DNA of 64,000 bases from Roseobacter weihaiensis (lineage in GTDB: Bacteria > Pseudomonadota > Alphaproteobacteria > Rhodobacterales > Rhodobacteraceae): assembly GCF_020622345.1 (NCBI RefSeq), contig NZ_JACNMO010000002.1:186001-250000 (forward strand), in the 5' to 3' direction. Positions within the stretch are counted from its first letter, which is position 1, and each line of letters begins with the position of its first letter. The position numbers and the translations under genes are program-made. The notes under the pieces are model-generated. The model searched no databases, had not been told where the DNA came from, and saw only the letters and a list, made by a program, of their open reading frames with translations. Shown piece after piece: positions 1-64,000 of the stretch.

Positions 1-122
1 ACAGCTCCAATCTGATCCCGGGACATGGTGGCCTTTTGGACCGCTTCGACGGTATGCTGGGGGCTTCGGTCTTTCTGCTTATCATTGGACCGTTCATCAG
101 CTTTCCGCCGGGGATAGGATAA
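1..122 (+). CDS. cdsA: Phosphatidate cytidylyltransferase, C-terminal end (partial)
   Basis: Only the last 39 codons are present, read in the frame starting at base 3 and ending in TAA at 120-122. The tail has the pattern SNLIPGHGGLLDRFDGML, the C-terminal signature of CdsA, followed by a final hydrophobic helix. The enzyme makes CDP-diacylglycerol from phosphatidate and CTP in the inner membrane. In many proteobacteria cdsA directly precedes dxr and rseP, exactly as here (7 bases to dxr), which supports the call. The gene begins outside the window. Confidence 0.9.
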   Translation, partial: SSNLIPGHGGLLDRFDGMLGASVFLLIIGPFISFPPGIG

Positions 123-129
123 GTCTTTT

Positions 130-1302
130 ATGCGACGGGTCAGCATTTTTGGCGCCACCGGGTCAGTCGGTCAAAACACGATTGATCTGATCGCGCGCAC
201 GTCCGAACACTATGATGTGGTGGCACTCACCGGCGCGGGTAACATCGCGCAGCTGGCGCAGGATGCGCGCCGGTTGAAGGCGGATGTGGCCATCACGGCG
301 CATGCGCACCTGCTGGAGGATCTGCGCACGGCCCTTGCAGGTTCCGGGGTCGAGGCCGCCGCCGGGGCTGGCGCTTTGCAGGAGGCTGCCACCCGCCCGG
401 CGGAGTGGGTCATGTCGGCGATTGTGGGGGCTGCGGGGCTTGCACCCGGCCTTGCCGCCCTTGAGCAGGGGGCGACGCTTGCGCTGGCCAACAAGGAATC
501 GCTGGTCTGTGCGGGCGAGCTGATGCTGCGCACGGCCAAGGCGCATGATGCCCGGCTTTTGCCGGTCGACAGCGAGCATTCAGCAGTTTTCCAGGCTCTT
601 GTGGGTGAAAACATGGACGCGGTGGAGCGGGTGATACTCACCGCAAGTGGTGGCGCGTTCCGCGATTGGCCGGTCGAAGAGCTTGCCCATGCCACCCTTG
701 CCGAAGCCTCCAGCCACCCCAATTGGGACATGGGGCAGCGGATCACGATTGATTCGGCGTCCATGTTTAACAAGGCCATGGAGCTTATTGAAACCAAAGA
801 GTATTTTGACGTCTCGCCTGACCAGATCGAAGTGCTCGTCCATCCTGAATCGATGATCCACGCCCTGGTCGGGTTCAATGACGGGGCGCTGATGGCCCAT
901 GTGGGACCGCCCGACATGCGCCACGCGATCGGATATGCGCTGCACTGGCCAGAGCGACGCGCCCTGCCAGTCGAGCGGCTCGATCTGGCGCAGATCGGCC
1001 AATTGACCTTTCGCGCCCCCTGCGAGACCCGCTGGCCCGCGCTGAGGCTCGCGCGGGAAGTCATGCAAACCGGGGGGTTGGCGGGCGCTGTCTTCAATGC
1101 CGCCAAGGAAACAGCGCTCGATGGTTTCATCGCCGGCGCGATCCGATTTACCGATATGGCCGCCGTGGTCGAGGAGGTTTTGACCGAATTGTCAGCCAAG
1201 CCCGGTCACATTGATGCCACCATGACCCTTGATAACGTCGCCGAAGTGGACCATCTCGCCCGACAAGAGGCGGCATTGGTCATCAAAGAGAGAGCAGGTT
1301 AG
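130..1302 (+). CDS. dxr: 1-deoxy-D-xylulose 5-phosphate reductoisomerase
   Basis: This cytosolic enzyme carries out the NADPH-dependent step from DXP to 2-C-methyl-D-erythritol 4-phosphate in the MEP isoprenoid pathway. The 390-residue length is normal. The nucleotide-binding loop FGATGSVGQNT lies at about residues 7-17, LANKESLV at 119-126, and PVDSEHSA at 145-152, which carries the Asp and Glu metal ligands. The substrate loop HPNWDMGQRITIDSASM follows near residue 200. The ATG at 130 is the only sensible start, 7 bases after the cdsA stop, and the next gene begins 2 bases after its stop, so it is co-transcribed with cdsA and rseP. Confidence 0.97.
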   Translation: MRRVSIFGATGSVGQNTIDLIARTSEHYDVVALTGAGNIAQLAQDARRLKADVAITAHAHLLEDLRTALAGSGVEAAAGAGALQEAATRPAEWVMSAIVGAAGLAPGLAALEQGATLALANKESLVCAGELMLRTAKAHDARLLPVDSEHSAVFQALVGENMDAVERVILTASGGAFRDWPVEELAHATLAEASSHPNWDMGQRITIDSASMFNKAMELIETKEYFDVSPDQIEVLVHPESMIHALVGFNDGALMAHVGPPDMRHAIGYALHWPERRALPVERLDLAQIGQLTFRAPCETRWPALRLAREVMQTGGLAGAVFNAAKETALDGFIAGAIRFTDMAAVVEEVLTELSAKPGHIDATMTLDNVAEVDHLARQEAALVIKERAG

Positions 1303-1304
1303 TT

Positions 1305-2657
1305 TTGGATATTATGGCATTGATCCCGCAGTTTGGCGGGTTGATCTGGACAATCGCTGCTTTCATTCTGGCGTTGTCGGTGATCGTGGCAATCCACGAA
1401 TACGGCCATTACATCGTCGGGCGCTGGTCCGGTATTCATGCGGACGTCTTTTCGATCGGGTTTGGCCCGGTGCTCTATGCCCGCGTCGACAAACGCGGCA
1501 CACGCTGGCAGATCGCCGCTTTGCCCTTTGGCGGATACGTCAAATTCGCCGGCGATGCGGATGCGGCCTCGGGCAAGGACACAGAGGCGATGGCAGCGGC
1601 CCAGGACGATCCCGAGCGGCTGCGCGCGACGATGCACGGCGCGCCGCTCTGGGCGCGGGCGGCAACCGTTGCTGCTGGCCCGATTTTCAATTTCGCCCTG
1701 TCGATCCTTGTGTTTGCTGCCGTGATGCTGACGACCGGGGTCTCGCGGGATCCGCTGACCGTCGGGGAAATACGCCCGCTTCCGGTAGGCGAGGTGGCGT
1801 TGCAGCCCGGTGACGAGGTTTTGGCGATCAATGGCGACGATCTGCCCAGCACCGAAGATGCCGAGGCCTACCGTGCCTTCATCGACGCGCTGCCGCATGA
1901 GCCTGTTCTGACCTATGAGGTCCTGCGGGACGGTCGGACTGTGGTGGTGGATGGACCTTATATGCTGCCCCCGCTGGTCAATGCGCTGAGCCCGCAGAGC
2001 GCGGCCATGAGCGCGGGCATGCAGAGCGGGGATGTGATCGTCGCGATTGACGGCACGCCGATCTATGCGTTCGACCAGCTCAAGACCGCCGTCGAAGGCG
2101 GGGATGGCGCTACGCTGGCACTCACGGTCTGGCGCAATGGCGACACGCTCGATCTGGATCTGACGCCCAAGCGTGTGGACGAACCGCAGGACGGCGGCGG
2201 CTTTGTCACCCACTGGCGTATCGGGATTGCCGGGGGGCTCGCCTTTGAGCCTGCGACCGAAAGCCCCGGTGTCGGCGACGCGCTCTGGGGCGGTGTCAAC
2301 CAGACATGGCGGATCATCAACGGCTCGCTCTCGGGGCTGGCGCATATGGTGACGGGGGCGATCAGCACCTGCAATCTGAGCGGTCCCATCGGGATTGCCC
2401 AAACTTCGGGGGCCATGGCCAGCCAGGGCGCGGAAAGCTTCATCTGGTTCATCGCGGTGCTGAGCACGGCGGTGGGGCTTTTGAACCTCTTTCCGGTGCC
2501 GGCGCTCGATGGGGGGCATCTGGTGTTTTATGCCTATGAGGCGGTGACGGGCAAACCGCCGAGCGACAAGGCCTTGCGGGTGCTGATGACCTTTGGACTG
2601 GCCACGGTGCTGACGCTGATGCTCTTTGCACTGGGCAATGATATCTTCTGCCCCTAG
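1305..2657 (+). CDS. rseP: RIP zinc metalloprotease RseP
   Basis: This is an inner-membrane site-2 protease that cuts transmembrane anti-sigma factors and signal-peptide remnants. The zinc motif HEYGH lies in the first transmembrane helix at residues 31-35, followed by GRWSGI and FGPVLY. Two PDZ-like regions fill the middle, and the second catalytic motif LDGGH sits in NLFPVPALDGGHLVFY near the C-terminus. I chose the TTG at 1305, two bases after the dxr stop, because relatives usually start with a short M-D-x-x-A-L-I-P-Q leader; an in-frame ATG at 1314 is the alternative. At 450 residues the length is standard. Confidence 0.95.
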   Translation: MDIMALIPQFGGLIWTIAAFILALSVIVAIHEYGHYIVGRWSGIHADVFSIGFGPVLYARVDKRGTRWQIAALPFGGYVKFAGDADAASGKDTEAMAAAQDDPERLRATMHGAPLWARAATVAAGPIFNFALSILVFAAVMLTTGVSRDPLTVGEIRPLPVGEVALQPGDEVLAINGDDLPSTEDAEAYRAFIDALPHEPVLTYEVLRDGRTVVVDGPYMLPPLVNALSPQSAAMSAGMQSGDVIVAIDGTPIYAFDQLKTAVEGGDGATLALTVWRNGDTLDLDLTPKRVDEPQDGGGFVTHWRIGIAGGLAFEPATESPGVGDALWGGVNQTWRIINGSLSGLAHMVTGAISTCNLSGPIGIAQTSGAMASQGAESFIWFIAVLSTAVGLLNLFPVPALDGGHLVFYAYEAVTGKPPSDKALRVLMTFGLATVLTLMLFALGNDIFCP

Positions 2658-2776
2658 GCGTGGCACGAACCCGGCGGGCATTGGCAGGAATCAAAGCCAA
2701 TTGCCTCATTTGCGCCATATTCTGACAAATTGCGGCCCCATTTAAAGGGTATCTCTCTTGCGAGACTGGAGGACGC

Positions 2777-2911
2777 ATGATGCAAACGATGGACAGAAGA
2801 TACCGCGGGCTGAGCCTGTTGATGGATCTGAACTGGGACCGCGCCCTTTACGTGGCCACCATCACGCTTGCCTTGGGCGCAGGTGCCTGGCTTGTCACCC
2901 TGATGGGGTAG
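2777..2911 (+). CDS. Small single-pass membrane protein, 44 residues
   Basis: I do not recognise a named family. The reading frame opens with two ATG codons at 2777 and 2780 behind a strong GGAGG at 2769-2773 and ends in TAG at 2909-2911. The N-terminal half is basic (MDRRYRGLSLLMDLNWDR) and the C-terminal half is one hydrophobic helix (YVATITLALGAGAWLVTL). It lies between rseP and bamA in the same direction, 119 bases after rseP. The basic N-terminus with a helix behind it suggests an inner-membrane peptide with a cytoplasmic N-terminus. A good ribosome site and a typical small-protein design argue that it is real; the function is unknown. Confidence 0.6.
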   Translation: MMQTMDRRYRGLSLLMDLNWDRALYVATITLALGAGAWLVTLMG

Positions 2912-3009
2912 AACAGCGCACAACATCCTGACGCCATATCGCACCCGAAACGCGGTTTTGACGCAAAATACCCGCATCTAGTGGGCTACTCTTTTTCCGC
3001 CACATGGTT

Positions 3010-3038
3010 TTGACAACTCTGCGCAAAATGGGTACTCA
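3010..3038 (+). promoter_or_regulatory. Possible sigma-70 promoter before bamA
   Basis: A perfect TTGACA lies at 3010-3015, with a weak -10 (TACTCA) 17 bases downstream at 3033-3038, about 35 bases before the bamA start. The -10 matches poorly, so this is tentative. Confidence 0.35.
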
Positions 3039-3072
3039 GATTGTAATAATCGTCTGAGGAACGGGGCAGGTC

Positions 3073-5433
3073 ATGAATCGGGGCAATACTGGCATGGGAG
3101 CCGCGGGTCGCGGCCCCGGCGCATCGCTGAAATACATCCTGCGCGCAGGTATATTTTGTATCGCAATAACAGGTGCTTGGATTGCACCGTCCGGGCAGGT
3201 TGCGGCCCAGCAAATTCCGGTCAATTCGGTCAGTATCGAAGGAAACGCGCGCATCGGTGATGCCGCCATCCTGTCACGGGCCGGAATCGTTCCCGGACAG
3301 CCGATCTCTGCCGGGGCGCTGAACGCGGGCGTCCAGAACCTGGTGGACTCAGGGCTCTTTGAAAGCGTCGATATCACCCCGCGCGGCAACGGGTTGACGA
3401 TTACGGTTGTGGAGTATCCCACAATCAACCGGATCAATTTTGAAGGCAACCGCCGGATCAACGATGATGTACTGGCCGCCGCGATCAATTCGAACGAACG
3501 ACGTGTCTTCAACCCTGCGCAAGCGGAACGCGACGCGACCCTCATTGCAGAGGCCTACTCCTCCGAAGGGCGGCTGGCGGCGCGGGTCACCCCGACGATC
3601 ATCCGCCGGTCCGACAACCGGGTTGACCTGATTTTCGAAATCTTCGAAGGCGATAATATCGAGATCGAGCGCCTTAGCTTTACCGGCAACCGCGTGTTTT
3701 CCGACCGTCGTCTGCGCCGGGTGCTGGAGACCAAGCAAGCCGGGCTTTTCCGGGCCTTCGTGCGCAGTGACACGCTGGTGGCAGACCGGATCGAATTTGA
3801 CCGTCAGGTGCTGCGCGACTTCTATCTTTCGCGCGGTTATGTGGATTTCCGCACCAATTCGGTGAATGCAGAGCTGACCGAAGAACGCGATGCCTATTTC
3901 CTTGTGTTCGATGTGCAGGAAGGTCAGCAGTTCCGCATGGGTGAGATCACCGTCACCAGCGAATTGCCGCAGGTCGACGGCGAGGTTTACAGAGATGCGG
4001 TGGATACCCGCCCCGGCGCCGTCTATTCGCCCACACTGATCGAAGCGGATATTGCCCGGATGGAACGTCAGGCCATCATCGATGGCGTCGATTTCCTGCG
4101 CGTCGAACCCCGCATCACGCGGGATGAGCGCAACCTGACCATCAACGTGGAATATGTGCTGAGCCGCGGCCCTCGGGTCTTTGTGGAACGGATCGATATC
4201 GAGGGGAACACAACCACGCTCGATCAGGTGATCCGCCGTCAATTCCGCAGTGTGGAGGGCGACCCCTTCAACCCGCGGGAAATCCGGGAATCGGCGGAAC
4301 GCATCCGGGCGCTTGGCTTTTTTAGCAATGCCGAGGTGAACGCGCGCGAGGGATCGTCGCCGGACCGGGTCATCGTTGACGTGGATGTCGAAGAGCAACC
4401 CACCGGCTCGCTGTCGTTCGGTGCATCGTTTTCGACCAACGATGGTCTGGGGTTCGCCATCCAGTTCAGAGAGCGCAACTTTCTGGGCCGGGGGCAGGAA
4501 TTGGGCCTGACGTTGTCCACAGCCTCCGATGACCGGCTTTACCGGTTGAACTTTTTCGAACCGGCGTTTCTGGGCCGGGATGTGGGCTTTGGATTGCGGC
4601 TTGATATCGCGGAAAGCACCAGCTCGACGGTAACCTATGATACGGACCGGGGCATTTTCTCGCCCTCGCTGCGCTTCCCGATCGGTGCGAATTCCCGACT
4701 GGACGTCAATTACACCTACGAAGATGCCGAAATGAAGGATCGCGGCGACGATTCAGACAACGGGCCGATCATCGGACGCGAGATCCTGGAAGGCAGCCGC
4801 GTCAACAGCTCCATCGGGTACAAATACACCTACGATTCCCGCACGACCGGGATCGATCCGACGTCCGGATATCTCTTTGAGTTCGGTCAGGACTTTGCCG
4901 GGATTGGCGGGGACAACACCTTCGTCAGAACATCCGCCAAGGTTGTGGGAGAGCGCAAGGTCTTCAACGAAGACGTCACATTGCGGGCCACGCTTGAGGG
5001 GGGCGCGTTGAATTTTTCAGGAGGGGTGAACCGGGCGGTTGACCGGTTCCTGTTGAATTCTGACATTATCCGGGGCTTTGAGTCCGGCGGGATTGGCCCG
5101 CGCGACCTCTCGGTCACAGATGAGGATCCGCTGGGCGGCAACCTGTTCCTCGCGGCCCGTTTCGAGGCGGAATTCCCCGTCGGGCTTCCCGAAGAATACG
5201 GCATCACGGGCGGGGTGTTCTATGATATCGGCAACCTGTGGGATTTGTCCGACGTGAACCTCAGCGGCGGGAACGTCGTGGGGGAAAGCGGCTCTTTCCG
5301 CCATGTGATTGGTGTCTCGGTGCTCTGGGACACGCCGGTTGGCCCGCTGCGGTTCAATTTCTCCGACGCGATCCGGAAAGAGGAATTCGACCGCGAGCAG
5401 ACCTTCGAAATCACGATCAACACGACGTTCTGA
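3073..5433 (+). CDS. bamA: Outer membrane protein assembly factor BamA
   Basis: BamA is the central beta-barrel of the BAM complex, which inserts proteins into the outer membrane. The 786-residue product has an N-terminal export signal (hydrophobic stretch about 20-40, probable cleavage near QVAAQ). Repeated POTRA modules follow, recognisable by xIEGN and FEGNRRIND patterns at about residues 55, 120, 200 and 380. The C-terminal barrel begins near residue 450 and ends in the expected terminal aromatic (ITINTTF). The gene sits between rseP and the OmpH/Skp chaperone gene, the usual envelope order. The ATG at 3073 gives the best leader; the ATG at 3094 is an alternative. Confidence 0.96.
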   Translation: MNRGNTGMGAAGRGPGASLKYILRAGIFCIAITGAWIAPSGQVAAQQIPVNSVSIEGNARIGDAAILSRAGIVPGQPISAGALNAGVQNLVDSGLFESVDITPRGNGLTITVVEYPTINRINFEGNRRINDDVLAAAINSNERRVFNPAQAERDATLIAEAYSSEGRLAARVTPTIIRRSDNRVDLIFEIFEGDNIEIERLSFTGNRVFSDRRLRRVLETKQAGLFRAFVRSDTLVADRIEFDRQVLRDFYLSRGYVDFRTNSVNAELTEERDAYFLVFDVQEGQQFRMGEITVTSELPQVDGEVYRDAVDTRPGAVYSPTLIEADIARMERQAIIDGVDFLRVEPRITRDERNLTINVEYVLSRGPRVFVERIDIEGNTTTLDQVIRRQFRSVEGDPFNPREIRESAERIRALGFFSNAEVNAREGSSPDRVIVDVDVEEQPTGSLSFGASFSTNDGLGFAIQFRERNFLGRGQELGLTLSTASDDRLYRLNFFEPAFLGRDVGFGLRLDIAESTSSTVTYDTDRGIFSPSLRFPIGANSRLDVNYTYEDAEMKDRGDDSDNGPIIGREILEGSRVNSSIGYKYTYDSRTTGIDPTSGYLFEFGQDFAGIGGDNTFVRTSAKVVGERKVFNEDVTLRATLEGGALNFSGGVNRAVDRFLLNSDIIRGFESGGIGPRDLSVTDEDPLGGNLFLAARFEAEFPVGLPEEYGITGGVFYDIGNLWDLSDVNLSGGNVVGESGSFRHVIGVSVLWDTPVGPLRFNFSDAIRKEEFDREQTFEITINTTF

Positions 5434-5437
5434 TCCG

Positions 5438-6001
5438 GTGGGGGGCCTGCGACACGCGCTGTTGATCGCCTGGGTCTTCTGCTGCGTCGCAGGTGCGTTG
5501 GCCGCACAACCACTGGCAAGGATGCAGGTTGAAAGCCCGATCCTGACCATCGATTCCGAACGACTCTTCGAAGACAGCATCTTTGGCCGTCAGACCATAA
5601 GTGACTTTGAAGCCCGTGGTGCCGCACTTTCCGCGGAGAACCGCAGGATTGAAGATGAGCTTGAGGCCGAAGAGCAGGCGCTGACCACGTTGCGCCCGAC
5701 CATAACGCCCGAAGAGTTTCGCGCGCTGGCCGATGCGTTTGATGCCAAGGTGCAGGAAACCCGGCGCACCCAGGAGGACAAATCGCGTGAACTCAATGCC
5801 GGGCTGGAGCGTCGGAAGGTCGTCTTTCTGAACGCCGCCATGCCTGTGCTGGAGCAATTGATGCGCGAGGCGGGCGCTGCCGTGGTGCTGGAGCGCCGGT
5901 CGATCTTCATCAGTTCGAACGCGGTCGATATCACCCAAGTCGCGATTTTCCGGCTCAACCAACTGCTGGATGGGACCGAAATTCCCGAGGAGGAGAATTG
6001 A
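5438..6001 (+). CDS. OmpH/Skp family periplasmic chaperone
   Basis: Skp-type chaperones escort unfolded outer membrane proteins across the periplasm to BamA. I start at the GTG at 5438, four bases after the bamA stop. This gives a clean signal peptide (HALLIAWVFCCVAGALAA) and a mature protein of about 160 residues; longer in-frame starts would run inside bamA. The mature part begins with a short beta segment (ILTIDSERLFEDS) and continues as a long charged helix rich in Glu, Arg and Ala. It ends with VLERRSIFISSNAVDIT, typical of this family. The total of 187 residues is normal. Position directly after bamA strengthens the call. Confidence 0.88.
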   Translation: MGGLRHALLIAWVFCCVAGALAAQPLARMQVESPILTIDSERLFEDSIFGRQTISDFEARGAALSAENRRIEDELEAEEQALTTLRPTITPEEFRALADAFDAKVQETRRTQEDKSRELNAGLERRKVVFLNAAMPVLEQLMREAGAAVVLERRSIFISSNAVDITQVAIFRLNQLLDGTEIPEEEN

Positions 6002-6094
6002 ACGCCCCGCGACGCCGGTCGGACCCAAGCTTGCCCCCGTGCTGCTGAATTGCTAGGCAGTGCGCCAAGCCTTGAAGTCAAAAGGACCAACTGA

Positions 6095-6553
6095 ATGACA
6101 ACACCCCAGACCAGCGCTGATATCCAGCTTATTCAGCGCATTCTCCCGCACCGCTATCCCTTTCTGCTGGTCGATAAGGTAGTGGAGATCGACGGGACCG
6201 CATCGGCACTGGGGATCAAGAATGTCACCATGAACGAGCCGCATTTCCAGGGCCATTTTCCGGGGCTGCCGATCATGCCGGGGGTTACGATTGTCGAGGC
6301 GATGGCGCAAACCGCTGCCGTGATGGTAGGCGTGACGCTTGAGATGGCGGACAGGGAAATGAAGGTGTATTTCATGGCCATCGACAAGGCCAAATTCCGG
6401 CGCAAGGTTGTGCCGGGGGATGTGCTGGAAATGCGTCTGAGCACGCTTCGGGGCAAGCCCGGCGGCAAGGTCTGGCGCTTTGGCGGCGTGGCCTCGGTAG
6501 AGGACGAGATGGCGGCGGAAATCGAATTCACCGCCATGATGGACATGGGCTGA
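6095..6553 (+). CDS. fabZ: 3-hydroxyacyl-ACP dehydratase FabZ
   Basis: FabZ dehydrates 3-hydroxyacyl-ACP in type II fatty acid synthesis and competes with LpxA for 3-hydroxyacyl-ACP. The 152-residue hot-dog fold protein has the [13 protein letters not shown] motif near residue 20. The catalytic His lies in [14 protein letters not shown] and the catalytic Glu in VEAMAQTA. An AAAAGGACC ribosome site precedes the ATG at 6095. It lies 93 bases after the chaperone gene and 6 bases before lpxA. The usual neighbour lpxD is not between the chaperone gene and fabZ here. Confidence 0.96.
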
Positions 6554-6559
6554 GGCACG

Positions 6560-7342
6560 ATGAGCACCATTCACCCCAGCGCCGTTATCGAAACCGGTGC
6601 CCGGATTGATCCGACGGCCAAGATCGGCCCGTTTTGCCATATCGGCCCGGATGTGCAGCTGGCGGCAGGGGTCGAGCTGAAAAGCCATGTGGTCGTGAGC
6701 GGCCGGACCTCGGTGGGCGAGGGCACGGTGATTTTCCCCTTTGCCGTGATCGGTGAGATCCCGCAGGACCTCAAGTTCAAGGGAGAAGCCACCCAGCTTG
6801 TGATCGGCCAGCGCAACCGCATCCGTGAGCATGTGACCATGAACTGCGGCACGGCGGCGGGCGGCGGCGTGACACGGGTCGGCGATGACGGGCTTTTTAT
6901 GGCGGGCTGCCATGTGGCCCATGATGCGACGATCGGGGACCGGGTGATTCTGGTGAACTCCGTGGCCATCGCCGGGCATTGCATGATCGAAGACGATGTG
7001 ATCGTGGGCGGGCTCTCCGGGGTGCATCAATTCGTGCGGATCGGGCGCGGCGCCATCATCGGCGCGGTCACCATGGTGACCCATGACGTGATCCCCTACG
7101 GTCTGGTGCAGGCCCCGCGCGGAGAGTTGGACGGGCTCAATCTGGTGGGCCTCAAGCGGCGCGGTGTGGAGCGGTCCGACATCACCGCGTTGCGGGCCGC
7201 TTTCCAGATGCTGGCCCAGGGCGAGGGGACGTTTCAGACCCGGGCGCTGCGCCTCCAGGAGGAGACGACCAGCCCCTACGTGCGCGAGATTGTCGAGTTC
7301 ATCACAGCCGACAGCGACCGCCATTTTCTGACGCCGGGCTGA
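6560..7342 (+). CDS. lpxA: UDP-N-acetylglucosamine acyltransferase LpxA
   Basis: LpxA performs the first committed step of lipid A synthesis, moving a 3-hydroxyacyl chain from ACP to UDP-GlcNAc. The 260-residue product shows a left-handed beta-helix of hexapeptide repeats (for example IDPTAKIGPFCHIGPDV near residue 15). The catalytic His is in GCHVAHDATIGD at about residues 115-126, and the C-terminus is helical. It starts 6 bases after fabZ, and its TGA overlaps the first base of the next ATG by one base, so translation is probably coupled. Confidence 0.96.
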   Translation: MSTIHPSAVIETGARIDPTAKIGPFCHIGPDVQLAAGVELKSHVVVSGRTSVGEGTVIFPFAVIGEIPQDLKFKGEATQLVIGQRNRIREHVTMNCGTAAGGGVTRVGDDGLFMAGCHVAHDATIGDRVILVNSVAIAGHCMIEDDVIVGGLSGVHQFVRIGRGAIIGAVTMVTHDVIPYGLVQAPRGELDGLNLVGLKRRGVERSDITALRAAFQMLAQGEGTFQTRALRLQEETTSPYVREIVEFITADSDRHFLTPG

Positions 7343-8133
7343 TGCTGGCGCTTGTCACCGGGCGCGGCGGCTTGCCGGCGCGGGTTGCAGCGGCGCAGGC
7401 GGCCCCGCCGCTGGTCTGCGTGTTGGAGGGGTTTGCCCCCGATGGCCTTGCGGCGGATATCACGTTCCGCCTCGAGCATCTGGGATCGTTCTTGCAGCAC
7501 CTCAAGGACCGGCAGGTCACCGAAGTTTGCTTTTGCGGCGCCATAGAGCGCCCCCCCTTTGATCCCACCGCACTGGATGCGGCAACAATGCCGCTGGTGC
7601 CTGTGATGATGCAGGCGATGGGGGCGGGGGACGACGGCGCCTTGCGGGCGGTCATGACATTGTTCGAAGCGCAGGGCTTTGTGATCCGCGCCGCCCATGA
7701 ACTGGCCCCCGAACTCCTGGCGCCGGAGGGCGTGCTGACAGCCGCGCAGCCGGACGCGCAGATGCAGGCCGATGTGGCCCGCGCCGACCAGGTGCTGGCG
7801 GCTCTGGCGCCTCTCGACGTGGGGCAGGGCTGCGTTGTCGGGGCGGGTCAGGTCTGGGGTATCGAGACCTTGGGGGGGACGGACCATATGTTGGCGACCC
7901 TGCCCGCGGCGGTGAAGGACGCGCGGGCGCTGCTGGTGAAACAGCCCAAATCCGGGCAGGACCTGCGCGCGGATATGCCCACCATCGGGCCCCGTACGGT
8001 GGAGGCCGTGGCAGCGGTTGGGCTTGCGGGGCTTGTGGTTCGGGCCGGTCAGGTGATTTTGCTGGCGCCCGAAGAGACCCTGGAGCGCGCGGATGAGGCG
8101 GGCCTTGTGCTCTGGTCGCGTGCGCCGGTCTGA
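7342..8133 (+). CDS. lpxI: UDP-2,3-diacylglucosamine pyrophosphatase LpxI
   Basis: LpxI splits UDP-2,3-diacyl-GlcN to lipid X and UMP, the step done by LpxH in enterobacteria. The product has 263 residues, the usual LpxI/DUF1009 length. It opens with a short alpha/beta N-terminal domain (LALVTGRGGLPARVAAAQ) and has the family signatures RQVTEVCFCGAIERPPF and GAGDDGALR. Later regions include GQGCVVGAGQVWGIETLGGT and a lysine-rich KQPKSGQDLRADMPTIGP. Placement between lpxA and lpxB, overlapping both by one base, is the typical alphaproteobacterial arrangement and is strong support. Confidence 0.93.
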   Translation: MLALVTGRGGLPARVAAAQAAPPLVCVLEGFAPDGLAADITFRLEHLGSFLQHLKDRQVTEVCFCGAIERPPFDPTALDAATMPLVPVMMQAMGAGDDGALRAVMTLFEAQGFVIRAAHELAPELLAPEGVLTAAQPDAQMQADVARADQVLAALAPLDVGQGCVVGAGQVWGIETLGGTDHMLATLPAAVKDARALLVKQPKSGQDLRADMPTIGPRTVEAVAAVGLAGLVVRAGQVILLAPEETLERADEAGLVLWSRAPV

Positions 8134-9284
8134 TGCGGGTTTTTATCATCGCGGGCGAGCCTTCGGGCGATAAGCTGGGGGGCGCTCTGATGGCTGGGCT
8201 CAAGACCTTGACCCCGGACATTCAGTTTGACGGGGTTGGCGGGGCGCAAATGCAGGCCCAGGGTCTCAAGAGCCGCTTTCCGATGGCGGAATTGAGCGTG
8301 ATGGGCCTTGCCGAGATCCTGCCCAAGTACCGCGCATTGAAGGCGCGGATCCATCAGACGGCGGCGGCGGTGATTGAAACCGGACCGGATGTGCTCATCA
8401 CCATTGATTCGCCGGATTTTTCGTTTCGGGTCGCGCGCCAGGTGAAGGCCGCAAGCCAGGTGCGCACCGTGCACTACGTGGCCCCCACCGTCTGGGCGTG
8501 GCGGCCGGGTCGCGCTGCCAAGATCGCCCGGTACATCGATCATTTGCTGGCGCTCTTTCCGTTTGAGCCGCCGCTTTTTACCGCGCATGGGATGGCCTGC
8601 GATTTCGTCGGGCATCCGGTTGTGGCCGAGCCTTTGGCCAGTGCGGCGGAGGCCGCGGCGTTTCGGGCCGCGCATGATTTGGAGGGCAAGCCGGTGATGC
8701 TTGTGCTGCCCGGCTCCCGGCAGGGCGAGGTCGCGCGGCTCAAGGAGATTTTCGGGGCCGCCATCGCGCCGGTCCGCGCCCGGCATCCTGATCTGCGGGT
8801 GGTTGTGCCGGCCGCAGCCCCGGTGGCAGAAGCGGTGCAGGCGGCCGTGGTGGATTGGCCGGTGACGCCCCTTGTTCTTGATCCGCGGGAGCAGAGCCTG
8901 GAGGCTGCCGCGGCCCGCAAACGCGCGGCTTTTCGGACTGCGGATGTCGCACTTGCGGCCTCGGGGACGGTGTCGCTGGAGTTGGCCGCGGCCCGGACGC
9001 CGATGGTGATCGCCTACCGTATGCATTGGCTGACCTACCGCGTGATCCGCGCCATGGCGCTGGTCGACACGGTCACACTGGTCAATCTGGTGTCGGAAAC
9101 CCGTGTTGTACCGGAGTTTCTGGGGCCGGCCTGTGTGCCTGCCGCGATTGGGTCTGCGCTGATCGAGGTGATGGATCAGCCCCAGGCACAGGTTGCGGCG
9201 ATGGAGACAACGATGACGCGGCTTGGGGCCGGGCAAGAGGCGCCGGGGTTGCGCGCCGCCCGCGCCGTGATGGCCGGACTGTAG
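8133..9284 (+). CDS. lpxB: Lipid-A-disaccharide synthase LpxB
   Basis: LpxB is a GT-B fold peripheral membrane glycosyltransferase (family GT19) that joins lipid X to UDP-2,3-diacyl-GlcN. At 383 residues it has the N-terminal GEPSGDKLGGALM motif, the VHYVAPTVWAWRPGRAAKI segment near residue 115, and the nucleotide-binding LPGSRQGEVARL near 195. A C-terminal ASGTVSLELAAARTPMVIAY motif completes it. It overlaps lpxI by one base and is the last gene of the run; a GC-rich hairpin follows 43 bases downstream. Confidence 0.96.
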   Translation: MRVFIIAGEPSGDKLGGALMAGLKTLTPDIQFDGVGGAQMQAQGLKSRFPMAELSVMGLAEILPKYRALKARIHQTAAAVIETGPDVLITIDSPDFSFRVARQVKAASQVRTVHYVAPTVWAWRPGRAAKIARYIDHLLALFPFEPPLFTAHGMACDFVGHPVVAEPLASAAEAAAFRAAHDLEGKPVMLVLPGSRQGEVARLKEIFGAAIAPVRARHPDLRVVVPAAAPVAEAVQAAVVDWPVTPLVLDPREQSLEAAAARKRAAFRTADVALAASGTVSLELAAARTPMVIAYRMHWLTYRVIRAMALVDTVTLVNLVSETRVVPEFLGPACVPAAIGSALIEVMDQPQAQVAAMETTMTRLGAGQEAPGLRAARAVMAGL

Positions 9285-9327
9285 CCGCTGATCCGGCGGC
9301 CACGCTGACGCGTGACACGATTCCGGG

Positions 9328-9347
9328 GGCGGGCCTGACGGCCCGCC
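9328..9347. terminator. GC-rich hairpin between convergent lpxB and mnmA
   Basis: A perfect 8-bp stem (GGCGGGCC and GGCCCGCC) with a 4-base TGAC loop lies between the two convergent genes. No T-run follows on either strand, so it is not a classical intrinsic terminator, but its place fits a shared 3'-end structure. Confidence 0.45.
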
Positions 9348-9357
9348 AGCCCAAGCT

Positions 9358-10500
9358 TCACCCTTTGTGAATCCATCCGCCGCCAAAGATGCGGCTGCTG
9401 TCGGGGTCGTAGAAGACGCAGGCCTGGCCGGGAGAGACCCCTTCTTCGGGGGTGATGAGCTCGACGGTGGCCTCTGTGTCGCTGAGGGGCCGGATCACGG
9501 CGTCCGTGGGGGGGCGGGTGGAGCGGACCTTCACCGCCACCTCCCACGTCTCGCGGGAGCTCAAAGCGGCATCGCCCAGCCAGTTGATCTCGCGCACCGG
9601 GATCACCCGTTTGGCGAGCATGGATTTCGGGCCGACCACAACTTCGCGCCGTTCCGGGTCCAGCTTGACCACGTAGAGGGGATCTGCCAGCCCGCCGATG
9701 CCCAGGCCCCGCCGTTGGCCGATGGTGTAGTTTACCACGCCGTCATGAGTGCCCAAGACGCGCCCGTCCGCATGCACGATCTCTCCTGGCGCGGCGGCTT
9801 CGGGACGCAGTTTACGGATTACCGAGGCGTAATCGCCATTGGGCACAAAACAGATGTCCTGGCTGTCGGGTTTGTTGGCCACGCTGAGGTCATATTTCTC
9901 TGCCAGCGCCCGCGTGTCATCCTTGGAGGGCAGCGCCCCCAGCGGAAAACGCAGAAAATCGAGCTGCTCCACCGTGGTGGAAAACAGAAAATAGCTCTGA
10001 TCGCGGCTGGCATCGGCGGCGGCATGCAGCTCTGGCCCCTGCGCGCCCATCTTGCGTTGAATGTAGTGGCCCGTGGCCATGCAATCGGCCTCCAGGTCCT
10101 TGGCCGTTTCCAGCAGGTCCTTGAACTTCACCCGCTCATTGCAGCGAATGCAGGGCACCGGTGTGGCTCCGCCAAGGTAGCTGTCGGCAAATTCGTCAAT
10201 CACGGCATTCTTAAAAATGTTCTCATAATCCAGCACGTAATGCGGAAAGCCCATCTTTTCGGAAACGCGCCGTGCATCGTGGATATCGAGCCCTGCACAG
10301 CAGGCACCCTTCTTGGCCAATGCGGCCCCGTGATCGTAAAGCTGCAGGGTGACACCCACCACATCATAGCCCTCTTCGGACAGCATGGCTGCGACAACAG
10401 AGCTGTCCACACCCCCCGACATCGCCACAACCACGCGGGTTTGCGACGGCGGCTTGGTGAACCCCAGGGAATTCAGCGGCGGTGATTGATCGAGCGGCAT
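9358..10500 (-). CDS. mnmA: tRNA-specific 2-thiouridylase MnmA
   Basis: MnmA activates and thiolates uridine 34 of the wobble position in Glu, Gln and Lys tRNAs. The ATP-binding PP-loop [14 protein letters not shown] is near residue 27, followed by [15 protein letters not shown]. The catalytic Cys pair is in [14 protein letters not shown] and in [12 protein letters not shown]. The C-terminal domain ends with [11 protein letters not shown] chose the ATG at 10500, which gives 380 residues. An upstream in-frame ATG at 10554 would add 18 residues that look like leader DNA. It is divergent from sciP with about 95 bases between them. Confidence 0.95.
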
Positions 10501-10594
10501 CTTCAGGACTCCGGAACTTCTGAGCGAATATAGGAAAATCCTAATTACTCTCAAGAGGGCGCTTCATCGGTCTTTAAGGGCCTTTCGTCAAGGT

Positions 10595-10903
10595 ATGTCC
10601 GACGAGTTTAATATGGGTAAGAGTATGTATCTCAAGAAGGTGGATGGGCCGCGGTCAGTCACGCTTGCGGATGGGACGATCATGACACTGGCGGATTTGC
10701 CGCCGGCAGCGACACGGCGTTGGGTGGCGTCTCGAAAGGCGGCGGTCGTGCGGGGTGTGGCCTATGGTCTTATTTCGCAAAGTGATGCGCTGAAACGGTA
10801 TCAGATCAGTGAAGATGAATTTCAGGAGTGGGTGCGCGCTGTTTCTGAACATGGCGAAGATGCTTTGAAAGCAACAGCTTTACAAAAATATAGACAACCC
10901 TGA
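10595..10903 (+). CDS. sciP: CtrA inhibitor SciP (DUF1153)
   Basis: SciP is a small alphaproteobacterial protein that binds DNA or CtrA and blocks CtrA-dependent transcription. The 102-residue product has the family core: TLADLPPAATRRWVASRKAA at about residues 32-51, then a helix-turn-helix (ALKRYQISEDEFQEWVRAV) and the C-terminal tail ALQKYRQP. The ATG at 10595 may be followed by a shorter start at 10613. It lies 98 bases upstream of ctrA in the same direction, so the regulator and its inhibitor are adjacent, as in other Rhodobacterales. Confidence 0.9.
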   Translation: MSDEFNMGKSMYLKKVDGPRSVTLADGTIMTLADLPPAATRRWVASRKAAVVRGVAYGLISQSDALKRYQISEDEFQEWVRAVSEHGEDALKATALQKYRQP

Positions 10904-10930
10904 GTTGCTAATATAGTTTTTTATGTGACA

Positions 10931-10976
10931 GTAACGTGTGATTAACCTTTTTTGGTCACGGTTAATGCGAAGATAA
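10931..10976 (+). promoter_or_regulatory. Two near-consensus CtrA boxes upstream of ctrA
   Basis: The CtrA site is TTAA-N7-TTAA. Bases 10931-10945 read GTAA-N7-TTAA followed by C, and 10962-10976 read TTAA-N7-ATAA; each has one mismatch. The half sites also form a perfect 7-bp inverted repeat (ATTAACC at 10941-10947, GGTTAAT at 10960-10966). They lie 26-71 bases before the ctrA start and suggest autoregulation. Confidence 0.5.
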
Positions 10977-11001
10977 ATTATGCCCTGATGCGGAGAAGAT
11001 A

Positions 11002-11721
11002 ATGCGCGTACTACTTGTGGAAGACGACCCCACCACATCAAAAAGCGTCGAATTGATGCTTACTCATGCAAACCTGAACGTCTATGCGACGGACCTAGGG
11101 GAAGAGGGGATCGATCTGGCGAAGTTGTACGATTATGACCTGATCTTGCTGGACCTCGATTTGCCGGACATGAATGGTCATGAAGTGCTGCGACAGTTGC
11201 GGCTGTCGCGGATTGAGACGCCCATCCTCATCCTATCCGGTGCGGACGATACGGAAAACAAAATCAAGGGCTTCGGCTTTGGGGCAGATGACTATCTGAC
11301 CAAACCGTTCCACCGCGAAGAGCTGGTGGCCCGCATCCATGCGATCATCCGCCGCTCCAAGGGCCATTCGCAGTCGGTCATCGACACCGGCATGATTTCG
11401 GTGAACCTGGATGCCAAGACCGTCAGTGTCGACAATAAACCGGTCCACCTGACCGGCAAGGAATATCAGATGTTGGAGCTTTTGTCGCTGCGCAAGGGGA
11501 CAACGCTGACCAAGGAGATGTTTCTCAACCATCTCTACGGTGGCATGGATGAACCGGAACTCAAGATCATTGACGTCTTTATCTGCAAACTGCGCAAAAA
11601 GCTCAGCACGGCGACGGGCGGTGACAACTATATCGAAACGGTCTGGGGCAGGGGCTATGTGCTGCGGGATCCCGAACCCTCTCAGTTGGATGACGGCCAA
11701 AGACTCGCCGTCGGTGCCTGA
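11002..11721 (+). CDS. ctrA: Cell-cycle response regulator CtrA
   Basis: CtrA is the OmpR-family master regulator of the alphaproteobacterial cell cycle, motility and gene transfer agents. The 239-residue protein has an N-terminal receiver domain: acidic pocket VEDDP at 6-10, phosphorylated Asp51 in LLDLDLPD, and the conserved Lys in [10 protein letters not shown]. The C-terminal winged helix is in residues 125-225 ([34 protein letters not shown]). The C-terminus is VGA rather than the Ala-Ala that directs ClpXP proteolysis in Caulobacter. It follows sciP and has candidate CtrA boxes upstream. Confidence 0.96.
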
Positions 11722-11745
11722 GCCCTGGACTTCCCCGGCGCCTGA

Positions 11746-16058
<4,313 letters not shown>

Positions 16059-16074
16059 CATTTTGTTCGCAGAT

Positions 16075-16089
16075 GTTCTTAAAAAGTTC
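16075..16089 (+). promoter_or_regulatory. LexA/SOS box, GTTC-N7-GTTC
   Basis: The bases 16075-16089 match the alphaproteobacterial LexA operator (GTTC, seven bases, GTTC) exactly. Another GTTC lies at 16065-16068. The box is 55 bases before the ATG of the small membrane peptide at 16145 and 19 bases before an alternative ATG at 16109. That is a normal operator position. No LexA gene is in the window. Confidence 0.6.
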
Positions 16090-16144
16090 TTTACAGAAGG
16101 TGAATTAAATGAGAACAAAGAGGCAACAAATATGGGAGACCCCG

Positions 16145-16273
16145 ATGACACTGCTCTTGCAAATCAAAATGATCGCGACACGGTCGCACGACACTTTGGT
16201 GCAGGACGCCCTTGGGGCATCTGCTTTAGTTGTCATGCTTGTTGTCGGGCTGCATCTGCCATCATTTATCTGA
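16145..16273 (+). CDS. Small membrane protein behind a LexA box, 42 residues
   Basis: I do not recognise a named family. I chose the ATG at 16145 because GGGAG lies six bases before it. An upstream ATG at 16109 with a weaker AAGG would give 54 residues by adding a polar leader. The product starts with a polar, slightly basic segment (LQIKMIATRSHDTLVQDA) and ends with one hydrophobic helix (LGASALVVMLVVGLHL), the design of a small inner-membrane peptide. It is preceded by a perfect LexA-type box and followed by a structured, terminated 3' region. Caulobacter SidA shows that short SOS-induced membrane peptides can block division; that parallel is inference. Confidence 0.55.
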   Translation: MTLLLQIKMIATRSHDTLVQDALGASALVVMLVVGLHLPSFI

Positions 16274-16284
16274 TTTCTGCCTGC

Positions 16285-16441
16285 GCTCTCATGCCGGTAT
16301 CGCCGCTGCACCCTCCCCAATTCGGTGCCTGGAGATGACCACTGCCTGTCTTGACCTCCGATAGAGGCGATTTGACCGGAACCCCACATGAGCGACGCAT
16401 CAACTGCGCCGCGGTCTAGCTTTAGTCCGCGGCGTTTTTTT
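16285..16441 (+). ncRNA. Candidate structured small RNA or 3' UTR
   Basis: Between the small peptide gene and the terminator the DNA can fold into a closed structure. ATCGCC (16299-16304) pairs with GGCGAT (16366-16371), extended by CCGG (16294-16297) with CCGG (16376-16379). Inside lies a hairpin GCACC/GGTGC (16308-16312 and 16324-16328) whose loop has CTCCCC, and a second CCTCC lies near 16355-16359. Exposed C-rich, anti-Shine-Dalgarno-like loops are a known trait of several alphaproteobacterial sRNAs. A strong intrinsic terminator closes it. It could be an independent sRNA or the 3' UTR of the peptide gene; I cannot assign an Rfam family. Confidence 0.4.
16407..16441 (+). terminator. Strong intrinsic terminator
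   Basis: A perfect 8-bp stem (CGCCGCGG at 16407-16414, CCGCGGCG at 16427-16434) with a 12-base loop is followed by seven T residues at 16435-16441. It ends forward transcription from the LexA-boxed unit. Its T-run touches the stop codon of the reverse-strand pseudogene. Confidence 0.88.
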
Positions 16442-17835
16442 AGTCAAAGCTGTAGGCGAGTCGCAATCCACCCCAGTGCCGCCCCTGAACGGCAATGGGG
16501 GCAGAGAGATCTTTCATCATCTTGAAGGCGTCTCCGCCCATGTCCCGGCGATACACCTGTAACAGGAACGGTTCGGTGTTGCGCCCGGCCTTGAGCCCCA
16601 CAGGGTCATCGAAAATGGGCCGATTTCGGCAGTTTGCCGTATTCCAGACCGGGTCATCCGAGGGCGGGTGCGAAAACTTCTTGTTATGCGTCGGCAAATA
16701 TCCATTCAGATCTACCGCGGCACAGAACAGGCCCCTTGGGTTAATGCCCAGGGCAGGTTCCTGAATAGGCGGCATGATATCGTCCATCAGCCGGGTGGAT
16801 TCGGTGATATATTGTTCGGGATCGGTGTTTGGGATTGGTCTGTAGGTACAATCAAAGAGCCGCGACAGGGACATGCGCCCCTTCTGAAGCGCCTGTTCCA
16901 TGCCGTCCGACACTTGCTGGGCCGGGCTGGGCAGCTCGAAGGAAGGACGCATCAGTGGAGCTCTCTCCCAGAAGGGCGGTGGATTGAACAATCGTCTCGG
17001 AGGTGTCGATCAGGTTCAGGATGCGCTCATGGGTTCGTTCAATGCCGGAAGACGTGCCTGTTATCGCATTCTCAATCTCTGACAGTGCGGGGGCAAAATC
17101 AGACATTTTGGTTTCCACCCGTTTAGTCTGTTCGGCAATGCGCTGCGCCTGCTTGTTGGCGGAGGTGATCGACCCTTTGATCCGTCCCAGAGCGGTATCC
17201 GTGCCGCCCGTGTTCTCCAGCACGTCAGAGGCCTGCTCTACCACGCCGGTGGCTTCCTTGCCCAACACCGAAATCCAATCGGTAAGCGTTTCGATGTTGT
17301 TCGAAATCCCAACGGCTGCATCGTGGGTCTGGCAGGACAACTTATTGATGGCCTCGGCCACAACCGCAAATCAGCGCCCGGCGTCGTCTGCGCGCGCGGC
17401 TTCGATCTTGGCGTTGATTGCCAGGGTCTTCACCTGCGTCGCGATGCTCGCAATCTGCTGGTTGTGGTTTTTTACCGCAACCAGCGTGTCGCCCACGGTT
17501 TCGGTCCGCGAGGAGATATCTTGCACCCATTGCGCCACGACGCGGGTTTTTTCGCTTGTGGTACGCACCAGTTCGGCTGAAGATTCCACATCTTTTACGG
17601 TGGCACCGGCATCTGCGGCCATGGATTGTACAGCGTGGCGCACATCGGCATTTTCAGTCGTGACATCGAACGCGCGCGTCTTGAGCACATTCAACCCGCC
17701 GGTTTGCGCCTTTGCATGTGGCTCAACCAGATCGATAAATCCGGCGATATCAACGATTTCATAGCCAAGTGTTGCCGCCGCAGCGGTCGGGCGACCAATA
17801 TGCTTTGTGACGGAAGGGCGTTCTGCATGCGACAT
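16440..17835 (-). pseudogene. Soluble methyl-accepting chemotaxis protein, broken by a stop and a frameshift
   Basis: The joined frames encode a cytosolic chemoreceptor of about 464 residues. A helical N-terminus leads to the signalling hairpin (IASIATQVKTLAINAKIEAARA, then FAVVAEAINKLS). A C-terminal sensory-type domain follows, with YRPIPNTDPEQ, DLNGYLPTHNKKFS, NTANCRNRPIF and YRRDMGG. Two lesions interrupt it. A TGA at 17371-17373 replaces the Gly of the invariant AGRGFAVVAE motif. A tandem GGAA duplication at 16938-16946 shifts the frame by four bases. Both flanks of each lesion stay close to the family, so inactivation looks recent. Total length and the ATG at 17835 match intact relatives. 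Confidence 0.85.
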
Positions 17836-17903
17836 AAGATCTCGGGAAACTACGCCCCGCAGTCATCACATCGCTTCCCTTAGAAAGGACTAATCTGACC
17901 GGT

Positions 17904-18356
17904 TCAGGCGCAATCGGACTGGAGCGCCTGTTCAACCGCTTCGCAGGTTGCCTCAAGGCACAGCAAGATCGATGCGTGACGGTTTCTGTAGTCCCGTGCA
18001 GGTGCCAGAACCTCGAAGCCGTCGAACGGGGCCGGTGGCACGGGGCCCGCCTCCTTCAGCATCGCCCGCAGCGCGTCTCTGGCGGCGATCAGCTCTTCGA
18101 TGCTTCGGCCAATGACGGCTGCTCCTGTCACGGCGGCGGCGGCCTGACCCAGCGCGCAGGCCTTCACGTCCTGCCCGAACGCTGAGACACGCCCGTCTGT
18201 CAACGTCACATCCACCGTGACTGCCGATCCGCACAAAGGAGAGCGCTTTTTAACCGTGGCCATCGGGTGGTCGAGACGGGTGTGATGCGGAATGTCCGAC
18301 GCAAGCGCCAGAATGCGGCCCGAATAGAGCTTTATCAGATCCGTATCAGCAGACAT
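17904..18356 (-). CDS. IscU/NifU-like iron-sulfur scaffold protein
   Basis: The 150-residue product resembles the scaffold on which Fe-S clusters are built. Three Cys regions are placed as in IscU-type proteins: Cys42 in PLCGSAVTVDV, a Cys in VKACALGQAAAAV near 67, and CLEATCEAV near the C-terminus. The stretch RDALRAMLKE is also typical. The gene is alone on its strand, next to hisI, and not in an isc or suf operon, so it may be a spare or specialised scaffold rather than the housekeeping one. The ATG at 18356 is supported by the family-like start. Confidence 0.8.
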   Translation of the reverse strand: MSADTDLIKLYSGRILALASDIPHHTRLDHPMATVKKRSPLCGSAVTVDVTLTDGRVSAFGQDVKACALGQAAAAVTGAAVIGRSIEELIAARDALRAMLKEAGPVPPAPFDGFEVLAPARDYRNRHASILLCLEATCEAVEQALQSDCA

Positions 18357-18436
18357 AAGCGGCTTTCTGGTTTCTATCCCTCATCTCTGCCCATACATAG
18401 GGGGTGCTGCGAAAGATGCAAAAAGGTTTTTCCGCC

Positions 18437-18823
18437 ATGACCAAGACAGGCGACAGTTCAGGGCGACTGTTTGATCCGCAAAGCCTGACGTTCAATGCAG
18501 CCGGCTTGCTGCCGGTGATTGCACAGGACGCGCAGACGCAGGAGGTGCTGATGCTGGCCTGGATGAACGCGGAGGCGGTGGGAAAGACGCTTGCCACGGG
18601 CCGCGTCACTTATTGGAGCCGGTCACGGCAGTCGTTCTGGATCAAGGGCGAGACCAGCGGTCATACCCAGCGCCTCGTCGAGATGCGCGTGGATTGTGAT
18701 CGGGACTGCCTGCTGGTGCTGGTCGAGCAGACCGGGCCTGCCTGCCATACCGGCAGGCGCAGTTGTTTCTATACCGGCATCCAAGACGGACGGGAAACGG
18801 TACTGACCGACCCTGTGGGTTAG
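18437..18823 (+). CDS. hisI: Phosphoribosyl-AMP cyclohydrolase HisI
   Basis: HisI opens the purine ring of phosphoribosyl-AMP in histidine synthesis and uses zinc and magnesium. The 128-residue product has the signatures [33 protein letters not shown] and the metal-binding [10 protein letters not shown] and [11 protein letters not shown] chose the ATG at 18437 because it gives the normal length; in-frame ATGs at 18404 and 18416 would lengthen it. It is a stand-alone hisI with no hisE fusion. Its TAG shares bases with the TAA of the convergent gluQ. Confidence 0.93.
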
Positions 18824-19689
18824 TCCGCCAATCCCACCATGCGCCTGATATCCTGCGGTGTGAGGCCCTCGGCGCGGTATTTTGACAGCGCGCGGGCGTC
18901 GTCCCGTTTGGCAAGCCGTTTTCCCGCCTCATCCCGGATCAGCCTGTGATGGTGATAGACCGGGGTGGGCAGATCAAGCACCCGTTGCAGCACCACATGG
19001 ATCTTGGTGGCGTCAAAGAGGTCCCGCCCGCGCACCACATGGCTGATCCCCTGCGCGGCATCGTCGACCACCACGGACAGATGATATGACGTCCCCATGT
19101 CACGCCGCGCAAGGACCACATCGCCGACCTGATCCAGCAGCTCCTTGGGGGCGACGTGTACGCTCCGGGCTGTCCCATCGCCTTCTTCGGTAAAGGTGAG
19201 AGCAGAGCGGTTCGGACCAATGCGCCTGATCGCTTTTCCCATATCGAGGCGCAATGCGGGCGGGACAGCCGATATGGGCGGTTTGGGACGGTCCCGGCAA
19301 GTGCCCGGATAGACCACCCCGTCCGGGCCCATCTTTGGCGCGGCCCCTTCCTGCGGGGCATGGGCTGCTTCGGCGATGTCCCGACGGCTGCAATAACAGG
19401 GATAGAGCAGGCCAAGGCGCTGGAGACTTTGCAAAGTGGTTTGGTAACTTTGCAAACGGTGTGACTGGCGCATGACCGGCTCTGGCCAGGACAGGCCAAG
19501 CCACGTCAGATCATCGAAGATCTGCGCCTCCCATGGGGCCCGTGCCCGCGTGCGGTCAATGTCCTCGATCCGGAGCAGAAAGGCACCGGCATACCGCGCG
19601 GCCAGATCAGCTGCCAGCAAGGCGGAATAGGCATGCCCAAGGTGCAGTGGCCCGGTGGGAGATGGGGCAAATCTGGTTCTGAAAGTCAC
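18820..19689 (-). CDS. gluQ: Glutamyl-Q tRNA(Asp) synthetase GluQ
   Basis: GluQ loads glutamate onto the queuosine of tRNA(Asp). It is a truncated glutamyl-tRNA synthetase lacking the anticodon-binding domain, as the 289-residue length shows. The N-terminus has [18 protein letters not shown] with the HIGH-type signature HLGH. A zinc-binding CYCSRR follows near residue 97, and KRLAKRDDA near residue 265 takes the place of KMSKS. Four bases overlap with the downstream methyltransferase end and start, and the stop codon overlaps that of convergent hisI. Confidence 0.92.
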
Positions 19690-20300
19690 AATTTTTCAAC
19701 GAGGTACACGGTGGCTTTCAAGTCGATTCCCGGCAGATGCGGGCCATGCTCCCGAAATAGAAGCCGCGCAGCACCGCAGTCCAGCCATTCGCAGAGTGCG
19801 GCCTCATAGATCGGGTCGTGCAAGGCATGGTCATTGAAGGAAAACACCATCTTTCCCCCGGCCCCCAAACCTTTCATCAAGAGATGAAAGATCGACGCCG
19901 GGGCCGCCCCTGCTCCGATGACGCCGATCGCAGAGATGGCTTGATACTCGCCGGGGCTGTGAGGCAACGGCGCCCCGGCCTCGATGTGCGTGAGGCTGCG
20001 GTAAATGCCCTTTTGCCGGGCCTGCGCCAGCATCTCGGCAGACAGATCAACCCCATCGATCGTCTCAAATCCCACGCGCTTCAGCGCCAGGCCGGACAGC
20101 CCGGTGCCACAGCCAAAATCGAGAAGCGGGGCTGTTTTGTCCGCCACGCGGTCCGCCAATGCAGCGGCACAGCGTCCAGGGGTGGCATAACCGTTCTCGG
20201 CCACTTCGGCCTCATAGCTGGCCGACCATTTATCGTAGAATTTCCGCGCAGAGGTGCCGTCGCGCGCGCTGTATACCTTGTCCAGAAATCTCTCTGCCAT
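19686..20300 (-). CDS. Class I SAM-dependent methyltransferase
   Basis: The 204-residue protein has a Rossmann methyltransferase fold with motif I LLDFGCGTGLSGLAL at about residues 60-74, DGVDLSAEMLAQAR for motif II, and HIEAGAPLP next. The N-terminus (FLDKVYSARDGTSARKFYDKW) resembles the methyltransferases often found beside small-molecule genes in Rhodobacterales. The substrate cannot be told from sequence. It is upstream of gluQ on the same strand with a four-base overlap, so they are probably translated together. The ATG at 20300 is the only good start. Confidence 0.8.
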   Translation of the reverse strand: MAERFLDKVYSARDGTSARKFYDKWSASYEAEVAENGYATPGRCAAALADRVADKTAPLLDFGCGTGLSGLALKRVGFETIDGVDLSAEMLAQARQKGIYRSLTHIEAGAPLPHSPGEYQAISAIGVIGAGAAPASIFHLLMKGLGAGGKMVFSFNDHALHDPIYEAALCEWLDCGAARLLFREHGPHLPGIDLKATVYLVEKL

Positions 20301-20339
20301 GCCAACAAACTAGGGCAGAACGGCGCCAACTGTCCAGTA

Positions 20340-21692
20340 TCAGGCGGGTTCCGGCAGCGCTTCGAGCCATCCGTGCCAGTCTGATTTCGCGCGATCCGTG
20401 TAAGCCTTGTACCGGTCTTTGCGGTTGCGTCGCCCGCCTTTCAGCCCCTCCACCGGGGGAAAGAGGCCAAAATTGATGTTCATCGGCTGAAAGGTCTTTG
20501 CCTCGGCCCCCCCGGAAATATGGGTGACAAGTGCGCCGGTCGCCGTGGTGGCAGGGGGTGTTGTCAGCGTGATCCCTTTGAGTTCCGCCGCCGCCAGCCG
20601 CCCCGCCAAAAGCCCCATGGCGGCAGATTCCACATAGCCCTCCACGCCGGTGATCTGGCCGGCAAAGCGGATGTTGGGGCGCGAGCGCAGGCGCATCTGC
20701 CCATCCAGCAGCGTGGGAGAATTCAGGAAGGTGTTGCGGTGTATCCCGCCAAGTCGCGCAAAGCTGGCATCTTTAAGCCCCGGAATCGTTTTGAAAACAG
20801 ATGTTTGTGCGCCGTACTTCATCTTGGTCTGAAAGCCGACGATATTGTAGAGCGTGCCAAGTTTATTGTCACGCCGCAGTTGCACGACGGCATGGGGCTT
20901 CACATCCGGTTGATGCGGGTTTGTCAGCCCGACTGGTTTCATCGGGCCAAAGCGCAGGGTTTCGCGGCCGCGTTCTGCCATCACCTCAATAGGCAGGCAT
21001 CCATCAAAATACCCGGCGGTTTCCCCTTCTTTGAACTCGGTCTTGTCTGCCGCGAGAAGTGCGTCGATGAAGGCCTCGTACTGCGCCTTGTCCATGGGGC
21101 AGTTGAGGTAGGCGGTGCGTTCTTCTTCGGTGTCGCCCTTGTCGTAGCGCGACTGCATCCAGGCGCGGCGCATGTCGATGCTGTCGAAATAGACAATGGG
21201 CGCAATCGCGTCGAAAAAGGCCAGCGCTTCGGCGCCCGTTTCCTTGGCGATGGCAGCGCTCAGCGCCGAAGATGTCAAAGGCCCCGTTGCGATGATCCAG
21301 GACCCTTCGGCGGGCAGTTCGGATATCTCGCCGTGGGAGATCGAGATGCGCGGATGGGCCAGCAGCGCCTCCGTCACCGATTGCGCAAAGGGGTCACGAT
21401 CCACCGCAAGGGCGCCGCCTGCGGGCAGCCGGTGTTTGTCGGCGGTGCGCATGATCAGCCCGTCTGCGGCGCGCATCTCCCAATGCAGCAGGCCGACGGC
21501 GTTTTGCACATCATCATCCGAGCGGAAGGAGTTGGAGCAGACCATCTCGCCCAGAAGGCCGGTCTGATGCGCAAAGGTGCCAACGCCAGGCCGCATCTCG
21601 TGCAGCACCACGTCCACGCCAAGCTCTGCCGCCTGCCATGCGGCTTCGGACCCGGCCATTCCGCCGCCCACGATATGAAGTTTTTCTGTCAT
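20340..21692 (-). CDS. trmFO: Folate-dependent tRNA (uracil-5-)-methyltransferase TrmFO
   Basis: TrmFO makes ribothymidine 54 in tRNA from methylenetetrahydrofolate and FADH2. The N-terminal FAD-binding motif [20 protein letters not shown] is followed by [13 protein letters not shown], carrying the conserved Cys. The middle has the family motifs [12 protein letters not shown] and [14 protein letters not shown], and [21 protein letters not shown] lies near the C-terminus. I chose the ATG at 21692, giving 450 residues. The open frame runs 62 codons further up, but that part is the reverse of the 6S-like region and is not protein-like. Confidence 0.93.
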
Positions 21693-21742
21693 GGCGCGGG
21701 ATGTAAGCCACAGGGCCGGGCGACGCAACCGTCCGCGGGGTG

Positions 21743-21906
21743 TCAAAGAGTGGCGGTGCGGGGGAATGTCGCTTTTGGGGTCGCCCCTGTGGGCATGTCG
21801 GATCAGTGAGAAGCTGACCTGGAGGGACCTTCCACTCAGGAGGCGACCCAAACGCGCATGAACCTTGCGGCTCGTCACACCTCTGCCATGGTTCTGCCCA
21901 ATTTGA
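21743..21906 (+). ncRNA. ssrS: Probable 6S RNA
   Basis: The 356 bases between divergent trmFO and the thioesterase gene hold a long rod-like fold. An apical stem pairs 21774-21789 with 21837-21852 (GGTCGCC with GGCGACC, CCTG with CAGG, TTT with AAA). It is separated by a large two-sided bubble from a closing stem (TGGC/GCCA and GGTG/CACC at 21751-21758 and 21878-21888), extended by TCAAA/TTTGA. This is the architecture of 6S RNA, which binds RNA polymerase. Bubble segments such as GAATGTCGC and TGAACCTTG recall enterobacterial 6S. No covariance search was run, so it is probable only. Confidence 0.55.
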
Positions 21907-22048
21907 AAGGCGAGACTTCGAAACTGTTCGGTGCGCGAACGGAAACAATAAAAGTCTTTGTAATACTTTGTCGATCAACGCCGCGGTTGACCGCTTGCAA
22001 TGCGTGGGTTTTGCAACAAGGTAGGGCCAGGCCAACGATGGGGGACAT

Positions 22049-22471
22049 ATGTCACTGAAAATGGATCTAGAGACGCTCAGTGCCTTTATTGACCAGGTCT
22101 TTGAGCAGGTCCGGGGTGAGTTCACCCTTGAGGCGCTCGAAGAAGAAACCCTGCGGGTCCGGTTGAATGTCAAGGAAAAGCACTTGCGGCCGGGGGGGAC
22201 GGTTTCCGGCCCGGCGATGTTCGCGCTGGCGGATGTGGCGGCCTATTATATGACCCTGGCGCGCATCGGCCCCGAGGCTCTGGCCGTGACCACCAATTGC
22301 GCCATCGATTTCATGCGCAAGCCGCAAGCGGGGGTGGATATCGTTGCAGAGGCCCGTTTGCTGAAACTGGGGCGGCAGCTCTCTGTCACGGACGTGTTGT
22401 TGTATTCCGAAGGCGCGCCGAAGCCTGTGGCGCGGGCCAGCCTGACCTATTCGATCCCACCCCGCCAGTAA
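22049..22471 (+). CDS. PaaI/YdiI-family hot-dog thioesterase
   Basis: The 140-residue product is a single hot-dog domain of the kind that hydrolyses acyl- or aryl-CoA thioesters. The active-site helix RPGGTVSGPAMFALADVAAY at about residues 51-70 carries the likely catalytic Asp. The usual His of the HGG motif is replaced by Arg-Pro. TTNCAIDFMRKP and a C-terminal VARASLTYSIP follow the family pattern. The substrate is unknown. A GGGGGACAT sequence precedes the ATG at 22049. It stands alone on its strand. Confidence 0.82.
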   Translation: MSLKMDLETLSAFIDQVFEQVRGEFTLEALEEETLRVRLNVKEKHLRPGGTVSGPAMFALADVAAYYMTLARIGPEALAVTTNCAIDFMRKPQAGVDIVAEARLLKLGRQLSVTDVLLYSEGAPKPVARASLTYSIPPRQ

Positions 22472-22559
22472 CTGGACCTGGGATGTTTGGAATGCCGGGT
22501 CCGACGCTCGGGTCTCGCGGAAATGACCGGTCCCCGCAGTCTGCGCCATCGCGGATAAC

Positions 22560-22589
22560 AAAAAAAGCGGCCAGGACGAACCCGGCCGC
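22560..22589 (-). terminator. Intrinsic terminator of the DUF1127 gene
   Basis: Read on the reverse strand, GCGGCC and GGCCGC arms (22584-22589 and 22567-22572) form a 6-bp stem followed by seven T residues (22560-22566). It lies 33 bases past the DUF1127 stop. Confidence 0.8.
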
Positions 22590-22621
22590 AAGGAAGAGGT
22601 CTGGAGCGCGTACCGGGGAGG

Positions 22622-22855
22622 TTACGCGCGCCAGAACACCTTGGAAGCTTCAAGACGCGCCTCCGAAGGTGTCATGCCCACGTCCTGAAGCTGCCAGTCG
22701 GTCAGATCTTTCAACGCCTGTCTGGTGCGGCGGCGCGTGGCCCATTTCGACAGGCATGCCGCAAATTCCACCGCGAGCACGGCGACTGCGGGCACGTCAC
22801 GTGCTTGCGTCAAATAGGCCAGCGTATCGGGGGAAAGCGGTGTTGCACGTGTCAT
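22622..22855 (-). CDS. DUF1127 domain small protein
   Basis: The 77-residue product ends in the DUF1127 motif (LKDLTDWQLQDVGMTPSEA), an arginine-rich helix-turn often found in small alphaproteobacterial proteins tied to RNA turnover, stress and phosphate or carbon metabolism. Upstream are a hydrophobic segment (VPAVAVLAVEFAACL) and an RRRTR cluster. A perfect AGGAGA ribosome site lies before the ATG at 22855. It is divergent from the MocR gene, with palindromic operator-like repeats in the 93 bases between them, and has its own terminator. It is the obvious candidate target of the MocR protein. Confidence 0.85.
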   Translation of the reverse strand: MTRATPLSPDTLAYLTQARDVPAVAVLAVEFAACLSKWATRRRTRQALKDLTDWQLQDVGMTPSEARLEASKVFWRA

Positions 22856-22868
22856 GGGAATCTCCTAA

Positions 22869-22959
22869 ATTGTATTGACACAATATAGCGTGATAGCTAC
22901 AGTGTATTGATACGAAAATCGATACAACTGGTCTAGGAAAACATTGTAATGGGTACAAT
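22869..22959. promoter_or_regulatory. Three ATTGTA-type palindromes, one spanning the mocR start codon
   Basis: Site 1, ATTGT-N6-ACAAT, is at 22869-22884. Site 2, TGTAT-N14-ATACA, is at 22903-22926, with GTAT/GATAC half sites inside. Site 3, ATTGTA-N5-TACAAT, is at 22943-22959 and contains the ATG of the regulator at 22949. The related half sites and their position between divergent genes fit MocR-type operators for autoregulation and control of the DUF1127 gene. Confidence 0.6.
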
Positions 22960-24364
22960 TTGGCAGCCGGAACTGTCCGACCACATAAAACCCAAATACA
23001 AGGCGGTTGCTTCAAGCATTCAAAGCGGCATTGAAACTGGTGCATTGGTAGAGGGTGCAAAGCTGCCCCCGGTGCGTGAGCTGGCCTGGACCCTGGGGAT
23101 TACCCCCGGCACGGTTGCGCGCGCCTATACGATCCTGACCGAAAGCGGGACCTTGCAGGCGGAAGTCGGGCGCGGCACCTTCGTGGCCACGACCGGCAAA
23201 CCCGCGGTGTCAGAGGCCCCGATCGAGGTTGATGTCGTCCCGCACGGCAATGAAGGGGACCGGGATGTCTACAACGTCAGCATGTTCTCGCCCCACCTGC
23301 CGGCGGTGGGTCAGGACAAGCTGATCCGCAGGCTGCTGGCAGATATCGCACGTGATCCACCCTCCGGGATCATGCATTACCCCAGCCGTACGGGTGCGCG
23401 GCCCGCCCGCGAGGCGGTGGTGCACTGGCTCAAGGGAACCCCTCTGGGCGGGTTCGGCGAGCAGGACGTGGTTCTGTCCCATGGGGGTCAGAACGGGCTG
23501 CATCTGATCCTGCAATCCGTCCTGCAGGGCAGGCGACCGACAATCCTGATTGAGGAGATTGCCTATCCCGGCTTTCGCCGCGCCGCTGAGCTCTTGCGAG
23601 CCGAGGTCGTGCCCGTTGCCATGGATGACCAGGGCGTTATTCCCGAGGCGCTCAGCCAGGCCGCTGATGCACATGATGCGCAGGTTTTTTGCACGTCGCC
23701 GGAAATTCATAATCCCACCGGCGGATTTACCCCGGTGGCCCGGCGCGAGGCGCTGGTCCGGGTGGCCCGGCAGCATGATCTGCAGATTGTGGAGGATGAC
23801 TGCTATCGGATGGGGGTCGACCGCGCGCCGACCTACCGGATGCTGGCCCCGGAACGCGGCTGGTATGTCTCCTCTCTGGCCAAGACGTTGACGCCATCAC
23901 TGAGGATTGGCTTTGCCATTGCGCCGCGGGAAAAGACCGTCTCCTTGCGCAAGGTGGCCGAATACAGTTGTTTTGGTCTGGCGACCCCGATGATTGATCT
24001 CTGCGCCGCTCTTTTGACGCATCCCCAGATCGACGCGCTGACAGAGGCCACGCGCAAGAGCTTTAACCGCTATGTGCAAAGTGCGGTGAACATCCTGGGG
24101 GGCTATGATGTGACCTGGCGCCCGGATGTACCGTTCTTGTGGCTGCGTCTGCCGCTGGGCTGGCGGGCAGGGGCGTTCTGTCAGGCCGCCGAAGCCTGCG
24201 GGGTTCAAATCCGTTCGGCCGAGGAGTTCGTCTGCCGCGACGCCCGCGCGCCGCATGCGGTCCGTATGGGGATCAACTGCGGCGTGTCTCTGGCAAGCTT
24301 TGAAGCGGCAACGCTGCGGCTGCGCCAGTTGCTTGACAATCCGCCGGAGCAGATCGGGGTGTAG
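22949..24364 (+). CDS. MocR-type regulator (GntR winged helix fused to aminotransferase fold)
   Basis: The 471-residue product has an N-terminal GntR-type winged helix (IQSGIETGALVEGAKLPPVR and TPGTVARAYTILTESG within residues 25-85). A long PLP-dependent aminotransferase-like domain follows. The PLP lysine is in SSLAKTLTPSLRIGFAI near residue 315, and CTSPEIHNPTGG and VEDDCYRMG lie before it. Such proteins sense PLP or an amino compound and bind direct or inverted repeats near their own promoter. The palindromes overlap its start codon, and an AGGAAA ribosome site precedes it. It is probably an activator or repressor of the divergent DUF1127 gene; the ligand is unknown. Confidence 0.9.
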   Translation: MGTIWQPELSDHIKPKYKAVASSIQSGIETGALVEGAKLPPVRELAWTLGITPGTVARAYTILTESGTLQAEVGRGTFVATTGKPAVSEAPIEVDVVPHGNEGDRDVYNVSMFSPHLPAVGQDKLIRRLLADIARDPPSGIMHYPSRTGARPAREAVVHWLKGTPLGGFGEQDVVLSHGGQNGLHLILQSVLQGRRPTILIEEIAYPGFRRAAELLRAEVVPVAMDDQGVIPEALSQAADAHDAQVFCTSPEIHNPTGGFTPVARREALVRVARQHDLQIVEDDCYRMGVDRAPTYRMLAPERGWYVSSLAKTLTPSLRIGFAIAPREKTVSLRKVAEYSCFGLATPMIDLCAALLTHPQIDALTEATRKSFNRYVQSAVNILGGYDVTWRPDVPFLWLRLPLGWRAGAFCQAAEACGVQIRSAEEFVCRDARAPHAVRMGINCGVSLASFEAATLRLRQLLDNPPEQIGV

Positions 24365-24434
24365 TTTGGTGGGGTAAATTAATACCTATTTTTTACCCCC
24401 TTGAATCTAAACGCTTTAAAGCGCAATGGTGTGC

Positions 24435-24462
24435 TTGACCTGACGCCATGCTGCTTTATAAC
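24435..24462 (+). promoter_or_regulatory. Sigma-70 promoter of rplM-rpsI
   Basis: TTGACC (24435-24440) and TATAAC (24457-24462) are separated by 16 bases and lie 65 bases before the rplM start, matching the expected strong housekeeping promoter. Confidence 0.6.
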
Positions 24463-24526
24463 CGTCCAATCTCATTCAGGCCTGTCGGGACCGTCGGCAG
24501 GTTTAACCTCAAACGGGGAACCGTCC

Positions 24527-24988
24527 ATGAAAACTTTTTCTGCAACACCCGCAGACATCGACAAGAAGTGGATCCTGATCGACGCAGAGGGCGTTGTTCT
24601 GGGTCGTCTTGCGTCGATCGTCGCACAGCGCCTGCGCGGCAAACATAAAGCGTCGTTCACGCCACATATGGATTGCGGTGACAATGTCATCGTGATCAAC
24701 GCCGACAAGATCCAGCTCACCGGCAAGAAGCGTGAAGAGAGCCACTATTGGCACACCGGCCATCCGGGCGGCATCAAATCCCGCACCAAGGCGCAGATCC
24801 TTGACGGCAAGCATCCCGAGCGCGTCGTGACCCTGGCGGTCAAGCGCATGTTGCCGGGCAACCGTCTGTCCCGCCAGATCATGACCAACCTGCGTGTCTA
24901 TGCTGGCGGCGATCACCCACACGAGGCACAAAGCCCCGAAGTTCTGGATGTCAAATCCATGAACAGCAAAAACACCCGGAGCGCATGA
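24527..24988 (+). CDS. rplM: 50S ribosomal protein L13
   Basis: L13 is an early-assembly protein of the large ribosomal subunit. From the ATG at 24527 it has 153 residues. The motifs [18 protein letters not shown] near residue 12, [17 protein letters not shown], and [14 protein letters not shown] near the C-terminus are standard. The frame is open 42 codons further upstream, but that stretch covers the promoter region and is not ribosomal-like. It is followed by rpsI after two bases, the usual L13-S9 pair. Confidence 0.97.
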
Positions 24989-24990
24989 TC

Positions 24991-25494
24991 ATGGCTGACG
25001 AAATCAACACACTCGAAGACCTCAAGGACGTGGTGACAGAGGCGGGTGGCGACACAAGCGTTGTTGCCGAGGCCGAAACCATCCAGCGTGAACCCGTGCG
25101 CGATGCGCTTGGGCGCGCTTACGCGACCGGCAAGCGCAAGGACGCCGTGGCGCGGGTCTGGATCAAACCTGGCTCGGGCAAGGTCACCGTGAACGGCAAG
25201 CCGCAAAACGAATACTTCGCCCGCCCGGTGCTGCAGATGATCCTGGCGCAGCCCTTCACGGTGTCCGGCACCGAAGGGCAGTTTGACGTGGTGGCGACAG
25301 TCAAGGGCGGTGGTCTCTCGGGGCAGGCGGGTGCGGTCAAGCACGGCGTGTCCAAAGCGCTGCAGCTTTACGATCCCTCCCTGCGCGGGGCGCTGAAGGC
25401 AGCCGGTTTCCTCACCCGCGACAGCCGCGTGGTCGAGCGCAAGAAATACGGTAAGGCCAAGGCGCGCAAGAGCTTCCAGTTCTCCAAGCGCTAA
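24991..25494 (+). CDS. rpsI: 30S ribosomal protein S9
   Basis: S9 reaches the decoding centre with its C-terminal tail and contacts tRNA. The product has 167 residues and carries an N-terminal extension of about 40 residues ([12 protein letters not shown] onward) typical of alphaproteobacteria. The conserved core follows: [31 protein letters not shown], and the C-terminal basic tail SFQFSKR. I used the ATG at 24991; another ATG two codons earlier overlaps the rplM stop. An intrinsic terminator follows 22 bases later. Confidence 0.97.
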
Positions 25495-25516
25495 GCTTTT
25501 TCTGCACCGCATCAAA

Positions 25517-25544
25517 GGCCGTTCCGCAGCGGAGCGGCCTTTTT
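25517..25544 (+). terminator. Intrinsic terminator of rplM-rpsI
   Basis: GGCCGTTCC and GGAGCGGCC arms (one G-U pair) form a stem at 25517-25539, followed by TTTTT. Confidence 0.85.
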
Positions 25545-25635
25545 CTGTGGCCGGGTCTCGGATCGGGCGGTATGTCATTGCGGTGCCAGCGAAAAACTGC
25601 GAGGCAGACCCTGCCGCACAGTTACGGATACGCAC

Positions 25636-26532
25636 ATGCCACAGTGGCAGAAATTGACAACAAATCAAAAGGCGATCCTCATTATGGTCGCCGCTTCAGC
25701 GCTGATTGCGGCCACCTCGCTGATCGCGAAGGCCCTCGGAGACGCGACAGCGAGCCGCCCTGCGCTGCACCCCTTACAGGTCAGCGCGGGGCGCTTTTGC
25801 TTTGCCCTGAGCGCGCTGCTGGTGTTCCTTCTGGCCACACCCGCCCTGCGCCCGAGCCTTGCCGGGGCGCAGTGGACGCTGCATCTGATGCGCTCGCTCT
25901 GCGGCTGGCTTGGGGTGACGGCCATGTTCGCCGCCGTCGCCCGCATGCCGGTGGGCGAGGCAACCGCGATCAGCTTTCTCAGCCCCATTGTGACGCTGGC
26001 GCTGGCCGCGCTGATGCTGGGCGAACGGGTGGGGGCCCGCAAGGTTCTGGCCGCAGGGCTTGCGCTGGTTGGCGCGGTTCTGATCCTGCGCCCCGGCAGC
26101 GACGCTTTTCAACTGGCCGGGCTCTTGGCCCTTGCCGCCGCCGCCCTGATGGGGCTGGAGGCGATTTTCATCAAACGGCTGACCCGGAGCGAGCCGGCCC
26201 TGCGTATTCTGGTCATCAACAATATGATCGGTGCGGTCCTTGCGGCGGGTGTTGCGGCCTTTGTCTGGCAGGTGCCGACCGGTGTGCAATGGCTTTTGCT
26301 GATCTGCCTTGGGGTCGTGATGGTCTGCGGCCAGGCGCTGTTCCTCCAATCGATGAAACGGGGTGATGCAAGCCTTGTCATGCCCGCCTTTTACGCGGTG
26401 CTGGTCTTTGCCGCGCTGTTTGATTTCCTGCTCTATCAGGTGGTGCCAAGTGGTTTTGCCTTTGTGGGGGCTGCGCTGATTGTGCTGAGTGCGGTGTTTC
26501 TGGCCCGCATGTCGGCGCGGGGTACCGGCTGA
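25636..26532 (+). CDS. EamA/DMT-family transporter
   Basis: The 298-residue inner-membrane protein has about ten hydrophobic helices arranged as two EamA repeats, each ending with motifs like GEATAISFLSPIVTLALA and GDASLVMPAFYAVLVFA. Members move amino acids, sugars or drug-like compounds, usually outward. No substrate can be assigned. The first repeat holds LGERVGARKVLAAGLALVG, the second FVGAALIVLSAVFLAR. It is a single gene between the rpsI terminator and the convergent TetR gene. The ATG at 25636 follows shortly after the terminator. Confidence 0.85.
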   Translation: MPQWQKLTTNQKAILIMVAASALIAATSLIAKALGDATASRPALHPLQVSAGRFCFALSALLVFLLATPALRPSLAGAQWTLHLMRSLCGWLGVTAMFAAVARMPVGEATAISFLSPIVTLALAALMLGERVGARKVLAAGLALVGAVLILRPGSDAFQLAGLLALAAAALMGLEAIFIKRLTRSEPALRILVINNMIGAVLAAGVAAFVWQVPTGVQWLLLICLGVVMVCGQALFLQSMKRGDASLVMPAFYAVLVFAALFDFLLYQVVPSGFAFVGAALIVLSAVFLARMSARGTG

Positions 26533-26554
26533 CACCCCCGCACGGGCCCCTGGC

Positions 26555-27172
26555 TTACTTGTCAGCGGTGATGAGGCCGAGGCCCCTCAAATAGATACCG
26601 ATGCCGGTTTCAAGCAGGTCATCCGGCGGAAAGGGCGAGGCCCGACCGGGGGAATTTCGGGCAAAAAGCTCTACCACCCCGTGGCTCAGCGCCCAGATAT
26701 GGGCCGAAAACATCGAGGCGGGCGGGCGTTTATCCTCTGGGATGTGCTGGCTGAGATCGGTTGCGGCCTTCTCCAGCACTCCGCTCGCACGTCCTGCCAC
26801 GGCTGCAAGCTCCGGTGTGCGGTTGACCGAAATCCCGCTTTCAAACATCGCGATGTAATGCCCCGGATGCCGGCGCGCAAAGGCCAGATAGGCGCGGCCT
26901 GTGGCCTCGAACGCGGCCAACGCCGAAGGCTGCCCCGACTGATAGGCATAGTCCATCAGATCGGCGAAGATTTCATAGCCCTGGCGGGCGGCCTCTGCGA
27001 TGAGATCCTCCCGGCCCTCGAAATGCCGATAGACCGCGGCGGGCGTCACACCGGCCTGTTTGGCCGCCTCCGAGAGGGTAAAGCCGGTGGGGCCCTTGGC
27101 CTCGATCAGCTCAAGGGCTGCATCGATCAACGCCTGCCTCAGATTGCCATGATGATAGCCCCGTTTAGGCAT
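26555..27172 (-). CDS. TetR-family transcriptional regulator
   Basis: The 205-residue protein has an N-terminal TetR helix-turn-helix (GNLRQALIDAALELIEAKG, then LSEAAKQAGVTPAAVYRHF at about residues 32-50) and a C-terminal ligand-binding domain of the WHG type (AHIWALSHGVVELFARNSPG). I chose the ATG at 27172, which overlaps the end of ppk2 by eight bases and is probably translated from the same message. The frame is open 25 codons further into ppk2. The target and ligand are unknown; adjacent ppk2 or the convergent EamA transporter gene are candidates. Confidence 0.85.
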   Translation of the reverse strand: MPKRGYHHGNLRQALIDAALELIEAKGPTGFTLSEAAKQAGVTPAAVYRHFEGREDLIAEAARQGYEIFADLMDYAYQSGQPSALAAFEATGRAYLAFARRHPGHYIAMFESGISVNRTPELAAVAGRASGVLEKAATDLSQHIPEDKRPPASMFSAHIWALSHGVVELFARNSPGRASPFPPDDLLETGIGIYLRGLGLITADK

Positions 27173-28034
27173 GCCAGACGTCCAGCCCACCACAGATATC
27201 GGTATCAATGGTGCCGATCGCTGCGGTGTTTTTGTGGCTATAGTCAAGCCCGTGCAGCACGGTGCGGATCGCGTTCAGCCGCGCGCGCCGCTTGTCGTCA
27301 GAACGGACAATCGTCCAGGGCGCATCCGGGCAGTCCGTGCGCTGCAGTGTTTCCGAGATGGCATCGGTGTAGGCTTCCCACCGCTTGAGACCTTCCACGT
27401 CGATCCAGCTGAGCTTCCATTGCTTGAGACGGCCGCGTTCGCGCCTCAACAAGCGCCGCAACTGTTCTTCCTGCCCGACATTCAACCAGAATTTGAACAG
27501 ATAGACGTTGTCCTTGACCAGCAGTTTTTCAAAAGGTGTGACCTGCTCAAAGAAATCGGCGCGTTCCTGATCGGTACAGAACTCAAAGACATGTTCAACG
27601 ACGCCGCGGTTGTACCAGCTGCGGTCAAAGAAGGTGATCTCGCCCCCGGCGGGCAGATGCGACACGTAACGTTGAAAATACCATTGGCGGCTTTCGGTTT
27701 CGGTCGGTTTGGTCAGTGCGACGATCCGCGCCCCGCGCGGGTTGAGATTGGTGCGAAAACGGCTGATTGTCCCGCCCTTGCCCGCGCCGTCACGGCCCTC
27801 GAAAACACAGGCAACACGGGCGCCCGAGGCTTTGACCCAGGCCTGCATCTTGACCAGCTCCACCTGCAGCAGGGCAAGCTGGCGCTCGTAGGGTTTGCGG
27901 GCAAGGCGCTCGGAGTGCGGGTAGGAGGTCGAGAGGATGTCGTCTTTCTCGGCCCGCCGGATTGCATCACGCACAGCGGCCGGGGCTTCATTCTCGAAAT
28001 AGGCGCTGATCGCACCGTCGAAGGGCAGGTCCAT
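27165..28034 (-). CDS. ppk2: Polyphosphate kinase 2 (PPK2)
   Basis: PPK2 enzymes phosphorylate nucleoside di- or monophosphates with inorganic polyphosphate. The 289-residue single-domain protein has Walker A GRDGAGKGG at residues 80-88, the lid motif near RFRTNLNPRGARIVAL, and Walker B ITFFDRSWYNRGVVE near residue 150. The C-terminus is KRRARLNAIRTVLHGLDY. Length and motifs fit the class I single-domain type, which mainly makes NTP from NDP. The ATG at 28034 gives the family start (DLPFDGAISAYF). It is followed by an overlapping TetR gene. Confidence 0.93.
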   Translation of the reverse strand: MDLPFDGAISAYFENEAPAAVRDAIRRAEKDDILSTSYPHSERLARKPYERQLALLQVELVKMQAWVKASGARVACVFEGRDGAGKGGTISRFRTNLNPRGARIVALTKPTETESRQWYFQRYVSHLPAGGEITFFDRSWYNRGVVEHVFEFCTDQERADFFEQVTPFEKLLVKDNVYLFKFWLNVGQEEQLRRLLRRERGRLKQWKLSWIDVEGLKRWEAYTDAISETLQRTDCPDAPWTIVRSDDKRRARLNAIRTVLHGLDYSHKNTAAIGTIDTDICGGLDVWHA

Positions 28035-28073
28035 AAGGCCTCCGCTGGGTCTATACCGTTCTTATATGGTCTG

Positions 28074-29072
28074 TTAGTCGGATGAAGGCAAACCGGCACG
28101 CGCCGCCGCGCGGTGAATCGCGGCGACCACGGCGTCGGGGTCTGCGTGATGCGGCATATGTCCGATCCCCTCCATGCGGGTCAGTTCGGCGTTGGGGATC
28201 TGCCGTGACAAGGGCTCGGAGTGGATCGCCATCGGGACCGTGACATCCTCGGTACCATGCAGGATTTCGACAGGCATGGAGAGTGTGGGATAGCGCGTCA
28301 CCATTTCGGTGACATAGGGTTTCAGCGCGTTGACCTGCTGCGCATTGGCGCGCATCGTGCTGCGGCGCAGGGTCATATCCGGGCCGAAATGCTGCATGTA
28401 GTTTGGCGGGGGTTGCTGGGGGGCAAATATCTCGCCAAGCGTGTCTTCGATCAGGGCATGGGGCGTAAAGGCGGTGATCAGGGGGATCACGATGGCACTG
28501 CCAATGGCGGTAGAATTGATACGGTAGAGCAAGCCCAACGACCCCGGCCAGGGGTTCGAGGCGGCGGCCAGCAGAACCAGTGCGGCCGTCTCATTGGGGC
28601 GTTCCAACGCCCAGGCGAGCGCGATGGCGCCGCCATAGGAATGCCCGACCACGATGGGATTTTCGACACCCACCATGTCGGTTGCCGCCTGCAGCAGCTG
28701 CGCTTGCAAGGCGGGCGGTTCCGCTGCAGCGGACCAGATCCCGCCAAAGCCGCCGGGGCGTTGCGAGCGCCCCAGGCCCGGACGATCCACGGCGATGACA
28801 CGGTAGCTGTCCGCCAGACGGGTTGCGAGGTCGAGCGTGAAGTCCCGCAGACTACCACTTGCCCCGTGAATCAGCACGATATCAGGGCCTTGTCCGGCGA
28901 CATTGATGTGGATCAAAGTGCCGTCCACGTCGATGAACTGGCCGGACGGGGGGTATTCCGCCTCGACCGCGGCCTCGCGGGCCGCTGCGCGCCATTGGAC
29001 CAGCACAAAAAGCCCAAGCCCAATCAGCAGCAGAATGACAAAGGGATTAACGACCAATGGCTTCGATATCAT
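28074..29072 (-). CDS. Membrane-anchored alpha/beta hydrolase
   Basis: The 332-residue product starts with a signal anchor ([20 protein letters not shown]). The alpha/beta hydrolase fold follows: oxyanion loop [12 protein letters not shown] near residue 80, the nucleophile elbow [14 protein letters not shown] near 145 with catalytic Ser, the acid in [10 protein letters not shown], and His in [11 protein letters not shown]. The active site therefore faces the periplasm. The start at 29072 overlaps the end of metA in a different frame. The longer frame back to 29111 runs deeper inside metA and is unlikely. The substrate is unknown; haloperoxidase-like and lipase-like members share these motifs. 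Confidence 0.82.
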
Positions 29073-29964
29073 AAGGCGTGTCCTGATAAACTTCCGTGAG
29101 CCAGTTGCCATATAGAAGATGTGCGTGGCTCCGCCACCTGTTCAGCGGGGTTCGGCTGGGATCATCGTCAGGATAGTAGTTCATCGGCACATTTATGGGC
29201 GTGCCCGTGGCCACATCGCGGTCGTATTCCTGCTTGAGCGTATCACTGTCATATTCAAAGTGATTGAAGATGTAGAGGGCACGGTGACCGGGGTCCTGCA
29301 CCAGGCAAGGCCCGACCTGATCGCTGCCCAGAAGCGTTGTAAGTCCTGTCGCGGCATCAATCTCCTGCTGGCGCATCTCGGTCCAGCGCGAGACCGGGAT
29401 CACGCAATCGTCGGAAAACCCCCGCAGGTAGGGCGAGGCAGGCGCAAGATTACGGTGCCGGAAACAGCCGAAGGCCTTGGCGTCCAGCATGTGTTTCTGC
29501 ACGCCGTGAAAGTGGTTTATCATCGCCATCCCGCCCCAGCAGACACCGAAGGTGGAATGCACGTTGGTCTGGGTCCAGTCCATCACCGTGCGCAGCTCAT
29601 CCCAATAGGTCACCTCGTCAAACGCCAGATGTTCGATAGGCGCGCCGGTGATGATCAGCCCGTCGAACTTTTCACCGCGGACCTCTTCGAAAGGCCGGTA
29701 AAAGCTCTCCATATGTTCCGCAGCGGTGTTCTTGGTCTGATGCTCGGACATGCGGATCAGGCTGAGTTCGATCTGCAACGGGGTTGCGCCAATCAGCCGG
29801 GCAAACTGGTTTTCGGTCTGAATTTTCTTGGGCATCAGGTTCAAGAGCCCGATGCGCAAGGGCCGGATGTCCTGCCGGGCCGCCTGATCCGGGTCCATCA
29901 CCATGACACCCTCGCGGGTGAGCACATCATAGGCAGGCAGGTCGGCGGGGATTTTAATCGGCAT
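29047..29964 (-). CDS. metA: MetA-type homoserine O-acyltransferase, probably acetyl-specific
   Basis: MetA activates homoserine for methionine synthesis. The 305-residue product has the standard order: [50 protein letters not shown], and the nucleophile Cys142 in [13 protein letters not shown]. In this family a Glu at residue 111 (ITGAPIE) marks acetyl-CoA use, while Gly marks succinyl-CoA, so I infer homoserine O-acetyltransferase. The ATG at 29964 is the family start. Upstream DNA shows no SAM riboswitch I can recognise. The overlapping hydrolase gene lies downstream. Confidence 0.93.
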
Positions 29965-30054
29965 GGTGCGGGTCCGGTCTAAAGATGAGGAGCGTCAGAT
30001 AACCCTTTGATCCTGAACTCTCAAGAGGGGGGGCCTCACGAGGCGGTGAGAGCG

Positions 30055-30903
30055 CTAAAGGCGGCGGGTCACAAGGGCGTCGAAATCCTGCGGTGTGGCC
30101 AGCGCGCTGACCTCATCGGCAGTGACGGTGATACCCCAGCGTGCCATCGCCTCGTATCGGGGCTGGCGGTGCGCCAGCGCCTTGGCATAGGTAAAGCGGA
30201 TGAAGTCGTCGGGGTCCACCTCCGCCTCGGTGCATTGGTTTTCATCCAGATACGTCTGCCAGACCTCTGCCAGAAAGGCGGGCTGATAGGCCATCGGCTT
30301 GGGCGCGCGGTCGAACCGTCGGACCAGTTCCGCCGTATGGGCGGCGTCGCCCTTGATCCAGATCATCAGGCAGTGTTTGGAAAGCTCCGTCAGCAGCAGG
30401 TCGTTGGGGTTGTCCGGATCGACCCATTCGCAGATTGATCCGCCCGTGTCACAGATGAAATTCGGATAGCCATAAAGCGTCTCGGCCCGCTGAACGAAAT
30501 GGGCCGTGTCGTGCAAGGCGGCGATCTCGGCCTGCTGGAACTGCTGTTGCCGCCGCTGGTAGTCGGCCATCGGCATGCCACCCTTTGCCGCACTGCCGGG
30601 CTTGCCCAGATAGGTGGCCACGGGAGAGAGGTTGTCAAAAGTGATGTTGGAGCCGATGTAGATGCTGTCGCTCATCAGCAGATCGCGCAGAAACGGTACT
30701 TTCATCGCCTCCGCCTTGGCGTTGTCGGCGATGTATTCGCCCATGTAGCGGGTGCCGATGCGGTAATCGATCGAGTAGTGGAACCAGGTCCCGCTGGCTC
30801 GCAGCAGGTTCGACATATGCGTCTTGCCAAGCCCCGACATGCCAAAGACAAGCACTGACTTGCGGGGGGCGGCGTGCCAGTCGGCGGCAGAGGAATACAG
30901 CAT
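30055..30903 (-). CDS. P-loop ATPase or kinase of unknown role
   Basis: The 282-residue product has an early Walker A GMSGLGKT at residues 21-28, then a nucleotide-kinase-like layout: a Tyr- and Ile-rich GTRYMGEYIADNA and a CDTGGSICEWVDPDN region. A C-terminal part has FIRFTYAKALAHRQPRYEAM. I do not recognise a characterised enzyme. It resembles small conserved ATPases with a shikimate- or adenylate-kinase-like fold found in Rhodobacterales. Direction is the same as metA, 90 bases upstream of it, so they may share a message, but no functional link is proven. Confidence 0.6.
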   Translation of the reverse strand: MLYSSAADWHAAPRKSVLVFGMSGLGKTHMSNLLRASGTWFHYSIDYRIGTRYMGEYIADNAKAEAMKVPFLRDLLMSDSIYIGSNITFDNLSPVATYLGKPGSAAKGGMPMADYQRRQQQFQQAEIAALHDTAHFVQRAETLYGYPNFICDTGGSICEWVDPDNPNDLLLTELSKHCLMIWIKGDAAHTAELVRRFDRAPKPMAYQPAFLAEVWQTYLDENQCTEAEVDPDDFIRFTYAKALAHRQPRYEAMARWGITVTADEVSALATPQDFDALVTRRL

Positions 30904-30964
30904 AAGCGGCCCTTTGGCTCGGAAGCAATAGCAGGTTCCTAGCGGGGCGGGGGCAGGGCGTCAA

Positions 30965-31891
30965 TCAGCGGGCAAGATGCGCCCGCCGGGCCCGCAGCCG
31001 TGTCCAGAGCCTGCCGTCCAGAATGACCAGCCCAACCGCCAGCAGTGCAAAGCCTGCATAGGCATTGGGGGCAAGCGCTTCGCCCAGCATCAGCGCCCCG
31101 GCCAGGATCGCCACCGGGGCCACCAGCAGCGTGACCAGCATCAGGTTGCCACTGCCCGCCATGCGCAGCACATGGTAATAGAGCAGGTAGGCCCCGGCGG
31201 TCGCGACGATGGCGTAGTACCCGATGGCCAGCAGGGTGACCGGCTGCAGCGCCAGTGTGATCGGGCCTTCGACGCTCAGGGCCAGCGGGACGGTGATCAG
31301 GGTTGATCCGGTCAGCATGCCGGCGGCCGCCACCTGCGGGGGCAGGGTTGAGAGATGCCTGCGCGCCCAGGATCCGGCCAGCGCGTAAGAGATCGCCCCG
31401 CCCAGAACCGCCAGTTGCGCCAGCGACCGCAGATCGAAATTCTTGAGGTTTTCCAAACCGATGGCCGTGGCAACCCCGGCAAAGCCGATGCTGACGCCAA
31501 GGGCCTTGCGCCGGGTCAGCCGTTCATCGGCAAAAAAGAGGGCGGCAACAAGCACACCGAAAATCGCTGTGGACGCATTCAGGATCGAGGTCAGCCCGCT
31601 TTCGATATGCAACTGGCCCCAGGCCATCAGGGAAAAGGGGATGACGTTGTTCAGCAGCCCCATCACCAAGAACGCCCCCCACACGCCAGGCGCGCGCGGC
31701 ACCGGCAGGCGCATCACCGCCACGACCATCCAGAGCACCAGCATGGCCCAGAACGTGCGATGCGCCACCGAGGTGAGCGGCCCGACCTCGTCCAGGGCGA
31801 TGCGGACCGAGACAAAGCTCAGCCCCCAAATCGTTCCGAGCGCAATCAGCGATATCCAGGCCTGGGCAGAGATGGTCTTCTGTTCGATCAT
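30965..31891 (-). CDS. EamA/DMT-family transporter
   Basis: The 308-residue polytopic membrane protein has about ten helices in two EamA repeats. It begins IALGTIWGLSFVSVRIAL, and SILNASTAIFGVLVAALFFADERL ends the first repeat. LVTLLVAPVAILAGALMLGE lies in the second. I chose the ATG at 31891. The frame is open for 69 codons upstream, but that stretch covers the intrinsic terminator of the porin gene and is not protein-like. The substrate is unknown. The gene is followed by the P-loop ATPase gene 61 bases downstream. Confidence 0.83.
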   Translation of the reverse strand: MIEQKTISAQAWISLIALGTIWGLSFVSVRIALDEVGPLTSVAHRTFWAMLVLWMVVAVMRLPVPRAPGVWGAFLVMGLLNNVIPFSLMAWGQLHIESGLTSILNASTAIFGVLVAALFFADERLTRRKALGVSIGFAGVATAIGLENLKNFDLRSLAQLAVLGGAISYALAGSWARRHLSTLPPQVAAAGMLTGSTLITVPLALSVEGPITLALQPVTLLAIGYYAIVATAGAYLLYYHVLRMAGSGNLMLVTLLVAPVAILAGALMLGEALAPNAYAGFALLAVGLVILDGRLWTRLRARRAHLAR

Positions 31892-31941
31892 GTCGGCGAC
31901 CTTACGCAGCTGCGCCAAGCCCGGCCACCCGAATCCTGCGC

Positions 31942-31972
31942 AAAAAAGGCCCGCGCGGGACACCGCACGGGC
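31942..31972 (-). terminator. Intrinsic terminator of the porin gene
   Basis: On the reverse strand a 10-bp stem (GCCCGTGCGG with CCGCGCGGGC, one G-U pair, loop of four) occupies 31949-31972 and is followed by six T residues. It lies 24 bases after the stop of the FadL-like gene. Confidence 0.85.
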
Positions 31973-31995
31973 ACTGATTTTTCCGGCAAGTGGAT

Positions 31996-33129
31996 TTAGA
32001 AGTTGTAGCCGACCTGAATGCCGAAGGCGACAGCGCTGTTGTCGTTGAACTCCGCCGCGGGCGCGCCCTGGACCGCGGTCGTGGTGTCGCCGATCCAAGC
32101 GTAGCGAACGCCGGTCGTGACGGTCATCTTGTCGCGCGTGTAAATTGCCGCAAGACCGATGCTGGTCTGGCCGTCCGCAGGCCCAAGGTTGGTAAAGAGG
32201 TTCTCGGTGTTTTCTTCATAGGAGACGGAGCCTGCAAAGGACCATGTCTCGTTTACGCGGTACCCCAGTCCGACCGTGTAGGTGGTGATGTCATCGATAT
32301 AGCTCAGCAGCGGCTGACCCGTGACGCCGACATATTGATCGGGTGAGAGATCAAAATCGGACCAGTCGACCCAGCGCACGCTCCCGAAAAGAAGCGTATT
32401 GGGCGCGATACCTGTCTGCGCTTCGAGGTTGATCGATTGGGGCGTTTCAAACTCGGCGGTGCTGTCACCGCTCAACCCGGCAAGAAAAGGATTGCCGAAA
32501 ACTTCCGACACATCGTTTTCATGGGCAATCTCTGAGCTGTAGGTCAAGGAGACACGCAACGCGATCTCTGGGCGCTCGTAGGCGGCCCCAAAGACATATC
32601 CCACCCCCCAGTCGTTGTCCGCTTCGACTTCATAATCACCGACAAAAGCGATTGCGGCGGTTGCGTCTGTTCTCTGAAAGCGCGGTCCGCCGTAGACAGA
32701 GAAGCCATTCGCCATGTTGTACTGCAACAGCGTGGTGATCGCATATGAATTGAATTCTGCGCGGGAGTCCTGCGCGAAATAGCCCGTGCCACTGGGATAG
32801 TTGACCTCGGCCTTGAAGGGTTGATCGAAGATCAGCGCGTAGGACCACCGGTCGTTGATATCCGCCTTGTAGGCCGCCCCGAAGTTGAAGTTGCTTTCGC
32901 CGATATCGCCGGAGCGTCCACCGATCGGGAAAACCGGGCCCAATGTGCCGCCCTGGGGGGCGATGCTTTCCCCGGTGATGTCCGGTGACAGAAAGCCCAG
33001 GCTGAACTCGACATAGCGCCCATCTTCGAAGAGCACGTTCACCGACTGCCCGGTGCGGTCGAGCGCGCCCGCATGGGCTGCGCCGGCTGCCAGACATAAT
33101 ACTGTTACACTGGTAATGTAATTTCTCAT
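31996..33129 (-). CDS. FadL/TodX-like outer membrane transporter
   Basis: The 377-residue protein has a signal peptide (YITSVTVLCLAAGAAHA) and then the FadL-family start GALDRTGQSVNVLFEDGRYVEF. The rest alternates aromatic beta strands and ends with a terminal Phe (GIQVGYNF) for outer membrane insertion. FadL-type pores take up long-chain fatty acids and other hydrophobic compounds. It is shorter than Escherichia coli FadL, typical of alphaproteobacterial relatives. It is monocistronic, with a promoter-operator region upstream and a strong terminator behind. Confidence 0.85.
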   Translation of the reverse strand: MRNYITSVTVLCLAAGAAHAGALDRTGQSVNVLFEDGRYVEFSLGFLSPDITGESIAPQGGTLGPVFPIGGRSGDIGESNFNFGAAYKADINDRWSYALIFDQPFKAEVNYPSGTGYFAQDSRAEFNSYAITTLLQYNMANGFSVYGGPRFQRTDATAAIAFVGDYEVEADNDWGVGYVFGAAYERPEIALRVSLTYSSEIAHENDVSEVFGNPFLAGLSGDSTAEFETPQSINLEAQTGIAPNTLLFGSVRWVDWSDFDLSPDQYVGVTGQPLLSYIDDITTYTVGLGYRVNETWSFAGSVSYEENTENLFTNLGPADGQTSIGLAAIYTRDKMTVTTGVRYAWIGDTTTAVQGAPAAEFNDNSAVAFGIQVGYNF

Positions 33130-33167
33130 GAAATCTCCTCCCCAGAAGATGCGCCCTGCAGTGGTTA

Positions 33168-33197
33168 ATGATACGTGAATTGCGCAGGTTGGCGCAA
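33168..33197 (-). promoter_or_regulatory. Promoter and palindromic operator of the FadL-like gene
   Basis: On the reverse strand a -10 TATCAT (33168-33173) lies 18 bases from TTGCGC (33192-33197). The -35 is one arm of a perfect inverted repeat TTGCGC-N6-GCGCAA (33180-33197), so a regulator bound there would cover the promoter. The regulator is unknown. Confidence 0.45.
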
Positions 33198-33265
33198 CTA
33201 AGCATGGAATTGCGGTGGGTCAATTAGTGACGCAGGGGAAAAACCTGCTGTGACCTTACGTAAAA

Positions 33266-34129
33266 TCAGCTTTTCTGACGGGTCTCGGACCATATATTGA
33301 TATAATTGCCCGCAAAGATGATCGCAGCCCCGGCAAAGACCCAAATATCCAAGGCCTCGTTATAGAGCAGCATGCCGACCACGGCGATGGCGGGCAGGCG
33401 GATGAAATCGATGGGCACGACGACGGTTGCCGGCGCCAGTGCGAGCGCGTTGGTCAGACAGAAATGCGCCAGAAGCCCCGCGGCGCCGATCAGGACGACA
33501 AAGGGCAGGGCGTCTGCGGAGGGCACAGCAATATCGCCATCATACCCCGCCGCGATGATCCCAAAGACAAGCTGCATTGCCGTGAGGTAGAACAGAATAC
33601 AGGTGATACTCTGCGTGCGGGTCAGTCTTTTGGTGAACATGATCGACAGTGCAAAGAAAATCGCAGCCGACGCCGCAGAGATCACGCCGGCATTGATCCC
33701 GGCCATGTCGGGGCGGGCCACGATCAGAATGCCGATAAAGCCCATGACGGCGGCAAGCGCGCGCATGCCAGTGAGCCTTTCCCCCAGAATGAGCGGGGAC
33801 AAGACAATCACCCACAACGGCGAGGTAAACTCAAGCGCAAAGACCTGCGCCAGCGGGATTGCGGTGACTGCATAGAACCACAGGTTCTGCCCGGTGAAAT
33901 GGGCCAGGTTGCGCACTGTATGGAGGCGCATGTTGCCGGTGTTGATCTCGCGCCAGGTGCCCGCGAGCGCAGCAATCATCACCACGATCAGCACACCAAA
34001 GAGGCTGCGGAACATCATGATCTCAAAGGTGTCGAGCTCGACCGCGACCTCCCGTCCGGCCACGGCCATGGATGAAAACGACGCAATGGAGCCCATCATC
34101 CAGAGCGCCGCCTTGAAAGTCGGGTTCAT
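33266..34129 (-). CDS. EamA/DMT-family transporter
   Basis: The 287-residue polytopic protein has ten helices and two EamA repeats: FKAALWMMGSIASFSSMAVA at the start, VFALEFTSPLWVIVLSPLILGERL closing the first half, and PATVVVPIDFIRLPAIAVVGMLLY in the second. It resembles the RarD/YddG-like branch. I chose the ATG at 34129 behind a GAGG-type site; the open frame extends 19 codons upstream. It is single on its strand with no obvious partner. The substrate is unknown. Confidence 0.83.
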   Translation of the reverse strand: MNPTFKAALWMMGSIASFSSMAVAGREVAVELDTFEIMMFRSLFGVLIVVMIAALAGTWREINTGNMRLHTVRNLAHFTGQNLWFYAVTAIPLAQVFALEFTSPLWVIVLSPLILGERLTGMRALAAVMGFIGILIVARPDMAGINAGVISAASAAIFFALSIMFTKRLTRTQSITCILFYLTAMQLVFGIIAAGYDGDIAVPSADALPFVVLIGAAGLLAHFCLTNALALAPATVVVPIDFIRLPAIAVVGMLLYNEALDIWVFAGAAIIFAGNYINIWSETRQKS

Positions 34130-34595
34130 CCTCGGTCCTCCGAAACGCGGGAATACCAGCCAGTGAAAAGGGTCATTCCCACCCAATTGTTTGATTTATC
34201 TGCAGTCGTCTGTTTCAAAATGCTTTTTGCCTGAAAAAATCGCGCATCCCGCAAGAGATACAGTCACATAAAACAGGTTGTGGAAAGTGCTGTTCAAGAC
34301 ATCGCCCCTAGCTTCCTGTGCCGCGCCTGTTCGTTTCTTGCACCAGCGGTATGTCGACGCTGCAGGTTACGTCGGCAATATGTTTTCGTTTCAGCAGCCC
34401 CTGATCGTCAAATCACCGCTCCACCCAGGATCACGTCTCAAAAACCGAAGGGTACTGCTGAGTGCCATGCCTGGCGAACATCTGCAATACGCCGCCCGCC
34501 AAGCACAGGTTGCCGCATGTGCTGCCTGCCCGGTCAATCGAACCATGGCAATGGCAGGGGTGTGATGCAAAGCTGCCGCCCACGAAGAGGAGCGA
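34130..34595. other. Gene-free stretch, 466 bases
   Basis: I see no convincing gene. Two overlapping forward frames near 34278-34642 lack a ribosome site and protein-like composition. AT content is raised around 34180-34280, compatible with the promoter of the reverse-strand transporter gene. No tRNA, strong hairpin or repeat was seen. Confidence 0.5.
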
Positions 34596-35102
34596 TCAGT
34601 TCAAATCGCGTATCATCAGCGCCTCATCAAGGTAGCCTGTAGCGCTCTTCAAGGCGCGCGGTTCAGTTCCATATGTCCGAAACCCCATTTCTGAATAGAG
34701 CGCGATGGCGGGTTGGTTTTCTGTCATGACCGACAGGGTCACAAGATCGACAAGATCAGTCGCGTGACTTACAACGGCCCGAACAAGGCGCCGCCCCGCC
34801 CCTGATTTGCGGTAACCGGGGGCAACATACATCCCCCACAACACGCCTTTGTGGTTCTGTTTTGCGCCGGACTGTTGATAAAACCCCACCATGCCAATGA
34901 TCCGGCCACGATCAAACGCCCCGAAAACGCATCCTGATGCGACACGCTCCTCGAAATGCGACAGGTCCCGCGCCGCTTCGGCCTCATAGCTTGAGCCGAA
35001 AGCATCGGGTGCGGTTTTAAGCGCCTCCAGTCTGATCTGTCTATACGCAGCGCCTTCGCTTGGCACCAGGCGACGTATTGCGATGGTCTTTGGGGTCGGC
35101 AT
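34596..35102 (-). CDS. GNAT-family N-acetyltransferase
   Basis: The 168-residue product has a GNAT fold with the acetyl-CoA loop in LWGMYVAPGYRKSGAGRRL near residues 92-110 (signature R-x-x-G-x-G). The C-terminal YSEMGFRTYGTEPRALK is typical of motif B. Such enzymes acetylate small amines, peptides or proteins; nothing identifies the substrate. I chose the ATG at 35102; a longer frame to 35162 has no ribosome site. It stands alone, between two gene-poor stretches. Confidence 0.82.
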   Translation of the reverse strand: MPTPKTIAIRRLVPSEGAAYRQIRLEALKTAPDAFGSSYEAEAARDLSHFEERVASGCVFGAFDRGRIIGMVGFYQQSGAKQNHKGVLWGMYVAPGYRKSGAGRRLVRAVVSHATDLVDLVTLSVMTENQPAIALYSEMGFRTYGTEPRALKSATGYLDEALMIRDLN

Positions 35103-35495
35103 CTGCTCGTCTCGCTTTGGGCATGTGTCTTGAAAGTATTCGAGTATTTGCTTTGCGCCCAAAGATCAAAACCTCTCTGACGTCCATTCGGGCTCAGGTC
35201 TGCCGCGCAGCATGTTGGGTTGGGTTCGTGGTTCAGGCAGGCAAACCCATGGGGGTGTGCCTTGTTACCTTTCGCGCGTTTTATCTCGGGCGGCTGTGCC
35301 CCTGTTGGCGAGAGCGGATTTCAGATTATCCCAGAACAGCGTCACCGCGGCAGTTCTGGGCGATGGGAAAAGGGCTGGCCTTGGCACTTCTGATTGCTGC
35401 ATCGGGCCACCCTAGAGGCAGGGGGCACCACAAGAAGGCCGGGCAACGTGCCGCCCGACTTTCCACCTGATCGTTGAGGATTTGTCGTCGGCAAC
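35103..35495. other. Gene-free stretch, 393 bases
   Basis: No plausible gene was seen on either strand; the open frames here are short and atypical. It forms the border between housekeeping genes and the catabolic island and could hold eroded DNA, but no recognisable remnant is visible. Confidence 0.5.
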
Positions 35496-35570
35496 TGACC
35501 AGACTACGGTCAGCCGGCCCAAAGTCAGCCAATCCACATTCAGCCAGCCCACAGCCAGCCAGCCTACAGT
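35496..35570. repeat. Five imperfect 15-bp tandem repeats
   Basis: Units start at 35496, 35511, 35526, 35541 and 35556 with consensus CAGCCAGCCTACAGT. The last three or four are well conserved. The array runs up to the stop codon of the GntR gene, which begins at 35572 on the reverse strand. It may mark a replication-slippage site. Confidence 0.75.
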
Positions 35571-36244
35571 CAGAATGTGTTTTTGACCCGGTCCCAGGTG
35601 GCCATGAGATGGCCCGCCAGCACGTCTCCCAGCTTCTCGCCATCCTTCTCGCGAATGGCGATGGCCATCTGCTCGTGGTCCGCGACCGCCCCTGACCAGC
35701 TGTCCTCGTGCCGGTTTCCGATAAAGCGGATGCGCTTGAGGCGGGCCTGAATGTTCGATTGCACCTCACGCAGGGTGTCATTGCCGGACAGTTCAGCCAG
35801 CCGGGAATGGAACTTCTGGTTCAGCTTGTAATAGGGCAGGCGGTCGCGATCAGCGTAATAGGCCATCATCTCGTCATGCAGCGCCAAAAGCTCGTCAAGC
35901 TCGGCTTGGCTCGCCCGTTTGATGGTCAGCTTGCCCGCAAGCCGTTCTATCTCCGCCAGCACTTCCAGCATCGACAGAACGTCCTGCGATGACAGTTTGC
36001 GCACAACCGCGCCTTTCGAGGGCCGGATGATCACCAGCCCTTCGGCCGCCAGGGTGCGCAATGCTTCGCGAAATGGTGTCCGCGAGACGCCCAGTTGCTC
36101 CACCAACGCGGTCTCATCGATTCGCGTACCCGGCTCGAGGTATCCTTCGATGATCAGATCACGCACGCTGTCGGCGACCTGATCGTGCAATGTCTGCTTC
36201 TTGATCAGGGTTGGGCGATTAACATCCGTTGCGGCTCTGTCCAC
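35570..36244 (-). CDS. GntR-family regulator, FadR/FCD subfamily
   Basis: The 224-residue product has an N-terminal winged helix (residues 20-85: VADSVRDLIIEGYLEPG, ETALVEQLGVSRTPFREALR) and an all-helical FCD ligand domain. Metal-binding residues of that domain are visible in YKLNQKFHSRLAELSGN and AVADHEQMAIAI. Such regulators are usually repressors relieved by a sugar acid or a pathway intermediate. It is divergent from the catabolic operon and shares the intergenic DNA with a palindromic site. A nearly identical site before the FAH-dehydratase operon suggests that it controls both. Confidence 0.9.
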   Translation of the reverse strand: MDRAATDVNRPTLIKKQTLHDQVADSVRDLIIEGYLEPGTRIDETALVEQLGVSRTPFREALRTLAAEGLVIIRPSKGAVVRKLSSQDVLSMLEVLAEIERLAGKLTIKRASQAELDELLALHDEMMAYYADRDRLPYYKLNQKFHSRLAELSGNDTLREVQSNIQARLKRIRFIGNRHEDSWSGAVADHEQMAIAIREKDGEKLGDVLAGHLMATWDRVKNTF

Positions 36245-36310
36245 TGACGACTCCTTGTCACGATTTTTTGCAGCATAAAAAAACTTGCGTGAAAGCGCGA
36301 TATGATTCTA

Positions 36311-36328
36311 TTGTATACAAAATACAAG
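36311..36328. promoter_or_regulatory. GntR/FCD operator, site 1
   Basis: TTGTATACAA, a perfect palindrome, is followed by AATACAAG. The core fits the T-N-G-T-A-T-A-C-N-A type pattern of FCD regulators. It lies 24 bases before the start of the PdxA-like gene and 67 bases before the regulator start, so it can act on both. Confidence 0.65.
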
Positions 36329-36351
36329 TATGAGAAATACAGGAAGATAGG

Positions 36352-37422
36352 ATGCGCATAGCTTTCGCGATCGGGGATGCCGGTGGAATCAGTCCTGAAC
36401 TTGCAGCGCGCATTCTCGCGGATGAGGAGGCGAACAAGGGCGATATGATGGTCATCGGCGATCGCCGCCTGCTGGCGCAGGGCGAGGCGGACGCCGGCGT
36501 GACGCTCGATCTGCCGGTCCTTTCACCAGGCGATCTGGCGCGGCCCCTGCCGGGGGGCAGCTTCATGGTCGATCTGGCGAACTGCGATCCGGGCAGCGTC
36601 CCGCAGGGGACATGGAGCGCAGAGGGCGGGCGCGCCGCGATCGAGAATTTCCGCTGCGCGCTGCTCGCCGGGCACGTGGGGACGGCGGATGTGGTGTTTT
36701 TCACCCCCTTCAACAAACATGCAATGCGGCTGGCCAAAGCGGATTACGTGGATGAGATCGGTTTTATCGACGCGACCATCAAGGCCCCCCGCAGCGGCCG
36801 CGAATTCAATGTCCTCGACGAGGTCTGGAACGCCCGCGTCACCTCGCACATTCCACTTCGCCAGGTGGCTGATGCGCTCACAGAGGACCGGATTGTCGAA
36901 AGCCTTGAGCTGACCACCGAGATCATGGAAGGCGCCGGGTTCGTGCGTCCCCGGATCGGGGTCGCCGCCCTGAACCCGCATGCCGGAGACGGGCGCAATT
37001 TTGGCACCGAGGATGACGATATCCTGGCCCCGGCGGTTGCGCGGGCGCAGGCCAAGCAACTGGCCGTCACCGGCCCCATTCCGTCCGACACGGTGTTCGT
37101 GCGCGCGGTAAAGGGCGAATTTGATGCGGTCATGACGATGTACCACGATCAGGGACAGATCGCGATGAAGCTTTTGGGGTTTGACCGGGGCGTGACGCTG
37201 ATCGCGGGCTATCCGTTTCCGATTGTCACACCGGCCCACGGCACGGCCTATGACATTGCGGGGCAGGGTGTTGCCCATGCCGGAGCCACAAAAAATGCCG
37301 TCGCCCTCGGGCGCATGCTGGCCGAACGACTGGGCAAAGGCCGCGCGGAGGCCGAGGAGGAGGCCGCCGATCTGCCCGCCCTATTTCACCGCGCTCTGGA
37401 CCCCGACGCTGTCTGGGGCTGA
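36352..37422 (+). CDS. PdxA-like 4-phosphate dehydrogenase
   Basis: The 356-residue protein belongs to the family of 4-hydroxythreonine-4-phosphate dehydrogenase. The start (IAFAIGDAGGISPELAARIL) and the three metal-ligand His regions (RVTSHIPLRQV, NPHAGDGRNFGTEDDD, MYHDQGQIAMK) are intact. Non-vitamin-B6 members (PdxA2) oxidise D-threonate or D-erythronate 4-phosphate in sugar-acid catabolism. Given its place as first gene of a TRAP operon, catabolism is more likely than pyridoxine synthesis. No DUF1537 kinase, the usual partner, is in this window. The operator overlaps its promoter region. Confidence 0.85.
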   Translation: MRIAFAIGDAGGISPELAARILADEEANKGDMMVIGDRRLLAQGEADAGVTLDLPVLSPGDLARPLPGGSFMVDLANCDPGSVPQGTWSAEGGRAAIENFRCALLAGHVGTADVVFFTPFNKHAMRLAKADYVDEIGFIDATIKAPRSGREFNVLDEVWNARVTSHIPLRQVADALTEDRIVESLELTTEIMEGAGFVRPRIGVAALNPHAGDGRNFGTEDDDILAPAVARAQAKQLAVTGPIPSDTVFVRAVKGEFDAVMTMYHDQGQIAMKLLGFDRGVTLIAGYPFPIVTPAHGTAYDIAGQGVAHAGATKNAVALGRMLAERLGKGRAEAEEEAADLPALFHRALDPDAVWG

Positions 37423-37453
37423 GCGCATTTACAACAAACGGGAGGAATGAAGA

Positions 37454-38440
37454 ATGTACATGACCAGGATCAAGGCCGGACTGGCAGGTCTGGCGATGGC
37501 CGCAACCGCGGGCATGGCCACGGCCCAGGAGGAGATCATCTTTGGGATCAGCGCCGCGCCCGGCTCGCTTCAGGAGCGAACCGCGAGCGAGTTTGCCCGT
37601 CTTGCAAACGAAAAACTGGGCGAGCTGGGCGAGGTCAAGGTCTTTGCCTCATCGCAGCTGGGCAAGGACCGCGACATGCTGCAAAAGATCAAGCTGGGGA
37701 CGATGCACCTGACGCTGCCGTCCTCGACCATGCCCGAGATCGCAGCGGAATATGCGATTTTCGATCTGCCCTTCATCGTGGCGGACCGGGATCATCTGGC
37801 CCGGATTGACGAGACGTTCTTTCAGGACGTGCTGGTGCCCGCCGCCGAGGCGCAGGGGTATCGCCCGCTGGCCATCTGGGAAAACGGCTTTCGTCAGATC
37901 ACCAACAACACCCGGCCCGTCAACACGCCCGCAGATCTGGAGGGGCTGAAAATCCGGACGCCGAATTCCTCCTGGCGCGTGTCGATGTTCCGGGAATACG
38001 GGTCCAACCCGACGCCGATGTCGTTTTCGGAGGTTTTCGTCGCCCTGCAGACCGGCGTGATCGATGGCCAGGAAAACCCGCTGACCAACATCTCGGCCGG
38101 CAAGCTGAACGAGGTGCAGACCTATCTGTCGCTGAGCGGGCATGTCTATTCGCCTGCCTATCCGACCGTGGGGATCACGGCCTTTGAGCGGCTCGACCCG
38201 CAGATCCAGACGATCCTGACCGAGACCGCGCAGGAGGTTGCCCTGTGGGCGCGCAGCGAGGGGGCGGCGGCTGACGAGGCGCTTCTCGCCGAGTTGGAGG
38301 CGTCGGGCATGGTGGTCAACACCGCCGATCGTGCCGCCTTTGTCGCGGCCTCCGCACCGCTCTATGAAAAGTTCGCAGCGGAGGTCGAAAACGGGCAGGC
38401 GATGATTGATCAGGTCATGTCCCTCGCGGACGGCTCATAA
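37454..38440 (+). CDS. TRAP transporter substrate-binding protein (DctP), system 1
   Basis: The 328-residue periplasmic protein has a signal peptide (AGLAGLAMAATAGMATA) and the DctP layout. ASSQLGKDRDMLQKIKLGTM is near residue 60, LEGLKIRTPNSSWR with the conserved substrate-binding Arg is near 165, and PTPMSFSEVFVALQTGVIDG near 195. These proteins bind carboxylates, here probably a sugar acid. It sits 31 bases after the PdxA-like gene and upstream of its membrane partners. A GGGAGGA site precedes the ATG at 37454. Confidence 0.93.
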   Translation: MYMTRIKAGLAGLAMAATAGMATAQEEIIFGISAAPGSLQERTASEFARLANEKLGELGEVKVFASSQLGKDRDMLQKIKLGTMHLTLPSSTMPEIAAEYAIFDLPFIVADRDHLARIDETFFQDVLVPAAEAQGYRPLAIWENGFRQITNNTRPVNTPADLEGLKIRTPNSSWRVSMFREYGSNPTPMSFSEVFVALQTGVIDGQENPLTNISAGKLNEVQTYLSLSGHVYSPAYPTVGITAFERLDPQIQTILTETAQEVALWARSEGAAADEALLAELEASGMVVNTADRAAFVAASAPLYEKFAAEVENGQAMIDQVMSLADGS

Positions 38441-38511
38441 AATCAACTCTGTGGGAGGCGACACATCCGTCGGTCTCCTCCCACGGCCTCCACGAACTCT
38501 GGGAGACCGAC

Positions 38512-39069
38512 ATGCGCCGTTTCGCCCGCTGGTTTGACCTGGTGTTGCAGGTTGTGACGCTGACATTGCTGATCGCGCTGGCCATCGTTGTCCTGATGGG
38601 CATCGCGTTCCGATATTCCGGCAATTCGCTGATCTGGTATGACGAGGTGGCCGCGGTGCTGCTGGCCTGGATCACCTTTGCCGGGGCTGCGCTGGCTATG
38701 CACCGCAATGCACATATGGGCTTTAACGGATTGCTTTATGCGCTGCCGCACCGGGCCCGGATGGGCCTGTTCTGGCTGGTTGAACTCATTGTGCTGGGCT
38801 GCCTGTGCATCGTGGCCTGGGCAGGCTGGGCCATCCTGGAGATTTTCGGCAACGAGACGATGACCACGCTGCGCTTTGTGCCGCGCACGGTCGTGCAGGG
38901 CATTTTGCCGGTCAGTGCGGCCGCGATGATCCTGGCCCGGCTGCTGATCCTGCCGCAGCGGCTGGTTGATGTGCGCAGCGGCAAGGATCCCGAAACCAAG
39001 GAAATCGAAGAAGAGATTGCGCGCGCGCAGGCTGATGTGACCCGGGCCAAGACGGAGACCCTATCATGA
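38512..39069 (+). CDS. TRAP transporter small permease (DctQ), system 1
   Basis: The 185-residue product has four transmembrane helices (VLQVVTLTLLIALAIVVLMG, then about 45-65, 80-105 and 125-145) and the DctQ motif SLIWYDEVAAVLLAWITFAG. It forms the small membrane subunit that couples DctP to DctM. The C-terminus is a charged tail (ETKEIEEEIARAQADV), longer than usual. It overlaps dctM by four bases (ATGA), so translation is coupled. Confidence 0.9.
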   Translation: MRRFARWFDLVLQVVTLTLLIALAIVVLMGIAFRYSGNSLIWYDEVAAVLLAWITFAGAALAMHRNAHMGFNGLLYALPHRARMGLFWLVELIVLGCLCIVAWAGWAILEIFGNETMTTLRFVPRTVVQGILPVSAAAMILARLLILPQRLVDVRSGKDPETKEIEEEIARAQADVTRAKTETLS

Positions 39070-40352
39070 TCGAAGCCCTTGTCCTGCTGTCGATGTTTCT
39101 GATGATCGCGATGGGTGTGCCGATTGCGTTGTCCATTCTGTCGGCGGCGCTGATCGGTGTGTTCATCCTGAACGGTTATCTGGGGTTCCTCAATGCCGCA
39201 TTGTCGCTCTTCGATGGCGCCACCAGCTTTCCGCTGATCGCAATCCCGCTCTTTGTGCTGGCCGGGGCGCTGATGAACACCGGCGGCATCTCCACCCGGC
39301 TGATTGCCTTCGTCTCGGCGCTGATCGGCTTCGTGCGGGGCGGGCTGGCGATGGTGAATGTGGGGGTTTCGTTGTTTTTCGCCGAAATCTCGGGCTCGGC
39401 GGTGGCGGATGTGGCGGCGACCGGCTCGGTGCTGATCCCCGCGATGAAGAAAAAGGGATACAGGCCGCGTTTTGCGGCAGCGCTGACCTCCTCGTCGGCC
39501 TCCCTGGCGATCATCATTCCGCCCTCGATCCCGATGATCCTTTACGGCGCCTTGTCGGGCACCTCCATCGTGCAACTCTTCGTGGCGGGCATCATCCCGG
39601 GCCTCCTGGGCGGGTTGCTCCTGATGGCGCTGTGTTACTATTTTGCGGTGCGTTACGACCTGCCCCGCGAAGAGGGGTTCGATCTGTGCCGGCTCTGGCG
39701 GGCGACCAAGGAGGCGTCCTGGGCGCTGATCCTGCCGGTCATCATCCTGGGCGGGATTTTCGGCGGCATTGTCACCGCGACTGAAGGCGCGGCCCTGGCG
39801 GTCATCACCGCGCTTTTCATCGGTGTTTTCATCTACCGCGAGATCGATCTGCGCAAGCTCTATCACGCGCTGGTTGACGGGGTCACGCAGACCTCGATTG
39901 TCATGCTGCTGGTGGCTTCTTCCGCCGTGCTGGGCCTCTATCTGACCGAAACGGAGCTGCCACAACGCATGGCCGCCGGCATCACCGAGCTGACCACCAA
40001 CAAGCTGGCGGTGCTGATGATCATCAACGTGTTCTTGCTCTTTGTCGGTATGGTGCTGCACGGGGCGGCGGCGATCATCCTGGCGGTGCCGATCTTCATG
40101 CCGCTGGTGAACCAGCTGGGCATCGATCCGGTCCAGTTCGGTATCCTGCTGACGCTGAACATCGCTTTGGGCCAGCAAACCCCGCCCGTGGCCAGCGTGC
40201 TGGTGACATCCTGTTCCATCGCAAAAACAGACGTCTGGGGCACAACCCGGACCAACCTTCCCTTTATCGGCGTTCTGGTTCTGGTCCTGATGCTGGTGAC
40301 ATATGTCCCAGCGGTTTCCCTTACCCTCGTGGAGGTATTCTATGGCGATTGA
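39066..40352 (+). CDS. TRAP transporter large permease (DctM), system 1
   Basis: The 428-residue protein is the sodium-coupled transport subunit, with about twelve helices. Family motifs include FDGATSFPLIAIPLFVLAGA, AEISGSAVADVAATGSVLIP, IIIPPSIPMILYG and a C-terminal NIALGQQTPPVASVL. It belongs to the same operon as the DctP and DctQ genes before it. Its end overlaps the start of the FAH-family gene by 11 bases. Confidence 0.93.
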   Translation: MIEALVLLSMFLMIAMGVPIALSILSAALIGVFILNGYLGFLNAALSLFDGATSFPLIAIPLFVLAGALMNTGGISTRLIAFVSALIGFVRGGLAMVNVGVSLFFAEISGSAVADVAATGSVLIPAMKKKGYRPRFAAALTSSSASLAIIIPPSIPMILYGALSGTSIVQLFVAGIIPGLLGGLLLMALCYYFAVRYDLPREEGFDLCRLWRATKEASWALILPVIILGGIFGGIVTATEGAALAVITALFIGVFIYREIDLRKLYHALVDGVTQTSIVMLLVASSAVLGLYLTETELPQRMAAGITELTTNKLAVLMIINVFLLFVGMVLHGAAAIILAVPIFMPLVNQLGIDPVQFGILLTLNIALGQQTPPVASVLVTSCSIAKTDVWGTTRTNLPFIGVLVLVLMLVTYVPAVSLTLVEVFYGD

Positions 40353-41349
40353 TCCCACGATGAGGCTGGTCCAGCTGCGCCGCCGAGATGGCACCAATAC
40401 TGTGGCGGTCGTTCAGGGCGACCGCCTGGCGCTGCTGGACGATGCGCCGAACGTCGAGACACTGGCACGGGCGGCGATGGGCACGGGCGCACCTCTCGCG
40501 GAGGCGGCAGCCGACCGGCTGACCGAGGCCACCGAGGACTATGCCACCGCGCTGGCAGAGGGGCGCATTGCCCCACCGATCAGCCATGCGGAACCGGCAA
40601 GGCTGCGCATCACCGGCACCGGCCTGACCCATCTGGGCAGCGCCGATACGCGTGATGCAATGCATGCCGACACCACCGCCGATGCCCCGATGACCGATTC
40701 CATGCGCATGTTTCGCGCAGGGCTGGAAGGGGGCAAACCGGCAGCGGGCGAAGTGGGCGCGCAGCCTGAGTGGTTTTACAAAGGCGACGGCAGCATTCTG
40801 GCCGCGCCCGAAGCGCCGCTCGTGATGCCGGGTTTCTCTCTGGACGGAGGCGAAGAGCCGGAGATCGCCGGCATCTATCTGATTGCCGATGACGGCACGC
40901 CCCTGCGCCTGGGGTTTGCACTGGGCAATGAGTTTTCCGACCATGTGACAGAGCGGCAGAATTACCTGTTGCTGGCCCATTCGAAACTGCGGGCCTGTGC
41001 GATCGGGCCGGAATTGCGGCTTGGCGCCTTGCCGGAACGGGTGGAGGGGACCTCCCGCATTCTGCGCGGCAATCAGACGCTCTGGGAAAAGCCGTTTCTG
41101 TCGGGCGAGGCGCATATGTCCCACAGCCTCGCCAATCTGGAGCACCACCATTTCAAGTATCCCCTGCACCGCCAGCCGGGCGATGTGCATGTCCATTTTT
41201 TCGGGACCGCAACACTGAGCTTTGCGGATGGTATCTGCCCGGAGGAGGGCGACGTCTTTGAGATTGCGGCAACGGGGTTCGGGCGCCCGTTGCGCAATAT
41301 CCTGCGCCGCGCGCCAGAGGAAGGCCCGGTGCGGGTCCGGCAGATCTAG
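40342..41349 (+). CDS. AraD1/GguC-type FAH-superfamily protein
   Basis: The 335-residue protein matches the AraD1 (GguC) branch of the fumarylacetoacetate hydrolase superfamily, seen beside sugar-acid genes. Telling segments are GTGLTHLGSADTRDAMH, EPEIAGIYLIADDG, GFALGNEFSDHVTERQNYL, AHSKLRACAIGPEL, and EAHMSHSLANLEHHHFKYP. Members probably act on 2-keto-3-deoxy sugar acids, as dehydratases or hydrolases. The exact reaction is not settled. I chose the ATG at 40342 behind GGAGG; the frame is open further inside dctM. It lies between the two TRAP sets. Confidence 0.82.
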   Translation: MAIDPTMRLVQLRRRDGTNTVAVVQGDRLALLDDAPNVETLARAAMGTGAPLAEAAADRLTEATEDYATALAEGRIAPPISHAEPARLRITGTGLTHLGSADTRDAMHADTTADAPMTDSMRMFRAGLEGGKPAAGEVGAQPEWFYKGDGSILAAPEAPLVMPGFSLDGGEEPEIAGIYLIADDGTPLRLGFALGNEFSDHVTERQNYLLLAHSKLRACAIGPELRLGALPERVEGTSRILRGNQTLWEKPFLSGEAHMSHSLANLEHHHFKYPLHRQPGDVHVHFFGTATLSFADGICPEEGDVFEIAATGFGRPLRNILRRAPEEGPVRVRQI

Positions 41350-41387
41350 CGGTTTTGGATCACATGTTTTCAACTGGGAGGAAGATC

Positions 41388-42380
41388 ATGATGAATAGAA
41401 GAACATGGGGCCTTGGGGCCGTGCTCGCCATCGGGCTCAGCCTTGCGGGCGCTGCTGCGCCTGCACAGGAGACCACCCTGCGGCTGGCGCATTACGGATC
41501 GGCCAGCGATTCCGTGACGGCGGCGGCTGAACGATTTGCCGACCTGGTTGCGGAAAAGACCGACGGCGCGGTGGTGATTGAGCTTTTCGGGAATGGGGAA
41601 CTGGGCAACAGCCCCACCATGCTGGAGGGAGTGCGCCTCGGCACTATCGATATCGTGACGGTGGGCAATCCGTTCTTTACCGGCAGCCTGCCGCAGCTGA
41701 ACCTGCTGGATCTGCCGTTCCTCTTTCAATCGGACGCCCATGCCTTTGCCACCCTCGACGGAGAGGTGGGCGCGACGCTGATGTCCTCGATGGCCGGGTC
41801 GGGCCTGAAGGGGCTGGCGTTCTGGGAGCTGGGCTTTCGCAACCTGACCAACAATGTCCGCGCGATCATGACGCCCGCTGACCTTGAAGGGCTGAAGCTG
41901 CGCACCACACCGAACCCGGCGCATGTGCTGGCGTTCCAGACGATGGGCGCCAACCCGACGCCAATGCCCTTCGCGGAGGTCTATTCAGCCTTGCAGACCG
42001 GCACGATCGACGGGCAGGAAAACCCCGTCAATCATATCTACGCCAACAAGCTGCATGAGGTGCAAAAACACCTCAGCCTGACGGCGCATGCCTACACAAC
42101 CTCGCCGCTGGTGATCAACGCCGGCCGTTGGGACGGGCTGTCGCCAGAGGTGCAAACCGCGCTGAAGGAAGCTGCGGTCGAGGCCGCCGCGCATCAGCGT
42201 CAGATCAATGATGAAGAGGAAGCCAGCAGCCTGGACGCGATGAAAGCCGCCGGGGTAATGATCGTGGAGGCCCCCGATCAGGCTGCCTTTCGCGCGGCCG
42301 TCAGCGCGGTGACGCGGGCCGCCTATATCGAGGCGCATGGCACAACGCTTCTGGACAAGATCGACGCACTGGCGCGCTGA
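41388..42380 (+). CDS. TRAP transporter substrate-binding protein (DctP), system 2
   Basis: The 330-residue protein has a signal peptide (LGAVLAIGLSLAGAAAPAQ) and the DctP pattern. FGNGELGNSPTMLEGVRLGT lies near residue 70, LEGLKLRTTPNPAH with the conserved Arg near 170, and PTPMPFAEVYSALQTGTIDG near 195. A GGGAGGA site lies before the double ATG at 41388 and 41391. It differs clearly from system 1, so the two TRAP sets probably see different ligands of the same pathway. Confidence 0.93.
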   Translation: MMNRRTWGLGAVLAIGLSLAGAAAPAQETTLRLAHYGSASDSVTAAAERFADLVAEKTDGAVVIELFGNGELGNSPTMLEGVRLGTIDIVTVGNPFFTGSLPQLNLLDLPFLFQSDAHAFATLDGEVGATLMSSMAGSGLKGLAFWELGFRNLTNNVRAIMTPADLEGLKLRTTPNPAHVLAFQTMGANPTPMPFAEVYSALQTGTIDGQENPVNHIYANKLHEVQKHLSLTAHAYTTSPLVINAGRWDGLSPEVQTALKEAAVEAAAHQRQINDEEEASSLDAMKAAGVMIVEAPDQAAFRAAVSAVTRAAYIEAHGTTLLDKIDALAR

Positions 42381-42438
42381 TCACACGCGGGCGACCCCGG
42401 ATCGACGGGGGGCGCCCGCACCCAAGGAGGCGCAAGCC

Positions 42439-42915
42439 ATGTTCGAGATCATCCGGCGCGCGGATGCCGCCCTGCGCACCGCCATAGAGGGGGCATCGGC
42501 GCTCTTGCTGTTGTCGGTGACCTGTCTGGGCATCTGGCAGGTGATCAGCCGCTATGTCTTCAACGCGTCGCTTGTCTGGTCCGAAGAGGCCATCCGCCTG
42601 CTCTATGTCTGGCTGGTGCTGATCGCCGCGGCGACCGCGCCGCATATGCATATCACCCTCTTTTCCGGCCGGCTGACCGGGCGCGCCGCACAGCTTCTGA
42701 AAACGGTGCAGACCCTTGTCATGCTGGCGCTGCTGTTGTTGCTGGTGCAGGGCGCGGTTGCGCTCAACGGCAGTTTTGGCAGTGACCGGTACGTGACGCT
42801 GGGCCTGTCGAAATCCTGGTACTGGACAGCGGCCATCGTGGGCGGGCTGTTGTGGGCCGGGGTGCTGATCTCCGGCCTGATTGCCAATCTGGGTCGTCAG
42901 GGCGGCGCGGACTGA
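42439..42915 (+). CDS. TRAP transporter small permease (DctQ), system 2
   Basis: The 158-residue product has four helices and the family motif NASLVWSEEAIRLLYVWLV near residue 40. I chose the ATG at 42439 behind AAGGAGG; the frame is open further upstream but crosses the gap after dctP. Its TGA overlaps the ATG of dctM by one base. It is shorter than the DctQ of system 1 and lacks the charged C-terminal tail. Confidence 0.88.
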   Translation: MFEIIRRADAALRTAIEGASALLLLSVTCLGIWQVISRYVFNASLVWSEEAIRLLYVWLVLIAAATAPHMHITLFSGRLTGRAAQLLKTVQTLVMLALLLLLVQGAVALNGSFGSDRYVTLGLSKSWYWTAAIVGGLLWAGVLISGLIANLGRQGGAD

Positions 42916-44201
42916 TGGAAACGCTGCTGCTTTTCGGCACGATGGTTGGATTTGCCGTCCTCGGCATCCCCCTGGTGTTTGCGATCCTGGCCGCGTCGGT
43001 CATCACGCTGTTGGTGGTGCGCCCCGAGATGCCGCTGGTCCTGGTCACCCAGATTTTCATGAACGGGATGGATCAGTTCCTGTTGCTGGCCATCGGGTTT
43101 TTCTTTTTCGCGGGGGAGCTGATGAACCGGGGCGGCATCACCCGCCGCATCGTCGATTTCGCAAGCGCGCTGGTGGGGCATTTCAAGGGCGGCCTGGCGC
43201 AGGTCAATGTTGTCTCCAGCCTGTTTTTCTCCGGCATCTCCGGCTCCGCCGTTGCGGATACTGCGGCCATAGGATCGGTCATGATCCCCTCGATGAAGCG
43301 CAAGGGATACAGCGGCGCCTTTGCCGCTGCCGTGACCCAGGCAAGCTCTGTGGTGGGGCCGATCATCCCGCCCTCGATCCCGATGATCGTCTATGCGGTG
43401 CTGGCCGAGCAATCGGTGGGCCTGATGTTTCTCGCCGGCATCCTGCCCGGTGTCATGATCGGTCTGTGCCTGATGTCGGCTGTCGCACTGCTGGCCCGGC
43501 GGCGGGATTTCGAAAGCAGCCCGCGTCTGCCGGCGCGCGCCATCGCGCGCAGCGGTGCTGCGGCGGGCGTCGCACTGATGACGCCGCTGATCATTGTGGG
43601 CGGTATTCTGGGCGGGGTGATGACCGCGACGGAGGCCGGGGCCATTGCTTGCCTCTATGCCGCGCTGACCGGCGCGCTTTATTTCCGCGAGCTGACATTG
43701 CGCGGCTTTTACGACGCGCTGGTGCAGGCCGCAAAAGGCACCGCGATGATCCTGGTCATCGTGGGCGCCTCTTCTCTCTTTGCCTGGATTGTCTCCGATC
43801 TGCGGCTCAGCCAGGCCATCGGTCAGGCGATCTTTGCGCTCAGTGAGAACCCGATCGTCTTTTTATTGCTGGTCAATGGTTTTGCCCTGCTGATCGGTCT
43901 CTTTCTGGATCCTCTGGCAGCCCTCGTCATTCTGGTGCCACTGCTGCTGCCGACCGCGATCGAGCTGGGGATCAGCCCTGTCCAGTTCGGCATCGTGCTG
44001 GTCTTTAACCTGATGATCGGCCTGACGACACCGCCGGTTGGCTACCTGATCTACCTGTCGGCCCATATCGCCCGGGAACGCCCCGAACATGTGATGCGGG
44101 AAAGCCTGCCTTTTCTGGCCGCGCTGTTCGTAGCGCTTGCGGTTCTGACCGTCGTGCCCGCCATCACCACCTTCCTTCCCACGCTCTATGCAGGAGGCTG
44201 A
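42915..44201 (+). CDS. TRAP transporter large permease (DctM), system 2
   Basis: The 428-residue polytopic protein has the DctM motifs GMDQFLLLAIGFFFFAGELM, FSGISGSAVADTAAIGSVMI, PIIPPSIPMIVYAVLAEQS, and a C-terminal LMIGLTTPPVGYLIYLSA. I chose the ATG at 42915, which gives a normal N-terminus and a one-base overlap with dctQ. It is followed within one base by the cyclase-family gene, so all of system 2 and the enzymes behind it share one message. Confidence 0.93.
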   Translation: METLLLFGTMVGFAVLGIPLVFAILAASVITLLVVRPEMPLVLVTQIFMNGMDQFLLLAIGFFFFAGELMNRGGITRRIVDFASALVGHFKGGLAQVNVVSSLFFSGISGSAVADTAAIGSVMIPSMKRKGYSGAFAAAVTQASSVVGPIIPPSIPMIVYAVLAEQSVGLMFLAGILPGVMIGLCLMSAVALLARRRDFESSPRLPARAIARSGAAAGVALMTPLIIVGGILGGVMTATEAGAIACLYAALTGALYFRELTLRGFYDALVQAAKGTAMILVIVGASSLFAWIVSDLRLSQAIGQAIFALSENPIVFLLLVNGFALLIGLFLDPLAALVILVPLLLPTAIELGISPVQFGIVLVFNLMIGLTTPPVGYLIYLSAHIARERPEHVMRESLPFLAALFVALAVLTVVPAITTFLPTLYAGG

Positions 44202-44202
44202 C

Positions 44203-44886
44203 ATGCCACCCCGCCTTGTCGATCTGTCGATGCCGATCACCGCCGATCACTTCCGCTGGCCCACCCTGCGGGAGGTTACGGGGGATTTTACCGATGCCGC
44301 GCCCTTTCAGGTCACCCGCCTGTCCCTGTCTTGCCATGCCTTCACCCATGTGGATGCCCGCCGCCACATGCAGCCTGGCGCACCGACAATAGATCAAACC
44401 CCGCTTGCGGATGTCGCGGGTGCCGCCTTCGTGGTCGATCTTGCGGATATCGCACCCAATCAGGCGGTTGATGCCGCCCGGATCACCACCGCAGTGCAGG
44501 AATACCGAGGCGACCCGATCCTGCTTTTGCGCAGCTGCTGGGATACGCAACGCGACTGGAGCACACCGGCCTATTGGCGCGACGCGCCCTATATCACGCG
44601 CGACGGGGCAGAGGTGCTGGCCGCCCTTGGGCCAAAGGCAATCGCCTTTGACTTCCCGCAGGATTACACGATCCGGCTCTCGCTGGATGGCATCGTGCCG
44701 CCGATCGAGGAACATGTGACCCACGACGTCTTGCTGCGGCGGGGGGTGACGCTGATCGAATATCTGGTGGGTGCAGCCGCCCTGACGGGCCCGCGCACGT
44801 TTCTTTGTGCGCTGCCGCTGCGGGTTGAGGGGGCGGATGGTGCCCCGGCACGGGTGGTGGCCTTTGAGGGGATGAGCGATGACTGA
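44203..44886 (+). CDS. Cyclase-family hydrolase
   Basis: The 227-residue product belongs to the cyclase family that includes kynurenine formamidase and some lactonases. The metal-binding signature is SCHAFTHVDARRHM near residue 48, where the usual H-x-D-x-P-x-H reads HVDARRH. DFPQDYTIRLSLDG and EEHVTHDVLLRRGVTLIEYL (a conserved metal ligand Glu-His pair) lie in the second half. In a sugar-acid operon it may open a lactone or hydrolyse an amide; this is inference. I chose the ATG at 44203, one base after dctM. Confidence 0.75.
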   Translation: MPPRLVDLSMPITADHFRWPTLREVTGDFTDAAPFQVTRLSLSCHAFTHVDARRHMQPGAPTIDQTPLADVAGAAFVVDLADIAPNQAVDAARITTAVQEYRGDPILLLRSCWDTQRDWSTPAYWRDAPYITRDGAEVLAALGPKAIAFDFPQDYTIRLSLDGIVPPIEEHVTHDVLLRRGVTLIEYLVGAAALTGPRTFLCALPLRVEGADGAPARVVAFEGMSDD

Positions 44887-45754
44887 CAGGCCAAGAATTG
44901 CATTTCTGGGGATCGGGCTGATGGGGCGGCATCAGGCGCAAAACCTGATCACCAGCGGTTATCATGTCACCGCCTGGAACCGCACGCGCAGCAAGGCCGA
45001 GGCGCTGAAGGGTGCCGTTGTCGCCGAGATCCCGGCGCAGGCCGTGGCTGAGGCCGATATCGTCATCACGATGCTGGAGAACGGCCCCATTGTGCAACAG
45101 GTGCTGTTTGAGGGAGTGGCATGTGCGGCCAGCGCGCTGCGCCAGGGCGCGGTGCTGATCGATATGAGTTCCATCAAACCGGCAGAAGCCCGGAATCATG
45201 CGATGCGACTGGCCGAGCAGGGCGTGCGCTATCTCGATGCGCCGGTCTCGGGGGGCACGGGGGGCGCGCAGACCGCAACGCTGGCGATCATGGCGGGCGG
45301 TGCCGCGTCCGATTTCGAGGCAGTGCGTCCGGTTCTGGATACGATGGGGCGGGCAACCCATGTGGGGCCGGTGGGCAGCGGACAGCTGGCAAAGCTGGCC
45401 AACCAGATGATCGTGGGCGTCACAATCGCCGCCGTGGCCGAGGCGCTGGCCCTGTCGGCGCAGGGCGGGGCGGATCCTGCCAAAGTGCGGGCCGCATTGA
45501 TGGGCGGGTTTGCCGACAGCCGGGTCCTGAGCTTGCATGGCCAGCGCATGATTGATCGTGATTTTGAGACCCGCGGGCGCAGCGTTACCCACCTCAAAGA
45601 CCTCGACAACGCGCTGGCAACGGCGCAGGAATTTGGGTTTCACGGACCGCTGCTGGACCGGGTCACCGCGCTTTTCCGTGGCCTGGTCGATCATGAGGGC
45701 GATCCCGATCACAGCGCCGTGCTGCTGGAGATCGAGCGGATCAACCGCCGCTGA
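44879..45754 (+). CDS. NAD(P)-dependent beta-hydroxyacid dehydrogenase, HIBADH/GarR family
   Basis: The 291-residue protein has the N-terminal Rossmann motif IAFLGIGLMGRHQAQNLI, the substrate-binding YLDAPVSGGTGGAQTAT near residue 120, and the catalytic Lys in GQLAKLANQMIVG near 171. Family members reduce tartronate semialdehyde or oxidise 3-hydroxyisobutyrate, L-threonate or related acids. With a PdxA-like enzyme and sugar-acid transporters, a threonate- or glycerate-type role is likely. It overlaps the previous gene by eight bases and is the last gene of the forward operon, facing the KGSADH gene. Confidence 0.88.
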   Translation: MTDRPRIAFLGIGLMGRHQAQNLITSGYHVTAWNRTRSKAEALKGAVVAEIPAQAVAEADIVITMLENGPIVQQVLFEGVACAASALRQGAVLIDMSSIKPAEARNHAMRLAEQGVRYLDAPVSGGTGGAQTATLAIMAGGAASDFEAVRPVLDTMGRATHVGPVGSGQLAKLANQMIVGVTIAAVAEALALSAQGGADPAKVRAALMGGFADSRVLSLHGQRMIDRDFETRGRSVTHLKDLDNALATAQEFGFHGPLLDRVTALFRGLVDHEGDPDHSAVLLEIERINRR

Positions 45755-45802
45755 TCCGCCAGAACCGGGCCGCATCTGGAGGTGCAGCCCGATACGTGTT
45801 GT

Positions 45803-47239
45803 CTAACCCGCGCTCTGATAGGCTGTCTTGACGGTGGTGTAGAATTCCGCCGCATAACGTCCCTGCTCGCGGGCGCCATAGCTGGAGCCCTTGCGCCCCC
45901 CGAAGGGGACGTGAAAATCCACGCCTGCGGTGGGAAGGTTGACCATCACCATCCCCGCCTCGCTGTTGCGCTTGAAGTCACAGGCATGTTTCAGACTGGC
46001 GGTGCAGATGCCCGCGGAGAGGCCAAAGGCCGTATCATTTGCCACCGACAGCGCCTCGTCATAGTCTTTGACGCGGATAACGCCGGCGACCGGGCCAAAC
46101 ACTTCCTCCCGGTTCAGGCGCATCGCGTTCGTCGTTTCAGTAAAGAGCGCGGGCTGGAGGTAGAAGCCAGGCGTCTCCCGGTTCAGCCGCTCGCCGCCAA
46201 AGGCCAGCTTCGCGCCTTCGCCGCGGGCAACCTCGATATACTCCATGTCCTGATCCAGCTGCGACTGATCCACCACCGGGCCGATATCTGTGCCGTCCTT
46301 GACCGCATTGTCGACGGTCAACCCGCCCAGCCGCGCGATCACGGCAGCAACGAAGCGGTCGTGGATGGCGTCGGTCACGATCAGACGGCTCGACGCGGTG
46401 CAGCGCTGCCCGGTGGAGAAAAACGCGCCGTTCACGGCGCAGTCGACCGCAACATCCAGATCGGCATCGTCCAGCACGACCAGAGGGTTCTTGCCGCCCA
46501 TTTCCAACTGGAATTTCCGCATCTGGCGCACCGAGGCCTCGGCGATCTTCGATCCGGTGCCCACGGATCCGGTAAAACTGATGGCATCCACATCCGGGCT
46601 TTGCACGATGGTCTCACCGACGACGGATCCCCGTCCCATGACCAGGTTCAGAACGCCCTCCGGCAGGCCTGCACGGTGCAGGATATCGACCAGCGCCCAG
46701 GTGCAGCCCGGGGTCAGATCGGCCGGTTTGATCACGACCGTATTACCATAGCAAAGGGCAGGGGCGAGCTTCCAGGCCGGGATGGCGATGGGGAAATTCC
46801 AGGGCGTGATCAGACCCACTACGCCCACCGCCTCGCGCGTGATCTCGACGGTCACCCCGGGCCGGACGGAGGGCAGCACTTCTCCGGCCAGCCGCAGGGC
46901 CTCACCGGCGAAGAAGTCAAAGATCTGTGCGGCGCGTACCGTCTCGCCGATGCCCTCGGCCAGCGTCTTGCCTTCTTCGCTGGCCAGAAGATGCCCCAGC
47001 TCCTCCTTTCGGGCGGTGATTTCGTCAGCAGCCTTGCGCAGCACAGCATGGCGCGCCATCGGGTTGCTGCGGGACCACGCCGGGAAAGCAGCCTTGGCCG
47101 CGGCAATCGCATTTTTCGCATCGGCCTTGCTGCCGCGCACGTAGCGCCCGATCACGGTATCGCTATCGGAGGGGTTGATGTTGTCGGTGGCGTCCCCGCC
47201 CACCCATTCGCCAGCGATGAGATTGTTGAAAACGGTCAT
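45803..47239 (-). CDS. 2-oxoglutarate-semialdehyde dehydrogenase (KGSADH type)
   Basis: The 478-residue aldehyde dehydrogenase has the catalytic Cys in FFSTGQRCTASSRLIV, the general base Glu in FQLEMGGKNPLVVLDDADLD, and VVGLITPWNFPIAIPAWKLA with PW-N-P. The end (TAGVDFHVPFGGRKGSSYG) matches the 2-oxoglutarate-semialdehyde branch found in hydroxyproline and pentose (Weimberg-type) pathways. It would turn the product of the FAH-type dehydratase gene 22 bases upstream into 2-oxoglutarate, feeding the TCA cycle. The ATG at 47239 is the family start. Confidence 0.88.
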   Translation of the reverse strand: MTVFNNLIAGEWVGGDATDNINPSDSDTVIGRYVRGSKADAKNAIAAAKAAFPAWSRSNPMARHAVLRKAADEITARKEELGHLLASEEGKTLAEGIGETVRAAQIFDFFAGEALRLAGEVLPSVRPGVTVEITREAVGVVGLITPWNFPIAIPAWKLAPALCYGNTVVIKPADLTPGCTWALVDILHRAGLPEGVLNLVMGRGSVVGETIVQSPDVDAISFTGSVGTGSKIAEASVRQMRKFQLEMGGKNPLVVLDDADLDVAVDCAVNGAFFSTGQRCTASSRLIVTDAIHDRFVAAVIARLGGLTVDNAVKDGTDIGPVVDQSQLDQDMEYIEVARGEGAKLAFGGERLNRETPGFYLQPALFTETTNAMRLNREEVFGPVAGVIRVKDYDEALSVANDTAFGLSAGICTASLKHACDFKRNSEAGMVMVNLPTAGVDFHVPFGGRKGSSYGAREQGRYAAEFYTTVKTAYQSAG

Positions 47240-47261
47240 GGCATATCCTTTTGGAATAAGG

Positions 47262-48416
47262 TCAAAGAAGGCCCCGAAGGGCGAGGTTGCGCATCAGGTG
47301 CGATGCGCCAAAGGTCCAGGGCGCAAAGTCCGGCGACAGTGCAACCTCGTTGCGCAGGCTGCCGGGCTTGGCAGAGCGGATCGTGACGATATCGCCGGTC
47401 TTGTGGGTGAATCCTTCGCCGGGTACATCACGGTCCTGTGTCGGGGCAAAGAGTTTGCCCAGAAACAACATGAAGCCGTCAGGATACTGGTGATGCCCGC
47501 CGCAGGTCTGCGCCACCAGATCGAGCGGATCGCGGCTGATCTCGGTCATGGCGCTGTGCCCGTCCAGCCGGTAGCCTTCGAGCTCCTCGATCACCTTGTC
47601 GAGCTGTGCGTGGCGCACATCCTGCATGCCAAAGCTGTCGTCGAAAAGGCGTATGAAAGGCCCGATGGCGCAGGAGGCAGTGTTGTCCTTGGCCTTGCCC
47701 AACAGCAGCGCCGAGCGTCCCTCCACATCACGCAGGTTCACGTCATTGCCAAGGCTGGCGCCCTTGACCTCTGCCGTACTGGCACAGGCAAGCACGATTT
47801 CAGGTTCAGGGTTGTTCCATGCCGACACCGGGTGCAAACCGACACGTGCGCCCCAGCAGACACTGGCCATCGGCTGCGCCTTGCTGAACACTTCGGCATC
47901 CGGGCCGATGCCGACCCCCACATATTGCGACCAGAGACCCATGTCGCACAGCGCCTCCTTGACCTCTGCGGCCTTGTCAGAGCCCGCTTTGATGTTGCGC
48001 AGGCTGTCGCCGATCACGCCGCTAATCTGCGCCCGGATCGCCTCTGATTGCGCGGGGTCCCCGGCGGCCCGTTCTTCGATCACCCGTTCCACCATGGAGC
48101 GGGCAAAGGTCACGCTGCAGGCCTTGACCGCCTGCAGATCGTTGGGCGCAAGCAGGTGGACCCCTGTCCCGGACAATGTGTTGTCTACGATCTGCTGGAG
48201 GTCTCCCAGCCGAGTGCCGGTGATGGCGGTGACATGATCCGCGGGGGTCTCCAGCTCCAGAAGGTCCCGCATGGTCGGGGCCGCGGCCGTGGTGATGTCG
48301 ATCGCGGCACCATCGCGTAGGCACACCAGTGACGGCCCGCGCAGTTCCGGGTGCCAGATACGTCCGACGAAACAGCCATCCTCCGGCAGCGTCAGGCTGG
48401 GTGGTGTTGGCGGCAT
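47262..48416 (-). CDS. FAH-family protein, likely 2-keto-3-deoxypentonate dehydratase
   Basis: The 384-residue protein has the fumarylacetoacetate-hydrolase fold: VGIGPDAEVFSKAQPMASV, WNNPEPEIVLACASTAEVKG, LGNDVNLRDVEGRSALLLGK and KTGDIVTIRSAKPGSLRN near the C-terminus. The closest described relatives are long FAH proteins next to KGSADH, such as L-2-keto-3-deoxyarabonate dehydratase. I chose the ATG at 48416 behind AAGGGGGG; upstream frames cross the operator and are unlikely. With KGSADH it forms a two-gene reverse operon led by a second copy of the GntR site. Confidence 0.82.
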   Translation of the reverse strand: MPPTPPSLTLPEDGCFVGRIWHPELRGPSLVCLRDGAAIDITTAAAPTMRDLLELETPADHVTAITGTRLGDLQQIVDNTLSGTGVHLLAPNDLQAVKACSVTFARSMVERVIEERAAGDPAQSEAIRAQISGVIGDSLRNIKAGSDKAAEVKEALCDMGLWSQYVGVGIGPDAEVFSKAQPMASVCWGARVGLHPVSAWNNPEPEIVLACASTAEVKGASLGNDVNLRDVEGRSALLLGKAKDNTASCAIGPFIRLFDDSFGMQDVRHAQLDKVIEELEGYRLDGHSAMTEISRDPLDLVAQTCGGHHQYPDGFMLFLGKLFAPTQDRDVPGEGFTHKTGDIVTIRSAKPGSLRNEVALSPDFAPWTFGASHLMRNLALRGLL

Positions 48417-48453
48417 GATGCCCCCCTTTTGTTTCATTCCCGGTGCAAGTATT

Positions 48454-48470
48454 TTGTATACAAGATACAA
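48454..48470. promoter_or_regulatory. GntR/FCD operator, site 2
   Basis: TTGTATACAAGATACAA matches site 1 (36311-36327) at 16 of 17 positions. It lies 38 bases before the start of the FAH-dehydratase gene and 80 bases before the remnant dehydratase gene on the other strand, so it could have controlled both. Confidence 0.65.
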
Positions 48471-48549
48471 AAATACATTGCAGAGGCAAGACCCGCATGC
48501 CACAGTTTTGCAAATGATGTCGGAAAATCGACCCGTGAAGGAAACCCCC

Positions 48550-49232
48550 ATGTCAAACAGGCGCGCGAACAAGACATTCCGCTCTTAGGAATGGTTCGAC
48601 AATCCGAATACCCCCGGCATCACCGCGCTTTATCTGGAGCGCTACCAGAAGCGATCTTCACCCGCGAAGAGCTGCAAGCGGGCCGTCCCGTCATCGGCAT
48701 CGCCAACACGGGCAGCGATCTGACGCCCTGCAACAAGATCCACGTCTTTCTGATGGACCGGATCAACAACCCTGCGCTGGCTATTTATGGCGATTGCATC
48801 CTGTTCATTCGGAACGTGGGCTGCGTCGGCTATCCCGGCTCAGCGGAGGTGGTGAACATGCAGCCGCCCGATGCGCCGATCAGGCAGGGGGTCAACCATT
48901 TGCCCACCGTGGGGGACGGGCGGCAATCGGGCACCTCTGAAAGCGCGTCGATCCTCAATGCCGCGCCCGAGGCGGTAGTGGACGGCGGGTTGGCCCTGCT
49001 CCGGACGGGGGACCGGGTGCGGCTGGATCTGACGGCGGGCAGGATGCACGCGCTAATGTCCGAGGAAGACTGGGCCCCGCGCGCCGCAGCCTGGATTGCC
49101 CCGCCGTTGCAGCACCAGACCTCCTGGCAGGAAATCTACCGCCGGAATGTGGGTCAGTTGGCCACAGGCGGGTGTCTGGAAATGGCGACAGCCTATCAAA
49201 GGATCGCACGCACCCTGCCGCGCCACGCGGAA
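48550..49232 (+). pseudogene. IlvD/Edd-type sugar-acid dehydratase, heavily damaged
   Basis: Intact relatives of about 580-600 residues remove water from sugar acids such as L-arabonate with an Fe-S cluster. Here the start is good (ATG 48550 behind AAGGA), but three lesions exist. TAG stands at the position after FRS, where the family has Gln before EWFDNPNTPGITALYLERY. A frameshift near 48645-48655 separates LERY from FTREELQAGRPVIG. Roughly 300 residues are missing between TGSDLTPCNKIHV and NNPALAIYGDC, taking most of the catalytic domain. The C-terminal part (VGYPGSAEVVNMQPPD, DGRQSGTSES, WQEIYRRNVGQLATGG) is well preserved. Confidence 0.88.
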
Positions 49233-49489
49233 ATGACCGGCTTGGGGCGGCCAAGGTGCCACCCTTGCCTGTCCGATGAAGCGCAGCAACAGATTGTCCA
49301 GGAGCTTTGGTCGGTTTCCCGGTTTGGGGTGCAGGACAGGCAAGGTTTTTGCCGAGAATTGCAGGCCATGTCCCATCCCCGGCATATTGGGTCTGGGCGC
49401 CCATTCATATGATCGGCGCGCGGGCGTCTTGCACTGCCCGTGGACCGGGTTCATCGAGGCATCGCATGGATCTGATCGATCAGACCCGC

Positions 49490-49795
49490 GGAAGACGTCG
49501 CTCTCTTCGTCCGTCGGCTCGATGATCTCCACGCCCCGGGCGGCGAGGTGGGATGCGAGCGTTTCCGTGAAGGTGACCATCGTTTCCTCAACAACAGTCT
49601 GACCATGAGCGGCGGCCTCCGTGAGCGCGGCCTGATCGGCTTCTGAGAGACCCAGCCAGGTGCTTTCGCGGATCAGGAAGGGCAGGGCGGACATCTGGCG
49701 GCCGGTCTTGAACAGGTATCTCTGTACTTCGCAGAACTTCGCGGCATGCAACACCGGGATCGGGTTTTCCTGACCGTGCACGATGCCCGGAAACA
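49490..49795 (-). pseudogene. TRAP DctP fragment
   Basis: The reverse frame encodes only the C-terminal third of a DctP protein: GIVHGQENPIPVLHAAKFCE, then LFKTGRQMSALPFLIRESTW and LSEADQAALTEAAAHGQTVV. The N-terminal domains and the C-terminal helix are missing, and no DctQ or DctM follows. It is a leftover of a fourth TRAP system, next to the damaged dehydratase. The 250 bases between the two hold no recognisable gene. Confidence 0.8.
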
Positions 49796-49965
49796 GCCAG
49801 CTGGCGGAAAGGCTTTGCCCGCTGCAAAGGCGTTGGCGCAGGTCTTGAGATGTTTTCATGCAAGCGATCTTGCGGGGGAACGCCCATGGCTTGGCAAAAT
49901 CGAAGTTTTTTTGTCTTACATAAGAAATTCTTTTGACGCGGGCGATGCTGGCCTAGGGTGCGGAT

Positions 49966-50889
49966 ATGAACCTTAAACATGTCGAAGCGTTTTACTGGCT
50001 GGCCCAGCTGGGCACCCACCAGCGGGTGGCCGATAAGCTGAATATCACGCAACCTGCAGTCACCGCACGCATTTTTGCGCTGGAAAGCCATCTGAACGCG
50101 GCCCTGGTGGACCGCAGTAAGAGCCATTTCACCCTGACCGAGCGCGGCCATGAGATGCAGGTTTATGCCGAGCGTCTGCTTGAGCTGCGCGACACGATGA
50201 TGCGGCGGGCGGAGGAGGGAGGCGCCCCGGTGCAGAAAATGCGCGTTGCGGCGGTGTCGCTCTCCGTGATGACCTGGGTGCCGGACATGATGCGTCAGCT
50301 TGCGGTCGAGATGCCCGGCACCCAATGCGATCTGATCAGCGCGTCCGACTTTCAGCTGGCCCGCCATGTGGAGGCGGCCGATGTCGATATCGCCTTCCTG
50401 TCGAACGCGCCGCCGAAGATGCAGATTTCCAACCTTTTTACGGTGAACTATGCCATTCGCTGGGTCTGTCATGCGGAGCTGCTGGACCCTTCCAAGGAGG
50501 TCTATACCGACCGCGACCTGGCGGCGATGCCCCTGATCCAATATCCACGCACCTCGCCGCTTTTCCCGCTGTCGGACGCGCTTGTCGGCAAGGGGTACAA
50601 GGCGGGGCCACGCCATACCGCGAATGCGGTCGGGACCATTGCAAAAATGATCACCGCCAGGCTGGGGATCGCGGCGATCCCGGCGGTCGTTGCCGCCGAT
50701 GCGCTCGCCTCGGGCGAGGTCAAGGTGATCCCGGTCAGGGTCACGCCGCGCGTTTTGAAGGTGCGCTGCGCCTATGCGAACATGGCGCGTGGCGAAATCG
50801 TGGAGGGGCTGGTGCGGGTCAGCGCCAATGCTGCGCGGGACTGGTGTGCGGCCAACCCGGCGTGGTGCAGCTACATCGAAGGCGAGTGA
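49966..50889 (+). CDS. LysR-family transcriptional regulator
   Basis: The 307-residue protein has the LysR helix-turn-helix at residues 1-60 (HVEAFYWLAQLGTHQRVADK, ITQPAVTARIFALESHL). The periplasmic-binding-like effector domain follows, with AVGTIAKMITARLGIAAIPA near residue 225. It ends three bases from the convergent GhrA-like gene and reads toward it. It may control the TRAP-RraA-GGT-GhrA operon or the decayed genes upstream. The effector is unknown. Confidence 0.9.
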   Translation: MNLKHVEAFYWLAQLGTHQRVADKLNITQPAVTARIFALESHLNAALVDRSKSHFTLTERGHEMQVYAERLLELRDTMMRRAEEGGAPVQKMRVAAVSLSVMTWVPDMMRQLAVEMPGTQCDLISASDFQLARHVEAADVDIAFLSNAPPKMQISNLFTVNYAIRWVCHAELLDPSKEVYTDRDLAAMPLIQYPRTSPLFPLSDALVGKGYKAGPRHTANAVGTIAKMITARLGIAAIPAVVAADALASGEVKVIPVRVTPRVLKVRCAYANMARGEIVEGLVRVSANAARDWCAANPAWCSYIEGE

Positions 50890-50891
50890 GC

Positions 50892-51821
50892 CTAGTAGCC
50901 CCGGCTCACATGGGTCAGCGCGTCTGGCGTTTTGCCGGCGTCGAGGGTTCGGATATTGGCGGCAATGACCTCGCCGCCCGAGATCGGATCGATCAGCGAG
51001 GCAATATGCGGGGTGACCAGCACATCCGGGTGGGCCCAGAATGGGTGAGAACGCGGCAGCGGTTCGGTGTGGAACACATCAAGCGTCGCGCGCGAGATCT
51101 GGCCGGTTTTGAGGGCTGCGAGCAGGTCATCCTCCACCAGATGCGCACCGCGCGCCGCGTTGATGACAGATGCACCCCTGGGCATTTTCGCGAAAGTGTC
51201 GGCACGCAGGATGCCGCGGGTGTCGGGTGTGAGGGGAAGCAGGCAGACGAGAATATCGTTGCGCGCGAGGAAAGTGTGGAGTTGGCTGGTGTCGTAGCCT
51301 TTGATACCATCGGGCGCATCACCACGGCGCGACCAGCCCGCGACGTCGAAGCCAAGGGCCTGCAGGCTGAGTGCGGCACTGCGGCCGAGATGGCCCAGCC
51401 CCAGAACGCCCACCTTGCGGTTGGGGGCGGTGGGCGTGACGATCTGGTGCCAGTCGCCGCGCTGCTGGGCGTCTTGCAGATCGGGAAGCTGGCGGTGCAG
51501 GCGCAGCACATGCAGTGCCACGTATTCGCACATCCGCTGCGTCATGTCGGGGCCGATGGTTTTCACCACCGGGATCGCCTTGGGGTAGTCGGGATCGGCA
51601 GCGATATGGTCGATCCCGGCCCCGATCGAGATCGTCGCCGTGAGGTTTGGATAGCCGGCGAGCAACCCTGCGGGCGGTTGCCAGACGACGGCATAGCGTA
51701 CCTCTTCGGGTCGCGTGATCCTGTCGGCGGGTTTGACATCATGTTCGGGCAGGAGCTTGCCCAGATGCTTGGTCCACCAGATCAGCTTTTCAGGGTTGGG
51801 AAGCGAGAGGGCGATGGTCAT
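50892..51821 (-). CDS. GhrA-like 2-hydroxyacid dehydrogenase
   Basis: The 309-residue protein belongs to the glyoxylate/hydroxypyruvate reductase A branch of D-2-hydroxyacid dehydrogenases. The Rossmann motif GVLGLGHLGRSAALSLQALG lies near residue 140, the catalytic Arg in NAARGAHLVEDDLLAAL, Glu in DVFHTEPLP, and His in VTPHIASLIDP. It would reduce glyoxylate, hydroxypyruvate or a related ketoacid. I chose the ATG at 51821; it overlaps the gene before it by four bases. It is the last gene of the reverse operon. Confidence 0.88.
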   Translation of the reverse strand: MTIALSLPNPEKLIWWTKHLGKLLPEHDVKPADRITRPEEVRYAVVWQPPAGLLAGYPNLTATISIGAGIDHIAADPDYPKAIPVVKTIGPDMTQRMCEYVALHVLRLHRQLPDLQDAQQRGDWHQIVTPTAPNRKVGVLGLGHLGRSAALSLQALGFDVAGWSRRGDAPDGIKGYDTSQLHTFLARNDILVCLLPLTPDTRGILRADTFAKMPRGASVINAARGAHLVEDDLLAALKTGQISRATLDVFHTEPLPRSHPFWAHPDVLVTPHIASLIDPISGGEVIAANIRTLDAGKTPDALTHVSRGY

Positions 51822-53410
51822 GCGCGGACATCCTGATGTGAGCCGGAAACCGGATCGGCGGAGAACGGGGCAGGGCCGCTGGCACCGCCACTGGGTTGGG
51901 AGGGGTCGTTGAGGCCGGACCATACGCCGCCTTCATTGGCGACCGCGGACACGCAGGCGTAGAGCTTGGGGAACACCAGCCGCTGTGCGATCTCGAGGTC
52001 ATGATCCTGCGCCAATGCGTCCAGAACCGCTTGGCCAAGCGCAGGATCGGCGCGGACCGATGCGCGGTCCGAAGCGTCGAGCCGGGGATGGTTCATCGCC
52101 TCTTCCAGCGACAGGCCGAAATCGAGCATGAGCGCCATGACCTGCGCCACCGCGGGCATTATGTGGTTGCCACCGGAGGCGCCGAGCGCGAAGGCGGCCT
52201 GACCCCCGCGCGTGACCACCGTGGGGCACATGTTCGACGCGTTGATGCGTTTCATCGGGGCCATGCTGGTGGGCCAGTTGGGGCGTGGATCGAAATAGCT
52301 GACGGCATTGTTCATCAGCAGGCCGGTGCGTGGCAGGGTCACGCCAGCGCCGAAACGGTTGAGCAGCGTATGGGTCAGCGCGACCATGTTGCCGTGTTTG
52401 TCGGCGGTGGAAAGGTGCGAGGTGCAGGCGCCCTTTTCCGTCTCCCGCCCGATGCGCGCGTTATGGGCCCGGAAGGCGGCGTTGAGACCGGTGGCGTAGT
52501 GTCTCCATGTGTCTGGCGTGGGACGGTTGGGTGGTGTCGGGATATGTGCTGCACCATGGGCGAGGAAATCGCGCAGGCGGGTGCCGCCGCTGACATCGCC
52601 CATGACATGCGCCGTGGACCCCCGATGATCATGGGTGTGGGCAGGGGTCTCAAGCACCTCATAGCCTGCCAGATCGCCGCTGCAGATCGTCGACCCGCCA
52701 GCGTTGAGATCCGCAACGATGTCCCGGGCAAGATCACCTCTGTAAAAGCCCTCGGCCCCGTCCTCGGCGTAACGGTTGAGCGTGTCAGCAAGGCCGGGGA
52801 TGACCATCGGCGTTTCCGGGGCAAGAGGGTGGCTGCCGGGCCTGTAGATATCGCGCGAGGTCGCATCCCTGGCCAGAACGGGGCTGGCCAGCGCGATCTG
52901 CAGGGTGGTGAACCATGTCGCCTCGACCCCGCCCCGGGCGAGCGCAATCGCCGGCGCGGCGACAGTGGCGAGCGGCAGGGTGCCCCATTTGCGCAGGGCA
53001 TGTTCGAACCCGGCGGCGGCCCCGGGGATGGTGATGGCGCGATAGCCTTCGATATTGGCGTTTCCCCTGACGGTGGGAAAGCCCATCAGCGTTTGCGGCA
53101 GATCGGGGTCCACGGGATAATCGGCGAGATCGGTCGCCCCGGCCAGCACGCCCTGAAAGTCGAGCGTCACGGCGCGCTCTTTGGTGGCCAGCCAGATCAC
53201 CATCAGGCCGCTGCCGCCCAGGCCACACATCCAGGGCTCGGTCACGCCAAGGGCGAGGGCTGTTGCAACTGCGGCATCCACCGCGTTGCCACCCCGGTCC
53301 AGCATCGCCGCACCTGCGCGTGCGGCGAGGATGCTTTGCGCGCTGACCATGCCGTCCGGGTGGGTCGTGGCTGTTTTTGAGACGGTCCAGTGTTCGGTGT
53401 CGTGGTTCAT
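51818..53410 (-). CDS. Gamma-glutamyltransferase-family (Ntn hydrolase) protein
   Basis: The 530-residue product has the GGT fold: GGNAVDAAVATALALGVTEP near residue 45, GLADTLNRYAEDGAEGFYRG, and the auto-cleavage site CTSHLSTADKHGNMVALTHT near residue 325, where Thr is the nucleophile. It lacks an obvious signal peptide, so it may act in the cytoplasm, unlike classical periplasmic GGT. In a TRAP operon it may release an amino acid or amine from a gamma-glutamyl or acyl compound. I chose the ATG at 53410; the open frame extends upstream without protein character. Confidence 0.85.
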   Translation of the reverse strand: MNHDTEHWTVSKTATTHPDGMVSAQSILAARAGAAMLDRGGNAVDAAVATALALGVTEPWMCGLGGSGLMVIWLATKERAVTLDFQGVLAGATDLADYPVDPDLPQTLMGFPTVRGNANIEGYRAITIPGAAAGFEHALRKWGTLPLATVAAPAIALARGGVEATWFTTLQIALASPVLARDATSRDIYRPGSHPLAPETPMVIPGLADTLNRYAEDGAEGFYRGDLARDIVADLNAGGSTICSGDLAGYEVLETPAHTHDHRGSTAHVMGDVSGGTRLRDFLAHGAAHIPTPPNRPTPDTWRHYATGLNAAFRAHNARIGRETEKGACTSHLSTADKHGNMVALTHTLLNRFGAGVTLPRTGLLMNNAVSYFDPRPNWPTSMAPMKRINASNMCPTVVTRGGQAAFALGASGGNHIMPAVAQVMALMLDFGLSLEEAMNHPRLDASDRASVRADPALGQAVLDALAQDHDLEIAQRLVFPKLYACVSAVANEGGVWSGLNDPSQPSGGASGPAPFSADPVSGSHQDVRA

Positions 53411-53727
53411 GAAACCTCCTCTGAGGGCAGCGACCGGACATGCGGGTTGAAGAGGTTGGTCGGGTAACGCGGGCAACGCCGGCCGAATATCAGGTTTTTG
53501 TTGGCCTCTGCCAGACTGTTGGGGAAATGCGTGCTTTTCAACTGTCTGGCCCCGTTTTCGGCGGCAGTAGAGCCCGCGTGGCGACACATTGGATCATAGA
53601 TGGTTTTGAGAATCCGCGCGGGGTCATAGGAATTTGTCTGTGAACAAGGCCGATGCCGGTGCGGGGCCGGTGCGGGGCCACCGTGCGCCAAAACGGATCG
53701 GGGGCCGGAGATCATAGCCGACATGGA
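53411..53727. other. Gene-poor gap inside the reverse operon, 317 bases
   Basis: The gap separates the GGT-type gene from the RraA-like gene. A reverse frame over 53420-53640 has some protein-like character (CPRYPTNLFNPHVRSLPSEE) but no start and no family I recognise, so it could be a fragment. Two copies of CCGGTGCGGGG lie at 53655-53676. Confidence 0.4.
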
Positions 53728-54402
53728 TCAGCCCTTGGCGGTTGCGAGCCATGTCTCTACCTTGGCGGTGGCACCGCTGATCGCGCCCAGTTTTTCGCCC
53801 GCTTTCTGCCGCTTCAGGGTGGCGAGGCCGCGCTCTGTCTTGACTTCGGCGGTGGAGATCACCTCGTCCAGATCGTCGGGATCGATGAAAAGCACCCCGC
53901 TTTCATCGGCCAGCACGGCATAGCCCGGCAGGACCGCCGCGCCCGCGCAGCAGACGGGGACGTTGAAGCCGCCGCCGATATCATAAAGGCGCGTCGTGAT
54001 CGGGGAGGCCCCCCGGGACCACAGCGCAAAATCATGCTCGGCAATCTCGGAGGTGTCGGTGTGCACGCCGTCTACGGCAGCGCCCGCGAAGCCCTGCTGC
54101 TTGCAAGCCAGCGCCACGCCGCCGCCGAAACAGGCATGGCGCATATCGCCAAGACGGTCGATGACCAGGAAATCTCCGGGGCGGAGCTGCGCGATCACGT
54201 GATGCAGCAGGGTCGAATCCTGACCGGGCAGGGCCAGCGTCACGGCGGTGCCGACGATCGTCTTGCCGGGCAGCACCGATTGCAGCGACGGGTCGGCAAA
54301 CCCGAACTGATGGGTATGCCCGATGGTGGCGGTTTCCAGACGGGCAAGGCGGTCGAGATAGGACGGATCGACGGCAGCGGGGAGCGGGCGCATTTTATAC
54401 AT
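53728..54402 (-). CDS. RraA-like protein
   Basis: The 224-residue product matches the RraA/HMG-aldolase fold: TATIGHTHQFGFADPSL, GKTIVGTAVTLALPGQDSTL, RPGDFLVIDRLGDMRHACFG, and VLADESGVLFIDPDDLDEVI. Aldolase members have an Arg-Asp pair in the loop after VDG; here the loop reads VDGVHTDTSEI, so the Arg is missing. It may be a different lyase or a regulator-like protein. It follows dctM after 15 bases and belongs to the same operon. Confidence 0.82.
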   Translation of the reverse strand: MYKMRPLPAAVDPSYLDRLARLETATIGHTHQFGFADPSLQSVLPGKTIVGTAVTLALPGQDSTLLHHVIAQLRPGDFLVIDRLGDMRHACFGGGVALACKQQGFAGAAVDGVHTDTSEIAEHDFALWSRGASPITTRLYDIGGGFNVPVCCAGAAVLPGYAVLADESGVLFIDPDDLDEVISTAEVKTERGLATLKRQKAGEKLGAISGATAKVETWLATAKG

Positions 54403-54417
54403 CTTGGGCCTTTCCGG

Positions 54418-55716
54418 TTAGTAAAGAATGGAGGTGTCAGGCCCGAGGATCAGGTCGGGCAGGAAGGTGGAGAGCGCGGGGATATAGGCAAGCAGGATCA
54501 GCACGACCAGCAGCGGAACCAGCAGCGGCAGCGTGGCCAGTGCCACCTTGTCGAACTGCACCCGGCCCACTTCGGAGACGATATAGAGGCCGATGCCCAT
54601 GGGCGGTGTTGCGATGCCGATCAGCAGCGCCAGTTGCAGCACGATGCCGAAATGCACCCGGTCGATGCCGTAAAGATCAACCAGGGGCAGCAGGGTCGGC
54701 ACCAGGATCAGCTTGGCCGGGACGCCTTCGACGACGCAGCCGATCAGCAGCACGAAAACCATCATCAGGGCCAGGAAGACGGATTTGCTTTCGGTCAGGC
54801 TGAACACCCATTCCGCGACCCCTTGCGGGACCTGTTCGATGGCCAGCAACCAGCCCATGGCGATGGAGAACCCGATGATGATCATGATGACAGACGTCAT
54901 CATCGCGGTCTCATTCAGGGCTTCCCAGAAGGATTTCGAGGTGAGCTCGCCATACCAGAGGCCGAGGCCGATGCAGTAGATGCAGGCCAGCACGCCAGCC
55001 TCGGTGGCGGTGACAAAGCCCGACAGGATACAGCCGAGGATGATCGCGGGCGCCATGAGCGCGAGAAGCCCGTCGATGCCGGTGCGGGCGACCTCCCGGG
55101 CCGGTGCGCGGGGCTGGGTGGGAAAATCCTTGAAGCGCGCGATGGCGCGGACCCAGAGCATCAGCGACAGGCCCACCAGCAGGCCGGGGATCACGCCTGC
55201 GAGGAACATCCGGTCAATGCTCTGCTGGGCGAGAAAGGCATAGATCACAAGCCCGATGGAGGGTGGGATCAGTGGCCCGATCACGGCCGATGCGACGGTG
55301 ATGGCGGCGGCGAACTCGGGCTTGTAGCCGCGCTCGCGCATCGCCTTGATCTCGATTGCACCCAGGCCTGCACAGTCGGCGACAGCAGCACCCGAGATGC
55401 CCGCGAAGATCATCGACGACAGCACGTTGACCTGTGCCAGGCCCGCCTTGAAATGGCCGACCAGCGCATTGGCGAAATTGAAGATGCGGTCGGTGACCCC
55501 GGCGGCGTTCATCAGGTTTCCGGCCATGATGAAGAAGGGCACCGCCGTGAGCGAGGCCTTGTCGACGCCTTCGAGGATCTGCTGCGGGATGACCTGCATC
55601 GCGTTGGAGAAGTCCGACGTCAGGAAGGCCGCAACCACCGCCGCGCCAATGGCGAAGCTGACGGGCACGCGCAGCAGAATGAGCGCGATGAAGACAGTGA
55701 AGAGGAGGATTGCCAC
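54418..55716 (-). CDS. TRAP transporter large permease (DctM), system 3
   Basis: The 432-residue polytopic protein has the standard DctM signatures VDKASLTAVPFFIMAGNLMN, FAGISGAAVADCAGLGAIEI, IGPLIPPSIGLVIYAFLAQQ, and a C-terminal ALLIGIATPPMGIGLYIV. It is the transport subunit of the third complete TRAP system, sharing its operon with dctP and dctQ upstream and the enzyme genes downstream. Confidence 0.93.
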   Translation of the reverse strand: MAILLFTVFIALILLRVPVSFAIGAAVVAAFLTSDFSNAMQVIPQQILEGVDKASLTAVPFFIMAGNLMNAAGVTDRIFNFANALVGHFKAGLAQVNVLSSMIFAGISGAAVADCAGLGAIEIKAMRERGYKPEFAAAITVASAVIGPLIPPSIGLVIYAFLAQQSIDRMFLAGVIPGLLVGLSLMLWVRAIARFKDFPTQPRAPAREVARTGIDGLLALMAPAIILGCILSGFVTATEAGVLACIYCIGLGLWYGELTSKSFWEALNETAMMTSVIMIIIGFSIAMGWLLAIEQVPQGVAEWVFSLTESKSVFLALMMVFVLLIGCVVEGVPAKLILVPTLLPLVDLYGIDRVHFGIVLQLALLIGIATPPMGIGLYIVSEVGRVQFDKVALATLPLLVPLLVVLILLAYIPALSTFLPDLILGPDTSILY

Positions 55717-55719
55717 GGG

Positions 55720-56283
55720 TTATGCGTCTCCGACTTCGCCGGGGAGCCGGTCGCTGCCGCGTTCCGGCAGGCCAAGCAGCATTTTGGCGATATCGACCAG
55801 CAGTGCGGCGGTGATGCAGAGGCACGACAGCAGCAGCGGCAGCGAGAGCAGGCGGCGTTTGACCTCGCCGCCCCAGGGCAGCAATGCGCCGTCGATGCTG
55901 CCGGATTGACGCGCCACGATGGCGGGCAGTTCCAGCAGCAGCCAGTAGAGCACGAAAAGGACCACGACCTGTCCGACGATGCGGGTCACCAGCATGCCCA
56001 TGTCGCCGAAAAGGCGGGCGACAAAGTCGATGCGGATGTCGCGGTTGAAGATCATGGCGGGGAAAAACCCGAAGAAACTGAGCCAGACGAAGAGCACCAT
56101 GACCCAGGGGAAAATCCAGTAAAAGCTGACGTCGAAGGGGCGCAGCAGAATGGTTACGGCGGTCAGCGCCAGCATGGCCAGAAGACAGAACGCACACATC
56201 CGGGAGAACACCCGCCCGATCCGCAGGAGGAGGGCATCGGCCACCGCGATGGCCTTTGGGACAGGGCGGGGGCGTGGGGTCAT
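55720..56283 (-). CDS. TRAP transporter small permease (DctQ), system 3
   Basis: The 187-residue product has about four helices (ALTAVTILLRPFDVSFYWIF, FVWLSFFGFFPAMIF and two more) in the DctQ order. It overlaps the end of dctP by four bases and ends three bases before dctM. It is more divergent than the other two DctQ proteins here, so confidence rests partly on context. Confidence 0.85.
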   Translation of the reverse strand: MTPRPRPVPKAIAVADALLLRIGRVFSRMCAFCLLAMLALTAVTILLRPFDVSFYWIFPWVMVLFVWLSFFGFFPAMIFNRDIRIDFVARLFGDMGMLVTRIVGQVVVLFVLYWLLLELPAIVARQSGSIDGALLPWGGEVKRRLLSLPLLLSCLCITAALLVDIAKMLLGLPERGSDRLPGEVGDA

Positions 56284-57269
56284 TGACGGGCAGCCTCAAC
56301 GGCGGCGCGGAAGCCTTCGGGCAATTCGCCCCTGGCCTCGAGATCCGCGTAGAATTCGGCCATGCGGGCCACGAAGGGTGCGGTGTCAAGCTCGGTATAG
56401 GTGATCCCGGCGCGGGTCATCCGCGCCATGCTGCTCTCAGTCGCTTCGTTCATCAGTTGCACGCTCAGTTCCGCGGCCTCGTCATAGGCGCGCATCAGGG
56501 CGTCGCGTTGCTGGTCGTCCAGCGCGGCGAGCGCTTCGGCATTGACCATCAGACCGATGGACTGGTGGTATTCATCGGTGCGCGCGATGTGTTTGGCCAC
56601 TTCGTTGAACCGCATGGATTCCACCAGAGCAACGGGGCTGTTCACGGCGCTGATCAGGCCCCTGTCGATGCTCTGGTAGACATCCGTCCACGGCAGGGTG
56701 ATCACTTCGGCGCCCAGATGCGACCAGGTGGCGATGGCCAATTGGTTGGGGTGCATCCGCAGCTTCAGGCCCGCGATATCGTCAAGGCTGCTGACTTCGG
56801 GGCCAGAGACCATCACGCGATAGGGCCCGCGCAGGATCTTGGTGGGATCACCAAGCACGGTCACACCCGCCTCCTCCTCGACCTGCTGGAACCAGGCCTT
56901 TCCCAGATCACCGTTCACGAAACGTGCCCAGTGCGCACGGTCATCGAACATGAAGGCGGCGCTGAACCATGACGTTTCGGGCACCCATTTTTTCAGAAAG
57001 CCAAACCCTTCGGCGTAGATTTGCACCACGTTGCTTTGCAACTGCTCCAGCACGGCGTCTTCCTTGCCCAGCTGCTCATTCGGGAATACCTGAATTTCGA
57101 GCGTGCCGCCGGAATATTCGGCCGTTTTATCTGCGATGGCCTGGAAAACTTTGCCCTCGGGGCTGTCGACGGGCATTTTGGTTGCCATGCGCCAGGTCTC
57201 GGCCAGGGCGGACTGCGCGAGCAAGGAGGCGGCAATGGCGAGCGCTGTCAGTTTGAATGTCTTGGTCAT
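56280..57269 (-). CDS. TRAP transporter substrate-binding protein (DctP), system 3
   Basis: The 329-residue protein has a signal peptide (LTALAIAASLLAQSALAETW) and the DctP pattern: FPNEQLGKEDAVLEQLQSN near residue 60, IAGLKLRMHPNQLA with the conserved Arg near 170, and LPWTDVYQSIDRGLISAVNS near 195. The last motif reads DRGLISAVNSP where other DctPs have G-x-I-D-G-Q-E-N, so this is a more remote subfamily. It is the first gene of the reverse operon; an AGGGAGTGA site precedes the ATG. Confidence 0.92.
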   Translation of the reverse strand: MTKTFKLTALAIAASLLAQSALAETWRMATKMPVDSPEGKVFQAIADKTAEYSGGTLEIQVFPNEQLGKEDAVLEQLQSNVVQIYAEGFGFLKKWVPETSWFSAAFMFDDRAHWARFVNGDLGKAWFQQVEEEAGVTVLGDPTKILRGPYRVMVSGPEVSSLDDIAGLKLRMHPNQLAIATWSHLGAEVITLPWTDVYQSIDRGLISAVNSPVALVESMRFNEVAKHIARTDEYHQSIGLMVNAEALAALDDQQRDALMRAYDEAAELSVQLMNEATESSMARMTRAGITYTELDTAPFVARMAEFYADLEARGELPEGFRAAVEAARQ

Positions 57270-58085
57270 AGGTCACTCCCTAAGATGTGCATGCGCCAAG
57301 TGTTCCACGACTTCGGGGGCAAGCTCCAATCATAATTTCTATTGTGTGTCATCGAAAAAATTAATTGACGGAAGTGTCCCTGGTCAGGGCTGTGCCGGCG
57401 TTCAGCTGGCATGTGAAACCCGGACCATCAGATTGCGATGGCCGTCCCTTGCCCCGGCGCGACATCCTGTAGCGCATCTTTGTGTCTCATCTCGAAAAGG
57501 ACCGTTTCATCTCAGGTCGGACCGCTGGCAATCTGGCCCGGATGGCTGACGGTGCAAAGGAGAGCGCAGGCAAAGAAAGACGGATTGATACGGGCAGATC
57601 GAACAGGTTGTCATGGATAGAGAATCCTAAAAGAGAAAAGTATTTTTTTCATATGCTTATCAAGCGTTCTTTATCTACTGCGATTGTATGATTCCTGCCC
57701 TTTGACCCGAGGTGGGTCGATCGACTGGCGCCACCTGGAAGCGCGCCAGGGACCGCGCTGATGGGGACCGCGCGCCCGATCATTACATCGCAATCCAGCG
57801 GCCCGAAGTGCTGTCTGTCAAGGCTCCACCCGTCCCGTCGTTGAGCACCATGACCTGCTTTTCTGCAAGCTGTTGGCAGCGCTGCCAGACAGGCCAGGAA
57901 GGATTGAAACAGTCGCGAAATTCGGCCGGTGCGACCGCCCGTCGGGTGAGCGAAATCGCTATGTCGATGCTGCACACAGCTTGTCGGTAGCATGCCGTAA
58001 CATGCTGGACAAACCGGCACCTCCGAGCCCGGATCGCCACGGTGGAGACGCCACTCGCCCGCCGGGGATCACGGTTCTATGCCCG
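57270..58085. other. Long gene-poor stretch, 816 bases
   Basis: No gene with good support was found. A reverse GTG frame at 57783-58040 (85 codons) has partly protein-like character (FNPSWPVWQRCQQLAEKQ) but no ribosome site and no family I recognise. AT-rich DNA at 57325-57370 and 57625-57690 could hold promoters for the reverse TRAP operon. It separates the catabolic island from opgG-opgH and may be an eroded region. Confidence 0.45.
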
Positions 58086-59966
58086 TTACTCCGCAGCGAT
58101 TGGTTGAGACGGTGAGGGTGTCATGGCGAACCGCCGGCGCTCAGCCTGGGCGTGGCATATGATGTCTTGTGGGGTCAGTTGCTCGGGCGTGCTGAGCTGT
58201 CGGGCTGACCAGCTTTTTGCGTTCAGGTTCACACTGCCGAGTGCGGACAGGGGTATGGCAAGAAACAGGCTTGCCGCAATCGGCGAAAGCCATGGTGTCA
58301 CGAGCCCCAGCAGAATCCCCGCGACCAACAACGTGCCGATAAGTGTTTCAAAGAAGTGAAACTTTGCCATTACGGCAAGGGAGTATGTCCCGCCGTGCCG
58401 TTGTTGCGGTGACCAGGTCTCACTGAACCCCACGGCCCTGCGGGCCACCGAGATCGATTGCTGCACCATCAGGATCGGGGCATAGGCGATTGACAGCAGA
58501 ATTTCCGTCACCACCGAGACGATGAACTGTGGTGTGCCGCCCACGTCCTGCATCCGAATGCCCGTGCGATGCGCGATCGCAGCCCCCATGAGTTTGGGCG
58601 CCAAGAGCATGGCGTACACAAACCCAAGGATGACCAGCCCATTCCCGGTGTTGGCATCCGGCCAGCTGACCTGCGGGTCAAACCCGCTGAAATAGCGCAC
58701 TGCATTGGTTTCTGTGCCGTCACCAAACAGCGCCCAGACAAGCAAAAGCGCAAGCCAGGCGGGTGAGACAAGATAGCTCATCACGCCGCAGAGCAGATGG
58801 AACCGTGAGGCCGCGTGAAAACCGCGTGTTCCAAGCAGCCGCAGATGTTGCAGGTTGCCTTGGCACCAGCGCCGGTCACGCAGGACAAAGTCGATCAACG
58901 TCGCGGGGGCCTCTTCATAGCTGCCCTCGATGTGTGGCAGGAAGTGGACCGACCACCCTGCACGCCGGAGCAGGGCGGCCTCGACAAAGTCATGTGACAG
59001 GATGAGCTGTGCGGCACCGCGCCGGGCCTTCAGCTTTGGCAGGCCGGCACAGGTGGCAAAGGCGGCGGTCCGGATGATGGCGTTGTGCCCCCAATAGTTG
59101 CCTTCCCGGTCTGTCCATCTTGCCAGCCCTTCGGCCGGGGCTGCGCCGTGAATGCGCGTTGCGAATTGCAGCATCCGGCCAAAAACCGTTTGCGCCCCGA
59201 TGAGTTTTGGAAACGACTGGACCAGCCCAGCCCCCGGCGACCGGGCCAGCGCATCGGTCAGCGCAACAATTGCAGAACCGCTCATAAGGCTGTCGGCGTC
59301 CAGAACCAGCATTGCGGGATAGGCTCCGCCGTAGCGTTCGATCCACTCGTTCAGATTGCCCACCTTGCAGTCAATATTTTCGGGCCTGCGGCGATAATAG
59401 ACCTTGCCGGGAAAGGAGGCCCGGAGGGTCTGGAACGCCAGCAGTTCCTGTTCGGCCGTGCGGGCGTCGCGCGTGTCGGAAAGCATGAAGAGCGTGAAAC
59501 TATGCGCTGTTTCTTCATTTTGCACCGCGGCCAACATCGCGGCGGCGTTGCCGAAGACATCGGATGTGACCTCGTTGTAGATCGGCATCAAAAGGGCCAC
59601 GTCGAGCGGTTTGACGGGACCCTTCTCCATTTCGCCGCAGGGCCGGGGGCGCAGCAATGTCACGACACCCACGAGTGCCGTGCTGACAGAGAGCGATATC
59701 CAGAAAAATGTAAAGGCGATCAACCCGACCACGACACCTTCAAACCAGGAAAACCCGTTCATGGCGAACCAGCCGGTAAAGGCGGCCAGCAGCCCCAAGG
59801 TCGCGATCATCGCCGGCAGAAAGACCACAACGCGCCACATGGGGGTCAGGGAGTGTGACCGTGTTGGCGGAGCGGTGGGATCCCTGAACGGCCGGTCCAG
59901 ATTCTGGATCGGTCGCAGCAGGGGTTTCGGTGCGGGCATTTGGCCCGCGTTTTGCAAAGGGGTCAT
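58086..59966 (-). CDS. opgH: Glucans biosynthesis glucosyltransferase OpgH
   Basis: OpgH builds the backbone of osmoregulated periplasmic glucan from UDP-glucose at the inner membrane. The 626-residue protein has two N-terminal helices, then a GT2 domain: LMPIYNEVTSDVFGNAAAML, the DADS motif in VLDADSLMSGS, and the C-terminal RDRRWCQGN of processive synthases. Further transmembrane helices follow. I chose the ATG at 59966, which overlaps the opgG stop as ATGA; earlier ATGs at 59987 and 59975 are possible. It is coupled to opgG. Confidence 0.9.
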   Translation of the reverse strand: MTPLQNAGQMPAPKPLLRPIQNLDRPFRDPTAPPTRSHSLTPMWRVVVFLPAMIATLGLLAAFTGWFAMNGFSWFEGVVVGLIAFTFFWISLSVSTALVGVVTLLRPRPCGEMEKGPVKPLDVALLMPIYNEVTSDVFGNAAAMLAAVQNEETAHSFTLFMLSDTRDARTAEQELLAFQTLRASFPGKVYYRRRPENIDCKVGNLNEWIERYGGAYPAMLVLDADSLMSGSAIVALTDALARSPGAGLVQSFPKLIGAQTVFGRMLQFATRIHGAAPAEGLARWTDREGNYWGHNAIIRTAAFATCAGLPKLKARRGAAQLILSHDFVEAALLRRAGWSVHFLPHIEGSYEEAPATLIDFVLRDRRWCQGNLQHLRLLGTRGFHAASRFHLLCGVMSYLVSPAWLALLLVWALFGDGTETNAVRYFSGFDPQVSWPDANTGNGLVILGFVYAMLLAPKLMGAAIAHRTGIRMQDVGGTPQFIVSVVTEILLSIAYAPILMVQQSISVARRAVGFSETWSPQQRHGGTYSLAVMAKFHFFETLIGTLLVAGILLGLVTPWLSPIAASLFLAIPLSALGSVNLNAKSWSARQLSTPEQLTPQDIICHAQAERRRFAMTPSPSQPIAAE

Positions 59967-61474
59967 GCTGTCCATCGATAGAGCCATACTTCGCTGACCG
60001 GTGTGTCGCCCTTGGCCAGTTGTGCACGCAATTCAATCCGTGTCGCATCCTGAGGCGAAAGGCGGAATGCCAGTCGCACCCCTCCGGTACCTGGATTGCG
60101 CTGCAAAATACCCTTGGATACCTTGCCAACATCCGCAGTGATCAGGGCCTGGATTTCAGAAAGATCTTCGCCAAAAAGGGCATGGTTGGCAAAATCGATT
60201 GCAATGATTGTGTCGATCTGGTCGGAGGCCTTGCCAATGCGTGTGTTCAACACGCGCGGCAGATCGGGCAGACCTGGCGCCTGATCGCCCCATTCCATCG
60301 CATAGCCAAAGCTGTGTCCGGACCCGGCAGTCATCGGTTCCGACGGGCGCCAATAGGCGACGATGTTGTCGTAGATTTCCTTATCGGCCGGGATTTCGAC
60401 CAGTTCCACGGTGCCGGCGCCCCAGTCCCCGTCCGGAATGATCCAGAGAGACGGGCGCCTTTCGTAATAGGCTTCCAGATCCGCGAATTTCTCAGGATCG
60501 CGGGTCCGCTGCATCAGGCCGAAGCCGCGTGGGTTTTTGTCCAGGAATACGCTGATTTCAAGCGCCTTCGGGTTTGCAAGCGGCCGCCATATCCGTTCGC
60601 CTTCGCCGTTCCACATCAAAAGGCCGTCGCTGTCGTGCACGCCGGGGCGGAAATCTTCGAAACGGCTGCGGTTGGTTTCATCGAACAGGAACATCGATGT
60701 GAGGGTGCCCAGCCCGACATGGTTCAGATCGACGCGCGGGAAGAGCGTGGCTGTCACCTCTACCCGGGTCGTGTCGCCGGGCGTTGTCCGGAACGAATAG
60801 GCCCCGGTGGTTGACGGCGAATCCAGCAGGGCGTGAACCGTGAATACCGTGTCCCCCGGGGCGGGAGCCTCGACCCAGAAATCGGTGAAATCGGGGAATT
60901 CCTCGCCGTCCGGGTCACCCGTGCGCAGCGCCAGACCTCGGGCCGACAACCCGTAGCCCTGACCTTTGGCCACCGCGCGGAAATAGCTTGCACCCTTGAA
61001 CGCGATGAATTCGTCAAAGTGATCGGGGGTGTTCAGTGTGGTCCGCAGGCGGAACCCGGAATATCCCATCGTATCATCCACCGGCAGATCGGGTAGATCG
61101 CCCCTGACCTCGAACAGCGACAGATCATAGCCGAGTGTTTTTGCAACGCCATCCTCCACAATGCTGATCGTTGCGGGACGCTTTGTGTAAAGCCCGGCGG
61201 TAAATAGATCCATTCTCAGCGGCCTGTCTTCATCGATCCAGATGCCGTTCTGGGGATCAAATTGGACCTTGTTGAAGTCTTCAAAAGACAGCTCTTGCCA
61301 CGCGGCGGGGATCAATGGCTTTGCCTGATACTCCTGCTGTGCCAATTTCCGGGCGTGGTCCCACAGCCATTCCGTGCTAAACGGCGTCTCGGCCGTTATC
61401 AGGTTTTCCACGGGCCAGGCGGCGGTCGCAGTGGATGCGAGCATGCCGGCCAAAAGAGCACGTCTTGAGATCAT
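59963..61474 (-). CDS. opgG: Periplasmic glucan biosynthesis protein OpgG/OpgD
   Basis: OpgG-type proteins shape the glucan made by OpgH in the periplasm. From the ATG at 61474 the product has 503 residues with a twin-arginine-like leader (ISRRALLAGMLASTATAAWP), which is typical of the OpgD branch. The beta-sandwich has the family motifs FKGASYFRAVAKGQGYGLSA, LTSMFLFDETNRSRFEDFRP, VHDSDGLLMWNGEGERIWRP and YYERRPSLWIIPDGDWGAG. The longer ATG at 61570 adds residues before the Arg pair. It precedes opgH with a four-base overlap. Confidence 0.9.
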   Translation of the reverse strand: MISRRALLAGMLASTATAAWPVENLITAETPFSTEWLWDHARKLAQQEYQAKPLIPAAWQELSFEDFNKVQFDPQNGIWIDEDRPLRMDLFTAGLYTKRPATISIVEDGVAKTLGYDLSLFEVRGDLPDLPVDDTMGYSGFRLRTTLNTPDHFDEFIAFKGASYFRAVAKGQGYGLSARGLALRTGDPDGEEFPDFTDFWVEAPAPGDTVFTVHALLDSPSTTGAYSFRTTPGDTTRVEVTATLFPRVDLNHVGLGTLTSMFLFDETNRSRFEDFRPGVHDSDGLLMWNGEGERIWRPLANPKALEISVFLDKNPRGFGLMQRTRDPEKFADLEAYYERRPSLWIIPDGDWGAGTVELVEIPADKEIYDNIVAYWRPSEPMTAGSGHSFGYAMEWGDQAPGLPDLPRVLNTRIGKASDQIDTIIAIDFANHALFGEDLSEIQALITADVGKVSKGILQRNPGTGGVRLAFRLSPQDATRIELRAQLAKGDTPVSEVWLYRWTA

Positions 61475-62199
61475 AACAACGGGGCTACCTTTCTTATTTG
61501 TTGGCCTTTTTGGGGCTGTGGTGCGTCTGCCGCATGCATCAAAAGCCCAGAGCCGGTAGAGGTTTTTCAATTGCTGTGGTCAGAGGTCGGCGAACTGTTT
61601 GATATATAAAGGGCAGGGGCCGACGTAACAAAGCAGCGGCCCTCAGAACGGCGAGGAATTGCTGACGTATTTCGCCATCAGGCCATGCGTCATGCGCCAG
61701 ATTTTGCCCATTGTGTGTCGGGCCTGCTGACAAGCGGATGACTGCAATCGCGCCAGAGGCGTCCCAGAGACAAAAAATGCCATGTAATGAACGCGTCACA
61801 GCCTGTCAGGGGCGGTTTTTGAGGCCCCGGGGGTGCTGTGGCAGGCCATCCGTTTCCACCGCCGGTACTGCGACATTCACCCGGACCCCCGACCGCGATA
61901 ATTCGCCAATGACCTTGGTTTATTGCCTAAAGATTAACAGGCTGTCGAAAAACTCTGGTTGGACTGGCCTTGGTTGCGGCAAATTTAGGCAAGTGTCCTT
62001 TCGGCGGGAGACCTGATGCGCGACCAGAAGACATCTCGGGACGCCGATGTTTTCCGATATCGGCCAGCAAGAACGTGTCCCGCTGTCCCATCCGCGTCGC
62101 AGGCGCTGAGCTCATGTCGATAGGGGCTGGCGCGCATTACGCTGCCTCTCGCCGCGGCTGGCTCGCGGCACGCCGAGGATCCGGGCCAGGCACATCTCA
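61475..62199. other. Gene-poor stretch, 725 bases
   Basis: No supported gene. A reverse frame at 61539-61799 and another at 61985-62278 are weak. Around 61935-61957 the sequence CAGGCTGTCGAAAAACTCTG resembles the ends of some insertion sequences, so a worn transposon end is possible, but no transposase or matching opposite end was found. Promoters for opgG should lie in 61480-61620. Confidence 0.4.
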
Positions 62200-63798
62200 T
62201 CAGCGGGGCACATGCGCGGCATTCCAAAAGTCTTCCGTAGGCAAAAGCGGTGGCTCCTGGCGTTGGTAAACCCGCCAAAGCCTGGTCTGTCGCACCGCTT
62301 TGAAATGTTTGCCGATGTAGGGGCCGTAGAGCTCTTCCATAAGGTCGGTCGTCGACTCGGCAATGGGGCGTTTGGGGATCATGATCACATCCACGCCCCC
62401 GAGCAGCGCGTCGGCTGAAAAGTGGAAATCTGCGTCAAAATTGCGTCCATCATGCATCCATGCCGTCCCCCCCTGCGGCGGGTTGAGCCCCACAAGCGAC
62501 GTCATGGGGCTGACGAAATCCATGACCAGAACCTTGGTCGGCGGTGGGCTGAGCGATTCCAGTACCGCGACCCCTTTTTCCAGGGATTCAGCATAGTTGG
62601 CGTAGAATTTGAACTGCCCGTCATCGAGGGTGTTGACCACACGGATGTCCTTGCCGTTTGGTGTGTTCAAGGCGATGCCCGCACCTGTTGCGACCATTGT
62701 GGCATGCAGCCCCAAGGCGGCCGCCGAGGACAACCCAACCGGGAGCATCAGGACGATCACCAACAAGGCCGCACCGCGTGTCATCATGTCGACGCTATAT
62801 GTCAAACCTTGTCGCCATTGGCGCGACAGGTGTTCGGCCGCAACGACCCCGCCTGCAAGCAAGGTCACGATGCCCCGGACCTGAAAATTCTGCATCAGCA
62901 ACGCATATCCCGCGCCCAGACAAAACCCGTAGAACAGAAAATCCGTAAAGCGGCCCCTTTGCCAAAGAGCCAGCCCTGCCAGACAGGCGAACACGATATA
63001 TTCGCCGGATGTCTCAAGCAGTGACACGACATAGTCGCGCAAGGGCAGCACGGCGCTGACGTTCGACGCAACGGCCAGATCCGCGATGTGCATCCGCGTG
63101 CCGCCCCAGAACATCTCGATAACGGCCCCTGACAGGCCCGTGAGCAGGATCGCAGCCGCCGCCCAACGTCGTTGCACGGGGTGCAACAGCATGAGGAATA
63201 GAAAGACCAATGCAACAACGCCGTAGGTTGCCTTTGTATACAGCATCATCAGGGTTAGCGCCGTCGCGGCCAGGGTGTCGCAGGCAACCTGATGACGTAG
63301 GGGCCGCTCCGGACGCAAATGCATGATCAAGAGGAGCCCGATCAGGGCCCAGCCGATCCGGTTGTAGAACATCGCAAAGGAGATGTTCATCACCATTTCC
63401 CCGGTGTTCACCGGCGTGATCATCAGCAAAAGCAGGAAGATGGCCCAGGGCACGGCGATCAGCGGTCTGACCCGCGTTCCAAGCACATGGATCATGATGG
63501 GTGCCGTCACGATCATCAGGGCGGCCAGTCCGACGGGCATCGCCAGCCCCAGATTGCCGGTGACCCAATACCCAAAGCCCGGAAGATAGAACGACAAGGG
63601 CCCCAGGGCGGTGTGAAAGTCGCGGTTCGGCACTTGGCCCTCGACCACCCGGTAGCCGCCATCGAGGAAGATTAGAAGGTCGTTGAAGTATCGGGACGTG
63701 GCTGTCGCCCCTGGCAGGATGAGGAGCGCGCTGCAGATTGCAATGGTCACGACAACGGTCAGGACAACGGGTGAGCGCATGTTGAAAGGGCGTGGCAT
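62200..63798 (-). CDS. Large polytopic membrane protein, possible GT-C glycosyltransferase
   Basis: The 532-residue protein has about eleven to twelve hydrophobic helices from residue 8 to about 370 and a soluble C-terminal part. Early in the chain there is LIFLDGGYRVVEGQVPNRDF, an acidic-aromatic loop after the first helix like that of GT-C (PMT/ArnT-like) glycosyltransferases. No definite catalytic residues can be named, and I do not recognise a family. I chose the ATG at 63798 behind AAGG; a TTG two codons earlier is possible. It lies close behind an SDR gene and may share its message. Confidence 0.6.
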   Translation of the reverse strand: MPRPFNMRSPVVLTVVVTIAICSALLILPGATATSRYFNDLLIFLDGGYRVVEGQVPNRDFHTALGPLSFYLPGFGYWVTGNLGLAMPVGLAALMIVTAPIMIHVLGTRVRPLIAVPWAIFLLLLMITPVNTGEMVMNISFAMFYNRIGWALIGLLLIMHLRPERPLRHQVACDTLAATALTLMMLYTKATYGVVALVFLFLMLLHPVQRRWAAAAILLTGLSGAVIEMFWGGTRMHIADLAVASNVSAVLPLRDYVVSLLETSGEYIVFACLAGLALWQRGRFTDFLFYGFCLGAGYALLMQNFQVRGIVTLLAGGVVAAEHLSRQWRQGLTYSVDMMTRGAALLVIVLMLPVGLSSAAALGLHATMVATGAGIALNTPNGKDIRVVNTLDDGQFKFYANYAESLEKGVAVLESLSPPPTKVLVMDFVSPMTSLVGLNPPQGGTAWMHDGRNFDADFHFSADALLGGVDVIMIPKRPIAESTTDLMEELYGPYIGKHFKAVRQTRLWRVYQRQEPPLLPTEDFWNAAHVPR

Positions 63799-63808
63799 AG
63801 GCAAGCCT

Positions 63809-64000
63809 TCAGAGTTTCAGACGTTTGAAGATCGGTTCGGGCAAGGCGCGAATGATGCCCATGATCAGCCGCCAGGCGCTTAAGACATAGACGACATTGG
63901 CGTTGCCGGTCTGCAGGCCCAGAATGCGCTGCGCAACGGCCTCGGGGGCGGCTGTCAGCGCGCCGGGCAAATCCATGCCTTCGGTCATTGAGGTGCGCAC
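63809..64000 (-). CDS. Short-chain dehydrogenase/reductase, C-terminal end (partial)
   Basis: Only the last 63 codons are inside the window; the gene begins past its right edge. The tail shows VRTSMTEGMDLPGALTAAPE-type pattern, then NVVYVLSAWRLIMGIIRALP and IFKRLKL. This is the C-terminus of classical SDR enzymes that often act in lipid or polysaccharide metabolism. It lies 10 bases upstream of the polytopic membrane protein gene in the same direction. Confidence 0.75.
   Translation of the reverse strand: MRTSMTEGMDLPGALTAAPEAVAQRILGLQTGNANVVYVLSAWRLIMGIIRALPEPIFKRLKL

What the first reader, a model, noticed from the sequence alone, without database searches (positions are those of the whole stretch)
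16075..16273. LexA-boxed small membrane protein after recG: a possible SOS division inhibitor
A perfect GTTC-N7-GTTC box lies 55 bases before a 42-residue single-helix membrane peptide with a good GGGAG ribosome site. Short SOS-induced membrane peptides (SidA of Caulobacter) are known to stop division. The peptide here has no recognisable similarity to SidA that I can see, so it may be an independent solution.
Basis: partly seen in the sequence, partly recalled or inferred. Interest (0 to 1): 0.7.

Follow-up and report, generated by a model that had tools for sequence, protein, structure and literature searches.

The report
SOS peptide with structured RNA tail
A short DNA-damage gene beside recG, kept across most of one large family of mainly marine bacteria, appears to make both a tiny membrane peptide and a folded RNA tail that may pair with the start of the cell-division gene cluster, which would be a new way of pausing division while DNA is repaired.

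Summary
In detail: GTTCTTAAAAAGTTC at 16075-16089, a 42-codon membrane peptide starting at 16145. A box alone is expected by chance here. Conservation settles it: all 30 loci found by peptide search (this genome and 29 relatives) have a perfect box. 346 of 394 family genomes carry the peptide; no convincing match elsewhere in the class. The frame is under purifying selection.

The 3'UTR is a conserved structured RNA ending in a terminator: a closing stem, covarying hairpins, unpaired CUGYCY repeats. No Rfam family reaches its threshold.

Those repeats complement the start of mraZ, first gene of the division (dcw) cluster: RGRCAG sits there in 27 of 42 other genera, against 19 of 345 background starts.

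My reading: a LexA-repressed bifunctional SOS transcript, most likely a division brake. Operator, coding and RNA structure are well supported by sequence; the brake and the mraZ target are inference. Nothing was tested experimentally.

The parts
13968..16058 (+). recG, the conserved upstream neighbour (identified by eye from the translation)
   Evidence: ORF; this RecG matches upstream of the operator in 116 of 116 named loci, its match ending 9-545 bases before, median 31
16065..16068 (+). extra GTTC half-site, six bases before the main box
   Evidence: Exact in 24 of 30 loci
16075..16089 (+). LexA box GTTC-N7-GTTC
   Evidence: perfect in 30 of 30 homologous loci; same box type before own lexA and recA
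16090..16095 (+). TTTACA, likely -35
   Evidence: TTTAC at this place in 29 of 30 loci, TTTACA in 25; role inferred
16109..16116 (+). ATGAGAAC, likely -10 (alphaproteobacterial type, recalled)
   Evidence: ATGAGAACAAA is conserved; role inferred
16113..16127 (-). second, imperfect inverted LexA-like site GAAC-N7-CAAC overlapping the likely -10
   Evidence: GAAC in 30 of 30, at the same spacing in 29; CAAC second half in 26 of 30
16134..16138 (+). ribosome site GGGAG
   Evidence: GGAG before the start in 25 of 30 loci
16145..16273 (+). 42-aa single-helix membrane peptide gene
16274..16407 (+). structured 3'UTR RNA element (covariance model match)
   Evidence: Model R1 79.7 bits, E 1e-16; this sequence is one of the 19 used to build R1
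16277..16283 (+). leader CUGCCUG, mostly unpaired in the fold
   Evidence: CTGCCTG occurs (anywhere in the trimmed 3'UTR) in 78 of 92 non-redundant 3'UTRs; fold
16283..16297 (+). closing stem, 5' side
   Evidence: Covarying pairs; alignment-free test
16308..16328 (+). hairpin H1 with C-rich loop
   Evidence: fold
16340..16353 (+). H2 loop region CACUGCCUGUCUUG, proposed pairing site for the mraZ start
16376..16398 (+). closing stem, 3' side
16407..16441 (+). intrinsic terminator, probable transcript end (about 320 nt in all)
   Evidence: GC stem plus T run; a terminator 109-199 nt after the stop in 30 of 30 loci

Best explanation
This is a LexA-repressed SOS gene making one short monocistronic transcript (about 320 nt) with two products. 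The first is a 39-42 residue peptide with one membrane helix, probably with its N-terminus in the cytoplasm. The second is a structured 3'UTR RNA that shows several CUGYCY repeats in loops. When DNA damage triggers LexA cleavage the transcript appears. The peptide most likely restrains a membrane divisome protein, as SidA does. The RNA, whole or cut free, most likely pairs with the ribosome site and GUG start of mraZ, the first gene of the division (dcw) cluster. Supported by sequence: operator, coding, transcript end, RNA structure, family-wide conservation. Suggested statistically: mraZ as a partner. Inferred only: LexA control, damage induction, RNA release, the peptide's topology and target, and that the result is a pause in division.
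For: Perfect box in 30 of 30 loci found by peptide search; array GTTC-N6-GTTC-N7-GTTC ... GAAC-N7-CAAC at near-fixed spacing. The operator-promoter pattern alone: 116 of 116 loci after recG, 114 with the peptide. Own lexA and recA have perfect boxes. Peptide in 346 of 394 family genomes; pN<pS in 170 of 171 pairs. RNA: terminator in 30 of 30; CTGYCY 3.05 per 3'UTR against 0.47 in shuffles (92 UTRs), mean unpaired probability 0.76 against 0.44 overall, median fold z -2.57 (81 UTRs); at least 7 closing pairs in 95% of 81 UTRs against 44% of shuffles; changes on both sides in 38 of 41 pairs, covariation 0.312 against 0.103 shuffled and 0.041-0.064 slid. mraZ: RGRCAG at its start in 27 of 42 other genera and 18 of 18 same-genus genomes, 19 of 345 background starts; median 4.5th percentile of pairing over 60 genomes, and better than with the reversed RNA in 46 of 60; in 27 genomes the peptide's own start is at the 47th percentile, 0 of 27 in the best 5%, against mraZ 20 of 27.
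Against: No expression or phenotype data. No known family or structure supports a divisome target. RNAalifold on a plain MAFFT alignment of the 92 family 3'UTRs returned no structure at all (poor alignment with one empty row). The covariance alignment is fitted to its model, and the genus model found only 13 of 61 family genomes at E<=0.01 under stricter filters. The mraZ idea arose after the RNA was seen; mraZ was the only gene compared over many genera apart from two controls; the background comes from one genome with script-called starts; relatedness is not corrected. In this genome mraZ ranks only 13 of 345 (H2 loop) and 38 of 345 (whole RNA), 24 of 345 background starts have as long a perfect complement, and with the masked RNA it is at 9%; three other called starts in the fetched dcw region rank better, though they look like wrong or spurious starts. 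Cognate against permuted pairing is p 0.04 among other genera and 0.19 within the genus. 15 of 42 other genera lack the motif. The second dcw gene also pairs somewhat (median 17th percentile, 5 of 18 in the best 5%). MraZ represses dcw in E. coli (recalled), so blocking it could raise rather than lower division genes.
Confidence: 0.45

Rival explanations
1. Only the peptide matters: a SidA-like SOS division inhibitor. The structured 3'UTR merely stabilises the mRNA or assists termination.
For: Same general anatomy as SidA, a 29-aa inner-membrane SOS peptide (PMC4211646, passages); coding constraint; no SulA in 100 family genomes.
Against: Repeated exposed CUGYCY and covarying stems around them are more than an mRNA stabiliser needs, though a protein-binding stabiliser is not excluded.
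Confidence: 0.25
2. A TisB or DinQ-like membrane toxin that lowers membrane energy and growth in SOS-induced cells, silenced by RNA.
For: SOS-type single-helix peptide with a structured transcript; TisB and DinQ are SOS-induced membrane peptides (search listings only).
Against: Family-wide presence at one locus beside recG is unlike patchy toxin modules (recalled); fold-back of the 3'UTR on its own start not supported (cognate -26.07 against non-cognate -26.20 kcal/mol). An antisense RNA was not searched for.
Confidence: 0.13
3. The RNA acts on many mRNAs, or sequesters a protein, through CUGYCY; the match to mraZ is one of several or a coincidence.
For: About three repeats per RNA; about 5% of background starts carry the complement RGRCAG (19 of 345); 12 of 345 background starts pair with the H2 loop better than mraZ does or about as well (rank 13).
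Against: Enrichment at mraZ, 27 of 42 genera, with a flat control in 27 of the same genomes.
Confidence: 0.15
4. Chance box and spurious small ORF.
For: 1.66 boxes expected per window.
Against: Conservation of box, peptide, RNA and place.
Confidence: 0.02

Closest known systems
SidA of Caulobacter crescentus (29 aa, acts on FtsW; PMC4211646, PMC12700426, passages read)
   Same: Alphaproteobacterial SOS-type small single-helix membrane peptide; the Caulobacter LexA box is GTTC-N7-GTTC
   Different: Peptide is 39-42 aa with its own family motif (invariant D21, G24, L36 in A1); here it is coupled to a structured 3'UTR RNA; sequence relation could not be tested
DinR of Klebsiella (3'-end RNA of dinI, LexA-controlled, blocks the ftsZ start; PMC10907235, passages read)
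   Same: Proposed logic: SOS mRNA whose 3' part pairs with the start region of a division gene
   Different: Different bacteria and mRNA; proposed target mraZ; structured multi-hairpin element with repeats; release and pairing here unproven
StsR and UpsM of Rhodobacter sphaeroides (PMC8307010, PMC5089854, passages read)
   Same: RNA control of the dcw leader in the same bacterial family
   Different: StsR is RpoHI/RpoHII-controlled and binds UpsM and the dcw leader; the site proposed here is the mraZ start
YneA (Bacillus subtilis) and SosA (Staphylococcus aureus) (search listing only)
   Same: SOS-induced division inhibitors
   Different: Gram-positive proteins; relation not tested; no RNA part known to me
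UdsC of R. sphaeroides (PMC9779115, PMC8625941, passages read)
   Same: 3'UTR-derived RNA of a hypothetical gene in this family
   Different: 67 nt, RpoHII-dependent, targets rpoHII; the word recG does not occur in either paper's main text; identity with the present gene was not tested by sequence

Membership tests
LexA (SOS) regulon of alphaproteobacteria | GTTC-N7-GTTC operator at the promoter, conserved in relatives | tested here: met
   30 of 30 loci; same box type at own lexA and recA
LexA (SOS) regulon of alphaproteobacteria | LexA binding and damage induction | not testable with these tools
   Needs binding and expression data
SidA | Sequence homology to SidA | tested here: inconclusive
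   No SidA sequence obtained; peptide profile gave 5 same-family hits and one chance-like hit in 385 class genomes
SidA | Single membrane helix, very short | tested here: met
   Best 19-residue segment has mean Kyte-Doolittle 1.89-2.46 in 30 of 30; helix inferred
SidA | Binds FtsW and blocks division | not testable with these tools
   Needs two-hybrid and cell-length assays
SulA | SulA domain (PF03846) | tested here: not met
   Peptide matches no Pfam family; SulA in 0 of 100 family genomes with E. coli as positive control
Type I toxin-antitoxin (TisB, DinQ type) | Toxic membrane peptide silenced by antisense RNA | not tested
   Only fold-back by the mRNA's own 3'UTR was tested, no support
DinR-type SOS 3'UTR RNA | Structured 3' region ending in an intrinsic terminator of a LexA-controlled mRNA | tested here: met
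   Structure and terminator; LexA control and RNA release inferred only
DinR-type SOS 3'UTR RNA | Base-pairs with the start region of a division gene | tested here: inconclusive
   mraZ start enriched and well ranked over many genera, but post hoc and weak in this genome
Any Rfam RNA family | Score above the gathering threshold | tested here: not met
   Only Xoo2, 25.8 bits against threshold 45, at 16365-16439 over the terminator

The most novel reading that the evidence does not exclude
A single 320-nt SOS transcript is a two-level division checkpoint of the whole family: its peptide blocks the divisome at the membrane while its 3'UTR RNA, a new RNA family with repeated CUGYCY loops, shuts off the division gene cluster by pairing over the mraZ start codon, the two RNAs having coevolved.
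Probability: 0.25. Interest if true: 0.88.

Novelty: new variant of a known kind. Interest (0 to 1): 0.74.

Why it matters
No SulA was found in 100 genomes of this family, so how its members pause division after DNA damage is open as far as I found. A conserved unit at one locus in most sampled genomes gives a direct candidate. If the RNA part works as proposed, one transcript would couple a membrane peptide to RNA control of the division cluster, and the RNA would be a family without a match above threshold in Rfam 15. Both halves can be separated by simple mutants.

Tried and rejected
Chance box: rejected by conservation. Longer 54-aa start at 16109: rejected, it overlaps the likely promoter and is open in frame in only 11 of 30 loci. 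Named protein family: none. NCBIfam NF047864 at E 0.062 for the window peptide and NF009694 for one of 30 members at E 0.0012 taken as chance; no Pfam, PHROGs or PDB match. Rfam Xoo2 below threshold. Fold-back of the 3'UTR on its own ribosome site: no cognate advantage and start accessibility hardly changed (0.32 with, 0.33 without the 3'UTR), although 70 of 100 transcripts show some 5'-3' pairing in the predicted fold. UdsC as the same RNA: judged different (RpoHII-dependent, 67 nt), not tested by sequence. A plain family-wide alignment for RNAalifold gave no structure. Structure prediction of the peptide was not run, since one short helix would say little.

Rows dropped before counts: one search looked at the 80 listed of 116 operator loci; one search repeats it on all 116. 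The 3'UTR work used those 80 only: 8 of 79 with the peptide gave no 3'UTR (7 without a recognised terminator or cut by the locus end, 1 without a stop), leaving 101 UTRs (71 named plus 30), 92 after removing near-duplicates; UTRs under 100 nt after trimming left out, 81 used. In one search four loci pairs or more may be the same sequence (L019 and L142, L022 and L157 are). For mraZ, 64 genomes were read; G068 and G111 gave no start, and G154 and G112 were left out for a wrong frame, leaving 60. In one search an automatic start choice was wrong for many genomes; it was redone.

Papers: ten searches in the open-licence PMC library only. None of the listings I read describes this peptide or RNA; most subscription papers are not held, and two look-ups by DOI meant for the R. 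capsulatus LexA and original SidA papers were not held.

Full report
1. The observation. The box GTTCTTAAAAAGTTC is at 16075-16089 and the ATG of a 42-aa peptide at 16145, with GGGAG at 16134-16138. The peptide lies directly after recG, which ends at 16058. A perfect box is not rare: 1.66 are expected in the window, and in the whole genome the pattern occurs 127 times against 170 for the reversed control. The box alone is therefore weak evidence.

2. Conservation. Searching 59 genomes with the peptide gave 30 with a match: all 19 of the genus (this genome included), 11 of 16 from other genera of the family, 0 of 24 from elsewhere in the class. All 30 loci carry a perfect GTTC-N7-GTTC upstream. 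With a profile of these 30 (A1), 346 of 394 family genomes match (345 of 393 genera). Of 385 class genomes six match: five of the same family (this one included) and one short chance-like match inside a 290-aa frame. A RecG match lies upstream in 116 of 116, ending 9-545 bases before the operator (median 31), and the peptide follows in 114; the other two loci, L153 and L204, end 77 and 106 bases after the operator starts (one search had done the listed 80: 80 and 79). The 80 titles I read are genera that I recall as Rhodobacterales (Ruegeria, Roseovarius, Sulfitobacter, Celeribacter, Rhodovulum, Paracoccus and others) or unnamed Alphaproteobacteria. Some same-genus loci are titled Roseobacter, so the window is probably Roseobacter (inference from matching contig lengths).

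3. Operator and promoter. In the 30 loci the region reads GTTC-N6-GTTC-N7-GTTC-TTTAC (the first GTTC exact in 24, TTTAC in 29), then ATGAGAACAAA with GAAC starting 23 bases after the box (29 of 30), then CAAC seven bases later in 26 of 30. The GAAC-N7-CAAC is an imperfect second LexA-like site on the other strand, overlapping the likely -10 (role inferred from a recalled alphaproteobacterial consensus). This genome's own lexA and recA have perfect boxes. GTTC-N7-GTTC is the published LexA box of Caulobacter (PMC12700426, passages). Two operators suggest tight repression; that is inference.

4. The peptide. In the 19 genus members pooled pN/pS is 0.37, with pN<pS in 170 of 171 pairs; the other two frames give 1.02 and 2.23 and the antisense register 0.82. 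One hydrophobic segment is present in all 30, with at least one lysine or arginine before it; acidic residues also occur there, so N-terminus inside is only likely. D21, G24 and L36 are invariant in the 30. No Pfam, PHROGs or PDB relation, and only the weak NCBIfam hits told in Tried and rejected.

5. The RNA. All 30 loci have an intrinsic terminator 109-199 nt after the stop, so the transcript is probably about 320 nt. Between stop and terminator lies a structured element. RNAalifold on the plain MAFFT alignment of 19 genus members found 33 pairs, 15 with changes on both sides in at least one sequence. Single-sequence folds of these 19 show the same general plan: UUUCUGCCUG at the front, a long closing stem, hairpins H1 and H2, in most a third, H3, and C-rich or CUGCC loops. 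In 92 non-redundant 3'UTRs from 101, CTGYCY occurs 3.05 times each, shuffles 0.47. In the 80 listed 8-kb-or-shorter loci, clusters of three or more fall in the 3'UTR zone 59 times and elsewhere 24 times in 1264 kb of both strands; about three of these 24 also lie at the element. Of 81 UTRs the median fold z is -2.57 (74% below -2), and CTGYCY is unpaired with mean probability 0.76 against 0.44 overall. At least seven closing pairs are predicted in 95% of 81 (94% of 65 outside the genus) against 44% of shuffles; this test needs no alignment. Against: RNAalifold on a plain alignment of all 92 returned no structure, so the family-wide case rests on the single folds and the covariance model.

6. 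Covariance model. R1, built from the genus only, searched over 88 loci and the window gave 57 matches at E<=1, 36 at E<0.001. One of the 36 is the window's element, a training sequence; two are second copies of the same sequence; by comparing coordinates all 36 lie downstream of the operator or peptide, on its strand. One weak match (window 59772-59822, E 0.36) lies elsewhere. On the resulting alignment 38 of 41 pairs have changes on both sides; 82.6% of cells pair against 59.0% shuffled; covariation 0.312 against 0.103, 0 of 500 shuffles reaching it, slid controls 0.041-0.064. That alignment is fitted to the model, which flatters it. In the own genome R1 finds this place and one match at E 1.18. 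In 61 family genomes under stricter filters it finds 13, each once; 12 of these lie directly after a peptide whose place I know, the thirteenth (G074) I could not check. So the genus model reaches only part of the family. Rfam has no match above threshold.

7. A possible partner. The division (dcw) cluster of this family has a long leader giving the sRNA UpsM (PMC5089854, abstract and passages), and StsR acts on it to affect division (PMC8307010, passages, which I read later). From the first of these I looked at mraZ, the first gene of the cluster. In 12 of 18 genus members the start reads GGGAUAAGGCAGUG (GUG is the start codon), AGGCAGUG is present in 16 of 18, and CACUGCCU, its exact 8-base complement, is in the RNA of 14 of 18. 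In the window's genome the start reads GGGACAAGACAGUG and H2 reads CACUGCCUGUCUUG, whose CUGUCUUG complements CAAGACAG. In G018 GGGAC meets GUCCC where most relatives have GGGAU and GUUCC. These look like matched changes but are few. Among 42 other genera, 27 have RGRCAG at the mraZ start, as do 18 of 18 genus genomes, against 19 of 345 starts of this genome. Genera with the motif have more CTGYCY (3.81 against 2.47 per RNA; Mann-Whitney p 0.0009, relatedness not corrected).

8. Strength of that test. Over 60 genomes the own mraZ start lies at the median 4.5th percentile of pairing energy among the 345 starts; in the best 5% are 15 of 18 genus genomes and 19 of 42 others; pairing is better than with the reversed RNA in 46 of 60. 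Cognate against permuted pairs: p 0.0002 for all, 0.04 for other genera, 0.19 within the genus. Controls: the peptide's own start is at the 47th percentile, 0 of 27 in the best 5%, with mraZ in the same 27 genomes at 1.7%, 20 of 27; the second dcw gene is at the 17th percentile, 5 of 18. In this genome mraZ ranks 38 of 345 against the whole RNA and 13 of 345 against H2, and 24 of 345 background starts have a perfect complement as long; with the masked RNA it is at 9%, and three other called starts in the fetched dcw region rank better, which look like wrong or spurious starts. Gene starts of the background were called by a simple script. I regard mraZ as a good lead, not a result.

9. Function. 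SOS-induced small membrane peptides that stop division are known (SidA; PMC4211646, passages), and an SOS 3'-end RNA that hinders division by blocking ftsZ is known (DinR; PMC10907235, passages). Here both kinds of part seem to sit in one transcript. No SulA was found in 100 family genomes while E. coli rang. A division brake is therefore the most economical reading, at about 0.45; the alternatives are listed with their tests. The direction of an effect through mraZ is uncertain, because MraZ represses the cluster in E. coli (recalled).

10. Novelty. Ten paper searches showed no description of this peptide or RNA in their listings; the Dinoroseobacter LexA study (PMC6473078, passages) does not use the word recG in its main text, and its supplement was not read; nor does the Ruegeria pomeroyi sRNA study (PMC4809877, passages). 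The library lacks most subscription journals, so prior mention is possible.

Noticed in passing
G000:C17 about 7870-8290 (locus L235): The mraZ leader of this genome keeps a long block shared with relatives, with an inverted repeat (GCGGCGGGTTGATC ... GATCAACTCGCCG), probably the UpsM-type terminator; G-rich GGGACAG-like stretches also occur higher in the leaders of some other genera.
   Followed up: partly
window 16440-17835, minus strand: Three consecutive minus-strand ORFs in different frames that look like pieces of one methyl-accepting-type protein, possibly frameshifted; no family search was run.
   Followed up: no
window 11785-16058: ligA (named by eye) and recG overlap (recG ATG at 13968, ligA stop at 13969-13971), suggesting a ligA-recG operon upstream of the SOS gene.
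   Followed up: no
G000:C24:350155-350169: The recA box GTTCTCATTACGTTC lies on the strand opposite to recA, with a further AGAACA nearby.
   Followed up: no
G000:C7:48953-49088 (locus L213): Weak second match to the RNA model in the same genome (E 1.18).
   Followed up: no
L130 (Paracoccus saliphilus): The Paracoccus version has a shorter peptide and a much reduced 3'UTR element, possibly a minimal form.
   Followed up: no
one member of A1: One of 30 peptides matches NCBIfam NF009694 (phosphoglycolate phosphatase) at E 0.0012; unexplained, probably chance.
   Followed up: no
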